64,000 nt of DNA. Source: Thermococcus gorgonarius. GTDB taxonomy: Archaea; Methanobacteriota_B; Thermococci; Thermococcales; Thermococcaceae. Position numbers and translations under genes: made by a program. The notes beneath the pieces were generated by a model that made no database searches, was not told where the DNA came from, and saw only the letters and a program-made list of their open reading frames with translations. How positions within the stretch are numbered: position 1 is the stretch's first letter; every line of letters starts with the position of its first letter. The DNA lies in assembly GCF_002214385.1 (NCBI RefSeq), contig NZ_CP014855.1, forward strand, positions 372,001-436,000, given 5' to 3'. Positions 1 to 64,000 of this stretch are shown here, piece after piece.

Positions 1-103
1 ACGGCTGCTTTATCACTTTTTCCTTAGTGAACGGGGATTTATTTCACCGCCGGTGAAAACAAGGCTTAAGTATTTTACAACTGTAAAACTTTCGGTGACT
101 GCA

Positions 104-1111
104 ATGACAAAGGTCAAGGTGGGAATCAACGGCTATGGAACTATTGGAAAGCGCGTCGCCTACGCCGTAAGTAGACAGGACGATATGGAACTCACCGGTG
201 TTACCAAGACGAAGCCGGATTTCGAGGCTTACCTGGCAAAGGAGAGAGGAATCCCCGTTTACGCCGCGAGCGAGGAGTTCCTACCGCGCTTTGAGAAGGC
301 CGGCTTTGAGGTTGCTGGAACTCTCAACGACCTCCTCGAAGAGGTTGATGTCGTCGTCGATGCAACGCCCGGAGGAATGGGTGCCAAAAACAAGGCCCTC
401 TACGAGAAGGCCGGAGTTAAGGCCATCTTCCAGGGTGGAGAAAAGGCGAGCGTTGCCGAGGTTTCCTTCGTGGCCCAGGCCAACTATGAGAAGGCCCTTG
501 GGAAGGACTACGTCAGGGTTGTCTCCTGCAATACGACGGGCTTGACCAGAACGCTCTCTGCCCTGCAGGAGTACATAGACTACGTTTACGCTGTGATGAT
601 ACGCCGTGCAGCAGACCCGAACGACTCCAAGCGTGGGCCGATAAACGCAATAAAGCCGACCGTTGAAGTCCCCTCCCATCACGGGCCCGACGTGCAGACG
701 GTCATTCCGATAAACATCGAGACGATGGCATTTGTGGTTCCAACGACGCTCATGCACGTGCACAGCGTAATGATTGAGCTCAAGAAGCCCATAACCGAAA
801 AGGACGTCATAGACATCTTCGAGAACACCACCAGGGTTCTGCTCTTCGAGAAGGAGAAGGGCTTCGACAGCACGGCACAGCTCATAGAGTTCGCCCGCGA
901 CCTGCACCGCGAGTGGAACAACCTCTACGAGATTGCCGTTTGGAAGGAGAGCATAAGCGTAAAGGGCAAGAGGCTCTTCTACATCCAGGCCGTCCACCAG
1001 GAGAGCGACGTAGTTCCCGAGAACGTCGATGCGATAAGGGCGATGTTCGAGCTGGCCGACAAGTGGGAGAGCATAAAGAAGACGAACAAGAGTTTGGGAA
1101 TTTTGAAGTGA
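104..1111 (+). CDS. gap: Glyceraldehyde-3-phosphate dehydrogenase, archaeal type (phosphorylating, NAD(P)-dependent)
   Basis: This 335-residue protein matches the archaeal GAPDH family, which interconverts glyceraldehyde 3-phosphate and 1,3-bisphosphoglycerate; in Thermococcales it serves mainly gluconeogenesis because GAPOR works in glycolysis (family knowledge). A Rossmann motif INGYGTIG lies at about residues 8-15. The catalytic Cys is about residue 142 in SCNTTG. The C-terminal half carries the archaeal substrate domain ([11 protein letters not shown]). I chose the ATG at 104 over the upstream ATG at 53 because GGTGA (94-98) precedes it and the protein then begins like its family. Its stop codon directly abuts that of the convergent vapC. 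Confidence 0.96.
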
Positions 1112-1749
<638 letters not shown>

Positions 1750-1795
1750 TTACTAGTAGGTTCGTGCCACTCCTATATTAAAGTTGCGAACAACG

Positions 1796-2080
1796 TTAAA
1801 ATCCCAACTTTTTCTTTACTTCTTCAGCGCTCAGCCCCTTCACGAGCAAGTCCTTTTCCCTGCTCGTTTCGCCCTTCACTATCTCGACCTCCGCGCCGAA
1901 GAGCTTCGAGAAGAACTTCACGACCTCTTTGTTCGCCTTCCCCTCGACGGGTGGAGCCTTGATTTTGACCTTCAGCCTTCCGCGCCATTCGTCAATTCCC
2001 TCAATAGCGTTCTTTTTTGCCTTCGGCTGGACGTGGATAAAGAGGAGCGTTCCACCCTTCGTCTCCTTCAGGAACTTCAT
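1796..2080 (-). CDS. DUF167/UPF0235 (YggU-like) protein
   Basis: This 94-residue protein belongs to the small alpha/beta DUF167 family, recognised by [10 protein letters not shown], the central [19 protein letters not shown] block and the later GxxSRxKxLLV pattern. The biochemical role of the family is not established. The ATG at 2080 is preceded by GGGGTGAT, whereas the upstream in-frame ATGs lack a binding site and overlap trmY. The gene is divergent from trmY, with only 58 bp between the two start codons. Confidence 0.87.
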
Positions 2081-2138
2081 CCTATCACCCCCTTCGGGTA
2101 GGTTAAGCCCTTTAAACCCCTTTGCCTTAGTCTCCTCC

Positions 2139-2747
2139 ATGAGAACTTTCATAATCAAGGCAAACGAGGCCCATACGAGGGCGGATTTCAGACTAAACGA
2201 TCTCCCCGGGACGAGCGGAAGAATCGACCTCCTGTGCAGGGTTCTGAACTCTGCCTTTCTCCTCTCCCACGGCTTCAGAAAGAACGTTAGGGTCTGGCTT
2301 CTCCTCTACGGCCCGCCGAATCCTCCCAAGGCAATACGGTTTGAAGGACCCAAGCTAAAGGTTCGCCTGAACCCAGACGAGAGGAGCACGGCTAAGCTGA
2401 TAATGAAGGTATTAAAAGCTGGTGAAGACCTCAGGGAGCCGGGAAAAGAGATTGAGGTTTATCCGGGTCTCTACGTTAGCAACAGAACCTTTGAGGACGT
2501 AATACGGCTGACCGTGAAGAATTCCGCGCTCTACTACCTCCACGAGGATGGAAAGCCAATAGGCGAGTTGAGCTTCCCCCAGAACGTTGCCTTTGTCCTT
2601 GGAGACCATAAGGGCTTGAGCAGAGAAGACGAGGCCTTTTTGGACAACATAGCCGAGAGGGTGAGCGTTGGGAGAAAAAGCTACCTCGCGTCGCACGTTG
2701 TTACCTACGTCAACATCTTTCTTGACTCCCTCCCAAATCCTCCCTAA
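2139..2747 (+). CDS. trmY: tRNA (pseudouridine(54)-N1)-methyltransferase TrmY
   Basis: This 202-residue SPOUT-class methyltransferase makes N1-methylpseudouridine at position 54 in the T-loop of archaeal tRNAs with S-adenosylmethionine (family knowledge). Recognisable blocks are the start [10 protein letters not shown], the segment [19 protein letters not shown], and the C-terminal knot region with [10 protein letters not shown]. The longer reading frame from 1929 overlaps the divergent DUF167 gene and its extra residues are unlike the family, so I start at 2139. It overlaps the convergent DUF402 gene by 4 bp. Confidence 0.93.
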
Positions 2748-3235
2748 TACCTCCAGACGATCTCCGGTGGAAACTCGCCGCGCTTAAGCTTTTCGAGTAT
2801 ATCTCGGGCAACTGAGTGAGCGAGGTCAAAGGTTTTCCTGTCGATCAGCCCGTAGTTCAGGGCCATTTCCAGCTCGTCTTCATCGAGGAGAAAGGCCTCG
2901 CCGTTGGGGAAGACGAAGATGTCGAGGAAAAGGTCGAGCATCTCAAGCTTGCTCCCCTCGCGTTTTGTGTAGGCTAAGACGTCAATGTAGAGGCCCTTGA
3001 AGTTCCCCTCCCTATCGTAGACCTTTAGGATGTCGTAGTTCTCCCCGACGAAGGCGAAGTAGACCATTCCATAGCCGTTGTCTATCACCTTAACGCCGTT
3101 CACTTTCAAAGGGACAAGCATTCCCTCAAAGCGGGACCTGGCGACGATGACGTCTCCCAAATCGGCTATCACTTCATCGTCCCGCTCAAGGACACGGTTT
3201 GGAATTCGCTTATAGATGAGGTGGATTCTCTTCAT
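2744..3235 (-). CDS. DUF402 domain protein
   Basis: This 163-residue protein matches the DUF402 fold, also found in the FAU-1/AU-1 RNA-binding protein and in nucleoside di/triphosphatases. The conserved centre is visible: a GYGMVYF strand, the [24 protein letters not shown] block and the [26 protein letters not shown] block containing the acidic cluster. The ATG at 3235 follows a GGGAT stretch; the extension upstream would run into the exporter gene. A nucleotide- or RNA-directed function is likely, but the substrate is not visible. Confidence 0.8.
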
Positions 3236-3243
3236 GGTATCCC

Positions 3244-3981
3244 TCAAAACAGCTCGCTCAGAAGCTTTAAGGCAGTTGCGGAGCCGATGAGAAGGTAAAC
3301 CCACCTGAGATTTTCGCCCCCGAGCTTCATGGCGGCCCTCGCCCCGAGCCACGCTCCAATGCACACCGGGACGAGTAGTGGGACCATTAGCGCGTAGTCT
3401 ATGTTCCCACCAAGCCCGTACACAATGGCCGCGGTGAGGTTGTTGAAAAATATGAGGGTCTTCGCCGTGCCGTTGGCCCGGAGCATATCCATCCCAAAGA
3501 ATGCCCTCAGGGCGGCTATAACTATGAGCGTGGAAGCTATGCCAAGGATGCCAATGTAGGCCCCGATTAAAAAACCTGCCGCCGAGATCCCCAGCCTATG
3601 GGCTTTTTTCACGGTGAATATCAACCCCTCCGGTTTGCCTTTGAGCGAAACGTAAACGCCCGCGAGGAGGAAGAGCAGGGACACCATACCCGCCGTCCTC
3701 TCGGGAAGGGAAGCAAAGAAGTAACTGCCGGCCAGGGCGCCAAGGATGGATGAGGCGATAAGGTAGGGGGCGCTTTCAGCCTCCACGGCGCCGCCGCGGT
3801 AGTACGTCACCGACGAGACGAACGTCAGCGCTGCTATAGCTACCTTTAGCGTGCCCACGGCAGTCTGGACTGGAAGGTCAAGGAAGGTTAGCAGGGAGAA
3901 TATAATGATGCTCCCGCCGCTCATGAGGGAGCCGATGAACCCCGCTATCAGAGATACCATGGACAGCAGTGCGGTCTGCAT
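3244..3981 (-). CDS. TauE/SafE family membrane protein (putative sulfite/organosulfonate-type exporter)
   Basis: This 245-residue integral membrane protein has about eight hydrophobic segments and the TauE/SafE signature of repeated Gly-rich helices (GFIGSLMSGGS near residue 15, and GAYIGILGIAS in the second half). Family members move sulfite, sulfoacetate or related anions, and the substrate here is unknown. It lies 8 bp upstream of the DUF402 gene and is probably co-transcribed with it. Confidence 0.85.
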   Translation of the reverse strand: MQTALLSMVSLIAGFIGSLMSGGSIIIFSLLTFLDLPVQTAVGTLKVAIAALTFVSSVTYYRGGAVEAESAPYLIASSILGALAGSYFFASLPERTAGMVSLLFLLAGVYVSLKGKPEGLIFTVKKAHRLGISAAGFLIGAYIGILGIASTLIVIAALRAFFGMDMLRANGTAKTLIFFNNLTAAIVYGLGGNIDYALMVPLLVPVCIGAWLGARAAMKLGGENLRWVYLLIGSATALKLLSELF

Positions 3982-4060
3982 ATGCTTAAGTTGGTGGAAC
4001 TCCTTAAATCAGTGCCGAAAATGATGCCACCAAATAATTTTCATCCTTGGAAGTCAATAG

Positions 4061-4276
4061 GTGTCCATGATGAGGAGGCTAGAAGACATCGAGGAGGTTT
4101 GCGAAGACATAAGAAGAGAATACCCTACTATGCCTTGGAGACGGATTGTAGGCCTTAGAAACGTTGTTGTTCATCACTACTTCGGTGTTGACCTTTCGGT
4201 GGTTTGGGTCATCGTGAGTTCTCAGCTTGAAGAATTGAATGAGGAAATTGAGAAAATCATTGAGAAGGAGTGCTAG
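4061..4276 (+). pseudogene. Shortened HEPN (HepT/DUF86-like) protein, orphan
   Basis: This 71-residue reading frame keeps the C-terminal half of a HepT-like HEPN RNase toxin. The catalytic Rx4HxY motif is intact in RNVVVHHYFGVD, as are the flanking PWRRIVGLRN and the final helix. Full HepT proteins are about 110-140 residues and have two helices before this part, which are missing. No MNT nucleotidyltransferase antitoxin partner lies next to it. It starts at GTG 4061 and overlaps the convergent glyS by 4 bp. It is probably a remnant, though a minimal HEPN protein is possible. Confidence 0.7.
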
Positions 4277-5985
4277 TTCCCGAAGATTAGCTTCTTCAGC
4301 TTTTCGGGAAGCTCCTCAATCTTTACCCGCACCTGCTCCCTCGTGTCGCGGTCGCGGATTGTGACCGTGTTGTCTTCCGGCGTCTGGTTGTCTATTGTCA
4401 CACAGTAGGGCGTTCCGATTTCGTCGTAGCGGAGATAGCGCCTCCCTATCGTGTCTTTCTCATCGTAGACGGCTATGAAGCCGGCCTTCTGGAGGGTTCT
4501 GAAGACGTCGTAGGCTATGCTCTTGAGCGGCTCCTTGGCAACCAGCGGGAGCACGGCCACCTCTATTGGTGCCATGTCCTTCTTGAGCCTGAGATAAGTC
4601 CTGTCCTCCTCTATAACGAGGCTGTTCTCAAGGAGCAGGTAGAACGGCCTGTCTATGCCGAAACTCGGCTCCAAAACATGGGGCACTATCTTCTCGCCCG
4701 TTATCTTCTCCTCGACTTCCCTGATTATGAAGTCGTCCTTTTCAAGCTCGTAGCCCTCGATTGTAACCCTGCCCTCCCTTTCAAGGAGCTCCACCAGCTC
4801 GCGCTTCTTCTCCTCGTCCAAGCCCTTTATCAGCTCGTTTATCCTCTTGGCGTCCTTCTTGAGCTTCGGACCGACGCGCTTCATGTTAAGACTAACTTCA
4901 AGTCTCTTCACGATTTTTGGCTCGTCGTAGTGGATAAGAACCGTTAAGTCAGCCCCGCTCTCGCGCATGTGTCTGCTGAGGTCGTAGTCGCCGCGGTTGG
5001 CTATCCCAACACACTCCACCCAGCCGAAGCGCTCGCTGTGAATTTCCGCGTCCCAGGTGTCGCGGGAGTAGTGGGCCCTCTCTTCCGGCAGCTGCTGGCG
5101 GAACCTAATCTTGCCCTCCGGGATGCCAATGTCGAGGAGAACCCGCTTCACCATCACCATGTAGTAGGCGAAGAAGGTGTTCATGATGTAGCCCTTCTTT
5201 ACGGCCTCCTCGGCGGTTATCTCAATCTCTCCAAGGTTCTTGAGCTGGTGCTCTATCGGGTAGAGCCTGAGAACCTCATCTTTAACCTCGTCGAAGTGGG
5301 GATGCTCCGTTTCGTTGGGGTTGAAGAATATCTCAGCTTCCGCCTGCGTGAACTCCCTGAGGCGGAGCATTCCCTGCCTCGGAGAAATCTCGTTGCGATA
5401 GGCTTTTCCGATCTGGAAGACGCCGAAGGGCAGTTTATTTCTCGCAAAGTTGGCCAGACGCCTGAAATTGACGAACATTCCCTGTGCAGTTTCGGGCCTT
5501 AGATAACCCTTCTGGTCCCCGTATGGGCCGATTCTCGTCTCGAACATAAGGTTAAAGTACCACACGTCGCTTAGTTCGCCACCGCATTCGGGACAGCGGA
5601 TGTCGTGCTCCCTTATAAGCTGGGTGAGGTGTTCGGCGCTCATTCCCTCGGTGTCTATGCCCAAAGCCTCTTCAACGAGGTGGTCTGCCCTAAACCTTGC
5701 CCCACACTTCTTACACTCAACCAGAGGGTCAACAAACTTCTCGACGTGTCCGCTCGCTATGAAGACCTTCTCAGGGGTTATATCCGGAGTCTCGACCTCG
5801 AAGAAGCCCTCCCTCTGGAAGGCCTCCCTTATTTTCTGCTCAATTTTCCTCTTTATCGTCGCACCAAGCGGGCCGTAGTCATAGAATCCGCGTGAACCGC
5901 CGTAGATTTCAAAGCTCCCCCATGCGAAGCCCCTTCTCCTCATCAGGTCCTGTAAAATCTCGTACTTGTCAGGCTTTTCTCCCAT
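4273..5985 (-). CDS. glyS: Glycyl-tRNA synthetase (class II, archaeal/eukaryotic homodimer type)
   Basis: This 570-residue enzyme charges tRNA-Gly. It has the class II core with motif 2 (FRNEISPRQGMLRLREFTQAEAE, about residues 197-219) and motif 3 near VLEPSFGIDR. Inserted Cys pairs (CKKCGARF and CPECGGEL, residues about 91-140) form a zinc site. The C-terminal anticodon-binding domain runs from about residue 470. The ATG at 5985 is preceded by AGGTGGTGAG. A TATA-like CTTTTTATG lies about 30 bp upstream on this strand. Confidence 0.97.
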   Translation of the reverse strand: MGEKPDKYEILQDLMRRRGFAWGSFEIYGGSRGFYDYGPLGATIKRKIEQKIREAFQREGFFEVETPDITPEKVFIASGHVEKFVDPLVECKKCGARFRADHLVEEALGIDTEGMSAEHLTQLIREHDIRCPECGGELSDVWYFNLMFETRIGPYGDQKGYLRPETAQGMFVNFRRLANFARNKLPFGVFQIGKAYRNEISPRQGMLRLREFTQAEAEIFFNPNETEHPHFDEVKDEVLRLYPIEHQLKNLGEIEITAEEAVKKGYIMNTFFAYYMVMVKRVLLDIGIPEGKIRFRQQLPEERAHYSRDTWDAEIHSERFGWVECVGIANRGDYDLSRHMRESGADLTVLIHYDEPKIVKRLEVSLNMKRVGPKLKKDAKRINELIKGLDEEKKRELVELLEREGRVTIEGYELEKDDFIIREVEEKITGEKIVPHVLEPSFGIDRPFYLLLENSLVIEEDRTYLRLKKDMAPIEVAVLPLVAKEPLKSIAYDVFRTLQKAGFIAVYDEKDTIGRRYLRYDEIGTPYCVTIDNQTPEDNTVTIRDRDTREQVRVKIEELPEKLKKLIFGN

Positions 5986-6084
5986 CTCTCACCACCTGAA
6001 ACTGGAGTAAGGGGATTTCATAAAAAGCTTTTGGGAACACCATCGTCAGTTTGTCAAGAAAAATGGGAGGTAGACGGGAGACTT

Positions 6085-8493
6085 TCAGCCTCTTTCCAGC
6101 ACGAGGACGCTGATTGGGGGAACCTTGATGGTTCCGGATACAATGCCTTCGGCATGATTCTCCGGCCAGACGACCTTCCACTCGCCGAGCGGGAGCTCTA
6201 GCTCTGCTGGACTCTTCCAGCTGTTCGCTATGACGAGAACCTCGTCGTTGTGCCCCCTGAAGAAGGCCATAATTCCGCCCTCAGCGGTGTAGAACCTTAT
6301 GGCGCTACTCCTGAGCGCGGGAGTTTTCCTCCTCAGCTCAGCCAGTGCCCGGTAGTGGTTCAGCACGTCTCCGTTTACCTCGTTCCACTGTATAGGGTAG
6401 CGCTGCTCGTCGTAGTGGTTTTTGTCGCCGAGAAGTCCTCTCTCGTCGCCCTGAAACGTCACGGGCGTTCCCGGAAGGGTGTAGATGAGCATCGAAAGAA
6501 GCTTGAGCCGCTGGATTGACTCGTTCGTAGGAGTGTCCCCCAGTGAACCGCCACCGAGGTCGGTGAGAACCCTCGAAGTGTCGTGAGAGCTGACAATGTT
6601 GAAGCCCATAGCGACGACGTTCTCACCGTAGCTCGCGTAATAGCGTCCCATCATCTTCATTGCCGTCTCACCGCTCAGAAGGCCCTTTGCGTAGTTCAGG
6701 AGTATGTCTCTTCCGAGGGCGTAGTTCATGAGCGAGTCGAAGCGGTCTCCTTTAACCCACTCAGGCGAGAGCTTCCATATCTCGCCGACGAGGTAGGCCT
6801 CAGGGTGCTTTTCCTTGACCCTCTTCCTCAGCTCGGAGAAGAAAGCTCCGGGGTCAAGAACCTCGTTGGGGACATCGACCCTTATCCCGTCGAAGCCGAA
6901 GTCGAGCCAGTGAAGGGCGGCACCGATGAGGTATTCCCTAACCTCCGGGTTAGTGGTGTTGAGCTTCGGCAAACTGCCAATCCCCCACCAGCCGAGATAG
7001 GCGTTTCCGTCACCCAGCTTGAAGGGCCATTGCTTGATGAAGAACCAGTCCCAGTAGGGACTCGCGTTCCCGTTCTTCCAGACGTCGAGGAAGGCAGGGT
7101 TTCCGATTCCACAGTGGTTGGGCACGAAATCGAAGATTACCCGTATTCCCCTCTTATGGGCTTCATCGAGGAATTCTCTAAGCTCCTCCTCAGTTCCGAA
7201 CTTCGGGTCGAGCCTGTAGTAGTCGTAGGTGTCGTAGCCGTGGGCGCTCCCTGAGAGAGTTATCGGGTTGAGGTAAATTATCGTGACGCCGAGGCTCTGC
7301 AGGTAGTCGAGCTTCTCAGTGATGCCCTTTATGTCGCCGCCGAAGTACTGGTGGCAGCAGTGGAGCGGCGTTATCGGGTCGCTCCAGTTGGAGAGTACTG
7401 GCTTTCCAGGGTTGACCTGGTTGAACAGAAGTTCGTCATGGTCGAGGGCAGGGGCATCGTTGCTCCTGTTCCCGTCCTTGAACCTGTCCGGGAATATCTG
7501 GTAGGTTATCCCGTTGCTTACCCACTCCAGCTGGGGGAAGCGGTCAACGCCGTCGAAGCTGAAGAAGGGGTTCTTGCTCGTGTTAAGGACGGCGAACCTC
7601 TCCCCATCGACCGAGTTCAGGACGATGTAATACTTAACGGGTTCAACAACTGGGATCTCGGCACGCCACATCTCTTTCGAGTTCCACCAGACCTGGAGCC
7701 TCATCGTGTAGTTCCCTCTGTCGGTCACGAGGGTGGCAGAGCCTACCGTGCCCCTCTTCACCTCGAACCTTATCACAGTCCTGTTGTCTGCGATGCTCAG
7801 GTAAGCTGGATCGCTTGGGTCAAAGTCCACGTAGAAAGCTGCACTTCCCTCAACTATTCTCACCGCGTTCTTTCCGCCGTAGCCATCGTCGACGTAGCCG
7901 TCAGCGTCCGGATCGTAGGGCCTTCCTGTGCCGTCGTCGGACATGTCCTTAACCCACTGGCCGTTGATGAAGTACTTGTACTGGTACTTGCCGGGGCCGA
8001 GGCAGACGGTTATCGTCCACGTTCCGTTTATCTCCTTCATCGGCCACTCGCCCCAGTCGTTGAAGCTACCGCGCAGGCTGACTGAAGTCACGACCTTGTT
8101 TCCGGGGTCGTATGTGAAGGTCACGGGTACTTTACCCGAGGGGCAGCCCTTATCTGAACCTGTGTAAATCGGAGAGTAGTTGCCCTTCGGAGGTTCAAGT
8201 CCTCTCTTCGGAGGGGCTGTGATTGTAGTGGTTGGCGATAGGCTTTGGGAAGTTGTGGTTGAGAGAGGAGTTGATGTCGTCGAAGTCCGGGATTGAGACA
8301 CCGGAGTTCCGGAAGAGGACGTAGTCGTTGGGCTTGTCGTAGGTGCAGTAGAAGTCGTGGTTGGCAAGGTACTTCGGGAAGTTGTGTTCACAAGACTCTC
8401 AGTTGATGTCGTAGAAATCTCGGATTGGGTTATGCAGCCGCTAGCTATCGCGGCCAGAACGAGCAGGACGAGCAAGAGGCCAGCTCTTTTCAT
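6085..8493 (-). CDS. Type III pullulan hydrolase / GH13 amylase-type lipoprotein
   Basis: This 802-residue secreted glycoside hydrolase resembles the Thermococcus type III pullulan hydrolase, which cuts both alpha-1,4 and alpha-1,6 bonds. In order it has a signal peptide with lipobox-like ASGC (Cys about 20), a Ser/Thr-rich linker (about 24-96), a CBM48/CBM20-like starch-binding segment (GSFNDWGEWPM...KYQYKYFINGQW), a second beta domain, then the GH13 barrel. The catalytic residues are Asp about 537 (GIRVD), Glu about 570 (LVGEIW) and Asp about 638 (SSHDT). A beta-domain closes the protein. Substrate choice is inferred from family resemblance. A glycolytic-motif-like site lies over its promoter. 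Confidence 0.92.
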   Translation of the reverse strand: MKRAGLLLVLLVLAAIASGCITQSEISTTSTESLVNTTSRSTLPTTTSTAPTTSPTTTSSSGTPVSQSRTSTTSTPLSTTTSQSLSPTTTITAPPKRGLEPPKGNYSPIYTGSDKGCPSGKVPVTFTYDPGNKVVTSVSLRGSFNDWGEWPMKEINGTWTITVCLGPGKYQYKYFINGQWVKDMSDDGTGRPYDPDADGYVDDGYGGKNAVRIVEGSAAFYVDFDPSDPAYLSIADNRTVIRFEVKRGTVGSATLVTDRGNYTMRLQVWWNSKEMWRAEIPVVEPVKYYIVLNSVDGERFAVLNTSKNPFFSFDGVDRFPQLEWVSNGITYQIFPDRFKDGNRSNDAPALDHDELLFNQVNPGKPVLSNWSDPITPLHCCHQYFGGDIKGITEKLDYLQSLGVTIIYLNPITLSGSAHGYDTYDYYRLDPKFGTEEELREFLDEAHKRGIRVIFDFVPNHCGIGNPAFLDVWKNGNASPYWDWFFIKQWPFKLGDGNAYLGWWGIGSLPKLNTTNPEVREYLIGAALHWLDFGFDGIRVDVPNEVLDPGAFFSELRKRVKEKHPEAYLVGEIWKLSPEWVKGDRFDSLMNYALGRDILLNYAKGLLSGETAMKMMGRYYASYGENVVAMGFNIVSSHDTSRVLTDLGGGSLGDTPTNESIQRLKLLSMLIYTLPGTPVTFQGDERGLLGDKNHYDEQRYPIQWNEVNGDVLNHYRALAELRRKTPALRSSAIRFYTAEGGIMAFFRGHNDEVLVIANSWKSPAELELPLGEWKVVWPENHAEGIVSGTIKVPPISVLVLERG

Positions 8494-8504
8494 GCTTTCA
8501 CCTT

Positions 8505-8534
8505 AATCACCCTCAGTGATACAGACTTATATGC
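8505..8534 (-). promoter_or_regulatory. Promoter of the pullulan hydrolase gene with a Thermococcales-Glycolytic-Motif-like site
   Basis: On the minus strand TATCAC-N5-GTGATT lies at 8521-8505, one base off the published palindrome TATCAC-N5-GTGATA. A TATA box GGCATATAAG lies directly upstream (about 8534-8525). The site is between TATA box and start codon. In Thermococcales the sugar-responsive regulator Tgr/TrmBL1 represses genes carrying the motif in that position and releases them on maltooligosaccharides (established). That it does so here is inference. Confidence 0.72.
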
Positions 8535-8590
8535 CTTTCTCAGATCGGGTAGTTCTGGAAGGAAGTGGAGGAGGAAAGACATAACGGAAA

Positions 8591-8600
8591 GAGTTATAAA
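8591..8600 (+). promoter_or_regulatory. TATA box for the LSm-L37e operon
   Basis: GAGTTATAAA is a clear archaeal TATA element preceded by a purine-rich BRE-like stretch (ggaaa). It would start transcription near 8622, ahead of the GGAGGTG ribosome binding site at 8638-8644 and the LSm start at 8652. It lies in the gap that also serves the divergent pullulan hydrolase gene. Confidence 0.65.
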
Positions 8601-8651
8601 CCGTTTCCCTCGTTAAGGCTATGAGCTTTGATTGTTTGGAGGTGCGTGAAA

Positions 8652-8882
8652 ATGGCGGAAAGACCACTCGATGTTATCCACAAGTCCCTCGACAAGGACG
8701 TGCTCGTGCTCCTGAAGAGAGGAGGAGAGTTCAGGGGAAAGCTCATCGGTTATGATATCCACCTGAATGTTGTCCTCGCCGGTGCCGATTATATCCAGGA
8801 CGGCGAGGTCGTTAAGAGCTACGGTAAAATTGTCGTAAGGGGAGACAACGTTCTGGCGATTTCCCCCGTTGACATTGAGTGA
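8652..8882 (+). CDS. Archaeal Sm-like protein (LSm/SmAP)
   Basis: This 76-residue protein has the two Sm motifs. Sm1 includes VLVLLKRGGEFRGKLIGYDIHLNVVL and Sm2 includes VVRGDNVLAISP (the IRGxNV-type signature that binds uridine-rich RNA). Archaeal LSm proteins form heptameric rings and take part in RNA metabolism. The ATG at 8652 follows GGAGGTG, and the upstream in-frame ATG at 8628 lacks a binding site. It is 19 bp upstream of rpl37e, the usual archaeal arrangement. Confidence 0.96.
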   Translation: MAERPLDVIHKSLDKDVLVLLKRGGEFRGKLIGYDIHLNVVLAGADYIQDGEVVKSYGKIVVRGDNVLAISPVDIE

Positions 8883-8901
8883 ACCCTCGTGAGGTGATAC
8901 C

Positions 8902-9093
8902 ATGGGAGCGGGGACGGCACCAAAGGGCAAGCGCAATAGGACTCCGACCCACATAAGGTGCAGGCGCTGCGGTAGGAAGGCCTTCAACGTCAAGAAGGGC
9001 TACTGCGCCGCCTGCGGCTTCGGTAGGAGCAGAAGGATGAGGAAATACAGCTGGTCTCACAAGTGGAAAAAGAAGAGGAACCTCTCCTACTGA
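8902..9093 (+). CDS. rpl37e: 50S ribosomal protein L37e
   Basis: This 63-residue zinc-ribbon ribosomal protein has two Cys pairs, CRRC and CAAC, spaced 14 residues apart. Basic termini ([12 protein letters not shown] and WKKKRNLSY) are typical of L37e, which binds the large subunit near the exit tunnel. The ATG follows GAGGTGATACC. It is co-directional with LSm and overlaps the convergent coaBC by 7 bp. Confidence 0.97.
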
Positions 9094-10328
9094 GCTTTTT
9101 TCTTTTCTATTCTCGTACTCAATAGCTTCTCTATCTCATCCCAGAGCCTTTCTGCAAGTTCTCTCTTGCTCATTCTCGGGAGCCTCTTGTGGATGTCCCT
9201 GCCGACGAGGATAACTTCGTTTTCATCGCTCCCGAAGGCCTTGAGAGTGTTGGCCACAACTAAATCACTTCCTGCTCTGGATATCTGCTTCCGGGCCTCA
9301 CTGATCAGCTCTTCTTCATTTAATCCGGTTTCTGCCTTGAATCCTACTAGAAAAACCTCCGGCTGGAGTTCTTTTATCCTGCTGATGATTTTGGGAGTCG
9401 GTTCAAGTTCAAGGGTTAGAATCCGGTCGCTCTTGATCTTTACTTTGCTTTTCTCCTTAACTCTAAAATCACTGACCGCTGCGGCCATGACAACAACATC
9501 GTACCTCTTTGAACTGAGCTCGGATTCTATGGCGTTCATCATTTCCTCAACGGTGTCCACTTCTATCTGCCTCTCTACGAAGCTTGGAACGCTGCTTCTG
9601 GTTCTTATCAGCGTTACCTCCGCCCCCCTCAGTTCGGCCTCCTCCGCCATGGCGACGCCCATTTTGCCGCTACTCGCGTTCGTTATGAACCTTATGGGGT
9701 CTATGTACTCTCTCGTTGCTCCAGCTGTGACGAGGACGCGTTTTCCCTTCAGGGGTTTGGGGTGGAGCTTTTTGATGACTCTGTAGACTATCTCATCTAT
9801 TGACGCGACCTTTGCTTTCCCCTCTTCAAAACGCGGCCCTATGAACTCGATGCCAAGTTTCTTGAGCTTTTCAATGTTCTCTTTTATTATGGGATGGTCG
9901 TACATTGTGGAGTGCATCGCAGGGGCTATCATTATCGGCGTGTGAGAAAAAGCAGTTGTCACGACGGTTGTAACGGGTGTGTCGTCTATTCCGTTGGCTA
10001 TCTTTGAGATCGTGTTTGCCGTTGCTGGACAGACAAGAATTAGGTCGGCTTTGTTCTCATGCTCCCCGGCCAGTTCCACATGCTCGATAAACCCGGTTAT
10101 CTCTGTAACAACAGGATTTCCAGTTGCGAACTCCATGGCATAAGGATGTATTATCTTGGTCGCGTTTGGCGTCATGACTGCGTGAACCTCAGCACCGTGC
10201 CTTATTAGCTCCCTTGCCAGCTTAACGCATTCAACTGCCGCTATGCTCCCAGAAATTGCAAGCACTATCTTTTTTCCAACCAGCTTTCTGCTCTTCGAGG
10301 CATGTATAAGTTTGATGTGGTGTAGCAT
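9087..10328 (-). CDS. coaBC: Bifunctional phosphopantothenoylcysteine decarboxylase / phosphopantothenate-cysteine ligase
   Basis: This 413-residue enzyme catalyses two steps of coenzyme A synthesis. The N-terminal flavoprotein decarboxylase (about 1-190) shows [15 protein letters not shown], the [11 protein letters not shown] active-site loop and the [14 protein letters not shown] segment. The C-terminal CTP-using ligase (about 195-400) shows [25 protein letters not shown] and a Lys-rich dimer region. The ATG at 10328 follows GGTGATATC. Confidence 0.96.
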
Positions 10329-10360
10329 GATATCACCATAGAACAGTGGGGGAAGGACAT

Positions 10361-10874
10361 TTAAAACCTGCCCTGAACTGGCTGTGCTCTCAGGGGAGAC
10401 TTTACGATTATCTTAATCATGTTGGGGTCATCAACTATCTTGGTGTTTGAGGGGTCCTCCAGGGTAAAGGGGCCAATTTGAGACTTCAGGATGGCTCTAA
10501 TAACGTCTTCTGAGCACTCTCTTCCCGTTATGATAGTAACCTTTGAGGGGGATCCTCGGGTCAAAGTCAAACTCCATAAAAACAACAACTGGATACCTTG
10601 AGTCCCCGATCTCCAGGGGAACCAGAAAGGCCTGATTAATTTTTTCTAGGTGTTTCTCACTATAAACTATGCTTATTTCAACTTTCTCTTTGAGAATCCT
10701 TGCAAGATCGAGGAGGGTTTCCTCCATTCCAACATCGGGAACTACAAGTCTGATTGAAAAAGTCTCCCTATCTTCGTTTAGAAAGAGCCAGCGAATAAAA
10801 ATCCCTTTCTCAACCAGGAGGTCCATTACAGTGTTCAGTGAATTTACTGGTATTTCAAAGTCTAGCTCTGGCAT
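10361..10874 (-). pseudogene. Frameshifted conserved hypothetical gene
   Basis: Two overlapping frames (10497-10874 and 10361-10588) together make one protein of about 170 residues. The first part runs into RYPVVVFMEFDFDPRIP and the second continues SKVTIITGRECSEDVIRAIL. The switch falls at a run of five C on the coding strand (about 10549-10553); removing one C restores a single frame. I do not recognise the family; the alternating strand/helix pattern suggests a small alpha/beta protein. A sequencing error, a real mutation and programmed slippage are all possible. Confidence 0.65.
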
Positions 10875-10945
10875 TAAGCAACCCTCCTGCTTTGCTAGTT
10901 CTTTTTAAAATATTTTAAAACTTTTGTCTTTGATTTTCTTGTAAC

Positions 10946-11100
10946 AAATATATAAAGAAAACAGTACAAAACGTACATCTTCTTCCACTCAGTTCTCCCG
11001 GAGGGTCGGGCCTTATTTACAGCACGGTGATTTAACCCCCATATTCAAGACGGGGGTGCCCCCCGCTTGTTAAGTTTTGGTCTTCATCGTATATAAGCTT
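10946..11100. ncRNA. Candidate structured RNA or small mobile-element relic: GC-rich block in an AT-rich gap
   Basis: The 285-bp gap 10875-11159 has no gene, but about 90 bp of it (10985-11075) is GC-rich between AT-rich flanks. A hairpin CCCG/CGGG lies at 10997-11010. Two mutually exclusive hairpins share GGGGG at 11052-11056: one with CCCCC at 11036-11040, the other with CCCCC at 11060-11064 extended by AAG/CTT. TATA-like boxes lie on both sides (about 10949-10957 and, in the other direction, about 11090-11099), so the strand is open. GC islands of this kind often mark ncRNAs in hyperthermophiles. Confidence 0.4.
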
Positions 11101-11159
11101 TTTCCCGAAAATTGTGGGATTTTTAATATTTGCTAAAAACTTTTCCAATTTGATAAAAA

Positions 11160-11919
<760 letters not shown>

Positions 11920-12016
11920 AGTGTTCACCCCTGCTTCAAAATCCACGTCAACTCGTCAATAACGGGAGGCTTAAAAAATTTTGAGTGAATTTCATACTAA
12001 CTCAAAACTTCACCCG

Positions 12017-12724
12017 TCAATAACCCTCGAAAAGCCTCTCGGCCAGAAACCTTGGTAGGCCCGCCTCAATTATTTTTCTCGCAGCCTCTTCAACGTCGTA
12101 TTCAACGCGGTGGAATTCCACGTTGTCGGGGGGCTCTTCTTCCGTGTCAATAGTCGCATAACTTGCCCTCCAGTCACCGTCGCGGGGCTGGCCTACCCCA
12201 CCGGGGTTGATTATCCTCCTGCCGTCTATGACTTTCAGCATCGGAACGTGGGTGTGACCCACCAGCAGGTCGTCCTGCCTGACGTAGCTCAGAACTGCCT
12301 TGAACTCGCTATCGGGGAGCCATGGGAAGAGGTACTCATCAAGGGGTGCCCTAGGGGAGCCGTGGATTAAAAGGTAGCTCCGCCCCCTATCGTCAGTGAA
12401 GAGCTGCCTCACGGGGAGCCTTCTCAGAAATTCAAGGTTCTCGATGCTCATTACCCGCTGGTGCCACCTCACAGCTTCCCTCGCGTAGGGGTTGAAGCCC
12501 CAGTCGGCACCGAAAGCGACAGCGTTGTCGTGGTTTCCGCGAACGCAGAGGAAAGTTCTCTTTTCCATCTGCTTTCTCACGAACTCAACGACCTCGTTTG
12601 GAGAAGCTCCGTAGCCCACTAAGTCCCCCATGCAGAGGATTGCATCGGCTTTCTTAACTTCCTTCCAGACGGCTTTAAGGGCTTCCCAGTTTGAGTGGAT
12701 GTCTGAGATGAGGGCGATGATCAT
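12017..12724 (-). CDS. Calcineurin-like metallophosphoesterase
   Basis: This 235-residue protein carries the metallophosphoesterase motifs in order: SDIHSN (residues about 7-12), CMGDLVGYG (about 31-39), RGNHDN (about 62-67), a later histidine in IHGSPR and GHTHVP. It belongs to the small ApaH/YfcE-like phosphatases with a dinuclear metal site; the substrate is not evident. It stands alone with its own promoter region upstream. Confidence 0.9.
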   Translation of the reverse strand: MIIALISDIHSNWEALKAVWKEVKKADAILCMGDLVGYGASPNEVVEFVRKQMEKRTFLCVRGNHDNAVAFGADWGFNPYAREAVRWHQRVMSIENLEFLRRLPVRQLFTDDRGRSYLLIHGSPRAPLDEYLFPWLPDSEFKAVLSYVRQDDLLVGHTHVPMLKVIDGRRIINPGGVGQPRDGDWRASYATIDTEEEPPDNVEFHRVEYDVEEAARKIIEAGLPRFLAERLFEGY

Positions 12725-12812
12725 GGTATCACCAGTTTAGTGTCTGGTATAATAAACTTAACCCTACTTGGAAAACGTTATTAATGCTAATGCATTTCTC
12801 TACTAGGGGAGA

Positions 12813-13367
12813 ATGGTGAGTAAAGTACGAGAATGGATTGCAGAAGTAACTATTAAAGAGGCCATCAGAGGGATAATGTATTTCATATTTGCTGCAGTAG
12901 TACCTGCTGCAGTAGCAGTATTGTACCATAACGAGACTTTGAATTACATGATGATAACTTTGATCAGTGTAATTTTTATCATTTTGGTATTTTGGCTAAT
13001 TCGAAAAGAGAACCAGAGGAGACGAGGAGGTATTTATTTCCCTTGCTTTCCGATGGATGAAGAAAGTTTGAATCATATAAAGAATATCAAAGAGTTTGGG
13101 GTTATATGGCCAATCTACATAAACCCCATAGAATATCTTGATCCAGATATCACCCTAGGAATTCGCACTCCCCACTTATACATTGGACGGCCCAAATGTC
13201 CAGAATGTGGCGCAGAACTAGAAGAAAAAAAGAGAAGATTGGGAAAAAGATACTTATGGAGTTGCCCCAATCCTCAATGCTCTTTTAAAAAAGACAGTGA
13301 AATAAGCATGTGCGTTGCAAAGAAAAAGGTGGAAAAGATACACCTAAAAAGGCTCCCAATAGGATGA
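12813..13367 (+). CDS. Membrane-anchored zinc-ribbon protein, unrecognised
   Basis: This 184-residue protein has two hydrophobic helices (about residues 20-38 and 48-64) followed by a cytoplasm-type part. The C-terminal zinc ribbon has CPEC at about 129-132 and CPNPQC near 150. I know no function. The gene is markedly richer in A+T than its neighbours and uses AT-rich codons, suggesting recent arrival. GGGGAGA precedes the ATG. It ends 4 bp before the convergent acyl-CoA synthetase gene. Confidence 0.75.
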   Translation: MVSKVREWIAEVTIKEAIRGIMYFIFAAVVPAAVAVLYHNETLNYMMITLISVIFIILVFWLIRKENQRRRGGIYFPCFPMDEESLNHIKNIKEFGVIWPIYINPIEYLDPDITLGIRTPHLYIGRPKCPECGAELEEKKRRLGKRYLWSCPNPQCSFKKDSEISMCVAKKKVEKIHLKRLPIG

Positions 13368-13371
13368 ATGT

Positions 13372-14769
13372 TTACTCCTTCTTCTGCTTTGCCTTCCACC
13401 TGCTCCAGCGGTAGAGGGCCGCCAAAGCCTTTATCGCCCTCTCCGGCTCTGGATAAGCCGGAATGCCCTCCTCGTTGAGCCTGTCAATAGCTTCTTTGGC
13501 CTCTATTCCGCCGACGATGGCAACGACGAGCGGCTTCTTCCTTCCGCTCTCGTTGTACTCGCGTATCACTATGTCCGCTAAGTCCCTCGGGTCGAGAACG
13601 GCAGTCTGGCAGTAGAGGACGGCTATGCTGTGCATATCGGGGTGGGCGAGTGCATCTCTGATAGCTCCTTCATAGCTCTCGGCCCCGGCCATACCGGTCA
13701 AGTCAACTGGGTTCTTGTAGCTTCCGAAGGGCGGCATGTGGTTTGCAAAGACCTTGAGCTCCTCCAGGTTGTCGTAGAGGTGCAGGCCTGCCTCCTCAGC
13801 GGCATCTGTGGCCATAACACCTATTCCACCGCCGTTGGTGATTATGACGAGGTTCTCGCCGGCAGGCTCAGGCAGGTTGCTCAAAGTTCTCGCATAGTCG
13901 AAGGCCTCTCCGATGGTGTAGGCCCTTATTATGCCCGCCTGCTTGAAGGCCGCGTCGTAAACCTTGTCGCTTCCGGCCAGCGAACCGGTGTGTGAGGCGG
14001 CCGCCTTTGCACCGCGCTCGCTCCTTCCGGCCTTGATGATGACTATCGGCTTTACCTTGCTGACCTTCTTTGCAGTCTCCATGAACCTCCTTCCGTCCTT
14101 GACACCCTCCATGTAGATGAGGATGGCCTTGGTGTTCTCGTCCTCCTTGAAGAACTCGAGCAGGTCGGCATCGTCTATGTCACTCTTATTTCCAACACTG
14201 ACGACTGCCGAAAGACCGACTTTCTCAAGTATAGTCCAGCCCATAAGGGCTATTCCCAGAGCCCCGCTCTGGCTGATAAGAGCAAGCGGTCCGGGGAGAA
14301 CGTCCGTTGGACCAAAGGTGGCGTTGAGCTTCTCGGGTGTGTACACAACGCCGAAGATGTTCGGGCCCAGGATTCTCATACCGTATTTTCTTGCGGTCTC
14401 GACGAGCTGCTGCTCGACCTTCTTGCCCTCCTCACCAAGCTCGCCGAAGCCAGAGCTGATTATCGGAAGAACCTTGACACCCTTCTTTCCAGCCTCCTCA
14501 ACGACCTGTGGGACGAACTTGGCCGGGACGACGATGACAGCCATGTCAACCTCGTCGGGAACGTCGAGGATGCTCTTGTAGACGGGGAACTTCCTTCCGC
14601 TGATCTCTATCTCCCCGCCCTTTACGTTGACGGCGTATATCTTGCCCTCATAGCCGTACTCAACGAGGTTCTTCATAATGGCATAGCCTATCTTCCCGGG
14701 CTTTCCTGAAGCGCCTATAACTGCGACGCTCCTCGGCCTGAAAAGGGCTTCAATGTTTGGGTCAGCCAT
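13372..14769 (-). CDS. Acetyl/acyl-CoA synthetase (ADP-forming) alpha subunit
   Basis: This 465-residue protein matches the alpha subunit of NDP-forming acyl-CoA synthetases, which make ATP from acyl-CoA thioesters at the end of peptide and sugar fermentation in Thermococcales. It has a CoA-binding Rossmann domain (SVAVIGASGKPGKIGYAIMKN near residue 15). The ligase domains follow, with the phosphorylated His at about 259 in KAAASHTGSLAG. The beta subunit is not nearby, as is common in this order. The ATG at 14769 follows AGGTGAT. Which acyl-CoA isoform this is cannot be told from sequence alone. Confidence 0.92.
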   Translation of the reverse strand: MADPNIEALFRPRSVAVIGASGKPGKIGYAIMKNLVEYGYEGKIYAVNVKGGEIEISGRKFPVYKSILDVPDEVDMAVIVVPAKFVPQVVEEAGKKGVKVLPIISSGFGELGEEGKKVEQQLVETARKYGMRILGPNIFGVVYTPEKLNATFGPTDVLPGPLALISQSGALGIALMGWTILEKVGLSAVVSVGNKSDIDDADLLEFFKEDENTKAILIYMEGVKDGRRFMETAKKVSKVKPIVIIKAGRSERGAKAAASHTGSLAGSDKVYDAAFKQAGIIRAYTIGEAFDYARTLSNLPEPAGENLVIITNGGGIGVMATDAAEEAGLHLYDNLEELKVFANHMPPFGSYKNPVDLTGMAGAESYEGAIRDALAHPDMHSIAVLYCQTAVLDPRDLADIVIREYNESGRKKPLVVAIVGGIEAKEAIDRLNEEGIPAYPEPERAIKALAALYRWSRWKAKQKKE

Positions 14770-15022
14770 TTTTATCACCTCGGATGACATTCACGCTTTT
14801 ACGTCTGTAAAAGGCAGTTAAAACCTTTCCCTTCTCTTTTTGCCGATGAGAAAATCGACGGAAGTTAAAATCAAAAAAGAATTTGTGATCAAGAGTTTTT
14901 GGCCAACCTAACTCAAATTGAGTCTCGGCAGGTTATACCTTTTACTGGAAATTGCTCGGAGTGTTGGTGTTGGAGTGAGAAAATCTTTAAAAGCGAACTA
15001 ACAAAAAAATTAGGGTGATCTA

Positions 15023-15484
15023 ATGGCAATACTACCTAAGCCCAAGAAAGAGCTAACGCCGCTTGAAAGCACTGCCCTCAAGTGGATGAACTTTTCTTTC
15101 GACCTGGTTGTGATAGTCTTAGCCCTTCTAACGATGGCCTATGTGATCTACGCGATATACGACCTCATTGAAATCATGTTTCATGGTTTTGACGTCGAGG
15201 AGGCGCTTCACGAGTTCCTGCTCGTCATCATACTCTTGGAGCTGTTTGAGCTTCTCACCCTCTACATAAAGGAGCACCACGTTAGCATGCGCCGTGTGGC
15301 CGAGCTGGGCGTGGTTGCCATAGTGAGGAAGCTCGTGATAACAGTTGATTACAAATCCCTCGGCTGGGAAGTCATGCTTGGAATGGCCGCCCTGATATTT
15401 GTCCTTGGCTGGATATACGTCCAGGAAAGGCGGAGGGTTTCAGAGGAGGAGAAGTTCATCGTCGAGCATGGGCTGGACCGATGA
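15023..15484 (+). CDS. PsiE family membrane protein
   Basis: This 153-residue protein has four transmembrane helices and the PsiE-family core: a first helix with FDLVVIVLALLTMAYVIYAIYDL, then HEFLLVIILLELFELLTLYIKEHHV and the later KLVITVD. PsiE is phosphate-starvation-inducible in E. coli, but the archaeal role is unknown. Its ATG follows AGGGTGATCT and a TATA-like TCTTTAAAAG. Its stop codon lies inside the C box of a box C/D sRNA. Confidence 0.82.
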   Translation: MAILPKPKKELTPLESTALKWMNFSFDLVVIVLALLTMAYVIYAIYDLIEIMFHGFDVEEALHEFLLVIILLELFELLTLYIKEHHVSMRRVAELGVVAIVRKLVITVDYKSLGWEVMLGMAALIFVLGWIYVQERRRVSEEEKFIVEHGLDR

Positions 15485-15533
15485 TGACCCTTCCCCTCCC
15501 CGAGCGGTGAGGAGCAATCCGGTAGGCTGAGGC
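15480..15533 (+). ncRNA. Box C/D guide sRNA
   Basis: The archaeal dual-guide layout is present: C box ATGATGA (15481-15487), 12-nt guide, D' box CCGA (15500-15503, variant of CTGA), 3 nt, C' box GTGAGGA (15507-15513, one mismatch), 13-nt guide, D box CTGA (15527-15530), with flanking G/C bases for a short terminal stem. Such RNAs direct 2'-O-methylation five bases upstream of D or D'. The targets were not identified. The C box contains the stop codon of the psiE-like gene. Confidence 0.72.
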
Positions 15534-15576
15534 AAAGGCTAAATACTTCCCTTCCCTATCTTTTTCGGTGGTGAGC

Positions 15577-16599
15577 ATGGGAGTTCAGATAGGTGAGCTT
15601 GTGCCAAGGAAGGAGATCGAACTTGAAGCTCTCTACGGGAAGAAGGTTGCGATCGATGCCTTCAACGCCATGTACCAGTTCCTCTCAACGATAAGACAGC
15701 GCGATGGAACTCCTCTAATGGACTCGAAGGGCAGGATAACCTCCCACCTCAGCGGCTTCTTTTACAGGACGATCAACCTCATGGAGGCCGGAATAAAGCC
15801 CGCCTACGTCTTCGACGGAAAGCCGCCGGAGTTCAAGAAGAAGGAGATAGAGAAAAGGAGAGAGGCAAGGGAAGAAGCCGAGGAGAAGTGGTACGAGGCC
15901 CTTGAAAAGGGTGACTTGGAGGAAGCGAAGAAGTACGCGATGAGGGCAACCCGCGTTAACGAGCAACTCATAAACGATGCCAAAAAGCTTCTCGAACTGA
16001 TGGGGATTCCAGTCGTGCAGGCGCCGAGCGAAGGTGAAGCTCAGGCCGCATACATGGCCGCCAAAGGAAAGGTCTACGCCTCCGCCAGTCAGGACTACGA
16101 TTCGCTCCTCTTCGGCGCGCCGAGACTTGTAAGGAACCTCACGATAACGGGAAGGAGAAAGCTCCCCGGAAAGAACGTCTACGTCGAAGTGAAGCCCGAA
16201 CTCATCGTTCTGGATGAGGTTCTCAAGGAGCTCGGCATAGACAGGGAAAAGCTGATAGAGCTGGCGATTCTGGTTGGAACCGACTACAACCCCGGCGGGA
16301 TAAAGGGTATCGGGCCCAAGAAGGCCCTGATGATAGTCAAGAGAACCAAAGACCCGCTCAAGAAATACCAGAAGGAGAGCGACGTTGACCTCTACGCTAT
16401 AAAGGAGTTCTTTCTCAACCCGCCTGTTACCGACGACTACGAGCTGAGATGGCGCGAACCCGACGAGGAGGGGATTCTGAAGTTCCTCTGCGACGAGCAC
16501 GACTTCAGCGAAGAGCGCGTTAAAACCGGCCTTGAAAGACTGAAGAAGGCGGTAAAGAGCGGAAAACAGAGAACACTTGAAAGCTGGTTCACACGGTAG
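15577..16599 (+). CDS. fen: Flap endonuclease 1
   Basis: This 340-residue structure-specific nuclease removes 5' flaps in Okazaki-fragment processing and repair. The N region has [14 protein letters not shown] and [11 protein letters not shown]. The I region has [22 protein letters not shown] and the helix-hairpin-helix [20 protein letters not shown]. The C terminus carries the PCNA-binding box [10 protein letters not shown] start at ATG 15577 rather than the GTG at 15568. It ends directly against the convergent tfb gene. Confidence 0.97.
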
Positions 16600-17502
16600 T
16601 CAGGTCGTGGGGACCTTCAGGTTCAGTTTTTCGACCAGTTCTTTGTACCTGTTTCTTACCGTTACTTCCGTGACCCTTGCCACCTCGGCAACTTCCCTCT
16701 GGGTTCTGCGCTCTCCTTCCATCAAGCCCGCTATGTAGAGAGCCGCCGCAACCAGGCCAGCGGGGCTCTTTCCACTTGTTAGTCCTCTATTGTAAGCTTC
16801 CTCGAGCAGTTCTATAGCCCTCTTTCTGACCTTTTCACTCAATCCCAGTTCGTCCGCAAATTTATTGACGTAGTCGCTGGGCTTGACGAAGAGCTTCTTG
16901 GGAGTAAGGTTTAGGTGCCTCGCTATGAAACGGAAGCTCCTTCCTATCTCTTTCTTATCTACTTTTGAAACCTCTGCTATCTCGTCCAGAGTGCGTGGTA
17001 TTTTGAGAAGCCTGCAGGCGGCGTAAACACAAGCAGCTATGACGCTCTCTATGGACCTTCCCCTGATGAGGCCTTTTCTAACTGCCTCACGGTAGAGCCT
17101 TGCTGCCTCTTCCTCGACGTGCCTCGGGAGGGCTAGATGGCTTGCCAGTCTGTCCAGTTCGCTTAGGGCGAAGGCGAGGTTTCTCTCGGCGGCGTCGCTC
17201 ACCCTGAGCCTGGACTGCCACTTCCTGAGACGGTACATTTTCTCCCTCATTAAGCCCGTGAGGGAGCGGTCAATGCCAATGTCAGTGGAGAGTCCTTTAT
17301 CATGGAGAAGAATGCTTTCGGGAGCACCAACGCGCGCCCTTTTTTCTCGCTGTGCGGGGTCGAAGGCTCTCCATTCGGGGCCCTCATCTACAACGTTCTC
17401 CTCGATAACGTAGCCACACTTGGCGCAGACGATTTCCCCCCTACTGGGGTCGTATATAAACTCTGTGGAGCCACAAACAGGACAAACCCTTCTTTTTTCC
17501 AC
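16600..17502 (-). CDS. tfb: Transcription initiation factor B (TFB)
   Basis: This 300-residue homologue of TFIIB bridges TBP and RNA polymerase. It has an N-terminal zinc ribbon (CPVC...CAKC, about residues 6-27), the B-finger segment EWRAFDPAQREKRARVGAP, and two cyclin-fold repeats with the C-terminal helix-turn-helix that reads the BRE (QREVAEVARVTEVTVRNRYKEL). The start is GTG 17502 after GGGGGTG; an ATG 36 bp further up would add residues unlike the family. Thermococcus species usually have two TFBs, and I cannot say which this is. Confidence 0.96.
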   Translation of the reverse strand: MEKRRVCPVCGSTEFIYDPSRGEIVCAKCGYVIEENVVDEGPEWRAFDPAQREKRARVGAPESILLHDKGLSTDIGIDRSLTGLMREKMYRLRKWQSRLRVSDAAERNLAFALSELDRLASHLALPRHVEEEAARLYREAVRKGLIRGRSIESVIAACVYAACRLLKIPRTLDEIAEVSKVDKKEIGRSFRFIARHLNLTPKKLFVKPSDYVNKFADELGLSEKVRKRAIELLEEAYNRGLTSGKSPAGLVAAALYIAGLMEGERRTQREVAEVARVTEVTVRNRYKELVEKLNLKVPTT

Positions 17503-17539
17503 CCCAACACCCCCACGGCGGGCCCTATCTGGATGCACC

Positions 17540-17821
17540 TTATAAACCTTCTCCCCTCTTGGGGATGTAGCGGAGAATCCAGACTAAGTCCTCTTTCTTG
17601 AAAGTGATCTTCTCCAGTATTCGGACATCCGGCCCGTCTTCGTCGACAACGTTGGCATACACCCACAGGAAAACCGGATCGTCATCTGATCCAACGTGAA
17701 GGTTCTTATAAAGTATATCAACTGTGCCGTCACCGTTCTTTTTGACGGAGACGGCCTTCCACGTTTCCCTGCTTACAAGGTTTCTCTGGTAGATTAGCTC
17801 AACAATGTCTCTGGCGTCCAT
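17540..17821 (-). CDS. Conserved small hypothetical protein
   Basis: This 93-residue protein is beta-rich in the middle (VDILYKNLHVG, PVFLWVYANVV) with helical ends. I do not recognise the family. It lies between the PDCD5 and TFB genes on the same strand, 37 bp upstream of the TFB start, and may share their transcript. A role with the information-processing neighbours is only suggested by position. Confidence 0.72.
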   Translation of the reverse strand: MDARDIVELIYQRNLVSRETWKAVSVKKNGDGTVDILYKNLHVGSDDDPVFLWVYANVVDEDGPDVRILEKITFKKEDLVWILRYIPKRGEGL

Positions 17822-17842
17822 GAGGAGGCGTCACCACCCGCT

Positions 17843-18181
17843 CTACCATTTTATCCTGAATTCCTTTCTAGTTCTTGCTTCTATCTGGGCCAGTATTCTC
17901 TTCAGCTTTTCATCACTTAGAGGTTCCCTTATCTGACCTGCCTGATAGAGCTGAGCTAAAAGGAGTTCAACCTGTCTGGCTAGTTCGGGCCTCACAAGTT
18001 TGACTCTCCCAAGCCTTTCCCGGGCCTCAGGAGTTAAAACCCTCCTCATTATGGCGTTGAGCTGTGCTTCAAGTTCCATCTCCTGCTTTATCGCTTCTTC
18101 CTGAGCCTTTTGCTGTTCGAGGTACTTCTTCTGAAGCTCCATGAGTTTTCGCTTTCTAATTTCCTCTATGTCTTCCGCCAT
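17843..18181 (-). CDS. PDCD5-family DNA-binding protein
   Basis: This 112-residue helical protein has an N-terminal basic/coiled helix (IRKRKLMELQKKYLEQQKAQEE) and the PDCD5 core (LTPEARERLGRVKLVRPELARQVELLLAQLYQAGQI). Archaeal members bind double-stranded DNA and are often encoded beside ribosomal protein S19e. Here the S19e gene is 0.9 kb away on the same strand, with a transglutaminase-like gene inserted in opposite orientation. Confidence 0.95.
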   Translation of the reverse strand: MAEDIEEIRKRKLMELQKKYLEQQKAQEEAIKQEMELEAQLNAIMRRVLTPEARERLGRVKLVRPELARQVELLLAQLYQAGQIREPLSDEKLKRILAQIEARTRKEFRIKW

Positions 18182-18280
18182 TCTCTCACCTCCATGCTAA
18201 GGTTAGGGATTGGGTTAAAAATGTATTGCATCTGCGTTAGCCATTTAAAGGAGAACGGAACTAAGAGGTTGGGAGGAGGT

Positions 18281-19042
18281 ATGGGGGTTCTCCTCAAGGG
18301 CATCATAAAGTTAATCCTCGTGATCCTCATAATCTCGGCCATCATCTACGATAATCAGACGGGCGTAATCACCGTGAAGACTTCTGTTCTCCTCCAGAAA
18401 GCGGGGATAAACACCATCGATCACGACGCCTATCTCAAGAAATACTCCGAGGCCTTTGACTGCTCAAAGCCCTACTGGAGGAATTGGGGGCCGGGAATAA
18501 TCAAGTGCGACATCAATGAAAGTGAGATTAAGGCGATAATGCCCGTTGCGGAGAAGGTAAAGGGCCGGGACATCCTTGAGACAGCATGGAACCTCCACAA
18601 ATGGGAAGTCGAGAACACTGAATACGACTACGAGAAATTCATGACGCTCGAAGGGGGCACCCTCCTTCCCCACGAGTTCCTTCAGAAAAAGAAAGGAGTA
18701 TGCAGGGACTACGCGGTTTTCAACTACGCGGCTATGAAGGCCCTGGGTTACAGGGATATATACCTGGCCCATATCAGTATGTCAAGTTCTATTTGGGGCC
18801 ACGCGGTTTTGGTCTTTAAATACAACGGAACCTACTACGCGCTCGACTGGTGGGGACCGCAGAAGATAGGCGCACATTACGCCGAGAGATGGGAGGGGAG
18901 CCTTCCGATAGTCATCTTCAACGATAAGGGCGAGGTTGTTTCGTACGTTGGGGTTACGCCATCGGAGGTAATCAACAGGCTGCCTCAGCTGACTGTGATG
19001 GTGGTTGGTATATTGCTAATTGTCCTGGTGTTAAAATACTAA
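18281..19042 (+). CDS. Membrane-anchored transglutaminase-like protein
   Basis: This 253-residue protein has an N-terminal hydrophobic helix (about 6-22), a transglutaminase/protease-like core and a final hydrophobic helix (about 233-250). The catalytic triad candidates are Cys in GVCRDYAVF, His in WGHAVLVF and Asp in YALDWWG. The core probably faces outside. Its substrate is unknown. It starts at ATG 18281 after GGAGGAGGT. It interrupts the PDCD5-S19e neighbourhood on the opposite strand. Confidence 0.85.
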   Translation: MGVLLKGIIKLILVILIISAIIYDNQTGVITVKTSVLLQKAGINTIDHDAYLKKYSEAFDCSKPYWRNWGPGIIKCDINESEIKAIMPVAEKVKGRDILETAWNLHKWEVENTEYDYEKFMTLEGGTLLPHEFLQKKKGVCRDYAVFNYAAMKALGYRDIYLAHISMSSSIWGHAVLVFKYNGTYYALDWWGPQKIGAHYAERWEGSLPIVIFNDKGEVVSYVGVTPSEVINRLPQLTVMVVGILLIVLVLKY

Positions 19043-19079
19043 ACCGAAAGCTGCAAACAAGAAGCAAGAATAGAGGAGC

Positions 19080-19532
19080 TCAGTACTTCTTGAGCTCCGG
19101 AATCTGCTCCTCGAGCTCCTTCTTGAGTTCGGTGGCTATTTTGTCAAGGAAGCTCTGGCCCTTCGGAGTTACGACCCTTCCCTCGCCCGGAACCTTTTGG
19201 ACGAAGCCAGCCTGTTCAAGCTGCTGGAGGGCCTTCCTGATTATGCTTCCGCCGGCCTTGTAGAAGTGCTCCGGAGCGTGTCCGCGGTTCTTCCTGCCGC
19301 CGTACCAGGTGCGAAGCCTCTCGATTCCGACGGGGCCGTCTATGTAGACCTTCCTGAAGACGCTAGCAACGCGGTAGTACCACCAGTCTTCCTGCTCTGG
19401 AAGTCTCTCCTTGTGCCTGCCGGTCTTGACAAACTTGGCCCACTCTGGGGGCTTTATCTCCTCAATCTCCTTGAGCTTTTCCGCGACCCTCTCAACGAGC
19501 AGGTCACCGGGAACATCATAAACCGTAGCCAT
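19080..19532 (-). CDS. rps19e: 30S ribosomal protein S19e
   Basis: This 150-residue protein matches archaeal/eukaryotic S19e, needed for small-subunit maturation. It has the N-terminal [20 protein letters not shown], the [24 protein letters not shown] segment and the conserved basic stretch [22 protein letters not shown]. The next gene upstream on this strand, the CRM-domain protein, ends only 3 bp away. Confidence 0.97.
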
Positions 19533-19535
19533 CCT

Positions 19536-19952
19536 TCAATCCCTCCCCTTCTTGAACTTCTTCCTAAAGTTAGCGATATCGAGCCTGACTTTACGGACGG
19601 GCTTTTCTTCCCGCTTTTCTTTCGAAAGCTCCTTTCTCTGGAGCTTCCTTAAATACTTTTCCCAGCCTTCCCTCGGCTTGAACAATATAAACCTTTTGCC
19701 CCTGACCTCGATGAGCTCACTGTCCGTAAGTTCAGCCACCCTCTCCGCGAGGGCTTTTCTGTCGAGACCCGTGGAGATGAGCGCGCCCTTTCTTATCTCA
19801 ACCTTTAGAATGCCGTCTTTCTCAAGCTGAGTGTTGATTTCCTCTATTACACTCTCAGCTAAACCTTTCTTGCCAATCCACGCTCGCGGTTCTATATCGT
19901 AATACCTCGCGCGGATTGCTCTCCTCACCTTACCGGGTAAGCGTTTCTCCAT
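19536..19952 (-). CDS. YhbY/CRM-domain RNA-binding protein
   Basis: This 138-residue protein has a basic N-terminal RNA-binding part (KRLPGKVRRAIRARYYDIEPRAWIGKKGLAESVIEEI) whose GKKGL corresponds to the CRM GxxG loop. A highly basic tail follows (KLQRKELSKEKREEKPVRKVR). CRM proteins such as YhbY associate with pre-50S particles. It precedes S19e by 3 bp, consistent with ribosome assembly. The ATG at 19952 follows GGTGAGAG. Confidence 0.8.
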   Translation of the reverse strand: MEKRLPGKVRRAIRARYYDIEPRAWIGKKGLAESVIEEINTQLEKDGILKVEIRKGALISTGLDRKALAERVAELTDSELIEVRGKRFILFKPREGWEKYLRKLQRKELSKEKREEKPVRKVRLDIANFRKKFKKGRD

Positions 19953-20021
19953 GACTCTCACCACTAACCCCTCGCTGGAGATGGTCTTATAAAAGTTGGC
20001 CTTTTAAAGGTGTTGGAGCGT

Positions 20022-20420
20022 TCAGCTAGACCCAAACTTTTCCATGAACTCAGCTGGTGTATAAACCTCGGGAAGCCACTCGAAGTGCTTTTTGTTGTTG
20101 GTAACCAGTGGAGCGTTGAGTTTTACCGCGAGCGAGCCTATCATGTAGTCCCTCGCATTCTTGGAGAAGTCCCATCGACCGAGGGCGCTTTGGACAACGA
20201 TTTCCGCCGATTCCTCGTCAAAATCCATGATCTCCAGAGAGATCGATTCAAACACTGCCTTCACCTTGCTCTTGGCTTCGAGCAGTCCTTTTCTTCGCGC
20301 ATACCTGTAAAGAACCTCCATGTAGACCCCTGAACTCGTCACGGGTTGAAACGGAGACTCTATAAGCCACTCAAGAAACCTTCTGTCATTGAAAACGTTG
20401 GTATCGAGTACGACTTTCAC
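20022..20420 (-). CDS. vapC: VapC-type PIN-domain toxin
   Basis: This 132-residue PIN protein starts KVVLDTNVFNDRRF, with further acidic positions in VYMEVLYRY and KNARDYMIGSLAVKL, and ends with a short tail. It is coupled to its antitoxin by an ATGA overlap (4 bp). It differs clearly from the PIN toxin at 1.1 kb (few shared residues outside the active site), so the two are not a recent duplication. Confidence 0.86.
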   Translation of the reverse strand: MKVVLDTNVFNDRRFLEWLIESPFQPVTSSGVYMEVLYRYARRKGLLEAKSKVKAVFESISLEIMDFDEESAEIVVQSALGRWDFSKNARDYMIGSLAVKLNAPLVTNNKKHFEWLPEVYTPAEFMEKFGSS

Positions 20421-20665
20421 TTTTCTCCCTCCAGCTCCTTTAGAGTCCTTTCGATGCCCCTGGCGAGACCTTCTCTCGTTTCCTCTATGGTCTCGTCGAT
20501 GTCTTTCATTATCTCCGTAAACTCCTGAAGGAGATCCTCAAACTTCATCAGGACATACGAATTCCCCTGGCGCACAAAGACAACCTCATCTCCTGCCTTG
20601 ATCCCAAGGGCTTCCCGAACTTCTTTCGGGATCGTTACCTGGTATTTCTTCGTCACAACTGGCAT
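20417..20665 (-). CDS. vapB: VapB antitoxin, AbrB/SpoVT type
   Basis: This 82-residue protein has the AbrB fold signature VVTKKYQVTIPKEVREALGIKAGDEVVFVRQG and a long acidic helical tail (MKDIDETIEETREGLARG) for toxin binding. The ATG at 20665 follows GGTGAACGTA. It is the first gene of the operon with the PIN toxin. An AT-rich stretch just upstream could hold its own operator, but no exact palindrome stood out. Confidence 0.86.
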   Translation of the reverse strand: MPVVTKKYQVTIPKEVREALGIKAGDEVVFVRQGNSYVLMKFEDLLQEFTEIMKDIDETIEETREGLARGIERTLKELEGEK

Positions 20666-20760
20666 TACGTTCACCATTAGGGTATTACATATTTCGGCTT
20701 AATAATACTTTCGTGGGAAAGGGTTTAAGAGACCAAACCCAAAACCACGCCGGTGGTAGA

Positions 20761-21363
20761 ATGCTCGTCCATCATCTCTACTCGGGCGGTAAGGACTCCA
20801 GTCTGGCCGCTTGGATACTAACAAGGCTCGGCTATGAGGTAGAACTTGTAACAATCAGCTTTGGTCTTCTGGATAACTGGAGGTACGCAAGGGAAACCGC
20901 CGAAACACTGGGCTTCAGACACAGGGTTGTTTATCTGCCCGGAGAAATCCTTGAAAATGCCGCAAAGATGGCAATTAAAGACGGCCACCCAAACAACGCT
21001 ATACAGTTTATCCACGAGAGGGCTTTGGAGTACGTCGCCTCGATGCCGGAAGTCGAGAGAATAAGTGACGGCACCAGGAGGGACGACAGGGTTCCGCTTC
21101 TTGACCTGCCAAAGGCCCGCTCACTGGAGGACCGCTTTGGCGTAGCCTACATAAGGCCCCTCCTCGGTCTCGGCTACAAGACGATTAGAGAACTCACGGA
21201 GAGGCTCTTCGTCGTTGAAATCCGCGAGAGTGAGCAGCTTAAGAAGGCCGACTATGAAGTAGAGCTGAGGCACCTTCTCCGCGAGAAGGGCATCGACCCG
21301 CTCACAATCTTCCCAAAGAGCCATTATCAATCGAGGGTTTTGGGCTGGAGGGAGCAACTGTGA
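20761..21363 (+). CDS. PP-loop ATPase-like protein
   Basis: This 200-residue protein has the PP-loop ATP-binding motif YSGGKDSSLAAW at about residues 7-18, as in enzymes that adenylate RNA bases or carboxylates. A later conserved stretch SDGTRRDDRVPLLD follows. It resembles an archaeal group once described as a predicted thiouridylase-related subunit, and its substrate is unknown. GGTGG precedes the ATG at 20761. Its stop overlaps the GTG start of the glycosylase gene. Confidence 0.8.
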   Translation: MLVHHLYSGGKDSSLAAWILTRLGYEVELVTISFGLLDNWRYARETAETLGFRHRVVYLPGEILENAAKMAIKDGHPNNAIQFIHERALEYVASMPEVERISDGTRRDDRVPLLDLPKARSLEDRFGVAYIRPLLGLGYKTIRELTERLFVVEIRESEQLKKADYEVELRHLLREKGIDPLTIFPKSHYQSRVLGWREQL

Positions 21364-22202
21364 TCTTTGACCTCAAAAAGACGGTTCACGAGATGATAAG
21401 GAACGGCACCTGGAAGTTCGAGGGTGGTGTATTCTACCAGGCCCTCCGCCTTCCCAGTGGGAAACTCATCGTTGCTGGCTACGACGGTGAAGACTTTCTG
21501 CTTCCCGGCGGGCTTGGGAAAGAGGACAAAAAGTTCGCCAAGGAAAAGCTCTCCTTCATCCTCGGCCTTGACACTGACTTGGACTCCTTCTATGCGGAGA
21601 TAAGCGATTCGCCCTTTGCATTCCTTGCGGAGGAGTTCCGGGGTTTAACCGTCCCTGCCGCCCCAAGCCCGTACCAGGCGCTGATGGAGGTCATAGCACA
21701 GCAACAGGTGAGCTTTGACTTCGCCCAGAAGACGATTGCAAACCTCGTGAGGCTCGCTGGAAAGCGGGTTGGAGAGGTCTACGCCTTCCCCACTGCTGAG
21801 GACATAGCGGGACTGAGCGAGGCAGAGCTTAGGGAGACGAAGCTCGGCTACCGCGCCCAGTACATAAAGAACCTGACGGCACTCTACCTTAAGGAGAAGC
21901 TCAACCTCGACCTGTGGGAGTGGAATGTGGAAGAGGCCATAAAGTACCTCACGAAGTTCAGAGGAATAGGAAAGTGGACGGCCGAGCTCTTTTTGGCCTA
22001 CGGCCTGAGGAAGAATGTCTATCCTGCTGGCGACCTCGGGCTTAGAAGGGGAATAGCTAAGATCTTCGGGAAGAGAGTGAAGGACGTGAAGGAAAAAGAT
22101 GTGCGGGAGATAATCGAGCCCTACGGGAAGTGGAAGGGCCTGCTGGCCTTTTACGTGACCTGCTACGACAGGAAGACGGAGCCGGAGAGGAGGAAAAAAT
22201 GA
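21360..22202 (+). CDS. AlkA-like DNA glycosylase (HhH-GPD superfamily)
   Basis: This 280-residue protein should excise alkylated bases. It has an N-terminal beta-rich domain, then the helical HhH-GPD domain with AAPSPYQALMEVIAQQQVS. The hairpin-helix LTKFRGIGKWTAELFL is followed by the catalytic Asp in YPAGDLGLRRG. The start codon is GTG 21360, overlapping the PP-loop gene stop. The end overlaps the next start (ATGA), so at least three genes form one transcript. Confidence 0.9.
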   Translation: MIFDLKKTVHEMIRNGTWKFEGGVFYQALRLPSGKLIVAGYDGEDFLLPGGLGKEDKKFAKEKLSFILGLDTDLDSFYAEISDSPFAFLAEEFRGLTVPAAPSPYQALMEVIAQQQVSFDFAQKTIANLVRLAGKRVGEVYAFPTAEDIAGLSEAELRETKLGYRAQYIKNLTALYLKEKLNLDLWEWNVEEAIKYLTKFRGIGKWTAELFLAYGLRKNVYPAGDLGLRRGIAKIFGKRVKDVKEKDVREIIEPYGKWKGLLAFYVTCYDRKTEPERRKK

Positions 22203-22531
22203 GCGAGATGATTGTAGTTCTGCCAAAGGAGAGGTTCAAAGCCATCAAGGGCAAAGATATAAACGCCCTCCTCAGAGAAAACCTGCCGAAGGCGGAGGAG
22301 ACACTAAAGGCCGAGCGGGAAGAGTTCCTCCGTGAGAAGGTTGCAAAACTGGAGGAAAAGCTCCGCGAGATGGAAAGTGAGATTGAAGAGCTCAGGGAGT
22401 TCTACGAGAAAGCCTTGAAGGATAAGGAGTTAATGATGTCTGAGCGCGAGGGGCTGAGAAAGGAGAACGCCGAGCTGAGGGCGAAGGTTGAGGAGAGGAG
22501 AAGTGAACTGGAGAAAGTTCACAAATCGTGA
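22199..22531 (+). CDS. Small coiled-coil protein
   Basis: This 110-residue protein has a short N-terminal part (VVLPKERFKAIKGKDINALLRENLPKAEE) and then a nearly continuous charged coiled coil to the C terminus with heptad-like Leu spacing. I do not recognise it. It overlaps the glycosylase gene (ATGA). Its 3' end lies within the phased palindromic array that precedes the next gene. A partner role with that neighbour is plausible. Confidence 0.72.
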   Translation: MSEMIVVLPKERFKAIKGKDINALLRENLPKAEETLKAEREEFLREKVAKLEEKLREMESEIEELREFYEKALKDKELMMSEREGLRKENAELRAKVEERRSELEKVHKS

Positions 22532-22557
22532 ACGAATCGTTCATGGAGCGTGAACGA
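22517..22557 (+). promoter_or_regulatory. Array of four alternating GTTCAC/GTGAAC half-sites at 11-bp steps
   Basis: Half-sites GTTCAC (22517), GTGAAC (22528), GTTCA (22539) and GTGAAC (22550) alternate in orientation and are spaced exactly 11 bp apart, about one DNA turn. Together they form the palindromes GTTCAC-N5-GTGAAC and TGAACGA-A-TCGTTCA. The array covers the stop codon of one gene and the region just before the start of the next. It looks like an operator for cooperative binding of a small dimeric regulator. Confidence 0.6.
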
Positions 22558-22558
22558 A

Positions 22559-22957
22559 ATGAAGCTCATCATCAGACCCGAGAAGGGCCTTGGTAAGATC
22601 GAGGTCGAGCTAGATGAAGGGCTTGAAAGGGAAATTCTAGAGCTGGCAAAGCGCTACGGCGTTCCCCCTGAAAGGGTTATCGAGGTTGCTTTAACCCAAG
22701 AGTTCAAAGAAGCAAAGGAGAACGTTGACGAGCTTGTGAAAAAGGCCCGGGAACTTGAAAAACGGGTGTGGGAGCTGGAGACGGAGTACGCCCCGCTTAG
22801 ATACAAGGCCTATGGCATCAGTGAAGATAACAAAATCCTCGCCATCGAGCTTTCTGGCCTGATAGCGGAGAACAACCAGCTGAGGCGCTTCTTAAGGCTT
22901 CCTCTGAACAGGAACCCCGAGCTGAGAAAGCTTATATCCTACTACCTCCAAGGCTAA
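22559..22957 (+). CDS. Putative ribbon-helix-helix-like protein with coiled-coil tail
   Basis: In this 132-residue protein an N-terminal beta strand is followed by helices (LDEGLEREILELAKRYGVPPERVIEVAL), resembling ribbon-helix-helix DNA-binding proteins. A coiled coil and a basic C-terminal segment (LRRFLRLPLNRNPELRKLI) follow. The RHH assignment is an inference from pattern only. The ATG at 22559 has GGAG at 22545-22548; a GTG at 22550 is a possible alternative. The operator-like array lies directly over its upstream region. Confidence 0.68.
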   Translation: MKLIIRPEKGLGKIEVELDEGLEREILELAKRYGVPPERVIEVALTQEFKEAKENVDELVKKARELEKRVWELETEYAPLRYKAYGISEDNKILAIELSGLIAENNQLRRFLRLPLNRNPELRKLISYYLQG

Positions 22958-22960
22958 ACC

Positions 22961-23016
22961 GCGGATGATGACAGCGAATTGCACTGATGTTGATGACGAG
23001 GACTGGCCCTGACGCC
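22961..23016 (+). ncRNA. Box C/D guide sRNA
   Basis: All four boxes are clear: C ATGATGA (22965-22971), 12-nt guide, D' CTGA (22984-22987), C' TTGATGA (22990-22996), 12-nt guide, D CTGA (23009-23012). A GCG/CGC terminal stem brackets them. This is the canonical archaeal dual-guide 2'-O-methylation sRNA with D'-C' spacing of 2 nt. The guides are at 22972-22983 and 22997-23008, and their rRNA or tRNA targets were not worked out. It lies 4 bp after the preceding gene, in a 142-bp gap. Confidence 0.85.
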
Positions 23017-23100
23017 GTCCCGGGCGGGCCGTGAGGAATCCAAGACGGGATGAGCGAAGGCGATGATATACCCTATGAGCGCCGAGCCCGTCCGGGGCGT
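23012..23100. ncRNA. Candidate structured RNA: ~89-nt element closed by a long GC stem
   Basis: ACGC and CCCGGGCGGGC at 23012-23029 pair with GCCCGTCCGGG and GCGT at 23086-23100, about 15 bp with one G-T pair and a 3-nt bulge. Inside are smaller hairpins (CCGT/ACGG, and GGCG/CGCC around ATGATATACCCTATGAG, whose two TGA elements are kink-turn-like). It directly follows the C/D sRNA and ends at the stop codon of the convergent radical SAM gene. The strand is undetermined; a terminator or H/ACA-like RNA are alternatives, although no 3' ACA is seen. Confidence 0.45.
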
Positions 23101-24179
23101 TAAACTGCCCCGGCCTTCTCCAGGACTCTGGGAATCTCGGCAGGCTCAAGTGCGCTCTCGACCATGTAGCCCTTCTCAACGAGTATCCTTGAGATGAGCT
23201 CGTCCCTCGTGTAGCCGTCGAGCGTTTTATCGCCGTAGAACATGAGCTCTGGAAGAAGTATCAGGCCGATGTCTACCTCGGGAAGGCCTTTGACGGTTCT
23301 CAGAACGTCCCTGCCGGTGAGGAGGCCTGCCGTCCCAATGTTGCCCCCGAAGAACTCGTTCTTCACTATAACCACTGGAATCCTCGGGAAGATTCTCCTG
23401 AGCTCTGGGTATGCCAGCTCGCCGGTGAGGATGTAGGTCGGAATGGTCGGCTCAACATCAAAGGGCCCAACGTCGAGCCTCAGTTCCCCGAGGAGGGCCT
23501 TGAATACCGGCGGAATGACGACCTTTATGCCCGTTTCCTTTCCAGCTTCGAGAGCCCTTTCCTTAACGAAAACCAGCTCTTCCTTCGTGAGCGGTCTGAC
23601 GTCTTTGTTGTACTTTGTTACGCCAACGGGAAACAGCCTGACCTCAGCGACATCCATCGAGGCCAGATCCCTTATTATCTCGCCTATGTCGTCAACGTTG
23701 TAGCCCGGGGTGAGGATTATGTCCGCTATGACCCTGAAGGTTCTGGCAACCAGCGGGAGAAAGTCTATAAGCCTGCCCGCAAGCGGGCTTCTCATCAGCG
23801 CAATCCTCTTCTCCTTCTTCGTCGTGTGGATTGAAATCTGCATCTCGTCGAGGCCTGCCCTGGAGAGGCTCTCAACCCTCTTCTCGTCGAGCCCAACGTT
23901 TCCAGCGGTATCTGTAACGCGAATCCACAGTTCCGGGTAGTGCTCGCTGACGTAGGCTATTCTCTTCTCAAGCTCCGGGTCGTTGAGGGTGTCGTGGAAG
24001 GAGACGCGGTAAATCATCTCTGGCGGATTCTGGCGGAGGTAGCAGAAGAGGCAGTAGCTCCCGCAGGGGCCGGCCCTGCTCGACGGAGGGATAACTACTA
24101 AATCCTCCCTCTCATCAACCCCATCGAGCTCGTACTTCGTGATCTTTCTGAGTTTAAAGTCCTCGGTGAACTCGTACAT
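23100..24179 (-). CDS. Radical SAM protein (DUF512-like)
   Basis: This 359-residue protein has the [4Fe-4S]/SAM Cys cluster CGSYCLFC (spacing Cx3Cx2C) at about residues 40-47, then the barrel ([34 protein letters not shown]). The C-terminal half contains [16 protein letters not shown] and [18 protein letters not shown], typical of the DUF512 group. Its reaction is unknown. I start at ATG 24179 after GGAG; a palindromic TATA element (GCTTTTAAAAGC) lies upstream between it and the divergent kinase gene. Confidence 0.86.
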
Positions 24180-24237
24180 GGTGGGAACTCCGGGCAGGCT
24201 TTTAAAAGCTTGAGGGTAAAGACCTCCTGGTGATGGC

Positions 24238-24771
24238 ATGATAATAGCGGTAACTGGCACACCCGGAGTTGGAAAAACGACGGTTTCAAAGCTTTTGGCT
24301 GAAAAGCTCGGCTATGAATACGTAAATCTCAGGGACTACGCGATAGAAAAGGGGATCGGCGAGATGAAGGGCGATGAGCTTGAGGTTGAGGTCGATGAGC
24401 TGGCCTACAACTTCGAGAAGGACTTCGCCGGAAAAGATGTTGTCGTTGACGGCCACCTGAGCCACTTCCTCAAGGCGGACCTCGTGGTTGTTCTGCGCGC
24501 CCATCCGAAGCTTGTAGGAGAGAGGCTGGAGGCGAGGGGTTATCCGAAGGAGAAAGTTGGGGAAAACGTTGAGGCTGAACTCGTTGATGTCATCCTTGTC
24601 GAGGCTCTTGAGGAAAACGAGAACGTAATCGAGGTTGACACGACCGGAAAGACGCCGGAGGAAGTCGTTGAGGAGGTTCTCGAGCTCATCAAGGAGGGCG
24701 TTAAGAGAAGGGTCGGCATCGTTGACTGGAGTGAGGTTTACGATGAGGTTGTCCCCTACCTACGCCTTTGA
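24238..24771 (+). CDS. Adenylate kinase AK6/Fap7-type NMP kinase
   Basis: This 177-residue P-loop kinase has [14 protein letters not shown] at residues 7-20 and the AK6-type motifs [10 protein letters not shown] and [17 protein letters not shown]6/Fap7 proteins combine nucleotide kinase/ATPase activity with a role in late small-subunit assembly (binding Rps14/uS11). The ATG at 24238 follows CTGGTGATGG. It overlaps the convergent nob1 gene by 16 bp. Confidence 0.93.
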
Positions 24772-25256
24772 CGCCTCTTCTTCCTCGGGATCAGCCTCAC
24801 GGGGCTTCCGCAGTCGGGGCAGACCCCATCCGGGGGCATCTCCTCGAATTTTTTTCCGCAGCCGATGCAGACGTAGTTCCAGCGGATTACCCTTTTTATA
24901 CCGCGCTTTAGCGTTCTGAACTCTATGCCAAGGGTTTTGGCTACGTTCTGGAGGTTGTAGTCGTCGGTGAAGAGAACTCCTTTGAGCTCGTAGGCCAGTG
25001 CAAGAACCTCCAAATCGGCCTCGCTCAGCTCGTTCAGCTCGCCCGTCCTCCTCGCGGCGTCTTTAACGGCCTCGACGCTCTCCTTCGAGGGAACCAGAAC
25101 CCTGACCTTGCCCGCGCTGATCAGACCCTCCAAGAACAGCCTCGACTCCGGGTCCTTCACCTCTTCGACGACCTTGGGAGTGGTTACGCCTTCTACGTCA
25201 ACGCCCTGTATGAATATCGCCGCGTCAATTACTCTGACTTTTCCGTCATCTCTCAT
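24756..25256 (-). CDS. nob1: Nob1-like 16S rRNA 3'-end endonuclease
   Basis: This 166-residue protein has an N-terminal PIN nuclease domain ([39 protein letters not shown]) and a C-terminal zinc ribbon (CIGC...CPDC, about 131-150) with a basic tail. Nob1 cuts the 3' end of pre-16S/18S rRNA in the final step of small-subunit maturation. The ATG at 25256 gives the family-like start; the upstream part of the frame overlaps the pxpA start region. It faces the AK6 gene tail to tail. Confidence 0.92.
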
Positions 25257-25314
25257 GGTCTCAACTCGGAGAAACACTTTTTTAGATTTCCGTCGAAAGG
25301 GGGGCGGTGGGAAC

Positions 25315-26082
25315 ATGAAGGTTGACCTCAACTCCGACCTCGGCGAGAGCTTTGGGAGGTACAAGCTCGGCCTAGATGAGGAGGTTATGAAGTACATCAG
25401 CTCAGCTAACGTCGCGACCGGCTGGCACGCTGGAGATCCTCTCGTTATGCGAAAGACTGTGAGGCTCGCGAAAGAGAACAGCGTAGCCGTTGGCGCACAC
25501 CCTGGCTATCCCGATTTGCTTGGCTTCGGGAGGCGGTACATGAAGCTTTCTCCAGAGGAAGCGAGGAACTACATCCTTTATCAGATCGGTGCACTTTACG
25601 CCTTTGCCAGAGCCGAAGACCTTGAACTCCAGCACGTTAAGCCCCATGGTGCCCTCTACAACGCCCTCGTGAAGGAGGAAGAGCTCGCGAGGGCTGTCAT
25701 TGAAGGGATAGCTGACTTCGATAAAAAGCTCATCTTCGTGACCCTCTCCGGCTCAAGGCCTGCTGAAATAGCGGAAGAGATGGGCGTTAAGGTTGCCCAC
25801 GAGGTCTTTGCCGACAGGGCCTACAACCCGGACGGAACGCTCGTCCCCCGCTCGAAACCCGGTGCTGTGATACACGACAAAGAAGAGATAGCGGAGCGCG
25901 TGGTCTCGATGGTCAAGGACGGCGGGGTTAGGGCGATAAACGGCGAGTGGATCGAGCTGAAGGCCGACACCATATGCGTCCACGGGGACAACCCGAAGGC
26001 GGTTGAAATAGCGGCCCACGTGAGGAGGGCACTTGAAGAGGAGGGAGTGAAGATAGTGCCGATGAGGAAGATAGTCCGTTAG
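25315..26082 (+). CDS. pxpA: 5-oxoprolinase subunit A (LamB/YcsF family)
   Basis: This 255-residue protein matches PxpA with the start [17 protein letters not shown]. It also has CxxH-like surroundings [44 protein letters not shown] and [23 protein letters not shown]. With PxpBC it converts 5-oxoproline to glutamate using ATP. The ATG at 25315 follows GGTGGGAAC. The operon continues with pxpB after an inserted toxin-antitoxin pair. Confidence 0.95.
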
Positions 26083-26120
26083 GTTTTAAGGTCAGATGAC
26101 CAAGTAAGTGTGGTGGGAGT

Positions 26121-26318
26121 ATGGGAGTTGTGGAGGCAATTTACGAGAACGGGGTTTTCAAGCCGTTGAAAAAGCTCAACCTTCCTGAGAAGAGAAGGGT
26201 GAAGCTGATAATCCTGGACGAATTCATCAAAGACCTAGACGATGCCTTTGGGATACTAGAGGAGGACATAGATTTGGAGAAGCTCAGGAAGGAGTGGGAC
26301 AGGGATGTATCTTCTTGA
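26121..26318 (+). CDS. AF2212-like (DUF104) antitoxin
   Basis: This 65-residue protein has the DUF104 N terminus VVEAIYENGVFKPLKKLNLPEKRRVKLIIL, a beta-rich pattern characteristic of archaeal VapB-like antitoxins. An acidic tail follows, ending in LRKEWDRDVSS. The toxin gene starts 14 bp before its stop. ATG 26121 follows GGTGGGAGT. This antitoxin class differs from the AbrB-type ones elsewhere in the window. Confidence 0.84.
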   Translation: MGVVEAIYENGVFKPLKKLNLPEKRRVKLIILDEFIKDLDDAFGILEEDIDLEKLRKEWDRDVSS

Positions 26319-26682
26319 TACCGACGTTCTGATCGATGTTCTCAGGGGTGTTGATGAAGCTAGAGAATTTTTGATAGGAGTCGTGGAGAGAGGGGCATTT
26401 ATTTCCACCGTTACAATAGCGGAGCTGTTCTCGGGCAGGGAGACGAGAGATCCAATCAAGAAGGAGAAGATAACGAGGCTCCTTAGTCACTTTGAGGCCC
26501 TGCCGGTAACTCCGGAGGTGGCAATGCTCGCGGGAGAGATTAGAAGGGACTACCAGGTGTCCCTTGGAGATGCGATCATAGCCGCCACCGCGGCTGTTCA
26601 TGGGCTTACCGTTGTCACTGGAAATATCAAGCACTTCGCAAGGATTGAAGGCATTTCCGTACTGAAACCTCCATACCGGTGA
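26305..26682 (+). CDS. vapC: VapC-type PIN-domain toxin
   Basis: This 125-residue PIN protein starts YLLDTDVLIDVLRGV. It has Glu in ISTVTIAELFSG, Asp in VSLGDAIIAATAAVHGL and the final TGNIKHFARIEGI typical of VapC. The pair sits between pxpA and pxpB on the same strand, with only 38 bp before the antitoxin and 6 bp after the toxin, so it probably shares the oxoprolinase transcript. Confidence 0.9.
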   Translation: MYLLDTDVLIDVLRGVDEAREFLIGVVERGAFISTVTIAELFSGRETRDPIKKEKITRLLSHFEALPVTPEVAMLAGEIRRDYQVSLGDAIIAATAAVHGLTVVTGNIKHFARIEGISVLKPPYR

Positions 26683-26688
26683 ACCCCC

Positions 26689-27366
26689 ATGAAACCAGAG
26701 CTAAAGCCCGCCGGTGACTCTGCCCTTCTGATCTCCTTTGGTGAGACCATAGACGAGGAGATAAACGAGAGAGTTCACGCAATAGCAAGGGCGATAGAAA
26801 AGGCAGGCTTTGAGTGGCTGGTCGAGACGGTCCCGGCTTACTCCTCGCTCTTGGTGATTTACGATCCTCTTAAAGTCACCTACGCCCAGGTCGAGGCCTC
26901 AATAAAGCCCCTGCTGAATGCCGAGGGGAGTGCCTTCGAGGGCAGGCTCGTTAAAATACCTGTGGTTTACGGTGGTAAATACGGGCCGGACATCGAGTTC
27001 GTGGCAAAACACAACGGCCTCACCGTTGATGACGTCATCGAGATTCACTCCAGGCCGGTTTACCGCGTCTACTTCCTCGGCTTCCTTCCCGGCTTTGCTT
27101 ACCTCGGCGGCATGGATGAGAGAATAGCAACGCCCCGACTGGAAAAGCCTCGCCTGAAAGTTCCGGCCGGTTCGGTTGGCATAGCGGGAAAGCAGACTGG
27201 AATTTACCCCCTCGAAAGCCCCGGCGGCTGGCGGCTTATAGGGAGGACACCTTTGAGGCTGTTCAACCCTGCAAAAGAACCGCCAACCCTTCTTCAGCCG
27301 GGCGACAGGGTGAAGTTCGTGCCGATAGACGAGAGCGGGTTCAGGGAGCTGTACGGGAAGCAATGA
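26689..27366 (+). CDS. pxpB: 5-oxoprolinase subunit B (KipI-like)
   Basis: This 225-residue protein has the KipI/PxpB motifs PAGDSALLISFGETID, YSSLLVIYDP, YRVYFLGFLPGFAYLGGMDERIATPRL and VGIAGKQTGIYPLESPGGWRLIGRT. It forms the oxoprolinase complex with PxpA and PxpC. It starts 6 bp after the VapC gene, and its stop overlaps the pxpC ribosome binding site. Confidence 0.94.
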   Translation: MKPELKPAGDSALLISFGETIDEEINERVHAIARAIEKAGFEWLVETVPAYSSLLVIYDPLKVTYAQVEASIKPLLNAEGSAFEGRLVKIPVVYGGKYGPDIEFVAKHNGLTVDDVIEIHSRPVYRVYFLGFLPGFAYLGGMDERIATPRLEKPRLKVPAGSVGIAGKQTGIYPLESPGGWRLIGRTPLRLFNPAKEPPTLLQPGDRVKFVPIDESGFRELYGKQ

Positions 27367-27367
27367 G

Positions 27368-28378
27368 GTGAAGGCGTTGATTGAGCTCCTTAAAGTTCCC
27401 TCCCTTCTGACGGTGCAGGATTCTGGCAGGAAAGGCTACAGAAAACTCGGCGTCCCCGTCTCTGGTTACATGGACGATTACTCAGCGAGGATAGCCAACT
27501 ACCTCGTCGGCAACCCCGGTGATGCACCCCTCCTAGAGTTCCTCCTCACCGGGCCGACGCTGAGGTTCAACGCTTCAGCAGTCTTTGCCGTTGCGGGGGA
27601 CGTTGATTTGAAACTTAACGGCCTTCCAATTGAACCCTGGGAGAGCCACTGGGCGAAGAGGGGCGACGTTCTTGAGGTTGGAACTTTAAGGAGTGGCCTT
27701 TACGGCTACATAGCCTTCGCGGGCGGAATAAAGTGTGAAAAGTTACTTGGAAGTTGCTCTACTTACTCAAGGGCGAACCTTGGAAGGCCACTGAGGGCAG
27801 GGGATAGACTCACTTTGGGTTATGCCATCCTGACCGGCAGGGAGGGGCGCTATCTTCCCGGGGAGCTTAGACCGGATTATTCGGGCAACGAGAGAGAAAT
27901 AAGGGTTGTCCTCGGGCCGAACCTTGAGCACTTCACCGAGGAAGGCATCGAGACGTTCCTAAGCGAGACCTACACCGTAACCCCCGAGAGCGACAGGATG
28001 GGCTATCGCCTAGACGGGCCGACAGTAGGGCACTCTCCCCTTGGAGCCGATATCGTAACCGAGCCGCTTGTGCCCGGAGCCGTTCAGGTTCCCGCAAATG
28101 GAAAGCCAATAGTGATGATGCGCGACGCTCAGACAACCGGCGGCTACGCGAAGATAGCGACGGTGATAAGTACTGATTTGCACCTCCTGGCACAGAGCAG
28201 GCCGGGGACGAGGGTGCGCTTTAAACCTGTAAACGTTGGGGAAGCCCAGAAAATCCTTAGAAGGCGCGAGAAAACGCTGGAAGCTATAAAGGCCTTTTTG
28301 GGGGGAGAGATGAGGGCGTATAAAGTGAAGGTCAGCGGGAAAGAGTTTACAGCCTTCGCGGGAAAGGTTAAATACTGA
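27368..28378 (+). CDS. pxpC: 5-oxoprolinase subunit C (KipA-like)
   Basis: This 336-residue protein matches the KipA/biotin-dependent carboxyltransferase-like family: [27 protein letters not shown] near the start, GYIAFAGGI in the middle, and [10 protein letters not shown] with [26 protein letters not shown] later. GTG 27368 is the likely start (GAGG precedes it); TTG 27377 is an alternative. It is the last gene of the pxp cluster. Confidence 0.94.
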
Positions 28379-28406
28379 CCGTTCCCCCTTTGCCCGGGTG
28401 AGGAAA

Positions 28407-29147
28407 ATGAAGATAAAGGCGATTTCGCTCGACATAGACGGTACGATAACCTATCGGGATAGAACGCTGAGTATAGATGCCCTTAAAGTGATAAGACTGG
28501 CCGAAAGATTGGGCCTTCCGGTTATGCTCGTTACCGGTAATTCTGTCCCCTTTGCCGAAGCTGCCGCCGTTTTCATAGGCACCAGCGGGCCGGTTATAGC
28601 CGAGGATGGCGGCGCGCTCTCCCTAAAGGGCGAGGGGACAATGAGGAAGCGCGTTTTTCTCACCGACATGGACGAGGAGTGGATCCTCTGGAGCGAGCTG
28701 AAGAAACGTTTTCCGGAGGCAGAGCTGAGCTACTCAACGATGGAGCGGAAAGCCGGCCTCGTGATAACGAGGAAGGTTCCCGTTGAGGCCGTGAGGGAGC
28801 TTATAGCGGAGCTCGGACTAAATCTCGTCGCCGTTGATTCCGGCTTTGCGATACACATCAAGAAGCCCTGGATAAACAAGGGCGCCGGCATAGAGAAGGC
28901 CTGCGAGTTTTTGGGAATAAGCCCGAAAGAGGTCGCCCACGTAGGTGATGGTGAAAACGACCTCGATGCCTTCCGCGTCGTTGGCTACCGTGTTGCCATA
29001 GCTCAAGCACCTGAGAGCCTCAAGGAGAAGGCCGACTACGTTACCGAGAAGCCCTACGGCGACGGCGGTGCCGAGGCGGTAACCCACATCCTGAAGAAGT
29101 TCGGCTACCTCGGTGAGGGGGATGGTGGTCAGGAGGGCAACACTTGA
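28407..29147 (+). CDS. Phosphoglycolate phosphatase (archaeal HAD type)
   Basis: This 246-residue HAD phosphatase has motif [11 protein letters not shown] (about residues 6-15), motif II VTGNS, Lys in [13 protein letters not shown] and motif [17 protein letters not shown]. It matches the archaeal 2-phosphoglycolate phosphatase group, which removes a by-product of DNA strand-break repair or metabolism. The ATG at 28407 follows GGGTGAGGAAA. Its 3' end overlaps the acetyltransferase start by 26 bp. Confidence 0.9.
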
Positions 29148-29973
29148 CGACGTTAAATCTATAGTGCACGTCCACACCGCCGGTGAAGACCTTTCTGCCC
29201 CCTCCGTGAGGGAACGCTACCTACGCGGCGGCCCGTGGATGAGCGTCGAGACCTGCTCGGTCCACCTCAACAACCTTCTCCTTGAGGGCCAGCTCCCGGT
29301 TGTTGCAGAGGTGGAGGAGAAAATAGTCGGAGAGGCAGAGGTTCTTTTCTCCGAGGAGCCCGCAGGCGGAAAAACGCGGAGGATAGCGCACCTCGACGTC
29401 ATCGAAGTCCACCCGGATTTTCGAGGCCGGGGCATTGGAAGGGCGCTCGTCGGGTTCATAGAAAAGGCCGCGAGGGAAAGGGAGGCTGAGTTCATAACCA
29501 CCCAGCCGGATGAGGAAGCTTTGGGGTTTTACAGAAAGCTGGGCTTTGATGAGGTCCTTTACAACGGCCTCCTCGTTGAGATTCACACCGAGGAATTCGA
29601 GCCAGTGGATGCTAAGCCCCTTCAGTTCTTCCCGTGGGAAGCCGTTAAGTCCCTCCAGCTCGTTGCCGGCCGCTTCCAGAGCTCCTACGGCATGTGGTTT
29701 TCGAGCTTCAGGGACGTCTTTGCTGGGATTCACGAGGTCGCAGAGGCCGGAAAAGCCGGAGAGTCCTACTACGTCCTAAAGCCCCTCCCTGGGAGACTTG
29801 GAAAGGCGAGCCTCTTCCTCTGGGGGCGGGAGGAGGACATCCCCAAAGCCATCGCCAGGGCCAGGGGGCTCGGCTTTGAGAAGGTTCTGACCGTTCTGGA
29901 TGAGGAAACTGCGGAGGCCTTAGGGGCAGAAAAGAAAGGGAAAGTCCAGATAATAGGAAAGAGGCTCCCTTAA
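29122..29973 (+). CDS. GNAT-family acetyltransferase, two-part
   Basis: This 283-residue protein has an N-terminal GNAT domain with the acetyl-CoA loop [22 protein letters not shown] (about 95-116) and FYRKLGFDE. The C-terminal half is about 125 residues and looks like a degenerate second GNAT-like fold. It shares this layout with the protein at 48.8-49.6 kb. The substrate is unknown. The ATG at 29122 follows GGTGAGGGG. It overlaps the convergent peptidase gene by 4 bp. Confidence 0.84.
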
Positions 29974-31124
29974 CTTCTCAAAAACTCGAAGGCCAGGGCA
30001 ACTTCCATCGCGGTGCCGAGGTAGAGAACTTCCTCATCCACGTCGAACTTCGGATGGTGGTGCGGGTAGATTATCCCTTTCTCCTCGTTCCTGATTCCCA
30101 GGGCAAGGAAGGCTCCAGGAACCTTCTGGAGGTAGAAGGCGAAGTCCTCGGCACCCATCGTCGGAGGGACGTCGCCGTATTTGAGGCCGTACTTCTCTGC
30201 CACCTTCCTCGCGAAATCAGCCATTTCAGGTGAATTTATCGTGGGTGGTGTGAGTTCTTCGATGCTCAGCTCGTACTTGGCTCCATGGGCCTTCGTCACG
30301 CCTTCCAGAATCTCGCGCATCCTCCTCTGGATGAGCTCGCCGATTTCGGGCTTGAAGAAGCGGAAAGTGCCCTTGAACTCCACCTCCTCTGGGATGACGT
30401 TGAAAGCAGTCCCGCCGTGCACACTCGTGACGCTGACAACTCCCGTCTCTATCGGCGGAACGTTCCTGCTCACGATGGTCTGGAAGGCAAGAATCGCTTC
30501 GGCCATTATCGGAATCGGGTCGACTGTCTCGTGGGGGGAAGCACCGTGGCCGCCCTTTCCGATTATTTTTCCGCCGAATATTCCCGCTCCTGCTAAGAAG
30601 GGGCCGTCCCTTATTCCTATTATTCCGCTCGGCAGATCCATCCAGACGTGAAAGCCGAAGATGGCGTTGACTCCTTCTAAGGCCCCTCCCTCGATCATCT
30701 TAACAGCCCCGTTGCCACCTTCTTCAGCAGGCTGGAAGATGAGCCTTACCCTGCCGTTGAGTTCGTCTTTGTGCTCGGCTATTATCTTCGCCGCCCCCAA
30801 AAGCATCGCCGTGTGGGCGTCGTGGCCACATGCGTGCATCTTGCCTGGGATTTTCGATTTGTATGGAACGTCGTTCTCTTCCTGGACAGGCAGAGCGTCC
30901 ATGTCGGCGCGGAGTGCTATGGTTTTCCCTCCCTCTCCAATGTCGGCAATTATTCCGGTACCAATGCGCTTGATCGAGTAGCCCCACTCGCGCAGGTGTT
31001 CTTCCACGATCTTAGAAGTTCTCACTTCTTCATAGCCAAGCTCCGGGTGCATGTGGAAGTCCCTGCGCCAGGCTATTATCTCCCTTTCAATCCTCTTGGC
31101 TTCAGAAACGGGGTCGAGGCCCAT
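29970..31124 (-). CDS. M20D-family metallopeptidase/aminoacylase
   Basis: This 384-residue protein matches the IAA-amino acid hydrolase/carboxypeptidase group. The metal-binding motif GKMHACGHDAHTAMLLGAA lies at about 92-110, the catalytic Glu pair in FQPAEEGGNGA, a dimerisation domain in the middle, and GAEDFAFYLQKVPGAF near the C terminus. It hydrolyses N-acylated amino acids or short peptides, fitting a peptide-fermenting organism. The ATG at 31124 follows AGGTGGTAG. Confidence 0.92.
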   Translation of the reverse strand: MGLDPVSEAKRIEREIIAWRRDFHMHPELGYEEVRTSKIVEEHLREWGYSIKRIGTGIIADIGEGGKTIALRADMDALPVQEENDVPYKSKIPGKMHACGHDAHTAMLLGAAKIIAEHKDELNGRVRLIFQPAEEGGNGAVKMIEGGALEGVNAIFGFHVWMDLPSGIIGIRDGPFLAGAGIFGGKIIGKGGHGASPHETVDPIPIMAEAILAFQTIVSRNVPPIETGVVSVTSVHGGTAFNVIPEEVEFKGTFRFFKPEIGELIQRRMREILEGVTKAHGAKYELSIEELTPPTINSPEMADFARKVAEKYGLKYGDVPPTMGAEDFAFYLQKVPGAFLALGIRNEEKGIIYPHHHPKFDVDEEVLYLGTAMEVALAFEFLRS

Positions 31125-31185
31125 GCTACCACCTGAGAAGGATGGCAAAAGGTGGATATTAACTTTTCGATGGAGGTCTTAATGC

Positions 31186-31584
31186 TCAGTGCCTTCCATG
31201 CTTCTCGTACCAGCCCCACTCCTTCTTTGGCCCGAAGGCCCTAACTCCCTTCTTCGCCAGGGTAATCCTGAGATCCTTGGCCATCTCCGGCGTTATCTCA
31301 CCCCTCTCTTCCATCCAGTTTATTATTTCGAGGGCTTCCTCCTCGGTCTCGCATCTCCTCAAAAAGTCTATTATCGTGGGATTGTAGCCTGAAAAGTCCT
31401 GAAGTTCAAGTTCTTCGTCTTCAAGAGCCTCTTCCTCCGAAGTGCGGTAGGCTGTTATCCTGAGTTCGGGCTCGCTGTCCAGCTCTCTTGCCAGGGCAGG
31501 GAAGTTCCTCTCGAACTCCTCTCTATCGTACTCCTGCCAGGCGAAGTCATCTATAGGCTGCTTCTTTTTCTTTTCATCTACCAT
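31186..31584 (-). CDS. Conserved archaeal protein, DUF2095-like
   Basis: This 132-residue acidic protein has WQEYDREEFERNFPALARELDSE, FLRRCETEEEALEIINWMEERGEI and the tail GVRAFGPKKEWGWYEKHG. These fit a small conserved archaeal family of unknown function (probably DUF2095). It is soluble and mostly helical. It is the likely first gene on its own promoter; the divergent GIY-YIG-type gene starts 62 bp away. Confidence 0.7.
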   Translation of the reverse strand: MVDEKKKKQPIDDFAWQEYDREEFERNFPALARELDSEPELRITAYRTSEEEALEDEELELQDFSGYNPTIIDFLRRCETEEEALEIINWMEERGEITPEMAKDLRITLAKKGVRAFGPKKEWGWYEKHGRH

Positions 31585-31646
31585 TCCTTACACCACTTCT
31601 AACTGGTGGTTAAGGGTTTATAAATGGTAGGCCGCAAGGGGGTTCC

Positions 31647-32090
31647 ATGAAGGGTTCCTACTTCCTCGTGATACGGCTTGATAGGGATAGAAAAATAAAA
31701 ACAAAGGCCAGAGAGTTCTTCCTGAAGGGAGGTTACTACGTCTACGTGGGTTCTGCCATGAACTCCCTTGAAAAGAGGGTTAGACGTCACTTCTCAAAGG
31801 AAAAGCGGCTTCACTGGCACATAGACTACCTCCTTAAGGAGGCCGAGCTTTTGAGGGCATATCTGGTTCCGAGCGAGGAAAGGCTTGAGGAGAAGCTGTC
31901 CATTGAAGTGGCAAAGTACGGCGAGCCAGTTGAGGGCTTCGGCGCCGGCGACGTCAAGGTGAGCACGAACCTCTACCGGTTTGAGGAGGAGCCTGACGAG
32001 GTTTTAGTGGGGATCCTGAAGAAGCTCGGCCTGGGTTGGAAAAGGGTTAAAAGTGAGAGGGAAATTAGGGAGTTCGGTGAAAGAAAATGA
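31647..32090 (+). CDS. DUF123 (GIY-YIG-like) protein
   Basis: This 147-residue protein has the DUF123 start KGSYFLVIRLDR, the GIY-YIG-like GGYYVYVGSAMNSLEKRVRRHF, and HWHIDYLL further on. In some archaea this domain is fused to endonuclease III, so a nuclease or repair role has been suggested. The stop overlaps the start of the GGGP synthase gene by 4 bp. Confidence 0.86.
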   Translation: MKGSYFLVIRLDRDRKIKTKAREFFLKGGYYVYVGSAMNSLEKRVRRHFSKEKRLHWHIDYLLKEAELLRAYLVPSEERLEEKLSIEVAKYGEPVEGFGAGDVKVSTNLYRFEEEPDEVLVGILKKLGLGWKRVKSEREIREFGERK

Positions 32091-32848
32091 AGCTTCAGCT
32101 TGGGAAGGTCGAGTCTTACATCCACGAAAAACTCAAGAAAGAAAAGCTCCACTTCGTCCTCCTTGATCCAGATGATGTTTCTCCGGAAACCGCTGGAAGA
32201 ATAGCGGAGATGAGCGAGGAGGTTGGCGTTGACGCTATAATGATAGGCGGCTCCACAGGGGCAGAGGGGGAGGTTCTTGACAACGTTGTTAAAGCCATTA
32301 AGGAATCCTCATCGCTACCGACGATACTCTTTCCCGGTTCCCACGGAGGGATAAGCAGGTACGCCGACGCCATATTCTTCATGAGCCTGCTCAACTCGCG
32401 CAACCCCTTCTTCATCACCGGCGCCCAGGCACTGGGGGCGTTTCAGGTGAAGCGCTACGGCATAGAGCCCATCCCTATGGCCTATCTCATCGTTGAACCC
32501 GGTGAAACCGTTGGCTGGGTTGGCGACGCAAAGCCAATCCCGAGGCACAAGCCGAAGATAGCGGCCGCCTACGCCTTAGCCGGCCAGTACCTCGGAATGA
32601 GGCTCGTTTATCTGGAAGCGGGTAGCGGTGCTCCTCAGCCCGTCCCGCCGGAGATGATCGGTTTGGTTAAGCGCGTTATCGACGTCCCACTGATAGTCGG
32701 AGGAGGCATAAGAACGGAGGAGCAGGCCAGAACTGCAGTTGAGGCTGGCGCCGACATAGTCGTTACGGGGACGGCAATAGAGAAGGCCGGTTCCCTTGAG
32801 AAAGCCAGGGAAAAACTTGAGGAACTGAACAGAGGAATAAAGGGCTAA
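32087..32848 (+). CDS. Geranylgeranylglyceryl phosphate synthase
   Basis: This 253-residue TIM-barrel prenyltransferase joins geranylgeranyl diphosphate to sn-glycerol-1-phosphate, the first ether bond of archaeal membrane lipids. Conserved blocks are LHFVLLDPDDVSPE, IMIGGSTG, LFPGSHGGIS, YLEAGSGAPQPVP and the phosphate-binding VGGGIRTEEQARTAVEAGADIVVTGT. It is coupled to the DUF123 gene upstream and overlaps the next convergent gene by 4 bp. Confidence 0.96.
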   Translation: MKLQLGKVESYIHEKLKKEKLHFVLLDPDDVSPETAGRIAEMSEEVGVDAIMIGGSTGAEGEVLDNVVKAIKESSSLPTILFPGSHGGISRYADAIFFMSLLNSRNPFFITGAQALGAFQVKRYGIEPIPMAYLIVEPGETVGWVGDAKPIPRHKPKIAAAYALAGQYLGMRLVYLEAGSGAPQPVPPEMIGLVKRVIDVPLIVGGGIRTEEQARTAVEAGADIVVTGTAIEKAGSLEKAREKLEELNRGIKG

Positions 32849-33081
32849 GCTGAGAGAACTTTTACTGAAATTTTTCCGTTTTTAATTGTCCCCTTAAGCT
32901 CTTTTATGAGTCTCTGGGCATCGCTCACGAGGAGCTCAAGCCTGACCTCGCTCAGGCCCTTCGCGTTGGGCGGGAAGAAGTGTACGTCCCTAACCTTACC
33001 TCTCACCCTCTCAAGTATCGACTTCAAGATTTTTCCTCTACTCTCGTAGGGCAGGCTAAGGTTGATTTCCACGATTTGCAT
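32845..33081 (-). CDS. Small conserved protein, ferredoxin-like fold pattern
   Basis: This 78-residue protein has a beta-alpha-beta-beta-alpha-beta pattern (MQIVEINLSL...GKILKSILERV...VRDVHFF...EVRLELLV...AQRLIKELK...GKISVKVL), suggesting an ACT-like fold. I do not recognise the family. ATG 33081 follows GGTGATG. A TATA element (GGTTATATAG on this strand, about 33120-33111) lies upstream. Confidence 0.7.
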   Translation of the reverse strand: MQIVEINLSLPYESRGKILKSILERVRGKVRDVHFFPPNAKGLSEVRLELLVSDAQRLIKELKGTIKNGKISVKVLSA

Positions 33082-33202
33082 ACTCATCACCGGTTTATTC
33101 TATGAAAAAAGGGCTATATAACCTTTTTCATGCGCCGTGGTAATGAGCTGGAAGAGTTGATATTCCTGTGGGTTATTGATGCAGGATCAGCGTTGCGGCA
33201 AA

Positions 33203-33212
33203 CTTATATAAG
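33203..33212 (+). promoter_or_regulatory. TATA box of the smc-scpA operon
   Basis: The stretch CTTATATAAG, preceded by the BRE-like GGCAAA, would place the transcript start near 33234 and leave a short leader with AGGTG before the ATG at 33246. It is the clearest promoter in the 150-bp gap between the divergent small gene and smc. Confidence 0.65.
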
Positions 33213-33245
33213 AAGTGCTGCCATTTTCGGTTTTAGGTGTCGAGT

Positions 33246-36200
33246 ATGCCGTACATCGAGAAGATTGAAATGAAGGGCTTCAAATCTTACGGTAACAAAA
33301 AAGTCGTGGTTCCGCTCTCAAAGGGCTTCACCGCCATAGTCGGCGCGAACGGTTCTGGGAAGAGTAACATCGGCGATGCCGTTCTCTTCGTTCTGGGTGG
33401 GCTGTCAGCCAAGGCCATGAGGGCAACGAGGATCAGTGACCTCATCTTCGCCGGCAACAAGGCTGAGCCTCCTGCCAAATACGCTGAGGTTGCCATGTAC
33501 TTCAACAACGAAGACAGGGGCTTTCCCATAGACGAGGACGAGGTCGTCATCAAGAGGCGCGTTTATCCGGACGGGAGGAGCGCCTACTGGCTCAACGGGA
33601 AGAGGGCGACGAGGAGCGAGATACTTGATCTTTTAAGCGCGGCGATGATATCTCCGGAAGGCTACAACCTCGTTTTGCAGGGGGACATAACGAAGTTCAT
33701 CAAGATGTCCCCAACCGAGAGGAGGCTCATAATCGATGAGATATCTGGAATAGCCGAGTATGACGCCAAGAAGGAGAAGGCCCTGGAGGAGCTGAAGCAG
33801 GCCGAGGAGAACCTGGCTAGAGTTGATCTCCTTATAAAGGAGGTCAAGAAGCAGCTGGACAAGCTCGAAAAGGAGCGCAACGACGCCCTCCGCTACCTAG
33901 ACCTCAAGGAGAAGGTCGAAAGGGCAAGGGTAGCTCTTCTCCTGGGGGAGATAAAGAGGCTCGAGTCCCTGATAGCCGGGACTGAGGAGAGGGACGGCGT
34001 CATTGAAGGTGAAATAAAATCCGTTGAGGAGAGCCTGAAAGTCCTCATCAAGGAGATAATAGCGAAGGAGCGCGAGCTGAACGAGGTTGAGAGGGAGCTG
34101 GAGGAAAAGAGCGAGGACGGCATCCTGGAGGTCACCCGGAGGATAAGCGAGGTCAAATCCAAGATAGAGATGGCGAAGAGAAACATCGAAAACGCGGAGA
34201 AGGAGATAGAAGAAGACCAGAGACGGCTCGTCAAGGCCAAGGAAGAACTCAAAAAGGTCTCGGACGAGATAGAGAAGAGCAAGGGGGCGATAGTAAGGTG
34301 GAGCAAGAGGCGGGAGAAGCTCCTCGTAGAGATCAAGGAGAAGGAGACTGCTAGGAACAAGCTGTTGGTTAAACTCGGTGAGATAGACAGGAGTTATGCC
34401 GTCGCCAGGGAGGAGTTCGATAAGGTTGTTAAGGAGCTTGAGGATGCCAAAAAAGAGCTCTACACAAGGGAGGCAGAAGTGAATAAGTTCACGGAGGAGA
34501 TAGAGAGGGCCAAAGCCAGAATAGTCCAAGCAAAGGTCAGGAAGAAGGCTCTAAAAGAGGCAATAGAGGAATCCAAAAAGGCCTTAGAAGCCAAGAGGTC
34601 TGAACTTGCCGAGATAGAGGGCAAGATGGGAAAGGCACAGAGCCGTCTTAAGAAAGCTGAGAAGGAACTTGAAGAGAAAACAAATGCATTGAAGAAGGTT
34701 GAAAAAGAGCTGGCAAGGGCGAAGGAAGAGCTGATCAAGGCAGAGGCTCAGACGGAAGTTAGGGGGAACAGGGCCGTCGAGTTCCTCAAGTCACAGCAGA
34801 TTCCAGGCCTTTATGGAACCCTGGGGGAGCTCATAAGCGTTCCGGATTCGACTTACGCTATCGCCGTTGAAGTGGCCCTCGGCGGAAACTACGATAACGT
34901 TGTTGTTGAAGACGACCGTGTGGCTGAAAAGGCGATAAAGCTCCTCAAAGAGAAAAAACTGGGAAGACTGACCTTCTTGCCCCTCAACAAAATAAAACCC
35001 AGATCAATGAAGGAAAGGCCAAAGCTTGGAACTCCTGCCATGGATGTTGTTCAATACGATCCAAAGTTCAAGAAGGCTGTGGCCTATGCCCTTGGGGATA
35101 CGCTCATAGTCGAGGACATGGAGGAAGCGAGAGCGGTCGGTATAGGAAACGTCAGGATGGTTACCCTTGGAGGGGAACTTCTGGAGAAAAGCGGTGCCAT
35201 AACAGGTGGACATTACAAACCCAGGGGCAAGTTTGGCGTTAACGTGGATGAACTGAAGAAGAAAGTTGAGGGGCTGGAACGGGAAAAGGACGCCCTTGAA
35301 TCCGCCATGAACGCCCTGAAAGCCGAAATTAGGGGCCTCGAAAATGAGCTCTTTGAGCTGCGCATGAGGAAGAGCGACGTGAACAAGGACCTGGAGGTAC
35401 TCCAGAGGGACCTTGAGAGGCTTCTCCGAGAGGACAGGGGAATTGACGAAGAGATCAAGAGCGCCGAAGTGGCAATCGAATCCCTCAACGCTAAGATAGA
35501 GGAGTACCGCGGTGAGATGGCCAAACTCAGAGGCAGAATCGAGAGGCTTGAAAAGAAGCGCGAGAAGCTGAAAAAGGCCCTTGAAAACCCGGAGGCCAGG
35601 GAGCTGAACGCGAAGATCAGGGAAGTCGAAGCGGAGATAGCCAAACTCCGCGAGGAGCTCAGCAGGGTGGAGAGCAAGCTTGAGGGCCTTGAGGGCAGGA
35701 TAAACGAGGAACTTCTCCCAAGGAAGGCCGATCTTGAGGAGGAAATCGAGGGCCTCGTGAACAGGATAAACGCGCTGAGGGCCAACATAAGGGAGAACGA
35801 GGAGGCCATTAAGAGGCTCGAAGGCGAGATGGAAGAGCTCAAGAAGGCCGAAGAAAGCGTAAAGGATGAACTCAAGGAGCTCCGCGAGAGGCGCGAGAGG
35901 CTCAAAAACGAAATAGTCGAGCTGAGGGAGAAGAAGGACGAACTATCAAACAAGCTCAACGAGCTCCGCATAGAGGCCAACACCCTGAAGATAAAGCTGG
36001 CCCAGTACGAGACCGAGTTGAAGGAGAAGCAGGCCGAGCTCAAGCACTTTGATGGAAAGCTCGTGAAGTCAATAAAGCCCGAGGAGATACCGGAACCTGA
36101 AAAACTCGAGGAGCTGAAGAAAGAAATCGAGAAGATGGAAGAGGAGATCCGCTCACTTGAGCCCGTTAACATGAAGGCGATAGAGGACTTTGAGGTCGTT

Positions 36201-36824
36201 GAGAGGCGCTACATGGAGCTCAGCAGCAAACGCGAGCAGGTTCTGGCGGAGAAGGAGAGCATAGAGGACTTCATTGCGGAGATAGAGGGACAGAAGCGCG
36301 AAGTTTTCATGAAAACCCTTAACGAGATAGCCAAGAACTTCTCCGAACTGTTCGCAAAGCTCTCACCAGGAGGAAGCGCGAGGCTTATCCTCGAGAACCC
36401 CGAGGATCCGTTCGCCGGGGGCCTTGAGATAGAAGCAAAGCCAGCGGGAAAGGACGTCAAGAGGATCGAAGCTATGAGCGGCGGCGAGAAGGCCCTGACG
36501 GCTCTGGCCTTTGTCTTCGCCATACAGCGCTACAAGCCGGCACCGTTCTACCTCTTCGACGAGATAGACGCACACCTCGATGATGCAAACGTTAAGCGCG
36601 TTGCAGACCTCATAAAGGAGTCCTCCCAGTCGAGCCAGTTCATAGTCATAACCCTCCGCGACGTCATGATGGCCAACGCGGACAAGATCATCGGCGTGAG
36701 CATGAGGAACGGGATAAGCAGGGTGGTATCGCTAAGCCTTGAGAAGGCCATGAAGATCCTTGAGGAAGCCAGGAAGAGGAGCGAGGCAGAGCACGCGGAG
36801 ATGTTCGGTCACCTGGCGGGGTGA
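33246..36824 (+). CDS. smc: Chromosome segregation protein SMC
   Basis: This 1192-residue SMC ATPase has Walker A GANGSGKSN (about 33-41), a first coiled coil (about 170-505), a hinge (about 515-665, PGLYGTLGELI to ITGGHYKPRGK), and a second coiled coil. The C-terminal head has signature MSGGEKALTALA (about 1076) and Walker B FYLFDEIDAHLDD. It organises and separates chromosomes with ScpA, encoded 6 bp downstream. No intein interrupts the head motifs. ATG 33246 is used rather than GTG 33237. Confidence 0.98.
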   Translation: MPYIEKIEMKGFKSYGNKKVVVPLSKGFTAIVGANGSGKSNIGDAVLFVLGGLSAKAMRATRISDLIFAGNKAEPPAKYAEVAMYFNNEDRGFPIDEDEVVIKRRVYPDGRSAYWLNGKRATRSEILDLLSAAMISPEGYNLVLQGDITKFIKMSPTERRLIIDEISGIAEYDAKKEKALEELKQAEENLARVDLLIKEVKKQLDKLEKERNDALRYLDLKEKVERARVALLLGEIKRLESLIAGTEERDGVIEGEIKSVEESLKVLIKEIIAKERELNEVERELEEKSEDGILEVTRRISEVKSKIEMAKRNIENAEKEIEEDQRRLVKAKEELKKVSDEIEKSKGAIVRWSKRREKLLVEIKEKETARNKLLVKLGEIDRSYAVAREEFDKVVKELEDAKKELYTREAEVNKFTEEIERAKARIVQAKVRKKALKEAIEESKKALEAKRSELAEIEGKMGKAQSRLKKAEKELEEKTNALKKVEKELARAKEELIKAEAQTEVRGNRAVEFLKSQQIPGLYGTLGELISVPDSTYAIAVEVALGGNYDNVVVEDDRVAEKAIKLLKEKKLGRLTFLPLNKIKPRSMKERPKLGTPAMDVVQYDPKFKKAVAYALGDTLIVEDMEEARAVGIGNVRMVTLGGELLEKSGAITGGHYKPRGKFGVNVDELKKKVEGLEREKDALESAMNALKAEIRGLENELFELRMRKSDVNKDLEVLQRDLERLLREDRGIDEEIKSAEVAIESLNAKIEEYRGEMAKLRGRIERLEKKREKLKKALENPEARELNAKIREVEAEIAKLREELSRVESKLEGLEGRINEELLPRKADLEEEIEGLVNRINALRANIRENEEAIKRLEGEMEELKKAEESVKDELKELRERRERLKNEIVELREKKDELSNKLNELRIEANTLKIKLAQYETELKEKQAELKHFDGKLVKSIKPEEIPEPEKLEELKKEIEKMEEEIRSLEPVNMKAIEDFEVVERRYMELSSKREQVLAEKESIEDFIAEIEGQKREVFMKTLNEIAKNFSELFAKLSPGGSARLILENPEDPFAGGLEIEAKPAGKDVKRIEAMSGGEKALTALAFVFAIQRYKPAPFYLFDEIDAHLDDANVKRVADLIKESSQSSQFIVITLRDVMMANADKIIGVSMRNGISRVVSLSLEKAMKILEEARKRSEAEHAEMFGHLAG

Positions 36825-36830
36825 AGATGG

Positions 36831-37511
36831 ATGGAATCCCGATTTGAAGCCGAGATAACGCCCGTTGATATACTCCTCCAGCTCGTCAAAATGGGAAAGG
36901 TCGACCCCTGGAACATCGACATAGTGGATTTAACCGAGAAATACATCAAAATGCTCCGCGAGATGCAGGAACTGGACCTCAGGGTCTCTGCCAGGGCCAT
37001 TCTGGCGGCTTCCATACTGGTCAGGATGAAAACCGAGGCACTACTCAACGAAGAACAAAACCAGAATGAGGAAGAAGAGACTGAAGAGCGTGTTAGGGTC
37101 GAGGTTGAGCCGCTTGCGCCGCCCATAAGAAGGAGCGAGCGCTACTACACCTTTGACGACCTGCTGGAGGCCTTAATGGACGCTCTGGAAGAGGCCGAGA
37201 GGAGGAAACCGAAGAAGAGGAAGAAGGAGAACATCGAGGAGCAGGTCTTCGTGGTGGACGATTTCCGCGTCGACATAGAGAAGCACGTCTACAGGCTTCA
37301 CAACATCGTGGTGGAGCTCTACCGGGAGAAGAAGGAGCCAATAAAGTTCTGGGAGCTCGTCTTCGACCCGAGCCCAAAGATAGTGGCGAGGACTTTCCTC
37401 TACCTCCTCTTCCTATCCAATATGGGCAAGGTCGACCTCATTCAGGAGGAGCCCTTTGGGGAGATCCTGGTCGTTCCGCTTGAGAGCTCTGAGAGTAACC
37501 AGCCAGCCTGA
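36831..37511 (+). CDS. scpA: Segregation and condensation protein A (kleisin)
   Basis: This 226-residue kleisin has the N-terminal SMC-neck-binding part (ITPVDILLQLVKMGKVDPWNIDIVDLTEKYI), an acidic linker (EEQNQNEEEETEE), and the C-terminal winged-helix part (FWELVFDPSPKIVARTFLYLLFLSNMGKVDLIQEEPFGEI) that binds the SMC head. It follows smc by 6 bp. ScpB is not in the window. Confidence 0.95.
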   Translation: MESRFEAEITPVDILLQLVKMGKVDPWNIDIVDLTEKYIKMLREMQELDLRVSARAILAASILVRMKTEALLNEEQNQNEEEETEERVRVEVEPLAPPIRRSERYYTFDDLLEALMDALEEAERRKPKKRKKENIEEQVFVVDDFRVDIEKHVYRLHNIVVELYREKKEPIKFWELVFDPSPKIVARTFLYLLFLSNMGKVDLIQEEPFGEILVVPLESSESNQPA

Positions 37512-37590
37512 GGGAAGAAGCTATCTTTTCCTCCTCTTCCACACTTATCCTGTCCTCCTCAAGGGCTTTCTCCAGCAGGTACTTACCCAT
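37438..37590 (-). pseudogene. Possible remnant of an acidic helical protein
   Basis: A 50-codon frame begins at ATG 37590 with GKYLLEKALEEDRISVEEEEKIASS, which reads like a genuine acidic helix. It then runs into the end of scpA on the other strand with low-complexity residues. No clear ribosome binding site precedes the ATG. It may be the rest of a gene eroded by its neighbours, or chance. The remaining gap 37591-37636 shows nothing else. Confidence 0.3.
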
Positions 37591-37636
37591 GAAGCACTGG
37601 ACGAGAAGTGGTCAGCTTGAGCTTCCAGAGGATTAA

Positions 37637-38122
37637 CTATCCCTTGCGCCGACTAGTTTTCTCAGATTCCTCTTTGCGTCTAGAAGATAAGGATTTTGCC
37701 AGATCCCTCTCACCCTTCTTCGCTGGCCTGAAGGTTATTGCCAGGAGGGGAGGTTCGCTTCCGATGTAGAGGGCCCTCTTTTCCCGGTTGAGGTAGAAGC
37801 AGTAAACGCCTTTGGGAACTAGGTCAAGGAATTTCCCTGGAACGGTCTTCCTCGCGAGCCTCCCATCGAAGAAGACGCACTCGTATGGATGTTTTATTCC
37901 TTCAACCCTGTTCTTAATCTCCTCCAGCGAAAGCCTCTCACAGTCGAGTTTAGCGCAGACGAGGCTCTTCCTTCCGTCCGTGAAAATCACGATCCTCCCG
38001 TTTACATCCATCCTGATCGAGCGATCCAAAAACTCCCAGAGCCTGGAATAAACCCTTTCGGGCTTCCTTCTCTTTGCGAGCCTCTTGATGAGCCTCTCCT
38101 TCGCGTGCCTCGTGAGGAGCAT
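37637..38122 (-). CDS. Conserved hypothetical protein
   Basis: This 161-residue basic protein has the N-terminal helical part [33 protein letters not shown]. Beta strands follow ([57 protein letters not shown]). The start [12 protein letters not shown] resembles the DUF4258/BrnT-like group, but the rest does not let me assign it. It is divergent from the DUF5658-like gene, with a 16-bp palindrome between them. Confidence 0.75.
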
Positions 38123-38170
38123 GCTTGCGGTTACGTTAAGGGCTTTAAACCCTTGCTGGCCTACATGGGT

Positions 38171-38186
38171 ACCTACATATGTAGGT
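38171..38186. promoter_or_regulatory. Perfect 16-bp palindrome in a divergent promoter region
   Basis: ACCTACATATGTAGGT reads the same on both strands and lies 48 bp from one start codon and 53 bp from the other. A partial copy CCTACAT precedes it at 38160. TATA-like stretches flank it (GGGTTTAAAG for the minus gene; AAGTATTAAGA for the plus gene). It looks like an operator for a dimeric repressor; the protein is unknown. Confidence 0.5.
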
Positions 38187-38239
38187 TCTGACTAAGGCAG
38201 AAAGTATTAAGATTTAGCGAGAAGAGAGGTGTGGTTGAA

Positions 38240-38605
38240 ATGAAGGGTGGAATGAGGATGCTAAAATATGCCATCCTCTTCGCGGTGTTTTCGCTTATCG
38301 ACGCTCTAACTACATGGATAGGCACCCATAGGGGCTTCGCTGAGGCCAATCCGGTGCTGGCGGAAAGGTTATCGAATCCCCTCCTGTTTTTCGGGAGCTT
38401 TACGCTCTTCACGCTCCTCGGGGTGGGAGTCATAGCCTTCTCGTTTTATCTGGCTAAGAGAGTCCCGGCCATGAACTACTTCCCGGCGCTCTTTGTGGCC
38501 CTGAAGGCCCTTCCTGTGCTGAACAACCTCATCCTTCTAACTGGCCTCCCCCCGCTGAAGTTAACGTTAGCGGCAACGGCCCGGTGGCTTTTGGGCTTCG
38601 CATGA
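38240..38605 (+). CDS. DUF5658-like small membrane protein
   Basis: This 121-residue protein has four hydrophobic helices. The first contains the DUF5658 signature LIDALTTWIGTHRGFAEANPV (LDxxTT...NP). The function is unknown. ATG 38240 follows GAGAGGTG. Its C terminus ends 35 bp before hef on the same strand. Confidence 0.78.
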   Translation: MKGGMRMLKYAILFAVFSLIDALTTWIGTHRGFAEANPVLAERLSNPLLFFGSFTLFTLLGVGVIAFSFYLAKRVPAMNYFPALFVALKALPVLNNLILLTGLPPLKLTLAATARWLLGFA

Positions 38606-38640
38606 GAAGCTTTTTATTCTCCGCAATCGTTTTTGAAAAT

Positions 38641-41049
38641 ATGAGCTATCTCCGCAGGGATTTAATCGAGCCTCGCGTTTACCAGGAGGTCATCTACGCG
38701 AAGTGTAAGGAGCGAAACTGTCTCGTCGTCCTCCCCACGGGATTAGGGAAGACGCTCATAGCCATGCTCATAGCTGATTATCGGCTCTCAAAATACGGCG
38801 GAAAAGCTCTCATGTTAGCTCCGACCAAGCCCCTTGCAGTTCAGCACGCTGAGAGCTTTAGAAAGCTCTTCAACCTCCCGCCGGAGAAGATCAACGTCCT
38901 GACCGGCGAGCTTTCCCCTGAAAAGAGGAGGAAAATCTGGGAGGAGAGCGTTGTAATAACTGCCACACCACAGACGATTGAGAACGACGTCTTAACCGGT
39001 AGGATTTCCCTCGAGGATGTCGTCCTGCTCGTCTTCGATGAAGCCCACAGGGCCGTCGGCAACTACTCCTACGTCTTCATAGCGAAGGAGTACCTGAAAA
39101 CGGCAAGACACCCGCTTGTTCTGGGTCTAACCGCATCACCGGGAAGCGACGAGGAGAAGATAAGGGAGATAGTAAGAAACCTTGGAATAGAGCACATCGA
39201 AATAAGGACGGAAAGCTCGCCCGATGTGAAGCCTTACGTCCAGAAAATAGCCTTTGAGTGGGTCAGGGTTGATCTTCCTGGAATCTACAAGGAAGTCCGC
39301 TCAATTCTCAGGGAGATGCTGAAGGAGAGCCTCAAACCGCTCGCAAACGCTGGCCTCGTCAGTTCCGCTTCAGCGGACATACCCAAGAGGGAAGTCCTCC
39401 AGGCGGGTTCGAGGATAAACCAGGCGGTCGCTAAGGGCGACTACTCGCTCGGTTCCCTTATGAAGCACCAGGCGAAGGCGATGAAACTCCACCACGCCAT
39501 AGAACTCCTTGAAACGCAGGGTTTGACAGCTTTGAGAGCCTATCTGAAAAAACTCCGCGAAGACCGCTCCAAGTCGAGCAGGGAACTCATGGAAGACCCC
39601 CGCATGAGGAAGGTGATTTACCTCCTAGTTCAGGCAAAGGAACTCGGACTGGATCACCCGAAGATGGAGAAGCTGAAGGAGCTCATAAGGAGCCAGCTTG
39701 AGAAAAAGCCCGATTCAAAGATAATCGTCTTCACAAACTACCGTGACACCGGGAGGAAAATCATAGAAGAGCTTAGGGCCATGGGAATTTCGGCAGAGCG
39801 CTTCATAGGGCAGGCGAGTAGAGCTAATGACAGGGGGATGAGCCAGAGAGAGCAGAAGGAGATACTCGATAGGTTCTCCCGGGGAGAATTCAGGGTTCTC
39901 GTGGCGACCAGTGTTGGCGAAGAGGGCCTGGACGTCCCGGAGGTTGATCTCGTGGTTTTCTACGAGCCCGTGCCTTCGGCAATAAGGAGCATCCAGAGGC
40001 GCGGAAGGACGGGGAGACACAGGCCCGGAAAGGTCGTCATCCTGATTGCGAAGGGAACGCGCGATGAGGCCTACTACTGGAGCTCGAGGAGAAAGGAGAA
40101 GGGAATGTTCGAGGCCATAAAGAAAGTTGCCAGGGAGCTTGAGAAATCAAGACCGAAAGAGGAGAGGGTTGAAATAAGGGAAAAAGCCCCGGGGAGTGTT
40201 GAGATGAGCAGGGGAAAGATAACCCCCTTGGACGCGTTCCTGAAGCCGAAACGGGGGGAGAAGAAGGAATCCCCCAAGGCGAGTGAAAGTAAAGAAGAGG
40301 AAAGTCCGAAGGCCGAAAAAGGCAAAGCTGAAGTTGAAAAGCCCACAGAGGATGCCAAGGAACTCCCAATAAAGCCGGTCTTTGTTAGGAAGCCCAAGGG
40401 CATAGTCGTCTACGTTGACTCGCGCGAGCTGAGGAGCGGCATTCCAAAGCTTTTGAAGGAGCTTGGCGCGGAAGTCGAGGTCAGGACTTTGGACGTTGCC
40501 GATTATGTTGTCAGCGAAGAGGTGGGAATAGAAAGGAAGAGCGCTAACGATTTCATACAGTCTATCATAGACGGCAGGCTCTTCGATCAGGTTGAGAGGC
40601 TGAAAAGGGCTTACGAGAAGCCGGTAATAATAATCGAGGGCGAGCTCTACGGCATAAGGAACGTTCACCCCAATGCTATAAGAGGAGCTATAACAGCGGT
40701 AACGCTCGACTGGGGTGTTCCAATTCTGTTTTCCTCGGGCAAGGAAGAGACCGCACAGTTCATCTACTTGATTGCCAAGCGTGAGCAGGAGGAGAGGAAG
40801 AAGGAGGTTCGCCTCAGGAGCGAGAAGAAGGCCCTAACTTTGGCGGAGAGGCAGCGCTTGATAGTTGAAGGCCTGCCCAACGTCTCAGCGACTCTGGCGA
40901 AGAGACTCTTGAAACACTTCGGCAACGTGGAAAGGGTTTTCACTGCCACGGAGGAGGAGTTAAAGGAGGTCGAGGGGATAGGCGAGAAAAAGGCGAGGGA
41001 GATAAGGAAGGTCATTACCGCGCCCTACGTTGAAGAGGACAAAGCTTAA
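38641..41049 (+). CDS. hef: Hef helicase/nuclease (XPF/FANCM-like)
   Basis: This 802-residue fork-processing enzyme has an N-terminal SF2 helicase (LPTGLGKTLIAM about 32-43, DEAH in VFDEAHRAVG, QRRGRTGRHRPG late), a charged linker (about 515-580), and a C-terminal XPF nuclease domain (YVDSRELRSG, GIERKSANDFIQSIIDGRLFDQ). Tandem HhH motifs follow near GLPNVSATLAKRLL and VEGIGEKKAREI. It acts on stalled forks in hyperthermophilic archaea. I start at ATG 38641, where the family sequence begins. Confidence 0.97.
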   Translation: MSYLRRDLIEPRVYQEVIYAKCKERNCLVVLPTGLGKTLIAMLIADYRLSKYGGKALMLAPTKPLAVQHAESFRKLFNLPPEKINVLTGELSPEKRRKIWEESVVITATPQTIENDVLTGRISLEDVVLLVFDEAHRAVGNYSYVFIAKEYLKTARHPLVLGLTASPGSDEEKIREIVRNLGIEHIEIRTESSPDVKPYVQKIAFEWVRVDLPGIYKEVRSILREMLKESLKPLANAGLVSSASADIPKREVLQAGSRINQAVAKGDYSLGSLMKHQAKAMKLHHAIELLETQGLTALRAYLKKLREDRSKSSRELMEDPRMRKVIYLLVQAKELGLDHPKMEKLKELIRSQLEKKPDSKIIVFTNYRDTGRKIIEELRAMGISAERFIGQASRANDRGMSQREQKEILDRFSRGEFRVLVATSVGEEGLDVPEVDLVVFYEPVPSAIRSIQRRGRTGRHRPGKVVILIAKGTRDEAYYWSSRRKEKGMFEAIKKVARELEKSRPKEERVEIREKAPGSVEMSRGKITPLDAFLKPKRGEKKESPKASESKEEESPKAEKGKAEVEKPTEDAKELPIKPVFVRKPKGIVVYVDSRELRSGIPKLLKELGAEVEVRTLDVADYVVSEEVGIERKSANDFIQSIIDGRLFDQVERLKRAYEKPVIIIEGELYGIRNVHPNAIRGAITAVTLDWGVPILFSSGKEETAQFIYLIAKREQEERKKEVRLRSEKKALTLAERQRLIVEGLPNVSATLAKRLLKHFGNVERVFTATEEELKEVEGIGEKKAREIRKVITAPYVEEDKA

Positions 41050-41073
41050 TAACTCCGACGGAATCATTCAAAC

Positions 41074-41715
41074 ATGCGCCCTCAAGCTGGGAAAGATTCA
41101 GTGATCTACGTTGGAGCAACTTACGTCGGCAATTTTATCGACAAGGAGGTTATATTTGACATTTTCGATGAGGCAAACCGTTATTTCAAAGAAAACGATC
41201 TTCCCATCAGGTTCGTTTACTTCGGCAAACTTGAAGTTGGCCCGGGATACCTAATAAACATCCCAACCGAGGAGGGAAACGTTAAGGGTTATCCCCTTGA
41301 GGCCGTTATTGAGGCCCTCTACGCCAAGCTAGTGTCGGAGATCCAGCGGGACAGCTCTTTCCCAGTAAACAGGATATTTGGTCTGACTACTTTTCCCCTC
41401 GTTTCCAGAAACCCTTACTTCCACATTTACGAGAAGTTCCTGGGAATACAGCAGGAAATAACAGGGATGAGGATCATGGTTCTTTCAATTAAGCCCTTTG
41501 AGTCGGATAACCTTGTCCTGGTAAAGAACCGGGTTCTTAAGGGTGTGCTCCACGAGCTCGGCCACGGCTTTGGCCTTGAACACTGTTCCAACAGGTGCGT
41601 TATGAACCCGCCCCGCGACCTTGACGACTGGGACGGGAGGCCTCTGTCCTACTGCTCATCCTGCATGAGAAACCTCAGGAGTGCCCTTCTGGCTGAGATA
41701 ACCCTTAAAAAATGA
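41074..41715 (+). CDS. amzA: Archaemetzincin metalloprotease
   Basis: This 213-residue protein has the archaemetzincin motif HELGHGFGLEHC and a downstream second zinc site CVMNPP...CSSCMRN (CMN plus CxxC). The catalytic zinc is bound by the three His and polarised by Glu. The native substrate is not established in the family. The gene is 24 bp after hef and probably co-transcribed. Confidence 0.93.
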   Translation: MRPQAGKDSVIYVGATYVGNFIDKEVIFDIFDEANRYFKENDLPIRFVYFGKLEVGPGYLINIPTEEGNVKGYPLEAVIEALYAKLVSEIQRDSSFPVNRIFGLTTFPLVSRNPYFHIYEKFLGIQQEITGMRIMVLSIKPFESDNLVLVKNRVLKGVLHELGHGFGLEHCSNRCVMNPPRDLDDWDGRPLSYCSSCMRNLRSALLAEITLKK

Positions 41716-41787
41716 AGAGGTCGGAAACGGCAGGGCTCTTCATTGCCTTGCGGCTCGCCTAGCGAAATTCTCGTCATCCCTCCTCCA

Positions 41788-42357
41788 TCATCTAAGCCTC
41801 TGGTATGCGGCCCACATTCTCTGGACGACGGTTATCCACGCGAGTATTCCGACCAAGTAGACACCGTATTCCACGTATTTTGCCCCGGCAAGGGAAAACG
41901 CTATGATGATGAGCAGCCTCTCGGCCCTCTCAGCGATGCCAACGGCAAGCTTCCCAGATCCGGCGAGTTCAGCCCGACAGCGCTCGTAGCTCACCAGGTA
42001 GGCGCCCATGAACGTCAGGAACGCCCAGCGCCAGTCAGCCAAACCACCGAGGGCTATGCCGAACAGAAGGGCCCCGTCGCTTATCCTGTCGAGGGTGGAA
42101 TCCAGGAACGCTCCGAAGCGGCTTACCTTTCCGGTCATTCTGGCTAGGGTTCCATCGAGGGCATCTATGAGCGAGCCGAGGAGCAGAACAAGTGCAGCAA
42201 GCCTCGGCTCGCGGAGGTAGAACAGGTAAGCCCCTACAAGGCTTATCAGCAGTCCCAGAACGGTTATAGTGTTCGGAGTAACGCCAATTTTAGCGAGGGG
42301 CCTCACGATCGCTTCAAGGTACCCCTTAACGTTTTCTCTGTATCTGTTGAGCACCAT
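41788..42357 (-). CDS. CDP-alcohol phosphatidyltransferase (archaetidylinositol-phosphate synthase type)
   Basis: This 189-residue membrane enzyme has about six helices and the CDP-alcohol motif DALDGTLARMTGKVSRFGAFLDSTLD (Dx2DGx2ARx8Gx3Dx3D). In archaea this group joins CDP-archaeol to inositol phosphate or a similar head group; the exact acceptor is inferred. ATG 42357 follows GGTGGTAGGG. It lies 12 bp downstream of trm56 on the same strand. Confidence 0.88.
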   Translation of the reverse strand: MVLNRYRENVKGYLEAIVRPLAKIGVTPNTITVLGLLISLVGAYLFYLREPRLAALVLLLGSLIDALDGTLARMTGKVSRFGAFLDSTLDRISDGALLFGIALGGLADWRWAFLTFMGAYLVSYERCRAELAGSGKLAVGIAERAERLLIIIAFSLAGAKYVEYGVYLVGILAWITVVQRMWAAYQRLR

Positions 42358-42369
42358 CCCTACCACCGC

Positions 42370-42903
42370 TCAGAGCTCGATAACCTTCTTCCCTCTCTCC
42401 TGGGGGATTATTTTGAGCTTCGCGTTCTTGAACTCCTTTCTAAGGCCCTCACCATCGAGGAGCCTGTCGAGGAAAACGGCCAAAGCCGCAACCTCGCTGT
42501 GGGGCTGATTGCCTACGGCCACGTTATAGTCGGCTATTTCGTAAACTTCCCGCGGAACTTTCTCGGCTCCGACTACGACCATGACGTTCATCCCCGCTTT
42601 CAGCTCCTCCCTTATCGCTGGCAGGGCGTCGTCTATGTGAATCCCGTACATCGTCAGGTGAACTATAACTCCGCCGTTTTCCTTCCACTCTCTCATTGTC
42701 TTCTTCCAGCTCGGGTTGAACTCTATTTCAAAGGGGCCTCCCCATCTTCTCACGACGTCCTCAACGCTCTCCTTAACGTGTTCATCCTCTTCTGCCGCGA
42801 TTATTATCCTATCTGCCCCAAAGGCCCTCGCCGTTAAGGCGACGTGCGTTGTGATCCTCTTATCCCTCTCGGGCCTGTGTCCGAGTCTGAGTACTACTAT
42901 CAT
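42370..42903 (-). CDS. trm56: tRNA (cytidine(56)-2'-O)-methyltransferase Trm56
   Basis: This 177-residue SPOUT methyltransferase modifies C56 in the T-loop independently of guide RNAs. Visible motifs are [29 protein letters not shown] and the knot region [41 protein letters not shown]. The start is ATG 42903 after GGGGGAG. With TrmY at 2.1 kb, the window encodes enzymes for two adjacent T-loop modifications (54 and 56). Confidence 0.95.
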
Positions 42904-42927
42904 GCTCCCCCTCCGGCAACCTCTTAA

Positions 42928-43764
<837 letters not shown>

Positions 43765-43826
43765 ATGGTCGGCTCGGGCTGAGAAGGTTTATCTACCCTT
43801 ATCCAAAAATTTTAGTGGTGGATAAA

Positions 43827-44027
43827 ATGGGGGAAATAACTGTGAGGGTTTCAGTTCCGGATGGACTTGAGGAGGTATTTAAAAAGGAGCTGAAGGCCCT
43901 TTCAGCAGGCCTCTCACGGCTGAAGAAAAAGCCATCGGTTACCGTTGATGACGTCTTCGGCATTATGCCGTCCAAGAAGTCCGCAAAAGAGATGAGGTTG
44001 GAGATGTATGAAGAGTTATTTGGTTGA
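43827..44027 (+). CDS. Antitoxin of a VapBC-type pair, non-AbrB
   Basis: This 66-residue protein starts with a strand GEITVRVSVPDGLEEVFKKELKALSAGLSRLK, a ribbon-helix-helix-like pattern. A helical tail (SKKSAKEMRLEMYEELFG) for toxin contact follows. The start is ATG 43827 after GGTGG (GTG 43815 is an alternative). It overlaps the PIN toxin by 20 bp. Confidence 0.75.
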   Translation: MGEITVRVSVPDGLEEVFKKELKALSAGLSRLKKKPSVTVDDVFGIMPSKKSAKEMRLEMYEELFG

Positions 44028-44457
44028 TTCCTCAGTCATCCTTGAGGCTCTTAAAGGCAATCCTCGGGCAAAAGACATCCTCAAGAGTCTGGGGGAGAAT
44101 CCAAAATTTATAAACTCCGTGATATTCAGCGGGGTGCTTTTCATATTCCTGAAGAACATCACCGGAAAAAGCTACCTCTCGTTGAGGGGCAACAAAAAGG
44201 AATTTCTTAAGCATAGAGAGAAAATTTCCAAGCTCTACCGGTTTCTCAGGGAAAACTTTGTCGAAGTCCCATTGACCGAGGAGATAAGCGACATGGCATT
44301 TGAGTTGATGACAAAGCACGCGCTTCTTCCAAATGATTCGCTGATTCTTGCCACGGCAAAGTTCTACGGGCTAACATTGGTAACCCTTGACTCAGATTTT
44401 GAGGAACCGGCTAAAGCAGAGGAAATTTCCCTGTTTGGAGGTGAAGCTGATGGTTAA
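44008..44457 (+). CDS. vapC: VapC-type PIN-domain toxin
   Basis: This 149-residue PIN protein starts SYLVDSSVILEALKGN. It has a later acidic site LLPNDSLILATAKFYGLTLVTLDSDFEE. The middle is longer than in the other toxins of this window. It overlaps both its antitoxin gene and the start of the NMN adenylyltransferase gene (8 bp), so the module is embedded in a transcript with a housekeeping gene. Confidence 0.85.
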   Translation: MKSYLVDSSVILEALKGNPRAKDILKSLGENPKFINSVIFSGVLFIFLKNITGKSYLSLRGNKKEFLKHREKISKLYRFLRENFVEVPLTEEISDMAFELMTKHALLPNDSLILATAKFYGLTLVTLDSDFEEPAKAEEISLFGGEADG

Positions 44458-45016
44458 GCGCGGTCTCTTCGTCGGCCGCTTCCAGCCGGTTCACAATGGA
44501 CATATCAAGGCTCTCGAATTTGTTTTCTCGCAGGTCGATGAGGTGATAATAGGCATCGGAAGCGCCCAAGCAAGTCACACTCTCAAGAACCCCTTCACGA
44601 CGAGCGAGAGAATGGAGATGCTCATAAGGGCTTTGGACGAGGCAGGATTGACCAAAAAACGCTACTACCTCATCCCGCTCCCGGATATCAACTTCAACGC
44701 CATCTGGGCCACCTACGTGGTCAGCATGGTCCCGCGCTTCGACGTCGTCTTCACTGGAAACTCGCTCGTTGCCCAGCTCTTCCGCGAGAAGGGCTACGAG
44801 GTCATAGTCCAGCCCATGTTCAGGAAGGACATCCTCTCGGCGACCGAGATAAGGCGGAGAATGATAGAGGGCGAGCCCTGGGAGGAGCTTGTGCCTAAGA
44901 GCGTGGCGGAGTTCATAAGGGAAATCCACGGCGTCGAGAGGATTCAGATGCTCGCGACGAATCTTGAGAAGAACGAGAAAGAACTCCAGGCACCGATAAG
45001 GATTCCGGAGTTCTGA
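44450..45016 (+). CDS. nadM: Nicotinamide-nucleotide adenylyltransferase (archaeal NadM type)
   Basis: This 188-residue nucleotidyltransferase makes NAD from NMN and ATP. The GRFQPVHNGHIKALEF motif (about 8-23) binds ATP, IIGIGSAQASHTLKNPFTTSERMEM follows, and the ISxTxxR-type motif is ILSATEIRRRM. ATG 44450 follows GGAGGTGA. It starts within the VapC gene's last codons. Confidence 0.95.
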   Translation: MVKRGLFVGRFQPVHNGHIKALEFVFSQVDEVIIGIGSAQASHTLKNPFTTSERMEMLIRALDEAGLTKKRYYLIPLPDINFNAIWATYVVSMVPRFDVVFTGNSLVAQLFREKGYEVIVQPMFRKDILSATEIRRRMIEGEPWEELVPKSVAEFIREIHGVERIQMLATNLEKNEKELQAPIRIPEF

Positions 45017-45025
45017 GGTGGGAGT

Positions 45026-45490
45026 TTGAACCCTAGAAAACTCTTACTTCCCCTCTATTCCCTCCTTGTTTTAATCGTTGAGCTTGTCCTTGGAATGAGC
45101 TGGAAAATCGTTGATCTCTACATGAAGACCGAGAGAATAGGTGAGGCTCCGTGCGTTGCGTTCTACTGCACTGAGCCGAGCTGGGTTCTCGCGCTAGCCG
45201 TACTGCTCTCCCCCGTTCTCCTGGGCTACCTATTCGTTGAGAGGTGGGACTTAATCAGGGGGCACGCTAAAACTCATCTTCTCTTCGGCCTCCTCGTCCT
45301 CCCAGCCGGGATGTGCGGTCTCTCCTCCGGCGGTCTCCTCGGCGTTCTGTATTCCAACGTCCTCGCCGCCGGCCTTGCGTACTACCTCCAGGATGAGCAT
45401 TACAGGAGAAACCTTCCAGAACTGGCTCTAGTTTCAGTCACGTGGCTGTTCATTGGCCTCGTTTTAGCGCTCAAGCCATGGGCCTGCTGA
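45026..45490 (+). CDS. Polytopic membrane protein, unrecognised
   Basis: This 154-residue protein has four to five hydrophobic helices, a short extracellular-type loop with two Cys (PCVAFYCTE) and further Cys at MCGLSS and the C-terminal WAC. I do not know the family. The start is TTG 45026, supported by GAGGTGGGAG just before it. It follows nadM by 9 bp and is likely in the same transcript. Confidence 0.68.
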   Translation: MNPRKLLLPLYSLLVLIVELVLGMSWKIVDLYMKTERIGEAPCVAFYCTEPSWVLALAVLLSPVLLGYLFVERWDLIRGHAKTHLLFGLLVLPAGMCGLSSGGLLGVLYSNVLAAGLAYYLQDEHYRRNLPELALVSVTWLFIGLVLALKPWAC

Positions 45491-45542
45491 GTGCTCACCC
45501 CTGACCGGAAACCCTTTAGGATTGAGCAAACAAATAACCACC

Positions 45543-45983
45543 ATGCCCGGTGAAGACCTCGCCAGGGAAGTCCAGGAGCTCAAGAAGGCCCTCGAAGCGA
45601 TGAGGGCGAGCTTCGAAGTAGTCTCCAAGATGGCCCAGGCATACCTCAGGCTCCTCAACGTTTATGCGGAATATGGGGGCCTGAGCATAGACGTGGTAAT
45701 CCCTGAGATAAAGCACGACCCGATAGCTAGGGAGATTGTAAAGATTCTCTTCGACCTCAGGAGGGCGAACGTGAGCCAGATAGCGCGCGAGCTGAAGGGC
45801 AGGCGAGGAAAGGCCTCAAGGAACACGGTCCGGGCGAAGCTGGAGGAGCTTGAGAGGCTCGGTGTGGTGAAGAAGCTCCCTGCCGAAAGGGGCAAGGTCT
45901 ACGCCCTCTCCAGGGATGTGGTCAAGAGGTGGTTAGAGCTGATCGGAATGCCGATTAGGTTTGAGCAGACTAACGAGTATTGA
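45543..45983 (+). CDS. Winged-helix transcriptional regulator
   Basis: In this 146-residue protein an N-terminal coiled-coil segment (LAREVQELKKALEAMRASFEVVSKMAQAYLRLL) precedes a winged helix-turn-helix (REIVKILFDLRRANVSQIARELKGRRGKASRNTVRAKLEELERLGVVKKL). The coil could mediate dimerisation. It is followed 10 bp later by a helical protein with a Pro/His-rich tail, and then by a small basic protein, probably one operon. Confidence 0.85.
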   Translation: MPGEDLAREVQELKKALEAMRASFEVVSKMAQAYLRLLNVYAEYGGLSIDVVIPEIKHDPIAREIVKILFDLRRANVSQIARELKGRRGKASRNTVRAKLEELERLGVVKKLPAERGKVYALSRDVVKRWLELIGMPIRFEQTNEY

Positions 45984-45993
45984 GGTGGTTGAT

Positions 45994-46539
45994 ATGACGA
46001 ACGTTGAGGAAGTTGAGATTGAGAAGAAGGCCCCGGCCCAGCTTGAGGAACTCCTTAGGGAGCTGACTGAGGAGATGAAGCGGGCAAAGACCAAGGAGGA
46101 GCTTGAGGTACTTGAGAAGAAGGTGGAGATCGTGGAGGACCTCATAGAGGCCTACTACGGCGACAGGGACATCGAACAGGCGGCAAAGCTCATGGACAAG
46201 GTAGGACCGATGATAGAGGACATCCTTGAACCGCTGAAGAACCTCCTGAGCGAGCTCTACAGCCCTGAGAAGATGCAGGCCATGGGCAAAAGCGTGGCGG
46301 AGTTCTACAAGAACCTCGTCGAGGCAGGTATGGACAAGGAAACGGCAACCGAGCTCACCAAGGAGTACATGAAGAGCATCAACGCTCCCAAGGCCCTCCT
46401 TGAGGCATTGACTGGCCTGATGAAGGGAAAGGGTCTGCACCCGCCTCATCCACCGCACCCGCCGATGCCCCCCATGCCTCCCGAAGCACCGAGGCCGCCC
46501 AGAAGACCCGAGCATGAAGAGGAGAGGGAGGAAGAGTGA
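45994..46539 (+). CDS. Helical protein with a His/Pro-rich C-terminal tail
   Basis: This 181-residue protein has a charged helical body (about 1-145) and then a low-complexity tail of repeated HPP and MPP units (about 146-165), closing with RRPEHEEEREEE. The tail might bind metal or a proline-recognising partner; the function is unknown. ATG 45994 follows GAGGTGG. The stop overlaps the next GTG start, so the three genes from 45543 on are translationally close. Confidence 0.75.
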   Translation: MTNVEEVEIEKKAPAQLEELLRELTEEMKRAKTKEELEVLEKKVEIVEDLIEAYYGDRDIEQAAKLMDKVGPMIEDILEPLKNLLSELYSPEKMQAMGKSVAEFYKNLVEAGMDKETATELTKEYMKSINAPKALLEALTGLMKGKGLHPPHPPHPPMPPMPPEAPRPPRRPEHEEEREEE

Positions 46540-46778
46540 GAACCGCCCGTCCCTTTCTTAAATTTCTCTTCTTCCATCTTCCGAGAATCCTGTTTCAGGT
46601 TGCCGGCCTATTCCGGGTCATAAACCGGGGCAAGAGGGCCTTCAGGAAGGGCCTCGAGAGCGAAGACCTCCCAAAAGAGCTCGTCGAGGAGCTTCTGGGG
46701 GAGTTTGACCCCCTTGAGGGCTTTGGTCTGCGGGAGGTTTTGAGCTTTCCGAGGGGAAGGAAAAGGGGCAGGGGCTGA
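46536..46778 (+). CDS. Small basic protein with an N-terminal hydrophobic helix
   Basis: This 80-residue protein has a hydrophobic stretch (FLKFLFFHLPRILFQVAGLF) followed by charged helices (EDLPKELVEELLGEFDPLEGFGL) and a basic end (RGRKRGRG). The start is GTG 46536, overlapping the previous stop. Not recognised; the membrane-associated start and coupling suggest it works with the two genes upstream. Confidence 0.65.
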   Translation: MRTARPFLKFLFFHLPRILFQVAGLFRVINRGKRAFRKGLESEDLPKELVEELLGEFDPLEGFGLREVLSFPRGRKRGRG

Positions 46779-46786
46779 TCAATGTC

Positions 46787-47950
46787 TCAGCTTCTCTTCT
46801 TGGAGATCATCACAAACATGCTTCCCGCCAGTAGGAAGAAGGCCAAACTAAAGACATAGGGCAGCGTTGCATGAATGCTCGCTAGGGCACCGGCGATAAA
46901 GGGCGCGACGATGCCGATTACCTTTCTATAGCTCGATATCGCCGCGTGGAACTCGCTCGCCCTCTCCTTTGGAATCAGCTTGAACATCCAGGCCCTGTAG
47001 AATGGGAACCAGAAGGTGGTGCCGAAGTCCCCGAGCGCGTAAACTGCTAAAACAATCCAGAACGGCGGGGATAAAGCCATTATCAGGGCGTAGAATGCGT
47101 TGAGGAGCATGCCGAAGGCAATAGCCCGGAAGCCCTTCCCCTTCGGAACGCGCTCGCTTGCGTAGGTTCCCAGAATCGAAGCCAGACTGCTGGCGACCGC
47201 CACGAGGGTCACCTCAAAGACTGTCTTTCTCAGAGTAAAGACGACGTAGTTGATGAGGACTATCTCTGGCGCGAGGGCCCATGCCAGAGTTAGCAACGCC
47301 TCAAACGCCAGGAGAAGCTTAAATTCACCCGCTCTAAACGTAAAACCCTCCGGCGTTATCCTTTCATCTTTCCCAATGCTCGGAAGGAAGAGCCAGAGGT
47401 ATGCCACCGTGACGGCCGAGAAGAGGCCGAAGATGATGAAGGCCCAGCGGTAGCTCTCGGGGCCCGGGTAGACGTAGCCCAGTATGTAGCCCATAACCGG
47501 GAACGTGAGAACCCTTGCTATTTCCGGCAGGCGTAGGTGCCAGGCGAATATCTCCTCATATTTGTCCTCGGGATAGATTATCTGCTCGTAAGCCCGATAT
47601 AGGGGGTAGAGCATGGTGGAGAGCTTTTCTACGGCCCTGCCTGCGAAGAGCAAAACCGAAGCGACAGCGCCCTTGGCTAGGCCGTACAAAACGTAGGCGA
47701 TGCCATCGAGGACGTCAATCGCGATGAGGCCCTTCTTTATGTCCCATCGGTTGAATGCCCTGCCGAAGAGGTAGGTTAGGGGAATCGAGGCGAGGTTGAC
47801 CGCTGTAAAGAACGCTCCAACTTCGAGGATGGAGTAGCCCGTCTCCATCAGGTAGAGCGGGAAGAGAATCCAGACTATCAGGCCGGGAGCGATGAGCGTG
47901 TGGTAGAGCATGTAGGCTTTAGCGTCGCGGGGGATTTCACTCCAGCGCAT
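46787..47950 (-). CDS. Major facilitator superfamily transporter
   Basis: This 387-residue protein has twelve hydrophobic segments and MFS-type loops, including the inter-domain loop around SIGKDERITPEGFTF and a conserved FPFYRAWMFKLIPKERASEFHAAISS. The substrate is not visible. ATG 47950 follows GGTGAAAAC. It is convergent with the small gene at 46.5 kb and divergent from the membrane-anchored gene at 48.0 kb. Confidence 0.88.
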   Translation of the reverse strand: MRWSEIPRDAKAYMLYHTLIAPGLIVWILFPLYLMETGYSILEVGAFFTAVNLASIPLTYLFGRAFNRWDIKKGLIAIDVLDGIAYVLYGLAKGAVASVLLFAGRAVEKLSTMLYPLYRAYEQIIYPEDKYEEIFAWHLRLPEIARVLTFPVMGYILGYVYPGPESYRWAFIIFGLFSAVTVAYLWLFLPSIGKDERITPEGFTFRAGEFKLLLAFEALLTLAWALAPEIVLINYVVFTLRKTVFEVTLVAVASSLASILGTYASERVPKGKGFRAIAFGMLLNAFYALIMALSPPFWIVLAVYALGDFGTTFWFPFYRAWMFKLIPKERASEFHAAISSYRKVIGIVAPFIAGALASIHATLPYVFSLAFFLLAGSMFVMISKKRS

Positions 47951-48027
47951 GTTTTCACCATCAGCTTAAACGGTTTTAGGCAGAACGTTTAAAAAGATTT
48001 AGACGCTCTTTGTTTGGGGGAGTTACA

Positions 48028-48546
48028 ATGCGGAAAGATAAGATACTGGCCGCGCTGTTGGTGGCTCTTCTCCTCTACTCGAGCTTTGCGACCTGGAAAT
48101 GGGAGGAGACCGAGAAGTCCAGGGATAATGCAATTAATGCTCTGGAGAGAGCTGCCAGCTCTGAGATGAAGTGTTTTGAATCCTCTGGCATTTTAGTTTC
48201 GCTGGCTGAGGAAAATGCCTCCAATGCAGCGCTCATCAGTTTTTCGCTAATGCTCGCGCATTGTGCATACAACCTTGAGTCCACTGCATATTCCCTCCGT
48301 TCCCTCACCAATGATCCCAAGTACTCAGATCTCGCTGCCTTTGGGGTAAGTTTGGGGATATTCTTCCGCAGGGTGGAGAACCGCTTCTGGGAATCGAGGG
48401 AGCTCGTGCTCAAGAACAAAGACCGTCTTGTAAACCTCGCCCTAACGATTGATAACCTGACGGTGGAGAGAAAGGGACTCCGGAACCTGACTCCAGAGGA
48501 CATCAAGAAGCTGAAGAAGATGGCAGAGGAGATTGAATCGGGCTGA
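48028..48546 (+). CDS. Single-helix membrane-anchored helical protein (paralogue of 57.6 kb gene)
   Basis: This 172-residue protein has an N-terminal signal-anchor (KDKILAALLVALLLYSSFATW) and then an extracellular all-helical part with ENASNAALISFSLMLAHCAYNLESTAYSLRSLT. The same length and layout (anchor ending LYSSFATWKWEE versus LSSYSLWNCRKDEE, RENAS/EENAS, final PEELVEEI/PEDIKKL) recur at 57601-58119. Function unknown. ATG 48028 follows GGGGGAG. Confidence 0.78.
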   Translation: MRKDKILAALLVALLLYSSFATWKWEETEKSRDNAINALERAASSEMKCFESSGILVSLAEENASNAALISFSLMLAHCAYNLESTAYSLRSLTNDPKYSDLAAFGVSLGIFFRRVENRFWESRELVLKNKDRLVNLALTIDNLTVERKGLRNLTPEDIKKLKKMAEEIESG

Positions 48547-48558
48547 TGCCTCTTTTCT

Positions 48559-48758
48559 TCACCTTTTGAGGCACCTGGCGTAAATCAGCGCCTCCTTATT
48601 CATTCGAGGTGGGTCTACTAAAGCGAAAGCCAACAGAGCTTCTCTCAGGCCTCTCCACTCTCCCCAAGCCTTGTCTTGTGGAACCATTCCGGCAAAGTCT
48701 TCGCTATCCCAAGGCAGGCGAGCCTTTCATCTTCGGTTTCGAGTGGTTTGATCATCAT
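48559..48758 (-). pseudogene. GNAT acetyltransferase remnant with its core deleted
   Basis: A frame starting ATG 48758 reads MIKPLETEDERLACLGIAKTL, a typical acetyltransferase start, and stops at 48645 after 37 residues. In another frame the remainder ends ALIYARCLKR (stop 48559-48561), like a GNAT C terminus. The acetyl-CoA-binding core in between is absent. Its start overlaps the stop of the intact acetyltransferase gene upstream (TGATG arrangement), so it was once the next gene in that operon. Confidence 0.55.
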
Positions 48759-49579
48759 ACCGACCGCTCCGGTAGTTTCTTTCTAAACACCAGCACGTTC
48801 GGCTCATCGGTCTCGTCCCAGAGGAAGAGGCCAAGCCTCCTCAGGCCTGGAAGAACGGGCTTCATTCCCCCGGGAAGCATCAGGTCGAACTCCTCCCGGC
48901 CTTTCTCCCTTGCCACCCACGCCATCGCCGGCAGCATCGCCCTTATGCACCCCAGGCCCGTTGAGAGCGGCGTGAAGGTTGCCCCGTCTCTGGTGGCGAG
49001 GAACTTAAAGTCGTTCACTTCATAGGCTTCCCCCTTCTCTCTGAGCCACTCCAGCGCTTCCTCGCTCCGGTGAACGAACTTCCAGCCGAGGGGGATTATT
49101 CCGAGGGTCAGGTCATTCATCCCAAGCTCCACCGGGTTTGGTTCCTCCGGCTGGAAGTCCTCCACCCTTGCGCCGAGGTTGAAGAACCTCGCCATAACCG
49201 AGAAGCCGTCCTTCCTGGCCATCGCTATGCTCTCTCTGTTCAGGAAGTAGGTGGCGAACTCAAGGGCCTCTATCTTTCCCTCCTCGGCTAGCCTTCTCCC
49301 GAGGTCGATCATGAAGTTCTGGATCATCCTCCCGTAGCCTCTCCCCCTGTAATCCGGGTGGACGCGGAGCCCCTCAAGCCAGCCGACCCTTCCCGGCAGG
49401 AGGGTGAGCTTTGCCGTTCCGATCACCTTTCCCTCAAGCTCAAGGACGTAGAAGTTGCCGTCTTCTACCCAATCGTCGAACACCCTCGCCAGGTAATCTT
49501 CACCGCCCCATGTCAAACGCGCTATTTCCTGGATGAAGGGCCTGTCTTCGGGTCTGGCTTCGCGGATTATCGGGTTCAT
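48755..49579 (-). CDS. GNAT-family acetyltransferase, two-part
   Basis: This 274-residue protein has an N-terminal GNAT domain with LRVHPDYRGRGYGRMIQNFMIDLG (acetyl-CoA loop) and a C-terminal half of about 130 residues, the same layout as the 283-residue protein at 29.1 kb. Substrate unknown. ATG 49579 follows GGTGATGGC. The ABC exporter operon is divergent from it. Confidence 0.86.
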   Translation of the reverse strand: MNPIIREARPEDRPFIQEIARLTWGGEDYLARVFDDWVEDGNFYVLELEGKVIGTAKLTLLPGRVGWLEGLRVHPDYRGRGYGRMIQNFMIDLGRRLAEEGKIEALEFATYFLNRESIAMARKDGFSVMARFFNLGARVEDFQPEEPNPVELGMNDLTLGIIPLGWKFVHRSEEALEWLREKGEAYEVNDFKFLATRDGATFTPLSTGLGCIRAMLPAMAWVAREKGREEFDLMLPGGMKPVLPGLRRLGLFLWDETDEPNVLVFRKKLPERSV

Positions 49580-49652
49580 GCCATCACCGTGTAACCATAA
49601 TCGCCGGAGGTTTTAGGCTTTCCTCTCAGACGGACATCTTAACAGGCAAATA

Positions 49653-49660
49653 TTTATAAA
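49653..49660 (+). promoter_or_regulatory. TATA box of the ABC exporter operon, apparently leaderless
   Basis: TTTATAAA is preceded by the BRE-like AGGCAAATA. Its centre lies about 26 bp before the ATG at 49683, the normal TATA-to-start-site distance in archaea, and no GGTG-type binding site precedes the ATG. The mRNA is therefore predicted to start at or next to the initiation codon. Confidence 0.6.
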
Positions 49661-49682
49661 AACGGAACCCTACTCCTCTACC

Positions 49683-51419
49683 ATGGGAGAATCGCTCAAA
49701 GGGCTGGCCAGACTGCTGGGGTATCTGAGGGGACACGCCCTCCACTTCTCGCTGGGCATGGTTATGGTACTCCTCATGTCATACACCAGCGGAGTGGTTC
49801 CCGTCCTCATAAGGGAGGCCATAGACAGGGGCGTGACTGCTGGAGACTACGGTCAGGCCCTCGAGTATGCACTCCTCATACTCCTCGTTGGCGTCCTCAA
49901 CGGGGCCTTCAGCTTTGCTGGGAGGTATCTCCTCGTCAAATCGGCCCAGCATGCGGTTTACCACCTCAGGATGGACGCTTTTAGGGCAATTCAGCGGCAG
50001 AGGATGGAGTTTTTCGACAAGACCTTCTCAGGCCAGCTGATAAGCAGAATAACCAACGACACGGAGAGGATAACGAGGTTCCTCTCATTCCGGCTGAGGA
50101 TGTTTGTGTACTCGCTCTTTCTGATAGCGGTCTCGCTCTACTACATGATCCGGATGAACACCCTCCTGACTGCCGTGGCCCTGGTTACCATAGGGATCGT
50201 TGTGGCCCTGAACTCGGCCTACGCGATGAAAGTCCGCCCCATCTACGACAGGATCAGGCACCAGACCGGGGTAATAGCCTCCACGGCGACAGGGACGATA
50301 GCCGGGATAAAGACGATAAAGGCCCTTTCGGTGGAGGAAGAAATCCACGAGAAGTTCGAGAGGGAGAACGAGGAGCTCTACTCACTCAACGTCGAGGCCA
50401 CTAGAATAGTGGCGATATACGGAAACGCTTCCTTCCTCGTCCTTGGAATAGCGATGAGTGCGATGCTCTACTTTGGTGGAAGGGCCATCATAGTGAACAC
50501 GCTGACGGTTGGAGAGCTCGCGGCCTTCCTCACGTACATGCTCACGATGACCTGGCCCCTCAGGGCGCTCGGTTTCACAATAGCCGACATCCAGAGGAGC
50601 TTGGCCGCGGCTTCGAGACTTTTTGAGGTTGTGGATTCCGCTCCCGAGAGCGTTGATCCTCCAGACGCGGTCGAGCTGAAGAACCCAAGGGGCGAGGTGG
50701 AGTTCAGGGACGTGTGGCTCACCTACCACACGGGGAAGACCGTGCTCAGGGGGCTGAGCTTTAAGGTGAGGCCCGGGGAGAAGGTCGTCATAACCGGACC
50801 GCCGGGCTCGGGGAAGAGCACGGTTCTTAAGCTGATAGCCAGGTTCTACGAGCCCGAGAGGGGAGAGGTGCTCCTGGACGGGATTGACGTGAGAAAGATA
50901 AAGACGGAGAGCCTGAGGAAGACTGTAGCCTACGTCCCGCAGGAGCCCTTCATCTTCAACAGGAGCATAAGGGAGAACATCGCCCTTGCCAAGCCGGACG
51001 CGACGATGGAGGAGATAGTAAGGGCCGCCAAGATAGCGAAGATACACGATTTCATAGCCTCTCTTCCAGAAGGCTACGACACGGTCCTCGGCGAGAAGGG
51101 GGTAACCCTTTCGGGCGGACAGAGGCAGAGGATAGCGCTGGCGAGGGCCCTGCTCCTCGATCCAAAGGTAATCCTCCTCGATGATCCTGTCTCGAACCTC
51201 GACGCCGGAACCGAGAAGCGGCTCGTGGAGGACTTGAGGGAGATACTGAAGGACAGGACGGCGTTGATAGTCTCTCAGAGGCCGTCGCTCGTAAAGCTCG
51301 CCGACAGAGCTATCGTGATGGCCGAGGGCAGAATAGTGGAGGACGGTAAACCGGAGGAGCTGGTCAGGAAAGGTGGAGCCTTCAGCGAGATGCTCAGGGC
51401 GGTGGGAGGAAATGAATGA
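49683..51419 (+). CDS. ABC exporter half-transporter, degenerate-site subunit
   Basis: This 578-residue protein has an N-terminal six-helix transmembrane domain (about 1-320) and a C-terminal ATPase: Walker A GPPGSGKST (about 370), signature LSGGQ, Walker B VILLDDPVSNLD. The catalytic Glu after Walker B is Asp and the switch His is Gln (VSQRPS). It therefore should pair with the next gene product, which has the active residues, as in heterodimeric multidrug or lipid exporters. Substrate unknown. Confidence 0.93.
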   Translation: MGESLKGLARLLGYLRGHALHFSLGMVMVLLMSYTSGVVPVLIREAIDRGVTAGDYGQALEYALLILLVGVLNGAFSFAGRYLLVKSAQHAVYHLRMDAFRAIQRQRMEFFDKTFSGQLISRITNDTERITRFLSFRLRMFVYSLFLIAVSLYYMIRMNTLLTAVALVTIGIVVALNSAYAMKVRPIYDRIRHQTGVIASTATGTIAGIKTIKALSVEEEIHEKFERENEELYSLNVEATRIVAIYGNASFLVLGIAMSAMLYFGGRAIIVNTLTVGELAAFLTYMLTMTWPLRALGFTIADIQRSLAAASRLFEVVDSAPESVDPPDAVELKNPRGEVEFRDVWLTYHTGKTVLRGLSFKVRPGEKVVITGPPGSGKSTVLKLIARFYEPERGEVLLDGIDVRKIKTESLRKTVAYVPQEPFIFNRSIRENIALAKPDATMEEIVRAAKIAKIHDFIASLPEGYDTVLGEKGVTLSGGQRQRIALARALLLDPKVILLDDPVSNLDAGTEKRLVEDLREILKDRTALIVSQRPSLVKLADRAIVMAEGRIVEDGKPEELVRKGGAFSEMLRAVGGNE

Positions 51420-53154
51420 GTCGTCGCTCTCGCTCATAGTGCGCTTCGTAAGGGAAGCCCTCTCCGAGAGGAAAACCCTCGCCATAGTGGTGGCGAGCAT
51501 CATAGGTTCGGCCCTAGCCAACCTGGCCTCCCCCTACCTCCTGAGCGTGGCGATAGACCGCTACATAGTGCCCGGGAGATACGAGAAGCTAGGGTTCATC
51601 GCGGCCCTCTACCTCCTCGCCCTCGCCGGCCAGTGGTTCTTCATGACGCTCCAGACGTACTATACAGAGGTTTTCGGCCAGAAGGTTCTCAGGAAGCTCA
51701 GGAGCAGACTGCACGAGAAAGTTCTCTCAGCGAACCTCGACTTCTTCAAAGAGAAGTCTACCGGCGACCTTGTGTCGAGGATAATCAACGACACCGGCGT
51801 GGTGAACGACGTCCTCGTTTCCGGCCTGCTGGGCGGGCTCGGGAGCCTGCTGAGCCTGGCGGGCATAATAGTTGCCATGCTCATACTCGACCTCAGGCTG
51901 ACCCTCGTAACCCTCACCAGCGTGCCGCTCATGGTGTTGGTTGCCTACTACTTCGGGGGAAAGATGAGGAAGGCCTACCGCGAGACGAGGAGGAAAATAG
52001 CGAGGATTTCCAGCGTGGTCGAGGAGAGCGTTGCTGGAATAGAGACGATACGCGCCTTTGGAAGGGAAGGCCAGGTCGAGAGGGAGTTCTCAGAGGCGTC
52101 GCTGGAGACGATAAAGGCCTACCTGCGGGTCGCGGTTTACATGGGCCTCTTCTGGCCCCTCATGAACATAACGAGCCTCCTCTCGGTTGTGGTGGTCATA
52201 GCCTACGGCGGCTACCTCGCCTACCAGGGGAGCGTCAGCATAGGAGTCGTCGTGGCCTTCATCCAGTACGCCCAGCGCTTCCGCGGGCCGATAAACAACG
52301 TTGTAAGCATGTATGACAGCCTGCAGTCCGCTCTGGCCGCTGTGGAGAGGATATACGGGGTCCTGGACGATGAGAGGGTGGAGGACTACAGCGGAAAACC
52401 CGTGGAAAAGCTGAGAGGCGAGATAGAGTTCAGAGACGTCTGGTTCGAGTACGAGAAGGGAAGGCCCGTGCTCAAAGGGATAAACCTCTCGATTTCCTCT
52501 GGCTCAAAGATTGCCCTCGTGGGAAGGACTGGGGCAGGAAAGACGACCATCGCGAACCTGATAATGCGCTTTTACGACCCGACCAGGGGCTCAGTCCTCT
52601 ACGACGAGATCGACGGGAGGGAGATAAGCAGGAAGAGCCTGCGGAGGAGGATAGGCTACGTCCCCCAGGAGACCTACCTCTTCCCTGGGACGATAATGGA
52701 GAACATCCTTATAGCGAACCCCAAAGCGAGCGAGGAGGACGTGGTGAGGGTCTGCAGGGAGCTTGGGATCCACGACTTCATAATGAGGCTCCCCAAGGGG
52801 TACGAAACCCAGGCAGGGGAGGCCGGAAAACTGCTCTCCGTCGGGGAGAAACAGCTGATCTCGCTCGCGAGGGCGATGCTCAAGGATCCGGACGTGATTA
52901 TCCTCGATGAGGCTCTCTCGAGCGTTGACCCCAAGACTGAGAGGCTCGTTCAGGACGCGATGCTGAGGCTCATGGAGGGCAGGACGAGCATAATCATAGC
53001 CCACCGCCTTGGCATAACCCGCTTCGTGGACAGGGTTGTCGTGGTCGAGGACGGGGAGATCGTTGAGGAAGGCTCTCCAGAGGCCCTACTCGAGAGGAAG
53101 GGCCGCTTCTACCGGCTCTACACCTCCCAGCTCAGCGGGGCTGAAGTGGACTGA
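51412..53154 (+). CDS. ABC exporter half-transporter, catalytic-site subunit
   Basis: This 580-residue protein has a six-helix transmembrane domain and then an ATPase with Walker A GRTGAGKTT, Walker B VIILDEALSSVD with the catalytic Glu, and switch His in IAHRLG. Its own signature is changed to LSVGEKQ. It would combine with the partner's LSGGQ to form one good ATP site and one degenerate site. The start ATG 51412 overlaps the partner's stop by 8 bp, so the two are made together. Confidence 0.93.
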   Translation: MNESSLSLIVRFVREALSERKTLAIVVASIIGSALANLASPYLLSVAIDRYIVPGRYEKLGFIAALYLLALAGQWFFMTLQTYYTEVFGQKVLRKLRSRLHEKVLSANLDFFKEKSTGDLVSRIINDTGVVNDVLVSGLLGGLGSLLSLAGIIVAMLILDLRLTLVTLTSVPLMVLVAYYFGGKMRKAYRETRRKIARISSVVEESVAGIETIRAFGREGQVEREFSEASLETIKAYLRVAVYMGLFWPLMNITSLLSVVVVIAYGGYLAYQGSVSIGVVVAFIQYAQRFRGPINNVVSMYDSLQSALAAVERIYGVLDDERVEDYSGKPVEKLRGEIEFRDVWFEYEKGRPVLKGINLSISSGSKIALVGRTGAGKTTIANLIMRFYDPTRGSVLYDEIDGREISRKSLRRRIGYVPQETYLFPGTIMENILIANPKASEEDVVRVCRELGIHDFIMRLPKGYETQAGEAGKLLSVGEKQLISLARAMLKDPDVIILDEALSSVDPKTERLVQDAMLRLMEGRTSIIIAHRLGITRFVDRVVVVEDGEIVEEGSPEALLERKGRFYRLYTSQLSGAEVD

Positions 53155-53488
53155 CGGTCAATGGATGGAACGCAAAATAGGCCGTGGAAGAAATGGGGAT
53201 AGCTCAGACCGTACCCTTGATGGGGCTTCAGGGCAGGAATACTCTCGATGGCATCTCTAGCGGTCCTGAGGGTTAATGTGGGCAGGTGAAGGTTGTAGAG
53301 GTGGCGGTTCATGGGAGATTCCTTTATAGTTTTCTGTTCTGTTATGTATCAATAAAACATTATCTCTTGATCAGCCAACAATTTTAGAAAATTTTATGAG
53401 GGCGTTTTTGAAAAATATACTGGAGGAGATTGATATTGAAGGGTTGTCTAGAAAGAAAATAAAAAGGAACTTAAATGGTGAGGGAATC
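53155..53488. other. 334-bp gap before the ESCRT-III-like gene
   Basis: There is no convincing gene. Composition falls from GC-rich to AT-rich near 53310, the left edge of the AT-rich island. A TATA-like CCTTTATAG lies at 53321-53329. CGATGG...CTGA elements near 53247-53275 loosely recall a box C/D RNA but lack a proper C box. A frame reading from ATG 53396 into the next gene has no binding site. Confidence 0.5.
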
Positions 53489-55321
53489 ATGGGTATCCTC
53501 TCTAAATTTTTCGGCAAAAAAAATCCTATGGATGTATCCTTGGACGTATTGAGAGAAACTCAAGCAACGCTTGAGATTCAAATTAGAAAAATTGAGAATG
53601 AGATAGCCAGCATAGATCGCGAGATAGCGGCGCTCTTTGAAAGGGCAAAGAGCGCGAGGAGCAAGAGCGAAGAGCTCACCATAGCGACGAAGATAAAGAC
53701 CCTTAACCAGCGCAAGAAGAACCTCCAGGCAACACACATGCAGCTCAACAAGCAGCTCATGCTCATAAGCAACCTGGCCATAATCAAGGAGAACGAGGCC
53801 ATCCTGAAGGGAACGCCAACTTGGGAGATGCTCCGCAACATGTCACCGGAGGAGCTTGAGAGGAACCTGACGACCATGCAGCTGGATGCGCAGAACTTCA
53901 ACGAGAACCTCAACCAGATGCTCGGCATAACTGACCAGACGCTGGGCGTTGGGGCTGACTTCGAGGAGGACGAAGAGCTGGCCGAGATAATGAAGACCAT
54001 CCACGCGGTTAAAGAGGGTGAGCTCGAGCCTGAAACAGAATCAATTGTCAAGCTTCGTAGTATATTGTTAGATATCCAAAACAATTATGAGTTAGTACGT
54101 TTTAATTTGATCGAATTTTTGAGGAAAGAATTAGGATTCTCAAAAGAGACAATAGAAGAATTGTTGTATATACTTGAAGATATACTTAACGATTGGGCAA
54201 GAATCAGGGGGGCTAAGAAGATAAATTCTCAAACGTTGAATCTGCTCACTATAGAATTCTTGATTCGTTTGATCCTACCATACCTAAAAACAAAACATAT
54301 ACCCCCCGGGAATGAAATTAAAAATCAGCTTGAACAACTACAACAAGTGGCTTACTGTGTTAAAATTCCTAGCAAACATGAGTATTGTGAATATTTATCT
54401 CTATATGAGCAGATCTCACTATTAATGTCCCCTACAACGAGAGAATGCGTGGAGAACATTCTAAAGACTGCAAAACACGTCATTGACAATAGCACAAAGA
54501 TTGCAAAAATGGACTTTTATCTACGAGTGAACCTCTGGAATGAGCTACAAGAAAAATACATGTTATATGAAAAAGGGGTGTGTGGGCAATTTCCAAAACA
54601 TCTAGATCTAGTTAAGTATTTAGATAATTATATAAGAATCCACCTAGAAACGGCATTGGCATTTCTGGCTTTAACCTTCAAGGAAAATAAGGAGGAATAT
54701 CCCCCAGCAATAGATAGATTTAGTGAGTCAGAGCTTCATACAATTAAGTTGATACGTGAATATGATATCTTTGGCAAATTAGAATCAGAAGAAATTATGA
54801 GGAGAATCTTGGCTAATGATGAACATGTAAAAACATTACTCAAGTTATATCCCACTATGGAGGAGCATATTATCTCATCATGCTCTAACTGGTATCTTTA
54901 TTGGTATTTGATGTGTTCTTGGGAAAAACAGAAAGAGAGAATAGACAAAAAGGTGAATGAAATCTTGGATCAGTTATTAGAGCATAATCTAACTACTAAC
55001 GGCTCAATGTTAAAATCAAACCCAAATCAGGAAGTTTTAGCGATACCTTTTAGAAATTTTTTTGAAACCGTTTCCATTTACTTGATAGGCACTAAAAAAT
55101 TATCGAAGAGAATCTCTAAGAAGCTTTCTAATATGGCGAGAATTCTTGCAATGTCCTCTGAATTCACGCGTAGTATAGGGTGGGGATTCCTTAAGCATCT
55201 CGATAAAAAACCTAGTAGCATAACTCAGGAAGGGGAGTTATACATAGAGAACGAGATTATTCATGAAGAATTAGAGGAACTTCTAGACACCGGAAAGAGC
55301 GATGTTCTCAGCTCATTTTAA
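53489..55321 (+). CDS. ESCRT-III/Snf7-like (CdvB-like) domain fused to a large helical domain of unknown function
   Basis: This is a 610-residue protein. Residues 1-185 look like ESCRT-III: a short basic amphipathic start GILSKFFGKKNP, then DVLRETQATLEIQIRKIENEIASIDREI (helix 1), a Lys-rich helix 2 (IKTLNQRKKNLQATHMQLNKQL), MSPEELERNLTTM, and an acidic end GVGADFEEDEELAEIM as in CHMP proteins. Residues 186-610 are helical, AT-rich and unrecognised, with several Trp/Tyr. DNA composition switches at about 53590 and 54040. ATG 53489 has GGTGAGGG before it; ATG 53396 has none. The ESCRT-III call is by pattern, not a search. Confidence 0.66.
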   Translation: MGILSKFFGKKNPMDVSLDVLRETQATLEIQIRKIENEIASIDREIAALFERAKSARSKSEELTIATKIKTLNQRKKNLQATHMQLNKQLMLISNLAIIKENEAILKGTPTWEMLRNMSPEELERNLTTMQLDAQNFNENLNQMLGITDQTLGVGADFEEDEELAEIMKTIHAVKEGELEPETESIVKLRSILLDIQNNYELVRFNLIEFLRKELGFSKETIEELLYILEDILNDWARIRGAKKINSQTLNLLTIEFLIRLILPYLKTKHIPPGNEIKNQLEQLQQVAYCVKIPSKHEYCEYLSLYEQISLLMSPTTRECVENILKTAKHVIDNSTKIAKMDFYLRVNLWNELQEKYMLYEKGVCGQFPKHLDLVKYLDNYIRIHLETALAFLALTFKENKEEYPPAIDRFSESELHTIKLIREYDIFGKLESEEIMRRILANDEHVKTLLKLYPTMEEHIISSCSNWYLYWYLMCSWEKQKERIDKKVNEILDQLLEHNLTTNGSMLKSNPNQEVLAIPFRNFFETVSIYLIGTKKLSKRISKKLSNMARILAMSSEFTRSIGWGFLKHLDKKPSSITQEGELYIENEIIHEELEELLDTGKSDVLSSF

Positions 55322-55323
55322 TA

Positions 55324-56274
55324 TCATTCACTTTGTTCATGTTTTGTTTTTGTAATAAAGAGTAATATATACAAGATATTGTCTCTTATATAATATTGGG
55401 GGAGCAGTTTAAAGTTCCTCTTAAATACAACATCAGAGAATTTTAGGGCAGTTCTCAATTTGTCTTTGTAGGGTTTTTTTAAATTTATCAAAATTTTAGC
55501 TTCGAAAAGTTTTCGTTGAATTTTTATTAGGTGTTCATATACATGTAACACGTTAAAATACTGGAACAACGAAAGAAAGAGTACTATCTGTAGACCTTCC
55601 ATAATTAAAAATCCCTCTATCATATTGTACCTGATCAAGACTTTAAGGAGATAATAGATATCAACTATAGATTGTATAACATTGGTAGTAAAAAGAATGA
55701 GAACTGGAGACAAAAGATATAACAGGTAGGGACTATCACTAGAACTAACTTTGAAAATTTTTTGAATATTCTTTTCTATTGAAATTAAAGAGAGCATTAT
55801 AATAAATAATAGTATTAAATTTAATTCCAGCACTCTCCTACTCAGTGGGTAATAGGATAAATTCAATATTGAGAAGAGAGTAAGAATCGAAATAAAAATA
55901 GTAAGTCCTCCAATTAAAAATAGAGTTTCAAAAAAAGATTTTGTGTTCTCCTTGCGTACATCCAATAAATATGAAAGATATTCTAAAGAAACACCTCTTT
56001 TTAAAAGTCTAGAAAAATATATTATCCCCCATATCACATGCATGAGATACACAAAAACAAAAAACGATACAAGAATTGAATTTGAGATTAACCAATAAAC
56101 CCACTGTCTCAAATATAGCACGGATAACCCAAATGACGCCAACAACAAACTTATAGTAGTTAAAAGGAGGATATTAGGACTCTCTATTGTATCTAAGAGG
56201 GATGATATTTTCTGAAGTTCTATGTCTATAATTCTCTCTACCTCATTATCCCCCAACTTAATTTGATGACCCAT
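55324..56274 (-). CDS. Polytopic membrane protein, AT-rich, unrecognised
   Basis: This 316-residue protein has about six hydrophobic helices (first at about 33-51, then pairs to about residue 245) and soluble ends: an N-terminal helix LGDNEVERIIDIELQKISSLLDTI and a basic C-terminal part FRN/KPYKDKLRTALKFSDVVFKRNFK. It shares the strong AT bias of its convergent neighbour and ends 2 bp from it, suggesting the two arrived together. Not recognised. A weak TATA stretch lies upstream around 56300. Confidence 0.75.
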   Translation of the reverse strand: MGHQIKLGDNEVERIIDIELQKISSLLDTIESPNILLLTTISLLLASFGLSVLYLRQWVYWLISNSILVSFFVFVYLMHVIWGIIYFSRLLKRGVSLEYLSYLLDVRKENTKSFFETLFLIGGLTIFISILTLFSILNLSYYPLSRRVLELNLILLFIIMLSLISIEKNIQKIFKVSSSDSPYLLYLLSPVLILFTTNVIQSIVDIYYLLKVLIRYNMIEGFLIMEGLQIVLFLSLFQYFNVLHVYEHLIKIQRKLFEAKILINLKKPYKDKLRTALKFSDVVFKRNFKLLPQYYIRDNILYILLFITKTKHEQSE

Positions 56275-56369
56275 AATTTAGTTATTCACAAGGTTAATTT
56301 AAAAACTTATCCTCTGTAGATCACACTGTTAGAAATGAAATTAGACAGATTATTTACGCTCTAATTCTC

Positions 56370-56576
56370 CTACAACATCCTCAACAAATTGGTGAGGAAG
56401 TCTATTGCATATAACTGGTGGGGCGTGTGGAGTGGGACTTCGACTCCTGGGCAGAAACCTACGACGAAGACGTTGGGGTAGAGAATTGGCTTCACACCGA
56501 TTGCGGGGGTTCTAAAGCTCGTGGCGAAGATTTTCTTTTCTAGGCCCTTGAGAATGTAAGGTATCACGGCACACAC
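56370..56576 (-). pseudogene. Short C-terminal-like fragment
   Basis: This 68-residue frame reads FATSFRTPAIGVKPILYPNVFVVGFCPGVEVPLHTPHQLYAIDFL, which looks like the last part of a larger globular protein. It begins at a GTG just after the beta-propeller pseudogene's stop without a good binding site. I cannot name the family. It marks the right edge of the AT-rich island and is probably a relic. Confidence 0.4.
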
Positions 56577-56578
56577 CC

Positions 56579-57507
56579 CTAAACCCTCTCGACCACTATA
56601 ACCGTCTTCCCCTCTTCCTCCTTAACCCCGAGTGCAACGCCCTTTCCTAAAACCTCGACCCAGCCGCGCTCCCAGGGTTCTCTCTTCCAGAGGATTTCCC
56701 CCTTCAGGTCGAGCTTTATCACCGCCGCTTTCCCCTCGACTTCGCCCCCAATGAGGAGACCGTCTTTGGTTGGCAGGAGCGAGGTTGCCGAGCCGTTCGG
56801 GAGCGTTACCTCCCAGTCTCTGCCCCAGACCCACAGGTCACTCCCTTTGTAGCCACCCAGAATTATTTTCCCTCCCATTTCGGCGGCCGTTAGGGCGATT
56901 CCCTTCCCGAGCTCGCTTTCCCTTATCAGTTCCCCGTTCTCAGTGAACTCAAACGCTTTAACCTTCCATTTCTCCTCCTTCACGCTTCCGACGAGGACGG
57001 GCTTACCGTTGAGTTCAAACAGGCCGGAAATCACGGCATCACCCAGAGACCTAGGGTCTTGAGCCAGAGGAGTTCGCCGTCCAGCGTGATTCTCCCGACG
57101 AAGAAGCCCCTGCCTTTCCCATCCGAGGTCTCTCCAGCGATGAAGGCCCCGCCCTCGGCTGGCAGAATGGAGTAAACGCATTCATTGCCAAGGATTTCCA
57201 GCTTTTTCTCCCAGAGGACTTCAAGGTTCCCGTTAAGCCTCGCCACGTAGCCCTTCCATCCCTCGCCGCCCTCAGGTGTGGCCTTCCCCTCAACTGCACC
57301 GCCGATGAGATAGCCGTCTTTGAGCTTTGCTATGCTGTGCCCTTCCTAGTCGTTTTTGCCTGATATGAACTTCAACTCCTTTATATCCTCCTCGTCGAGC
57401 CTTGCGAGCATTATTTTGTAGGCCTTTCCGTCGTGGACGCTCCCGACGAGCAGGTCACCGGCGAGTGCAACCGGAACCGTCTCAACGCCGAAGGAGTAGG
57501 TTTTCAT
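56579..57507 (-). pseudogene. Decayed beta-propeller (PQQ/WD-like repeat) gene
   Basis: The frame starts ATG 57507 (GGGGGA before it) and runs to an in-frame TAG at 57346-57348. The same frame then resumes directly (EGHSIAKLKDGYLIGGAVEG) to 57031. A one-base shift near 57040-57055 moves the rest to another frame (GDAVISGLFELNG...) ending at 56579. Repeats of the type GxxLIGGxxxG...K.D..G.I.W are those of propeller blades. The full protein would be about 309 residues. One nonsense change plus one frameshift indicate loss of function. Confidence 0.75.
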
Positions 57508-57600
57508 CGACAGTCCCCCTTTGATGGTTTGAGTTTCCAATCAAAGAACATGGCAAAGGTTTTAAGATTTTTGCCAGTTAGTAGTAAACAGGTGATATGG

Positions 57601-58119
57601 ATGATGAGGAAAAACCTGGCCGGGTTTCTAGTGGTTCTGCTTGTCCTTGCCCTGCTCCTCTCTTCATACTCCCTGTGGAACTGCCGGAAAGACGAGGAGA
57701 GCCTTTTGAAGGCCCTTTACTTATATGGTCTGAAAGACGCCAGAGAACTTTCGGATGTCGGCGGAACCTTTGACTACCTCCTTCGCGAGAACGCTTCGGA
57801 TAACCTTATAGTCACCTATGCCCACGCATACTCTATCAGAGCCGAGCACCTCCAGGACACTTTTGGTCTTCTCCAGGCGTACACGGATGATGAAAGATTT
57901 CAGCTAATGTTTTCGGCCATGTCCAACTACCACTTGTTTCTTCAAGTAGTCAGCTTCAGCAACTCAACGACAAGAAAAGTTCTCATTGGGAAGAACCTTG
58001 AAACGCTCAAGGAGCTTGACAATCTCATGAAGAACGTAACAAAATACCAGAGTCCGAATGATTTGCCTGAAGAGCTCGTTGAGGAGATTCTCCATACCTC
58101 TGAGGAGCTGGAGGTTTGA
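57601..58119 (+). CDS. Single-helix membrane-anchored helical protein (paralogue of 48.0 kb gene)
   Basis: This 172-residue protein has the signal-anchor RKNLAGFLVVLLVLALLLSSYSLW and then an extracellular helical part (ENASDNLIVTYAHAYSIRAEHLQDTFGLLQAYT). It has the same length and order of features as the protein at 48028. ATG 57601 or 57604 follows AGGTGAT. It is 2 bp upstream of the nitrilase gene. Function unknown. Confidence 0.76.
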   Translation: MMRKNLAGFLVVLLVLALLLSSYSLWNCRKDEESLLKALYLYGLKDARELSDVGGTFDYLLRENASDNLIVTYAHAYSIRAEHLQDTFGLLQAYTDDERFQLMFSAMSNYHLFLQVVSFSNSTTRKVLIGKNLETLKELDNLMKNVTKYQSPNDLPEELVEEILHTSEELEV

Positions 58120-58121
58120 TA

Positions 58122-58793
58122 ATGAGAGTCGCCTTAATCCCAATGCGCGTCAAAACCGGGGACTTCAACACAAACTGGGCTGAGTTCAAGAAGCGATTCG
58201 ACGATGTCTTAGCGTATAACCCTGACTTCTTGGTCTTCCCCGAGTACTGCTTGACGGGCTTCGAGGAGTGGGACTTCAGCGGGGCGGAGCTTTACGATGA
58301 AATTGTCAAAAGGGTAAGCTCGCTGGTAAGGAAAAACGGCGTTTACGTCGTCTTTGGCCTTTTAGAACCCTACAAAAACTGCGTCTACAACTCGGCCCTT
58401 TTAATCAGCAGAAACGGCGAGGTTCTCCTAAAACACAGAAAGTTCCAGGAACCTTACAAGTTCTGCACCAGCAACACGGTGAGGACAGCTCGGACGGAGT
58501 ACGGAAAAGTTGCGATAATCATCTGCGGCGACCTCTACAACAAGCGTATTTTGAAGTGGGTGAGGAGGAAAAGGCCTGACTACCTCTTCGTGCCGATGGA
58601 GTACTCGCCCGACTACGGTCAGCCGAACGAGGAAGACGTTGAAGCAATGGCCGAGCGAGTTAAGCTCCTCGGCGCTAAAGCCTTCATCGTGAACAGCTAT
58701 CCACCGGGCGGTGCATGGGTCTTCGACGCCGATGGAACCCTTCTCGCCTCGGCAGAGGGTGACAAAACCCTCCTCTGGGAGGGACAACCCTAA
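58122..58793 (+). CDS. Nitrilase-superfamily carbon-nitrogen hydrolase
   Basis: This 223-residue hydrolase has the Glu-Lys-Cys triad: Glu in VFPEYCLTG, Lys in LKHRKFQEPYKF and Cys in AIIICGDLYN. It is somewhat shorter than the usual 260-280 residues, mainly at the C terminus. The substrate (amide or nitrile) cannot be told. The start ATG 58122 lies right after the membrane protein's stop, in one transcript. Confidence 0.88.
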   Translation: MRVALIPMRVKTGDFNTNWAEFKKRFDDVLAYNPDFLVFPEYCLTGFEEWDFSGAELYDEIVKRVSSLVRKNGVYVVFGLLEPYKNCVYNSALLISRNGEVLLKHRKFQEPYKFCTSNTVRTARTEYGKVAIIICGDLYNKRILKWVRRKRPDYLFVPMEYSPDYGQPNEEDVEAMAERVKLLGAKAFIVNSYPPGGAWVFDADGTLLASAEGDKTLLWEGQP

Positions 58794-58828
58794 AATACAT
58801 TGCCGCATAACTGTCCCCGGTGGGTTCG

Positions 58829-59158
58829 ATGGAGCTCTACGACGTTGATGAGTTCTGGAAGTTTGACATGCGCGTTGGCCTCGTGAAGAAGGCCGAGAAG
58901 CTGAAGAGGACGAGGAAGCTCATTAAGCTTGAGGTCGACTTCGGGAGCGAGGAGAGGACGATAATCACCGGAATAGCCGACCAGTATTCGCCGGAGAACC
59001 TTGAAGGGAAGAAGTTCGTCTTCGTCCTCAACTTAAAGCCCAAAAAGCTCTCCGGCGTCGAGAGCAGGGGAATGCTTATCGTCGCGGAGACAGAGGACGG
59101 AAAGGTTTACCTCCTCCCGGTTCCGGAAGAGGTTCCAGTCGGAACGAGGGTGTGGTGA
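58829..59158 (+). CDS. tRNA-binding domain protein (MetRS beta/Trbp111-like)
   Basis: This 109-residue OB-fold protein has WKFDMRVGLVKKAEKLKRTRKLIKLEVDFG, RTIITGIADQYSPENLEGKKFVFVLNLKPKKLSGVESRGMLI. This is the EMAPII/Trbp111 domain that binds tRNA structure and, as a stand-alone chain, assists methionyl-tRNA synthetase in archaea. ATG 58829 follows CCGGTGGG. Its stop directly precedes the phosphatase start. Confidence 0.92.
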   Translation: MELYDVDEFWKFDMRVGLVKKAEKLKRTRKLIKLEVDFGSEERTIITGIADQYSPENLEGKKFVFVLNLKPKKLSGVESRGMLIVAETEDGKVYLLPVPEEVPVGTRVW

Positions 59159-59611
59159 ATGTGGCCCTCGGCGAGGTTCGTTGACGAGAGCGTAGCCTTT
59201 TCAAGGATGCCAACAGAGGGAGAGCTCGACGAGGTGGCGAGGGACTTCGACACTATCGTTGTCCTAGTAGAAGACTATGAACTACCATACTCGCTCGAAG
59301 AATGGGAGAAGAGGGGAGTTGAAGTTCTCCACAGCCCCATTCCAGATTTCACCGCTCCGAGCCTTGAGCAGCTCCTTGAAATCCTCCGCTGGATCGATGC
59401 CAGGGTTCATGAGGGAAAGAGGGTCTTAATCCATTGCATGGGCGGCCTCGGCAGGAGCGGGACTGTCGCGGTTGCCTGGCTCATATACTCGAAGGGACTC
59501 CCGCTCAGGGAAGCGCTGAGACGGGTTCGCTCGCTGAGGCCAGGTGCCGTCGAGACCTACGAGCAGATGGAGGTTTTGGGGGAACTGAAGGGGTTCCTCA
59601 GAAGCCGTTGA
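59159..59611 (+). CDS. Dual-specificity protein phosphatase
   Basis: This 150-residue protein has the Cys-based phosphatase signature HCMGGLGRSG (Cx5R) at about 93-102 and the general-acid Asp candidate in SPIPDFTAPS. Archaeal relatives act on phosphotyrosine/serine in proteins or on RNA 5' phosphates. ATG 59159 follows GTGTGGTGA, and the gene directly abuts the tRNA-binding protein. It overlaps the convergent nitroreductase gene by 14 bp. Confidence 0.9.
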   Translation: MWPSARFVDESVAFSRMPTEGELDEVARDFDTIVVLVEDYELPYSLEEWEKRGVEVLHSPIPDFTAPSLEQLLEILRWIDARVHEGKRVLIHCMGGLGRSGTVAVAWLIYSKGLPLREALRRVRSLRPGAVETYEQMEVLGELKGFLRSR

Positions 59612-60161
59612 AGCTAACAACCTCCTCCAGCCTCTTCCTCTCGTACTTCGGCTTTGGATCGGCTGGATAACCAACCGGCAGAATCGTCTGGAGCTTGTAC
59701 TCAGGAGGAGTTTTCAGCAGCTCCTCAACTGGTTTTGGGTTCGGCGGCGTGTAAGTGACCGTCCCAAGGCCGAGCTCTTCAAGGGCAAGAAGCAGGTAGC
59801 CAACGGCTATCCATGTTGACTGGAGCCAGTAAGGAGCTTTGGTGTGTCCAAAAACGAGGATTAGGTAGGGCGCCTCGCTCAGAAATGGCTTCTCCGGCTT
59901 GAAGCCCTTGGCGTTCAGCCAGGCCATCAGGTCGCCCTTAGTCCTTGAGTAGAACTTCTTCTCCTCGGCCTCGCAGAGCTCCCTTATCTTACCCTTAAGC
60001 CACTCATCATTGATTACCACGAACCTCCAGGGCTGGGCATTCATACCCGAAGGGGCTTCTTTCGCAGCTTTAATCGCCTTCAGGATGTCCTCCTTTGGAG
60101 GTCTGTCTGGGAGGAACTTCCTCACGGTCTTCCGCCTCTTGGCTAATTCGAGAACGCGCAT
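59598..60161 (-). CDS. Nitroreductase-family flavoprotein
   Basis: This 187-residue FMN enzyme has RRKTVRKFLPDRPPKEDILKAIKAAKEAPSGMNAQPWRFVVI near its start (FMN phosphate site), AVGYLLLALEELGLGTVTYTPPN and LPVGYPADPKPKYERKRLEEVVSF. The electron acceptor is unknown. ATG 60161 follows GGTGGTGGC. Confidence 0.92.
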   Translation of the reverse strand: MRVLELAKRRKTVRKFLPDRPPKEDILKAIKAAKEAPSGMNAQPWRFVVINDEWLKGKIRELCEAEEKKFYSRTKGDLMAWLNAKGFKPEKPFLSEAPYLILVFGHTKAPYWLQSTWIAVGYLLLALEELGLGTVTYTPPNPKPVEELLKTPPEYKLQTILPVGYPADPKPKYERKRLEEVVSFNGF

Positions 60162-60225
60162 GCCACCACCGTAGAAAGTTGGTTTTTCTCCAAAAGGCTT
60201 TTACGGTTCTTGAGAACTCACTTCG

Positions 60226-61086
60226 ATGAGGAGGTATCCCCTGTCCTCTGTGTTCATCGTCCTGCTAGTTGTGGGGTTTTTGGTGTGGCACGGGAAGAGC
60301 ACTCCCAAAACCTCACTGGAGTATCCCTTGAATTCCTCAACGCTACGCTCCTTCCTCGAATCACAGTACGTTCCCGAGGCAGGACTTCTCAGGGCAGCCG
60401 TTAAAGCCCATCCGGACAACGAGACGATTTACGTAGCGAACGACAACCTCTTAGCCTCGCACGCCCTCGTTGCCCTCGGCTCCCCGATTGGGAGGCGCGT
60501 CCTTGAGAACTTCAACGCCAACTATTCAGGGGGCTGGAGCGGGAAGGTGGATCCCCTCCTCGGGAGGCCCATCACGGGATTTTACTGCCCCCGAGACCCA
60601 AAATCTTGGCAGGGTTTACTCCAGGACGTTCAACGCAACGTTCGAGATAAAATACGAAATAACCAACACCTCATGCAGGATGAGCGACTGGGAATCCTAC
60701 GCTGACCTCCTGGTTTACGGGGCTTTAAGCGAGCTCATAACTGGCAACAGGAGTGGTGCTCTTGAGTTGTATTCCAGGCTTCTTGGGATGTGGGACGGAA
60801 ACGGCTTCCGGGATAGAGCCTTTGATGGAACGTATCAGACCTACAAGTGCGCTCTGTTCGTATACCTTTACCGTGCTCTTGGAAAGCCCAAAGAGGGCAG
60901 AAACGTCTATTCAAGCTGTCTTAACGTGATCTCTTCTATGCAGGCCGAGAACGGGGGAATAATAACTGGCTACAAAGTTGAAGGTGAGAGAATAATTTCG
61001 GTGGGAGACACCAACACGGAAACGACTCCATCGCTGTCTTGGCCCTCTACTCTGACTATCCTGAGAGAATTGGAAAGTTTACATGA
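60226..61086 (+). pseudogene. Frameshifted secreted helical-repeat protein
   Basis: Three consecutive frames make one protein of about 285 residues. The first has a signal-anchor (SSVFIVLLVVGFLVW) and NETIYVANDNLLASHALVALG. A shift at the AAAA run near 60601 leads into RVYSRTFNATFEIKYEITNTS. A second shift near 61030 leads into DSIAVLALYSDYPERIGKFT and a TGA at 61084. The pattern of paired helices recalls alpha/alpha-toroid proteins, but the family is not recognised. The two shifts suggest a pseudogene. Confidence 0.7.
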
Positions 61087-61226
61087 TAATGCAAAAATTC
61101 GTGGACAGGGAGAGGGGCTTTCAAGGCCGGGAGAGGCATTTGAGAGAAATTATTTAGGATTGAGAGCGAAAAAAGTTTCAGGATTTTGCGGAAGATTTTT
61201 AGACTAAGAGTCTTTACCTTCCAACC

Positions 61227-61997
61227 ATGAGGGTTGCGGTTATAACCAGAGATGCCCGGGCGTATTATCAAGCCGTAAAAACCCTGAAAAAGTACGGGAT
61301 AAGCTTTCACAGTTTAATGCCGGGAGATAAGATCCCTTTTGACGTTGAGGTCGTTCTCGTTGACGAGAGTACTTTCAAACAGATTGACTTTCCGGTTAAG
61401 ATCCTCATTAAAGAGGATTTCATAGACGAACTTTTGGCCGTCCTCGAGGGAAGGGAGAGATTTAATAAGGTTTACATAGCTATAGACCCGGGTGAAAGGC
61501 CCGGATTGAGCGTAATAGCCGATAACAGGGTTCTTGAAGTCCGCAGGCTTAAGGGGCCCAAGGACGTGGAACCTATCCTTGAACTTCTGGAAAAGTACCC
61601 CGGAGCCAGGATAAAAATTGGCCATGGAGCCAAAAGGCAGAGGGTTCTTATGCTAAAAGCTCTTGGACAGTATCTGGGCTACGACTACCGTCTAATACTC
61701 GTCAACGAGTCAAGGACAACCCCCAGAGTTGGTGATACTGAATCAAAGGGTGTTCAGGATATAGTGGCCTCGATAAACATCGGTCTGAGGCACGGTAGGG
61801 AGGTTAGCATACGGGAGCTTCTGGACTTAAAGGAGCCAACGAAGAGAGAAATTGACGATATAAAGAGAAGAAGCCGCGAGCTCAGTGGAAATATCACCAT
61901 TTCATCAGACCTGGCTAGAGAAGTTGCCCTTGGAAACATAACCCTCGAAGAAGCACTTGAGAGACAGAGGAGAAAGTCCAAACTCGGGAGGCAGTAG
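61227..61997 (+). CDS. RNase H-fold (RuvC/YqgF-like) protein
   Basis: In this 256-residue protein residues 1-75 form an alpha/beta start (VAVITRDARAYYQAVKTLKKYGISF). From about 88 the segment VYIAIDPGERPGLSVIADNRVLEVRRL has the first-strand Asp of RNase H-like nucleases. Further positions are RIKIGHGAKRQR and RVGDTESKGVQDIVASINIGL (an Asp late in the fold). A nuclease or resolvase-like role is inferred from the fold. It sits 64 bp upstream of cdc48 on the same strand. Confidence 0.74.
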   Translation: MRVAVITRDARAYYQAVKTLKKYGISFHSLMPGDKIPFDVEVVLVDESTFKQIDFPVKILIKEDFIDELLAVLEGRERFNKVYIAIDPGERPGLSVIADNRVLEVRRLKGPKDVEPILELLEKYPGARIKIGHGAKRQRVLMLKALGQYLGYDYRLILVNESRTTPRVGDTESKGVQDIVASINIGLRHGREVSIRELLDLKEPTKREIDDIKRRSRELSGNITISSDLAREVALGNITLEEALERQRRKSKLGRQ

Positions 61998-62061
61998 CAA
62001 GGTATTTTAACCCTAAAACATAGTTTCTGAACGTGGAGAGAAAAGGCTGGAGGTGCTGGCA

Positions 62062-64000
62062 TTGATATTCGGGCGCGAAGAACCCGTTGATGAAATAAAG
62101 TTGAGGGTTGCTGAGGCCCTTAAGGTTGATGTTGGCCGGGGAATAGTCAGGTTTGACAAGCCTTACCAGAGGAAGCTCGGCGTCTCAGCTGGTGACATAG
62201 TTGAACTTATCGGCTCTCGTTCAACGGCTGCGATAGTTGCGAACGCTCATCCAGACGACAGGGGGCTGGACATAATAAGGATGGACGGTTATATCAGAAA
62301 GAACGCGGGAGTAAGCATCGGCGACTACGTTACGGTCAGAAAGGCCCATGTTCAGGAGGCAAAGAAGGTAGTCCTCGCCCCCGCACAGAAGGGGGTAATC
62401 CTCCAGATCCCCGGAGATCTCGTGAAGCAGAACCTCCTTGGAAGGCCCGTTGTAAAAGGTGATATAGTTGTCGCGAGCAGCAGGGGAGAGACGGGTTACT
62501 ACGGTGGTTCTCCCCTGGACGACCTCATAAGGGGTCTATTTGAGAGTATGCCCCTAGCTTTTGGAGAGCTCAAGTTCGTCGTCGTTAACACTGTTCCAAA
62601 GGGGATAGTCCAGATAACCTACAACACCGAGGTCGAGGTTCTTCCGCAGGCAGTTGAGGTTCGTGAGGAAGCGATTCCAGAGGTTACCTACGAGGACATA
62701 GGCGGTTTGAGCGATGCCATACAGAAGATCCGCGAGATGGTAGAGCTCCCGCTCAAGCATCCAGAACTCTTTGAAAGACTGGGCATTGAGCCGCCGAAGG
62801 GTGTTCTCCTCTACGGTCCGCCCGGAACCGGTAAGACCCTCCTTGCCAAGGCCGTTGCCAACGAGGCGAACGCCCACTTCATAGCCATCAATGGTCCAGA
62901 GATAATGAGCAAGTTCTACGGCGAGAGCGAGGAGAGGCTTAGGGAGGTCTTCAAGGAGGCTGAGGAGAACGCTCCGAGCATAATCTTCATAGACGAGATT
63001 GACAGCATTGCACCAAAGAGGGAAGAAGTTGTCGGAGAGGTTGAGAAGAGGGTTGTCAGCCAGTTGCTGACGTTAATGGACGGTTTGAAGAGTCGTGGAA
63101 AGGTTATAGTCATAGCCGCGACCAACAGGCCGGATGCCATTGACCCGGCCCTGAGGAGGCCTGGAAGGTTTGACAGGGAGATTGAGGTTGGCGTTCCCGA
63201 CAAGCAGGGAAGGAAGGAGATACTCCAGATCCACACCAGAGGAATGCCTCTGGAACCTTCCTTTGAGAAGGAAGAAGTGCTTAAGGCTCTCGATGAGGTT
63301 GGAAGTAGGGTGCTTGAGCCTGAAGTTTTAATGAGACTGAAGCTCCAGATAGAGAGGGCAGGAAGCAGTGAGGAGATAAAGCGCATCCTGCAGGAGTACG
63401 GCGAGATATACTCAGAGGTTAAGGCGAAGCTCATAGACAAAATGCTTGAGAGGATCGCTGAGAAGACTCACGGCTTTGTCGGTGCGGATTTGGCAGCTCT
63501 CGCAAGAGAAGCAGCTATGGTCGTTCTGAGGAGGCTCATTGAAGAGGGGAAGATAAGTCCGGAGCAGGAGAGAATACCGCCGGAAGTCCTCCAGGAGCTA
63601 CGCGTTAGGGAGGAGGACTTCTATGAGGCGCTGAAGATGGTCGAGCCTTCGGCTCTCAGGGAGGTTCTGCTTGAGGTTCCGAACGTTCACTGGGACGACA
63701 TCGGCGGGCTGGAGGACGTAAAACAGCAGCTTAGGGAAGCGGTGGAGTGGCCACTCAAGTATCCACGGGCCTTTGAGCGGCTTGGCATAGATCCCCCGAA
63801 GGGAATCCTCCTCTACGGCCCGCCCGGAACGGGTAAGACCCTCCTTGCCAAGGCCGTGGCGACGGAGAGCGAGGCCAACTTCATAGCCATAAGGGGCCCA
63901 GAAGTGCTCAGCAAGTGGGTCGGTGAAACCGAGAAGAGGATCAGGGAAATCTTCAGAAAGGCTCGCCAGGCAGCACCGACGGTAATCTTCATTGACGAGA
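62062..64000 (+). CDS. cdc48: CDC48/p97-type AAA ATPase (5' part; runs off the window)
   Basis: 646 codons are visible, with no stop. The N domain (about 1-190) starts [32 protein letters not shown]. The D1 AAA domain has Walker [10 protein letters not shown] (about 250) and Walker [10 protein letters not shown], and the D2 Walker A is near residue 590 with Walker B at the window edge. It unfolds ubiquitin-like-tagged or damaged proteins in a hexameric ring. The start is TTG 62062, chosen because GGAGGTG lies 7 bp before it and the family N terminus begins there; no ATG fits. No intein is present in the visible part. Confidence 0.95.

Follow-up and report, generated by a model that had tools for sequence, protein, structure and literature searches.

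What does the ESCRT-III-like gene on an AT-rich, two-gene island in the chromosome of Thermococcus gorgonarius encode, where did it come from, and does it work together with the membrane protein gene that faces it? To answer these questions, we analyzed the window, a 64-kb stretch of the chromosome, and compared the island with other archaeal genomes. The features are collected in Table 1.

Table 1 Features of the island and its surroundings (positions within the window)
Feature	Position	Strand	Basis or remark
Two ABC exporter genes	49683-51419, 51373-53154		left of island
Island	53207..56579	.	1590 bp of other DNA at the syntenic site in the nearest relative, G008
Gene 1, ESCRT-III/adaptor-domain fusion	53396..55321	+	open frame, 641 codons
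AT-rich start of ESCRT-III domain	53489..53591	+	GC 0.35
GC-rich recombined tract, Thermococcus ESCRT-III-B	53592..54037	+	changepoint fit, GC3
AT-rich C-terminal module, replaces native ESCRT-III tail	54038..55321	+	GC and alignment
c2 N-terminal helical domain homologue, residues 343-524	54422..54967	+	29-37% identity
Gene 2, six-helix membrane protein, ORFan	55324..56274	-	316-codon frame; hydropathy, charge
Frame-broken beta-propeller gene	56579-57540		right of island

The island and its surroundings

The layout that the original prediction had described was borne out: the two genes lie tail to tail with their stop codons 2 bp apart, and they are bracketed by exporter genes on the left and a decayed gene on the right. 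The GC content within 5 kb around the island is 48-59% (1-kb steps), and that of the AT-rich island DNA is 24-42% (100-bp steps). At the syntenic site, the nearest relative, G008, whose DNA is 95% identical to the window left of the island and 89% identical right of it, has different DNA of 53% GC in place of the 3.4-kb island; another relative, G003, has neither the island nor the DNA found in G008. Because G008 carries other DNA at this site and the composition differs sharply, the import of the island into the T. gorgonarius genome, which had also been predicted, is supported, and we call gene 1 recently imported. The island is not conserved across Thermococcus.

We rejected the idea that the island is bordered by a tRNA gene or long repeats, as no tRNA gene was found in the window and the longest direct repeat between 53100 and 56800 (26 nt at 81%) does not flank the island. 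A scan for sigma-70 type promoters, a consensus that is not meaningful for an archaeon, returned chance-level numbers.

Mosaic structure and domains of gene 1

The true start of gene 1 is likely the ATG at 53489, which gives a protein of 610 aa, because homologous ESCRT-B proteins begin there; by eye, a GGTGAGG lies just upstream of it. Residue numbers such as 32-216 and 343-524 follow the 641-codon frame of gene 1. The probability that the AT-rich part of the gene (425 codons) would stay open by chance at its observed composition is 7e-16.

The two genes had been described as sharing an AT bias. This is true of gene 2 (GC3 of 0.30) and of the flanks of gene 1 (0.36 for both residues 32-67 and residues 217-641), but residues 68-216 have a GC3 of 0.76, and uniform AT richness of both genes was rejected on account of this 445-bp tract, which has a GC content of 0.54 inside a gene of 34-35% GC. 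Maximum likelihood placed the breakpoints at 53592 and 54037 with a log-likelihood gain of 71, and the 3′ border coincides with the point where the native ESCRT-III tail would begin. Residues 68-209 are 82-95% identical to Thermococcus ESCRT-III-B from 19 loci; compared with the ESCRT-B gene of L049 (MAG), the tract is 95% identical in protein and 90% in DNA. The preceding residues 32-67 are 53-67% identical to ESCRT-B from 24 Thermococcaceae loci and 42-47% identical to ESCRT-B of five distant archaea, and the AT-rich portion of the gene has no close match to any sampled lineage.

Sharp borders such as these could also result from an assembly chimera, with the joining of the GC-rich block an artifact of computation. 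We regard this as extremely improbable: the reading frame is kept through both joins, the source genome is a single contig, 99.98% complete and without a second match to gene 1, and none of the nine ESCRT-B genes compared comes closer to the block than a 10% difference in DNA.

We then asked how far the protein resembles ESCRT-III. The predicted ESCRT-III likeness applies to residues 32-216. Over these residues, the Snf7 family (PF03357) matched with 20.2 bits (E of 5e-4), below its curated cut-off of 27.3. Because a Sulfolobus acidocaldarius control likewise fell below it, this cut-off discriminates poorly in archaea. At E ≤ 0.1, Snf7 matched nine of the 12 members of the ESCRT-B alignment and missed three; it matched 9/9 members of the paralogue ESCRT-C, with 26.9 bits at best, and neither ESCRT-A nor ESCRT-B of locus L041. 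Profile comparison matched ESCRT-A to ESCRT-B with 98.4% probability and ESCRT-C to ESCRT-B with only 9.5%, and a sequence search of the PDB reached no known ESCRT-III.

As modeled by AF2 (pLDDT 77), the domain forms a hairpin (18-54/59-101) with an N-terminal helix (3-8) and further helices at 110-117, 120-128, and 134-144. This modeled arrangement of a long alpha1-alpha2 hairpin, shorter helices after it, and an N-terminal helix agrees with that of ESCRT-III. In a Foldseek search with the domain model, the best 12 of 616 matches were all ESCRT-III (CdvB2, CdvB, CHMP2A-CHMP3, and Asgard ESCRT-IIIB), with probabilities of 0.91-0.99 and E-values of only 0.06-0.18. When the full-length model was used, the first six ranks by E-value went to large, unrelated helical proteins; ESCRT-III chains followed from rank 7 (probability up to 0.99, E of about 1). 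VIA gave ESCRT-III superfamily chains Z scores of 8.2-9.4, but unrelated helical hairpins were interspersed among them, and such a result alone is insufficient.

Homology to ESCRT-III stops at residue ~216, and the native C-terminal tail is absent. In ESCRT-III proteins that have been studied, this tail carries a MIM-type Vps4 binding site and serves autoinhibition; by analogy, the tail would also bind Vps4 in the ESCRT-B family. In its place, gene 1 has a module of 425 aa, part of which is a divergent version of the c2 N-terminal domain. The c2 protein is an adaptor-like partner of ~610 aa encoded beside ESCRT-III in an operon. The match reaches an E-value of 8e-27, and 18 residues are invariant among the 29 sequences of the c2 N-domain alignment. 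By architecture and context only, c2 is probably arCOG09748, and its neighbor c1 was matched to arCOG08177 in the same way. No alignment to c2 runs past residue 574, and most c2 proteins do not align past 527; the coiled coil, central domain, and C-terminal winged helix of c2 were not recognized by sequence in gene 1. The full-length model has a pLDDT of 59, with blocks below 50 beyond residue 430 of 610, and this low-confidence remainder of the module may hold an unrecognized winged helix. Taken together, we consider it highly probable that gene 1 encodes a recombinant subunit of ESCRT-III with the anatomy and origin described here.

Distribution, missing partners, and gene 2

The operon of ESCRT-B and c2 corresponds to the 'Main clade' archaeal ESCRT system as described in Makarova 2024 (PMC10936438), and we accordingly rejected the cassette of the relatives as a new discovery. 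A 2021 review has Thermococcales without ESCRT-III (PMC10117752), and the cassette is described in Makarova 2024. We found c1, c2, A, and B together in 20/20 Thermococcus loci examined; the cassette also encodes an AAA ATPase (Vps4_C over cut-off), a kinase, and PP2C, and it is plasmid-borne in T. peptonophilus. The c2 N-domain is present in 40 of 94 Thermococcales genomes and is fused to ESCRT-III only in T. gorgonarius. Homologues of the two halves of gene 1 are encoded separately in 38 further Thermococcales genomes and in five distant archaea. Scanning genome contigs with gene 1 yielded only two loci, both ESCRT-B and neither a fusion. The fusion was not found in plasmid or phage records, viral contigs scanned with the C-terminal module gave no match, and gene 1 had one non-significant match in PHROGs (E of 0.03) and none in PADLOC. 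A literature search by title and abstract, with few subscription papers and no preprints in its scope, returned no report of an ESCRT-III/c2 fusion.

To find partners in the source genome (G000), we searched for Vps4, ESCRT-A, ESCRT-C, and the c2 N-domain. No cassette-type Vps4 was found at E ≤ 1e-90, the closest matches being frames of 807 and 850 aa (two AAA each, Cdc48-like) and one of 441 aa, with 40-43% identity. The sole ESCRT-B-type match was gene 1 itself, and neither ESCRT-A nor ESCRT-C was found. The search also returned no separate c2 N-domain, although a c2 lacking this domain would escape it.

With its sought partners not found, its fusion confined to one of 94 Thermococcales genomes, and a broken gene adjoining the island, gene 1 might be a passenger, a chimera of horizontal transfer and homologous recombination that is functionless now and bound to decay. 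We think this unlikely, since 610 codons have remained open and the changes in the tract on the window branch are 26 synonymous to 3 nonsynonymous, a ratio that is in part donor history. The dN/dS of the tract relative to L049 is 0.044, an estimate that likewise includes time in the donor lineage.

Gene 2 encodes six hydrophobic segments, in line with the predicted six-helix membrane protein, and a basic C-terminal tail of 76 aa; from hydropathy and charge, both ends of the protein are probably cytosolic. Its frame would be open by chance at its composition with a probability of 1e-11. No credible relative was found in 395 other archaeal genomes, where two weak, partial matches (L022 and L097; E of 5e-5 and 7e-5; 22-25% identity) were all that appeared. 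L022 looks archaeosortase-like by eye, and we rejected an archaeosortase relationship on the basis of such weak and partial matches. Gene 2 is absent from 114 other genomes of the phylum, has no match in the fetched ESCRT loci of the five distant archaea, and returned nothing from plasmids, phages, viral contigs, PHROGs, or PADLOC, and nothing near the cut-off in NCBIfam.

The two genes could form a membrane-remodeling module imported jointly as one unit, in which gene 2 as anchor or receptor would use its cytosolic ends to recruit the polymer of gene 1. They are adjacent on the same replaced stretch, their AT-rich parts are alike in low GC3, both frames are intact against long odds, and the basic tail of gene 2 probably faces the cytosol. 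However, the genes are convergent and hence not co-transcribed, gene 2 occurs in none of the 114 genomes and lacks a credible relative among the 395, and it is missing from the 38 further Thermococcales that have ESCRT-B and c2, so that we hold a joint module to be unlikely. As to whether homologues of the two genes are regularly found apart, those of gene 1 do occur apart from gene 2 in these 38 genomes, and gene 2 has no credible relative by which co-occurrence of the pair could be judged.

Possible function and comparison with known systems

We put the probability at about 0.5 that gene 1 encodes an ESCRT-III scaffold of recombinant origin that works independently of Vps4 and carries its own adaptor domain. 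A tentative mechanism, which as a whole we hold to be somewhat doubtful, would run as follows. The ESCRT-III core would form a polymer on the cytosolic face of the membrane, as other ESCRT-III proteins do. In the normal system, the tail, whose role is taken from other ESCRT-III proteins, and a separate c2 would control assembly; in gene 1, the built-in c2 domain would localize or nucleate the polymer. With the tail absent and no Vps4 found, this polymer would escape canonical recycling and hence may act as a Vps4-independent membrane scaffold.

Two other functions can be imagined. A mobile-element protein with a captured host ESCRT-III segment might co-assemble with resident polymers, jam or redirect them, and through its c2 domain compete for the real adaptor. 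The position of the captured tract in the hairpin core, its likeness in protein to resident-type ESCRT-B, the loss of the native tail, and the plasmid-borne cassette of T. peptonophilus would suit such a spoiler; its target partners, however, were not found in the present host, and neither the plasmid and phage records nor the viral contigs yielded it, which makes it very unlikely. It is also rather improbable that gene 1 is a self-sufficient, mobile, Vps4-independent effector (a spoiler, vesicle-maker, or defense device) with polymer and adaptor fused, gene 2 as target or anchor, and a core renewed by recombination with Thermococcus ESCRT-III genes for co-assembly with resident polymers.

Returning to the scaffold, a genome with the fusion and without detected Vps4, ESCRT-A, or ESCRT-C is a test case for a useful ESCRT-III polymer without a recycling ATPase in archaea. 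Gene 1 also shows recombination splicing ESCRT-III genes between lineages. The c2 protein (arCOG09748 type) is described as one of two proteins found in all Main-clade ESCRT systems besides Vps4 and ESCRT-III, and contact with ESCRT-III is proposed there for winged-helix domains (PMC10936438). A natural fusion of ESCRT-III to the other end of c2 gives a Rosetta-stone hint that the N-terminal helical domain may also work at the polymer, and hints that the fused parts could work in direct contact.

Gene 1 shares with the Main-clade ESCRT system, as described in PMC10936438, the ESCRT-III-B core and the homologue of the c2 N-terminal helical domain. It differs in being a single fused gene without the native tail, in a genome without detected Vps4, ESCRT-A, or ESCRT-C, and in showing, of the domains of c2, only the N-terminal one in recognizable form. 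CdvB of the TACK archaea, an ESCRT-III protein with a winged helix fused at its C terminus (PMC10936438), resembles gene 1 in having an adaptor-type domain behind the ESCRT-III core. In gene 1, by contrast, it is the helical N-terminal end of the adaptor that is fused on; a winged helix is not recognizable there, and the search for Vps4 (CdvC) was negative. PspA/Vipp1, bacterial members of the ESCRT-III superfamily, share the helical hairpin core and are among the structural matches. These proteins work without Vps4. Unlike them, gene 1 has its nearest sequence relatives in the ESCRT-III-B genes of Thermococcus.

Layout, import and mosaic composition of the island

Two open frames make up the island within our 64-kb window of the T. 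gorgonarius genome, a single contig of 1.67 Mb. As originally predicted, they lie tail to tail with their stops separated by 2 bp, between ABC exporter genes on the left (ending at 53154) and a broken propeller gene on the right.

Open frames of the island (window positions)
Feature	Position	Strand	Description
Gene 1	53396-55321	+	641-codon open frame
Gene 2	55324-56274	-	316-codon open frame

Import of the island is supported both by composition and by synteny. The relative nearest at this site, G008, retains both flanks, with 95% identity towards the exporter and 89% towards the propeller gene, and where the window has 53207-56579 it carries 1590 bp of 53% GC with a 327-codon frame; in a second relative, G003, the exporter is followed almost directly by the gene at 59158. 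The island is not conserved across Thermococcus, and is absent from both syntenic sites. The window yielded no tRNA gene, and no long repeat was found flanking the island. At 56370-56579 (45-54% GC), a 68-codon minus-strand frame has no Pfam match and no counterpart at the G008 site, and is possibly a gene remnant that came in with the island. Far to the left, at 10001-13500, GC content is low again (42-46% in four 1-kb windows).

In 100-bp steps, GC content is 31-36% at 53300-53600, 52-57% at 53600-54050 and 24-42% at 54050-56400; GC3 is 0.36, 0.76 and 0.36 in three successive parts of gene 1 and 0.30 in gene 2. The AT bias attributed to both genes thus holds for gene 2 and the outer parts of gene 1, but not for its GC-rich middle. 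Gene 1 is a mosaic. Its DNA identity to the ESCRT-III-B gene of L049, a Thermococcus MAG locus used as the reference in the breakpoint fit, runs 0.54, 0.90 and 0.35 along the three parts, the best fit placing the breakpoints at 53592 and 54037 (log-likelihood gain 71); with L050, another MAG, they fell at 53594 and 54037. Protein identity to ESCRT-B of 19 loci is 53-64% over residues 32-67 and 82-95% over residues 68-209. Identity of the N-terminal stretch to ESCRT-B is 53-67% across 24 Thermococcaceae loci and 42-47% across five distant archaea; that of the recombined tract is 74-95% and 55-62%, respectively. The GC-rich tract stops where the native ESCRT-III tail (~25 residues) would start, and this tail is absent from gene 1. 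Compared with L049, the tract has a dN of 0.026 and a dS of 0.599, and parsimony places 26 synonymous and 3 nonsynonymous changes on the window branch, part of this history preceding the transfer. The history of the tract was one of purifying selection, partly before transfer. The openness of the AT-rich frames, which have no close relative for dN/dS, is far from chance expectation.

An ESCRT-III core fused to a c2-type domain

The claim of an ESCRT-III-like protein holds for residues 32-216 of gene 1. The Snf7 profile matches this region with 20.2 bits (E 5e-4), below the 27.3 cut-off. The same profile matched 9 of 12 ESCRT-B proteins (E ≤ 0.1), with no match at that threshold in ESCRT-A or ESCRT-B of L041; 15 of 94 Thermococcales genomes matched at E ≤ 0.001, none above the cut-off, and among 14 control genomes only S. 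acidocaldarius responded, likewise below it. Modelled with AF2 from 5 sequences (pLDDT 77), the domain shows the ESCRT-III hairpin, and the best 12 of the model's 616 Foldseek matches were CdvB2, CdvB, CHMP2A-CHMP3 and Asgard ESCRT-IIIB chains from six entries (E 0.06-0.18, none below 0.001; probability 0.91-0.99). With the full-length model (pLDDT 59), large unrelated helical proteins took ranks 1-6 by E-value and CHMP3 rank 7 (probability 0.99). In VIA, 11 of 50 rows belonged to the ESCRT-III superfamily (Z 8.2-9.4), unrelated hairpins scoring equally well. Each piece of evidence is moderate; taken from sequence and predicted fold, they show that gene 1 contains an ESCRT-III core.

Behind this core is fused a c2-type domain: residues 343-524 align to the N-terminal start of c2, the ~610-residue adaptor-like operon partner of ESCRT-III in relatives, with 29-37% identity (43% in one 90-residue fragment). 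Mean identity of this domain is 0.32 to 24 Thermococcaceae c2 proteins and 0.30 to four distant ones. Because these two groups are closer to each other (mean 0.45 over this domain) than to gene 1, the AT-rich parent of gene 1 seems, judging from sequence, to fall outside both sampled groups.

The ESCRT cassette of relatives

The genes c1, c2, ESCRT-A and ESCRT-B co-occur in all 20 Thermococcus loci, which represent 19 of the 29 other genomes in which ESCRT-B was matched. Within or near the cassette are propeller-kinases, a pentapeptide channel, PP2C, ESCRT-C and an AAA ATPase with Vps4_C above its cut-off. The T. peptonophilus cassette is borne whole on a 49 kb plasmid among metal-resistance genes (L043 17914-25817, NZ_CP014751.1). 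The c2 N-domain is present in 40 of 94 Thermococcales genomes, T. gorgonarius counted, and ESCRT-B in 39 of these 40, the exception being a 73%-complete draft (G033). Among 347 relatives, a sample that may not contain all 94, no Thermococcales outside the 40 carried ESCRT-B; distant archaea gave five full-length matches and one weak. Cassette-type Vps4 (at least 74% identity) occurs in 38 of 94 genomes. Besides T. gorgonarius, 38 genomes have ESCRT-B, and 36 of these carry this Vps4, the two without it being the fragmented drafts G052 (91% complete) and G125 (61% complete); G016 and G041, also drafts, account for the remaining two. ESCRT-C is present in 30 of 94. A search of the T. gorgonarius genome for ESCRT-A, ESCRT-C, cassette Vps4 or a second c2 N-domain found none.

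Several cassettes carry additional genes. In 5 of the 20 Thermococcus cassettes (L025, L031, L034, L037 and L040; Pfam on the L050 7548-8372 copy only, equivalent to L037), c2 is separated from ESCRT-A by a HepT-like gene accompanied by a nucleotidyltransferase, a pair of HEPN-MNT type. In another Thermococcaceae genus, a TIR-domain protein (TIR_2, 60 bits; L096 11535-12242) sits between two kinases inside the cassette, close to transposase-like fragments recognized by eye. ATPase_2 genes (archaeal, MJ1010-like) adjoin ESCRT-B in Thermococcus (L050 9658-11676) and in a distant archaeon (L089 9003-10013). The ESCRT cassette also occurs in five archaea of two other families (L088-L093; 29-36% GC), with Vps4 67-72% and ESCRT-B 54-60% identical to those of Thermococcus.

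Possible roles of the two genes and relation to the published system

Gene 2 has, as predicted, the six hydrophobic segments of a six-helix membrane protein (~35-53, 67-85, 118-144, 148-166, 182-209 and 219-240); its loop charges agree with both termini inside, and its 76-residue tail holds 16 K/R. No family was found in Pfam, NCBIfam, PHROGs or PADLOC, nor any match among plasmids, phages and viral contigs. It is absent from 114 other genomes of the phylum, and 395 other archaea gave two weak matches, neither credible. The idea that the two genes form one system, with gene 2 as receptor for the gene 1 product, is possible but speculative. They share the island; gene 2 has no match in nine further ESCRT loci.

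The ESCRT-III core of gene 1 may polymerise on membranes, and the built-in c2 domain, normally part of a separate protein, could localise or nucleate the polymer. Lacking the native tail and Vps4, such a polymer would escape the usual disassembly. That gene 1 acts against resident ESCRT machines is likewise speculative.

PMC10936438 describes the Main-clade archaeal ESCRT system, which Thermococcales share with Methanococcales and other groups. The cassette of relatives is this system; by architecture and context, c2 fits arCOG09748 and c1 fits arCOG08177 as treated there. A 2021 review (PMC10117752) lists Thermococcales as without ESCRT-III, and is thus outdated on this point. The gene 1 fusion is a real and unusual variant of this known system, in a single genome so far. 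It also informs on function, pointing to the arCOG09748-type N-terminal domain as a candidate ESCRT-III partner, in addition to the winged helix that PMC10936438 discusses.

Follow-up and report, generated by a model that had tools for sequence, protein, structure and literature searches.

The locus raises the question of how a Thermococcus gorgonarius gene came to join an ESCRT-III-like N terminus to a long AT-rich helical part, and what its product might do. The gene lies on the forward strand of the window (the whole stretch of 64,000 nucleotides that was analyzed, in which all positions below are counted). Its open reading frame, 53489-55321, was confirmed to run through 610 codons without interruption; an alternative in-frame ATG upstream, at 53396, would extend the protein to 641 amino acids. 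On balance, we lean toward an intact orphan fusion of an ESCRT-III subunit with the N-terminal domain of arCOG09748, its core swapped in from a close Thermococcus lineage and its product possibly acting as a static, Vps4-independent membrane scaffold. The features of the gene and its surroundings are as follows.

53489..55321, forward strand: whole chimeric gene, 610 amino acids (open reading frame list, translation)
53477..53483, forward strand: Shine-Dalgarno-like GGTGAGG, 5 nt before the ATG at 53489 (read in the sequence)
53489..53590, forward strand: first 34 codons of the ESCRT-III domain, AT-rich, a diverged allele in register with the family (identity, GC3 of 36%)
53591..54037, forward strand: recombined native ESCRT-III core, to codon 183 (93% nucleotide identity to G072, GC3 of 77%)
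54038..54442, forward strand: region X, residues 184-318, helical, no homolog found, in place of the short C-terminal tail of the orthologs
54443..54967, forward strand: arCOG09748 N-terminal helical domain, residues 319-493, with a GxCGxF motif (hhalign, identity, AF2)
54968..55318, forward strand: region Y, residues 494-610, helical, no homolog found
53325..56405, no strand: AT-rich island with approximate outer limits; apart from the swapped core, its genes have 29-36% GC (composition)
55324..56274, reverse strand: AT-rich orphan membrane protein, 316 amino acids, several TM-like stretches, convergent with the chimera
53209..53320, reverse strand: left of the island, truncated MFS transporter gene, 5' end only (alignment to intact loci)
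56406..56530, forward strand: right of the island, truncated SAM methyltransferase gene, 5' end only (alignment to intact loci)

The chimera is laid out, from the N to the C terminus, as ESCRT-III A, region X, the arCOG09748 N-domain, and region Y. Residues 1-183 form an ESCRT-III subunit that belongs to the archaeal "Main clade" ESCRT system. The original prediction had described a CHMP/CdvB charge layout for the first ~185 residues, and the layout is as described: the net charge along residues 1-183 runs +3, -3, +6, -4, and -10, with +3 falling on residues 1-12, +6 on residues 55-101, and -10 on residues 149-183. The basic N-terminal half and the acidic C-terminal segment that ESCRT-III requires are both present. 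A basic amphipathic start had also been proposed; the first 11 residues are indeed basic, but their computed amphipathicity is unremarkable.

When residues 1-184 were searched alone, Pfam Snf7 matched with E = 3.6e-4 over residues 20-169, at 20.7 bits and hence below the curated cut-off of 27.3. The N and C parts of the chimera were folded separately with AlphaFold. The model of residues 1-190 (pLDDT 78) shows the hairpin of the ESCRT-III fold, formed by helices 18-54 and 59-101 with pLDDT 84-97. In a Foldseek search, the top 11 PDB matches of this model are all ESCRT-III proteins (CdvB2 filaments, CdvB, Asgard ESCRT-IIIB, and CHMP2A-CHMP3), with probabilities of 0.92-0.99. Their E-values are only 0.1-0.25 (0.1-0.3 for the N-terminal model overall), as is usual for long helices, and the evidence is the ranking rather than the E-value.

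Residues 1-185 might instead belong to an unrelated coiled-coil family, either SMC-like or related to PspA only. In line with this, the single Foldseek E-values are not significant, and a profile search of PDB sequences gave no ESCRT-III. However, the top-ranked Pfam match is Snf7, with proper coverage; ESCRT-III structures take ranks 1-11, whereas PspA and Vipp1 rank 44-49; and orthologs and paralogs occur family-wide, in a conserved operon with a Vps4-type ATPase. We therefore reject this reading as very improbable, and the ESCRT-III identity first proposed for residues 1-185 is upheld.

The N domain is present in 39 of the 94 Thermococcaceae genomes, T. gorgonarius included. In all others that carry it, the domain is a stand-alone ortholog of ~200 amino acids (70-87% identity) that adjoins a second ESCRT-III paralog (~30% identity). 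The conserved operon comprises arCOG08177 (172 amino acids), arCOG09748 (~610 amino acids, coiled-coil), ESCRT-III B, ESCRT-III A, a Ser/Thr kinase, Vps4, and PP2C. Its AAA ATPase was identified as Vps4 by matches to AAA (E 4e-38) and Vps4_C (E 1e-9), and the fully inspected operon (L053) encodes a third Snf7-like protein as well. This operon is the "Main clade" ESCRT system of Makarova et al. 2024 (PMC10936438), the arCOG08177 and arCOG09748 assignments being made by matching the description and gene content given there. In that survey (mBio), arCOG09748 is the Main-clade ESCRT winged-helix protein with an N-terminal helical domain.

The system was also found on contigs named Archaeoglobus/Archaeoglobales and Methanothermococcus (MAGs or single cells) and on a 49-kb plasmid of T. 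peptonophilus. The MAGs labeled Archaeoglobus and Archaeoglobales (L100 and L106) represent an order that the Main-clade text of PMC10936438 does not name, and binning errors are possible for them. In a Methanothermococcus MAG, an inserted gene for an AAA/STAND-like ATPase (L112:8809-9852) separates the operon's two ESCRT-III genes. P-type ATPase genes flank the operon in 5 of the 15 inspected loci (L053, L058, L059, L063, and L072), the T. peptonophilus plasmid included, where they are annotated as heavy-metal type, hinting at a mobile metal-resistance context of the operon.

The fusion has no second copy among the 94 Thermococcaceae genomes, the named genomes, plasmids, phages, and viral contigs searched. 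Every other full-length N-domain ortholog is an open frame of 199-230 amino acids. The proposed check, a search for stand-alone N domains with variable C-terminal partners, thus returned stand-alone N domains everywhere and no other C-terminal partner. Because the fusion is known from a single copy, its age and any purifying selection on its AT-rich parts are beyond measurement.

The C part (residues 184-610) was originally said to match nothing. This holds for family libraries, as Pfam, PHROG, PADLOC, and NCBIfam gave no confident match, but not for genome comparison, which identifies residues 319-493 as the N-terminal domain of arCOG09748. By hhalign, these residues match arCOG09748 with 99.5% probability (E 4.7e-23, 167 columns). 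They share 31-37% identity with the N-terminal ~190 residues of the ~610-residue arCOG09748 proteins from most of the 39 other genomes, and they retain the invariant GxCGxF motif of the family. The AF2 model of the C part has a pLDDT of about 90 over most of residues 319-493 and found no confident match in the PDB; such an unmatched predicted fold is consistent with the "N-terminal helical domain" described in PMC10936438. PDB sequence matches of arCOG09748 itself were apolipoprotein-like and were set aside as artefacts of coiled-coil composition.

About 40% of the C part is now explained. Residues 184-318 and 494-610 remained matchless in homology searches. Region X replaces the ~20-residue tail that follows residue 183 in the orthologs, the C-terminal part in which ESCRT-III proteins would be expected to carry an MIT-interacting motif for Vps4, and region Y does not match the rest of the arCOG09748 alignment; the coiled coil, globular domain, and C-terminal winged helix of arCOG09748 are lacking in the chimera.

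The mosaic composition noted at first sight, an AT-rich start, a GC-rich core, and an AT-rich remainder, is real and sharp and lies just where it was described: GC3 is 77% in the core (codons 37-183) but 36% in each of the two AT-rich parts (codons 1-36 and 184-610), compared with 76-81% in the adjoining native genes. It reflects a real recombination mosaic. Nucleotide identity to the G072 ortholog is 56% over codons 1-36 vs 93% over codons 37-183, and the match stops abruptly after about 54037. The best breakpoint, at 53591, gives a log-likelihood gain of 42, and none of 200 shuffles was equally strong.

Codons 1-36 are 55-61% identical to the orthologs in amino acids and 54-64% in nucleotides. 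A start that is AT-rich or fast-evolving in all orthologs was ruled out, since the drop in identity over codons 1-36 averages 5 points between orthologs (maximum 14), whereas it is 15-37 points for the chimera. The first 34 codons nevertheless align without gaps to the ESCRT-III family, with 58-83% amino acid identity over residues 1-12 and about 50% thereafter. Import of the whole gene from AT-rich methanogens was likewise rejected: identity in the N domain reaches only 54-59% for the Methanothermococcus orthologs, against 93% between the core and a Thermococcus allele. The latter value is close to the 91% identity between the flanking native ABC-transporter stretch and G072, and the core therefore shares the history of the local chromosome. 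Its dN/dS of 0.04-0.16 indicates purifying selection, although most of this signal may predate the swap.

From these alignments, we infer that the AT-rich gene carried an in-register ESCRT-III start even before recombination replaced its core. The starting point would have been an AT-rich, probably mobile gene for the complete ESCRT-III/arCOG09748-N fusion, and homologous recombination would have exchanged its bases 53591-54037 for the corresponding bases of the native ESCRT-III gene in a closely related Thermococcus lineage. On this view, the fusion itself would be older than the swap and probably of mobile origin. The suggestion of a native-looking core within foreign-looking DNA is thereby borne out. 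Its joining to unrelated foreign DNA is not: the AT-rich DNA appears to have encoded both the ESCRT-III start and the arCOG09748 domain beforehand, so the event would be a swap of the core and not a first fusion of unrelated sequences.

The T. gorgonarius genome, which is 99.98% complete, lacks the remainder of the ESCRT operon. The search found no Vps4, the AAA matches being two double-AAA Cdc48-type frames and one PAN frame, and no match to an MIT region. Neither ESCRT-III B nor any other ESCRT-III was found in the genome, arCOG09748 is represented only by the fused N-domain, and PP2C gave no match. For arCOG08177 there was no match either, in a search with a five-row profile that had no positive control. 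When the 18-kb operon region of G072 was compared with the genome, matches were limited to the core (450 bp) and to a stretch lying outside the operon.

The chimera sits in an AT-rich island of 3.1 kb, whose only other substantial gene encodes the 316-residue membrane protein. This protein has no relative in the 94 genomes, plasmids, phages, and viral contigs. In two genomes (G047 and G038), the flanks of the island lie about 45-60 bp apart and correspond to the divergent 5' ends of the MFS transporter and methyltransferase genes; at the T. gorgonarius site, just these 5' ends are left of the two genes. The closest relative (G026) is without the chimera, and other DNA occupies the site there. 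A search for an integration target at the island gave no tRNA, structural RNA, or long flanking repeat; a weak group II intron match (E 0.27) was taken as chance. A beta-propeller-like gene at 56579-57540 (reverse strand) is apparently split into three reading frames, and its copy in G026 is also broken, into two pieces.

Such a setting would also suit a protein by which a mobile element counters or hijacks ESCRT, mimicking the host ESCRT-III core and the docking domain of a partner so as to enter or block filaments, for release of the element or suppression of the host system. The AT-rich island with its orphan membrane gene, a core allele that matches a close host lineage, and the occurrence of the ESCRT operon on a plasmid point in this direction. 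We nonetheless regard both this activity and its purpose as decidedly improbable: nothing related to the fusion turned up in viral, phage, and plasmid collections, the island yielded no integrase, att repeat, or replication gene, and the present host is without an ESCRT system that could be blocked. PADLOC defence models, searched at E 0.01, matched neither the chimera nor the adjoining membrane protein.

The main rival to the scaffold reading is a recent recombination relic without function: after loss of the operon, its one remaining piece would have recombined with a foreign fragment, and too little time would have passed for the open frame to decay. The failure to detect any other ESCRT component in the genome, the position of the island among truncated genes, and the uniqueness of the fusion fit this course of events, and the chimera may be an orphan fusion gene without its operon and possibly without a role. 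However, we estimate from base composition that chance alone would keep a frame of 426 codons open at 35% GC with a probability of ~1e-14; the AT-rich C part is therefore coding, or was so until recently, under selection. Together with a core dN/dS well below 1 and the Shine-Dalgarno-like start signal, this leaves a functionless relic as the less likely, though still serious, explanation.

For the intact fusion that we prefer, the basic N terminus and the helical hairpin would bind membrane and polymerize, by analogy with other ESCRT-III proteins. The fused domain, arCOG09748 being a presumed adaptor, might recruit a client or else limit or cap the growth of the polymer. Because Vps4 is absent and the native C-terminal tail has been replaced, turnover would probably not follow the usual route. 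The product would thus resemble a static or slowly turning scaffold more than a cyclic scission machine, with protection of the envelope or support of vesicle necks as the function that we would favor. It is conceivable, although we think it unlikely, that the gene is a one-gene ESCRT-III device: a filament subunit with its own adaptor that shapes or protects membranes without Vps4, stays compatible with its host through core swaps, and is possibly spread by AT-rich mobile DNA.

The ESCRT system itself has already been published (PMC10936438); the literature searched held no account of the fusion, its mosaic origin, or its orphan state, and no experimental data on the Main-clade system. Two reviews of archaeal vesicles (PMC10117752, PMC6524685) describe Thermococcales as lacking ESCRT-III and regard the machinery behind their vesicles as unknown, whereas the 2024 survey places Main-clade ESCRT in Thermococcales (PMC10936438). 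The reviews are at odds with that survey and with our count of 39 of 94 genomes. With its occurrence in Thermococcaceae, Archaeoglobales, Methanothermococcus contigs, and the T. peptonophilus plasmid, the system appears common but patchy and sometimes mobile. The fusion is "Rosetta stone" evidence for joint action of the ESCRT-III subunit with the arCOG09748 N-domain, a link that can be tested directly, and the chimera may be a naturally Vps4-free ESCRT-III.

Among known systems, the Main-clade euryarchaeal ESCRT (PMC10936438) contains both an ESCRT-III subunit orthologous to residues 1-183 and an arCOG09748 N-terminal domain homologous to residues 319-493. In contrast to that system, the chimera joins parts of two operon products in one polypeptide, lacks the coiled coil and winged helix of arCOG09748, and carries two extra unmatched helical regions, in a genome without detected Vps4, second ESCRT-III, full arCOG09748, or PP2C. 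In CdvB of Thermoproteota, too, the ESCRT-III domain has an extension at its C-terminal end that is related to an ESCRT adaptor. However, CdvB carries a winged helix and works with CdvA and CdvC, whereas the chimera has the helical arCOG09748 N-domain, no winged helix, and no CdvC. PspA and Vipp1, of the bacterial ESCRT-III superfamily, have an ESCRT-III-like hairpin that works without Vps4. This Vps4-free hairpin offers an analogy for the mode of action proposed here for the chimera. The structural matches of PspA and Vipp1 to the N-terminal model rank far below those of CdvB and CHMP.
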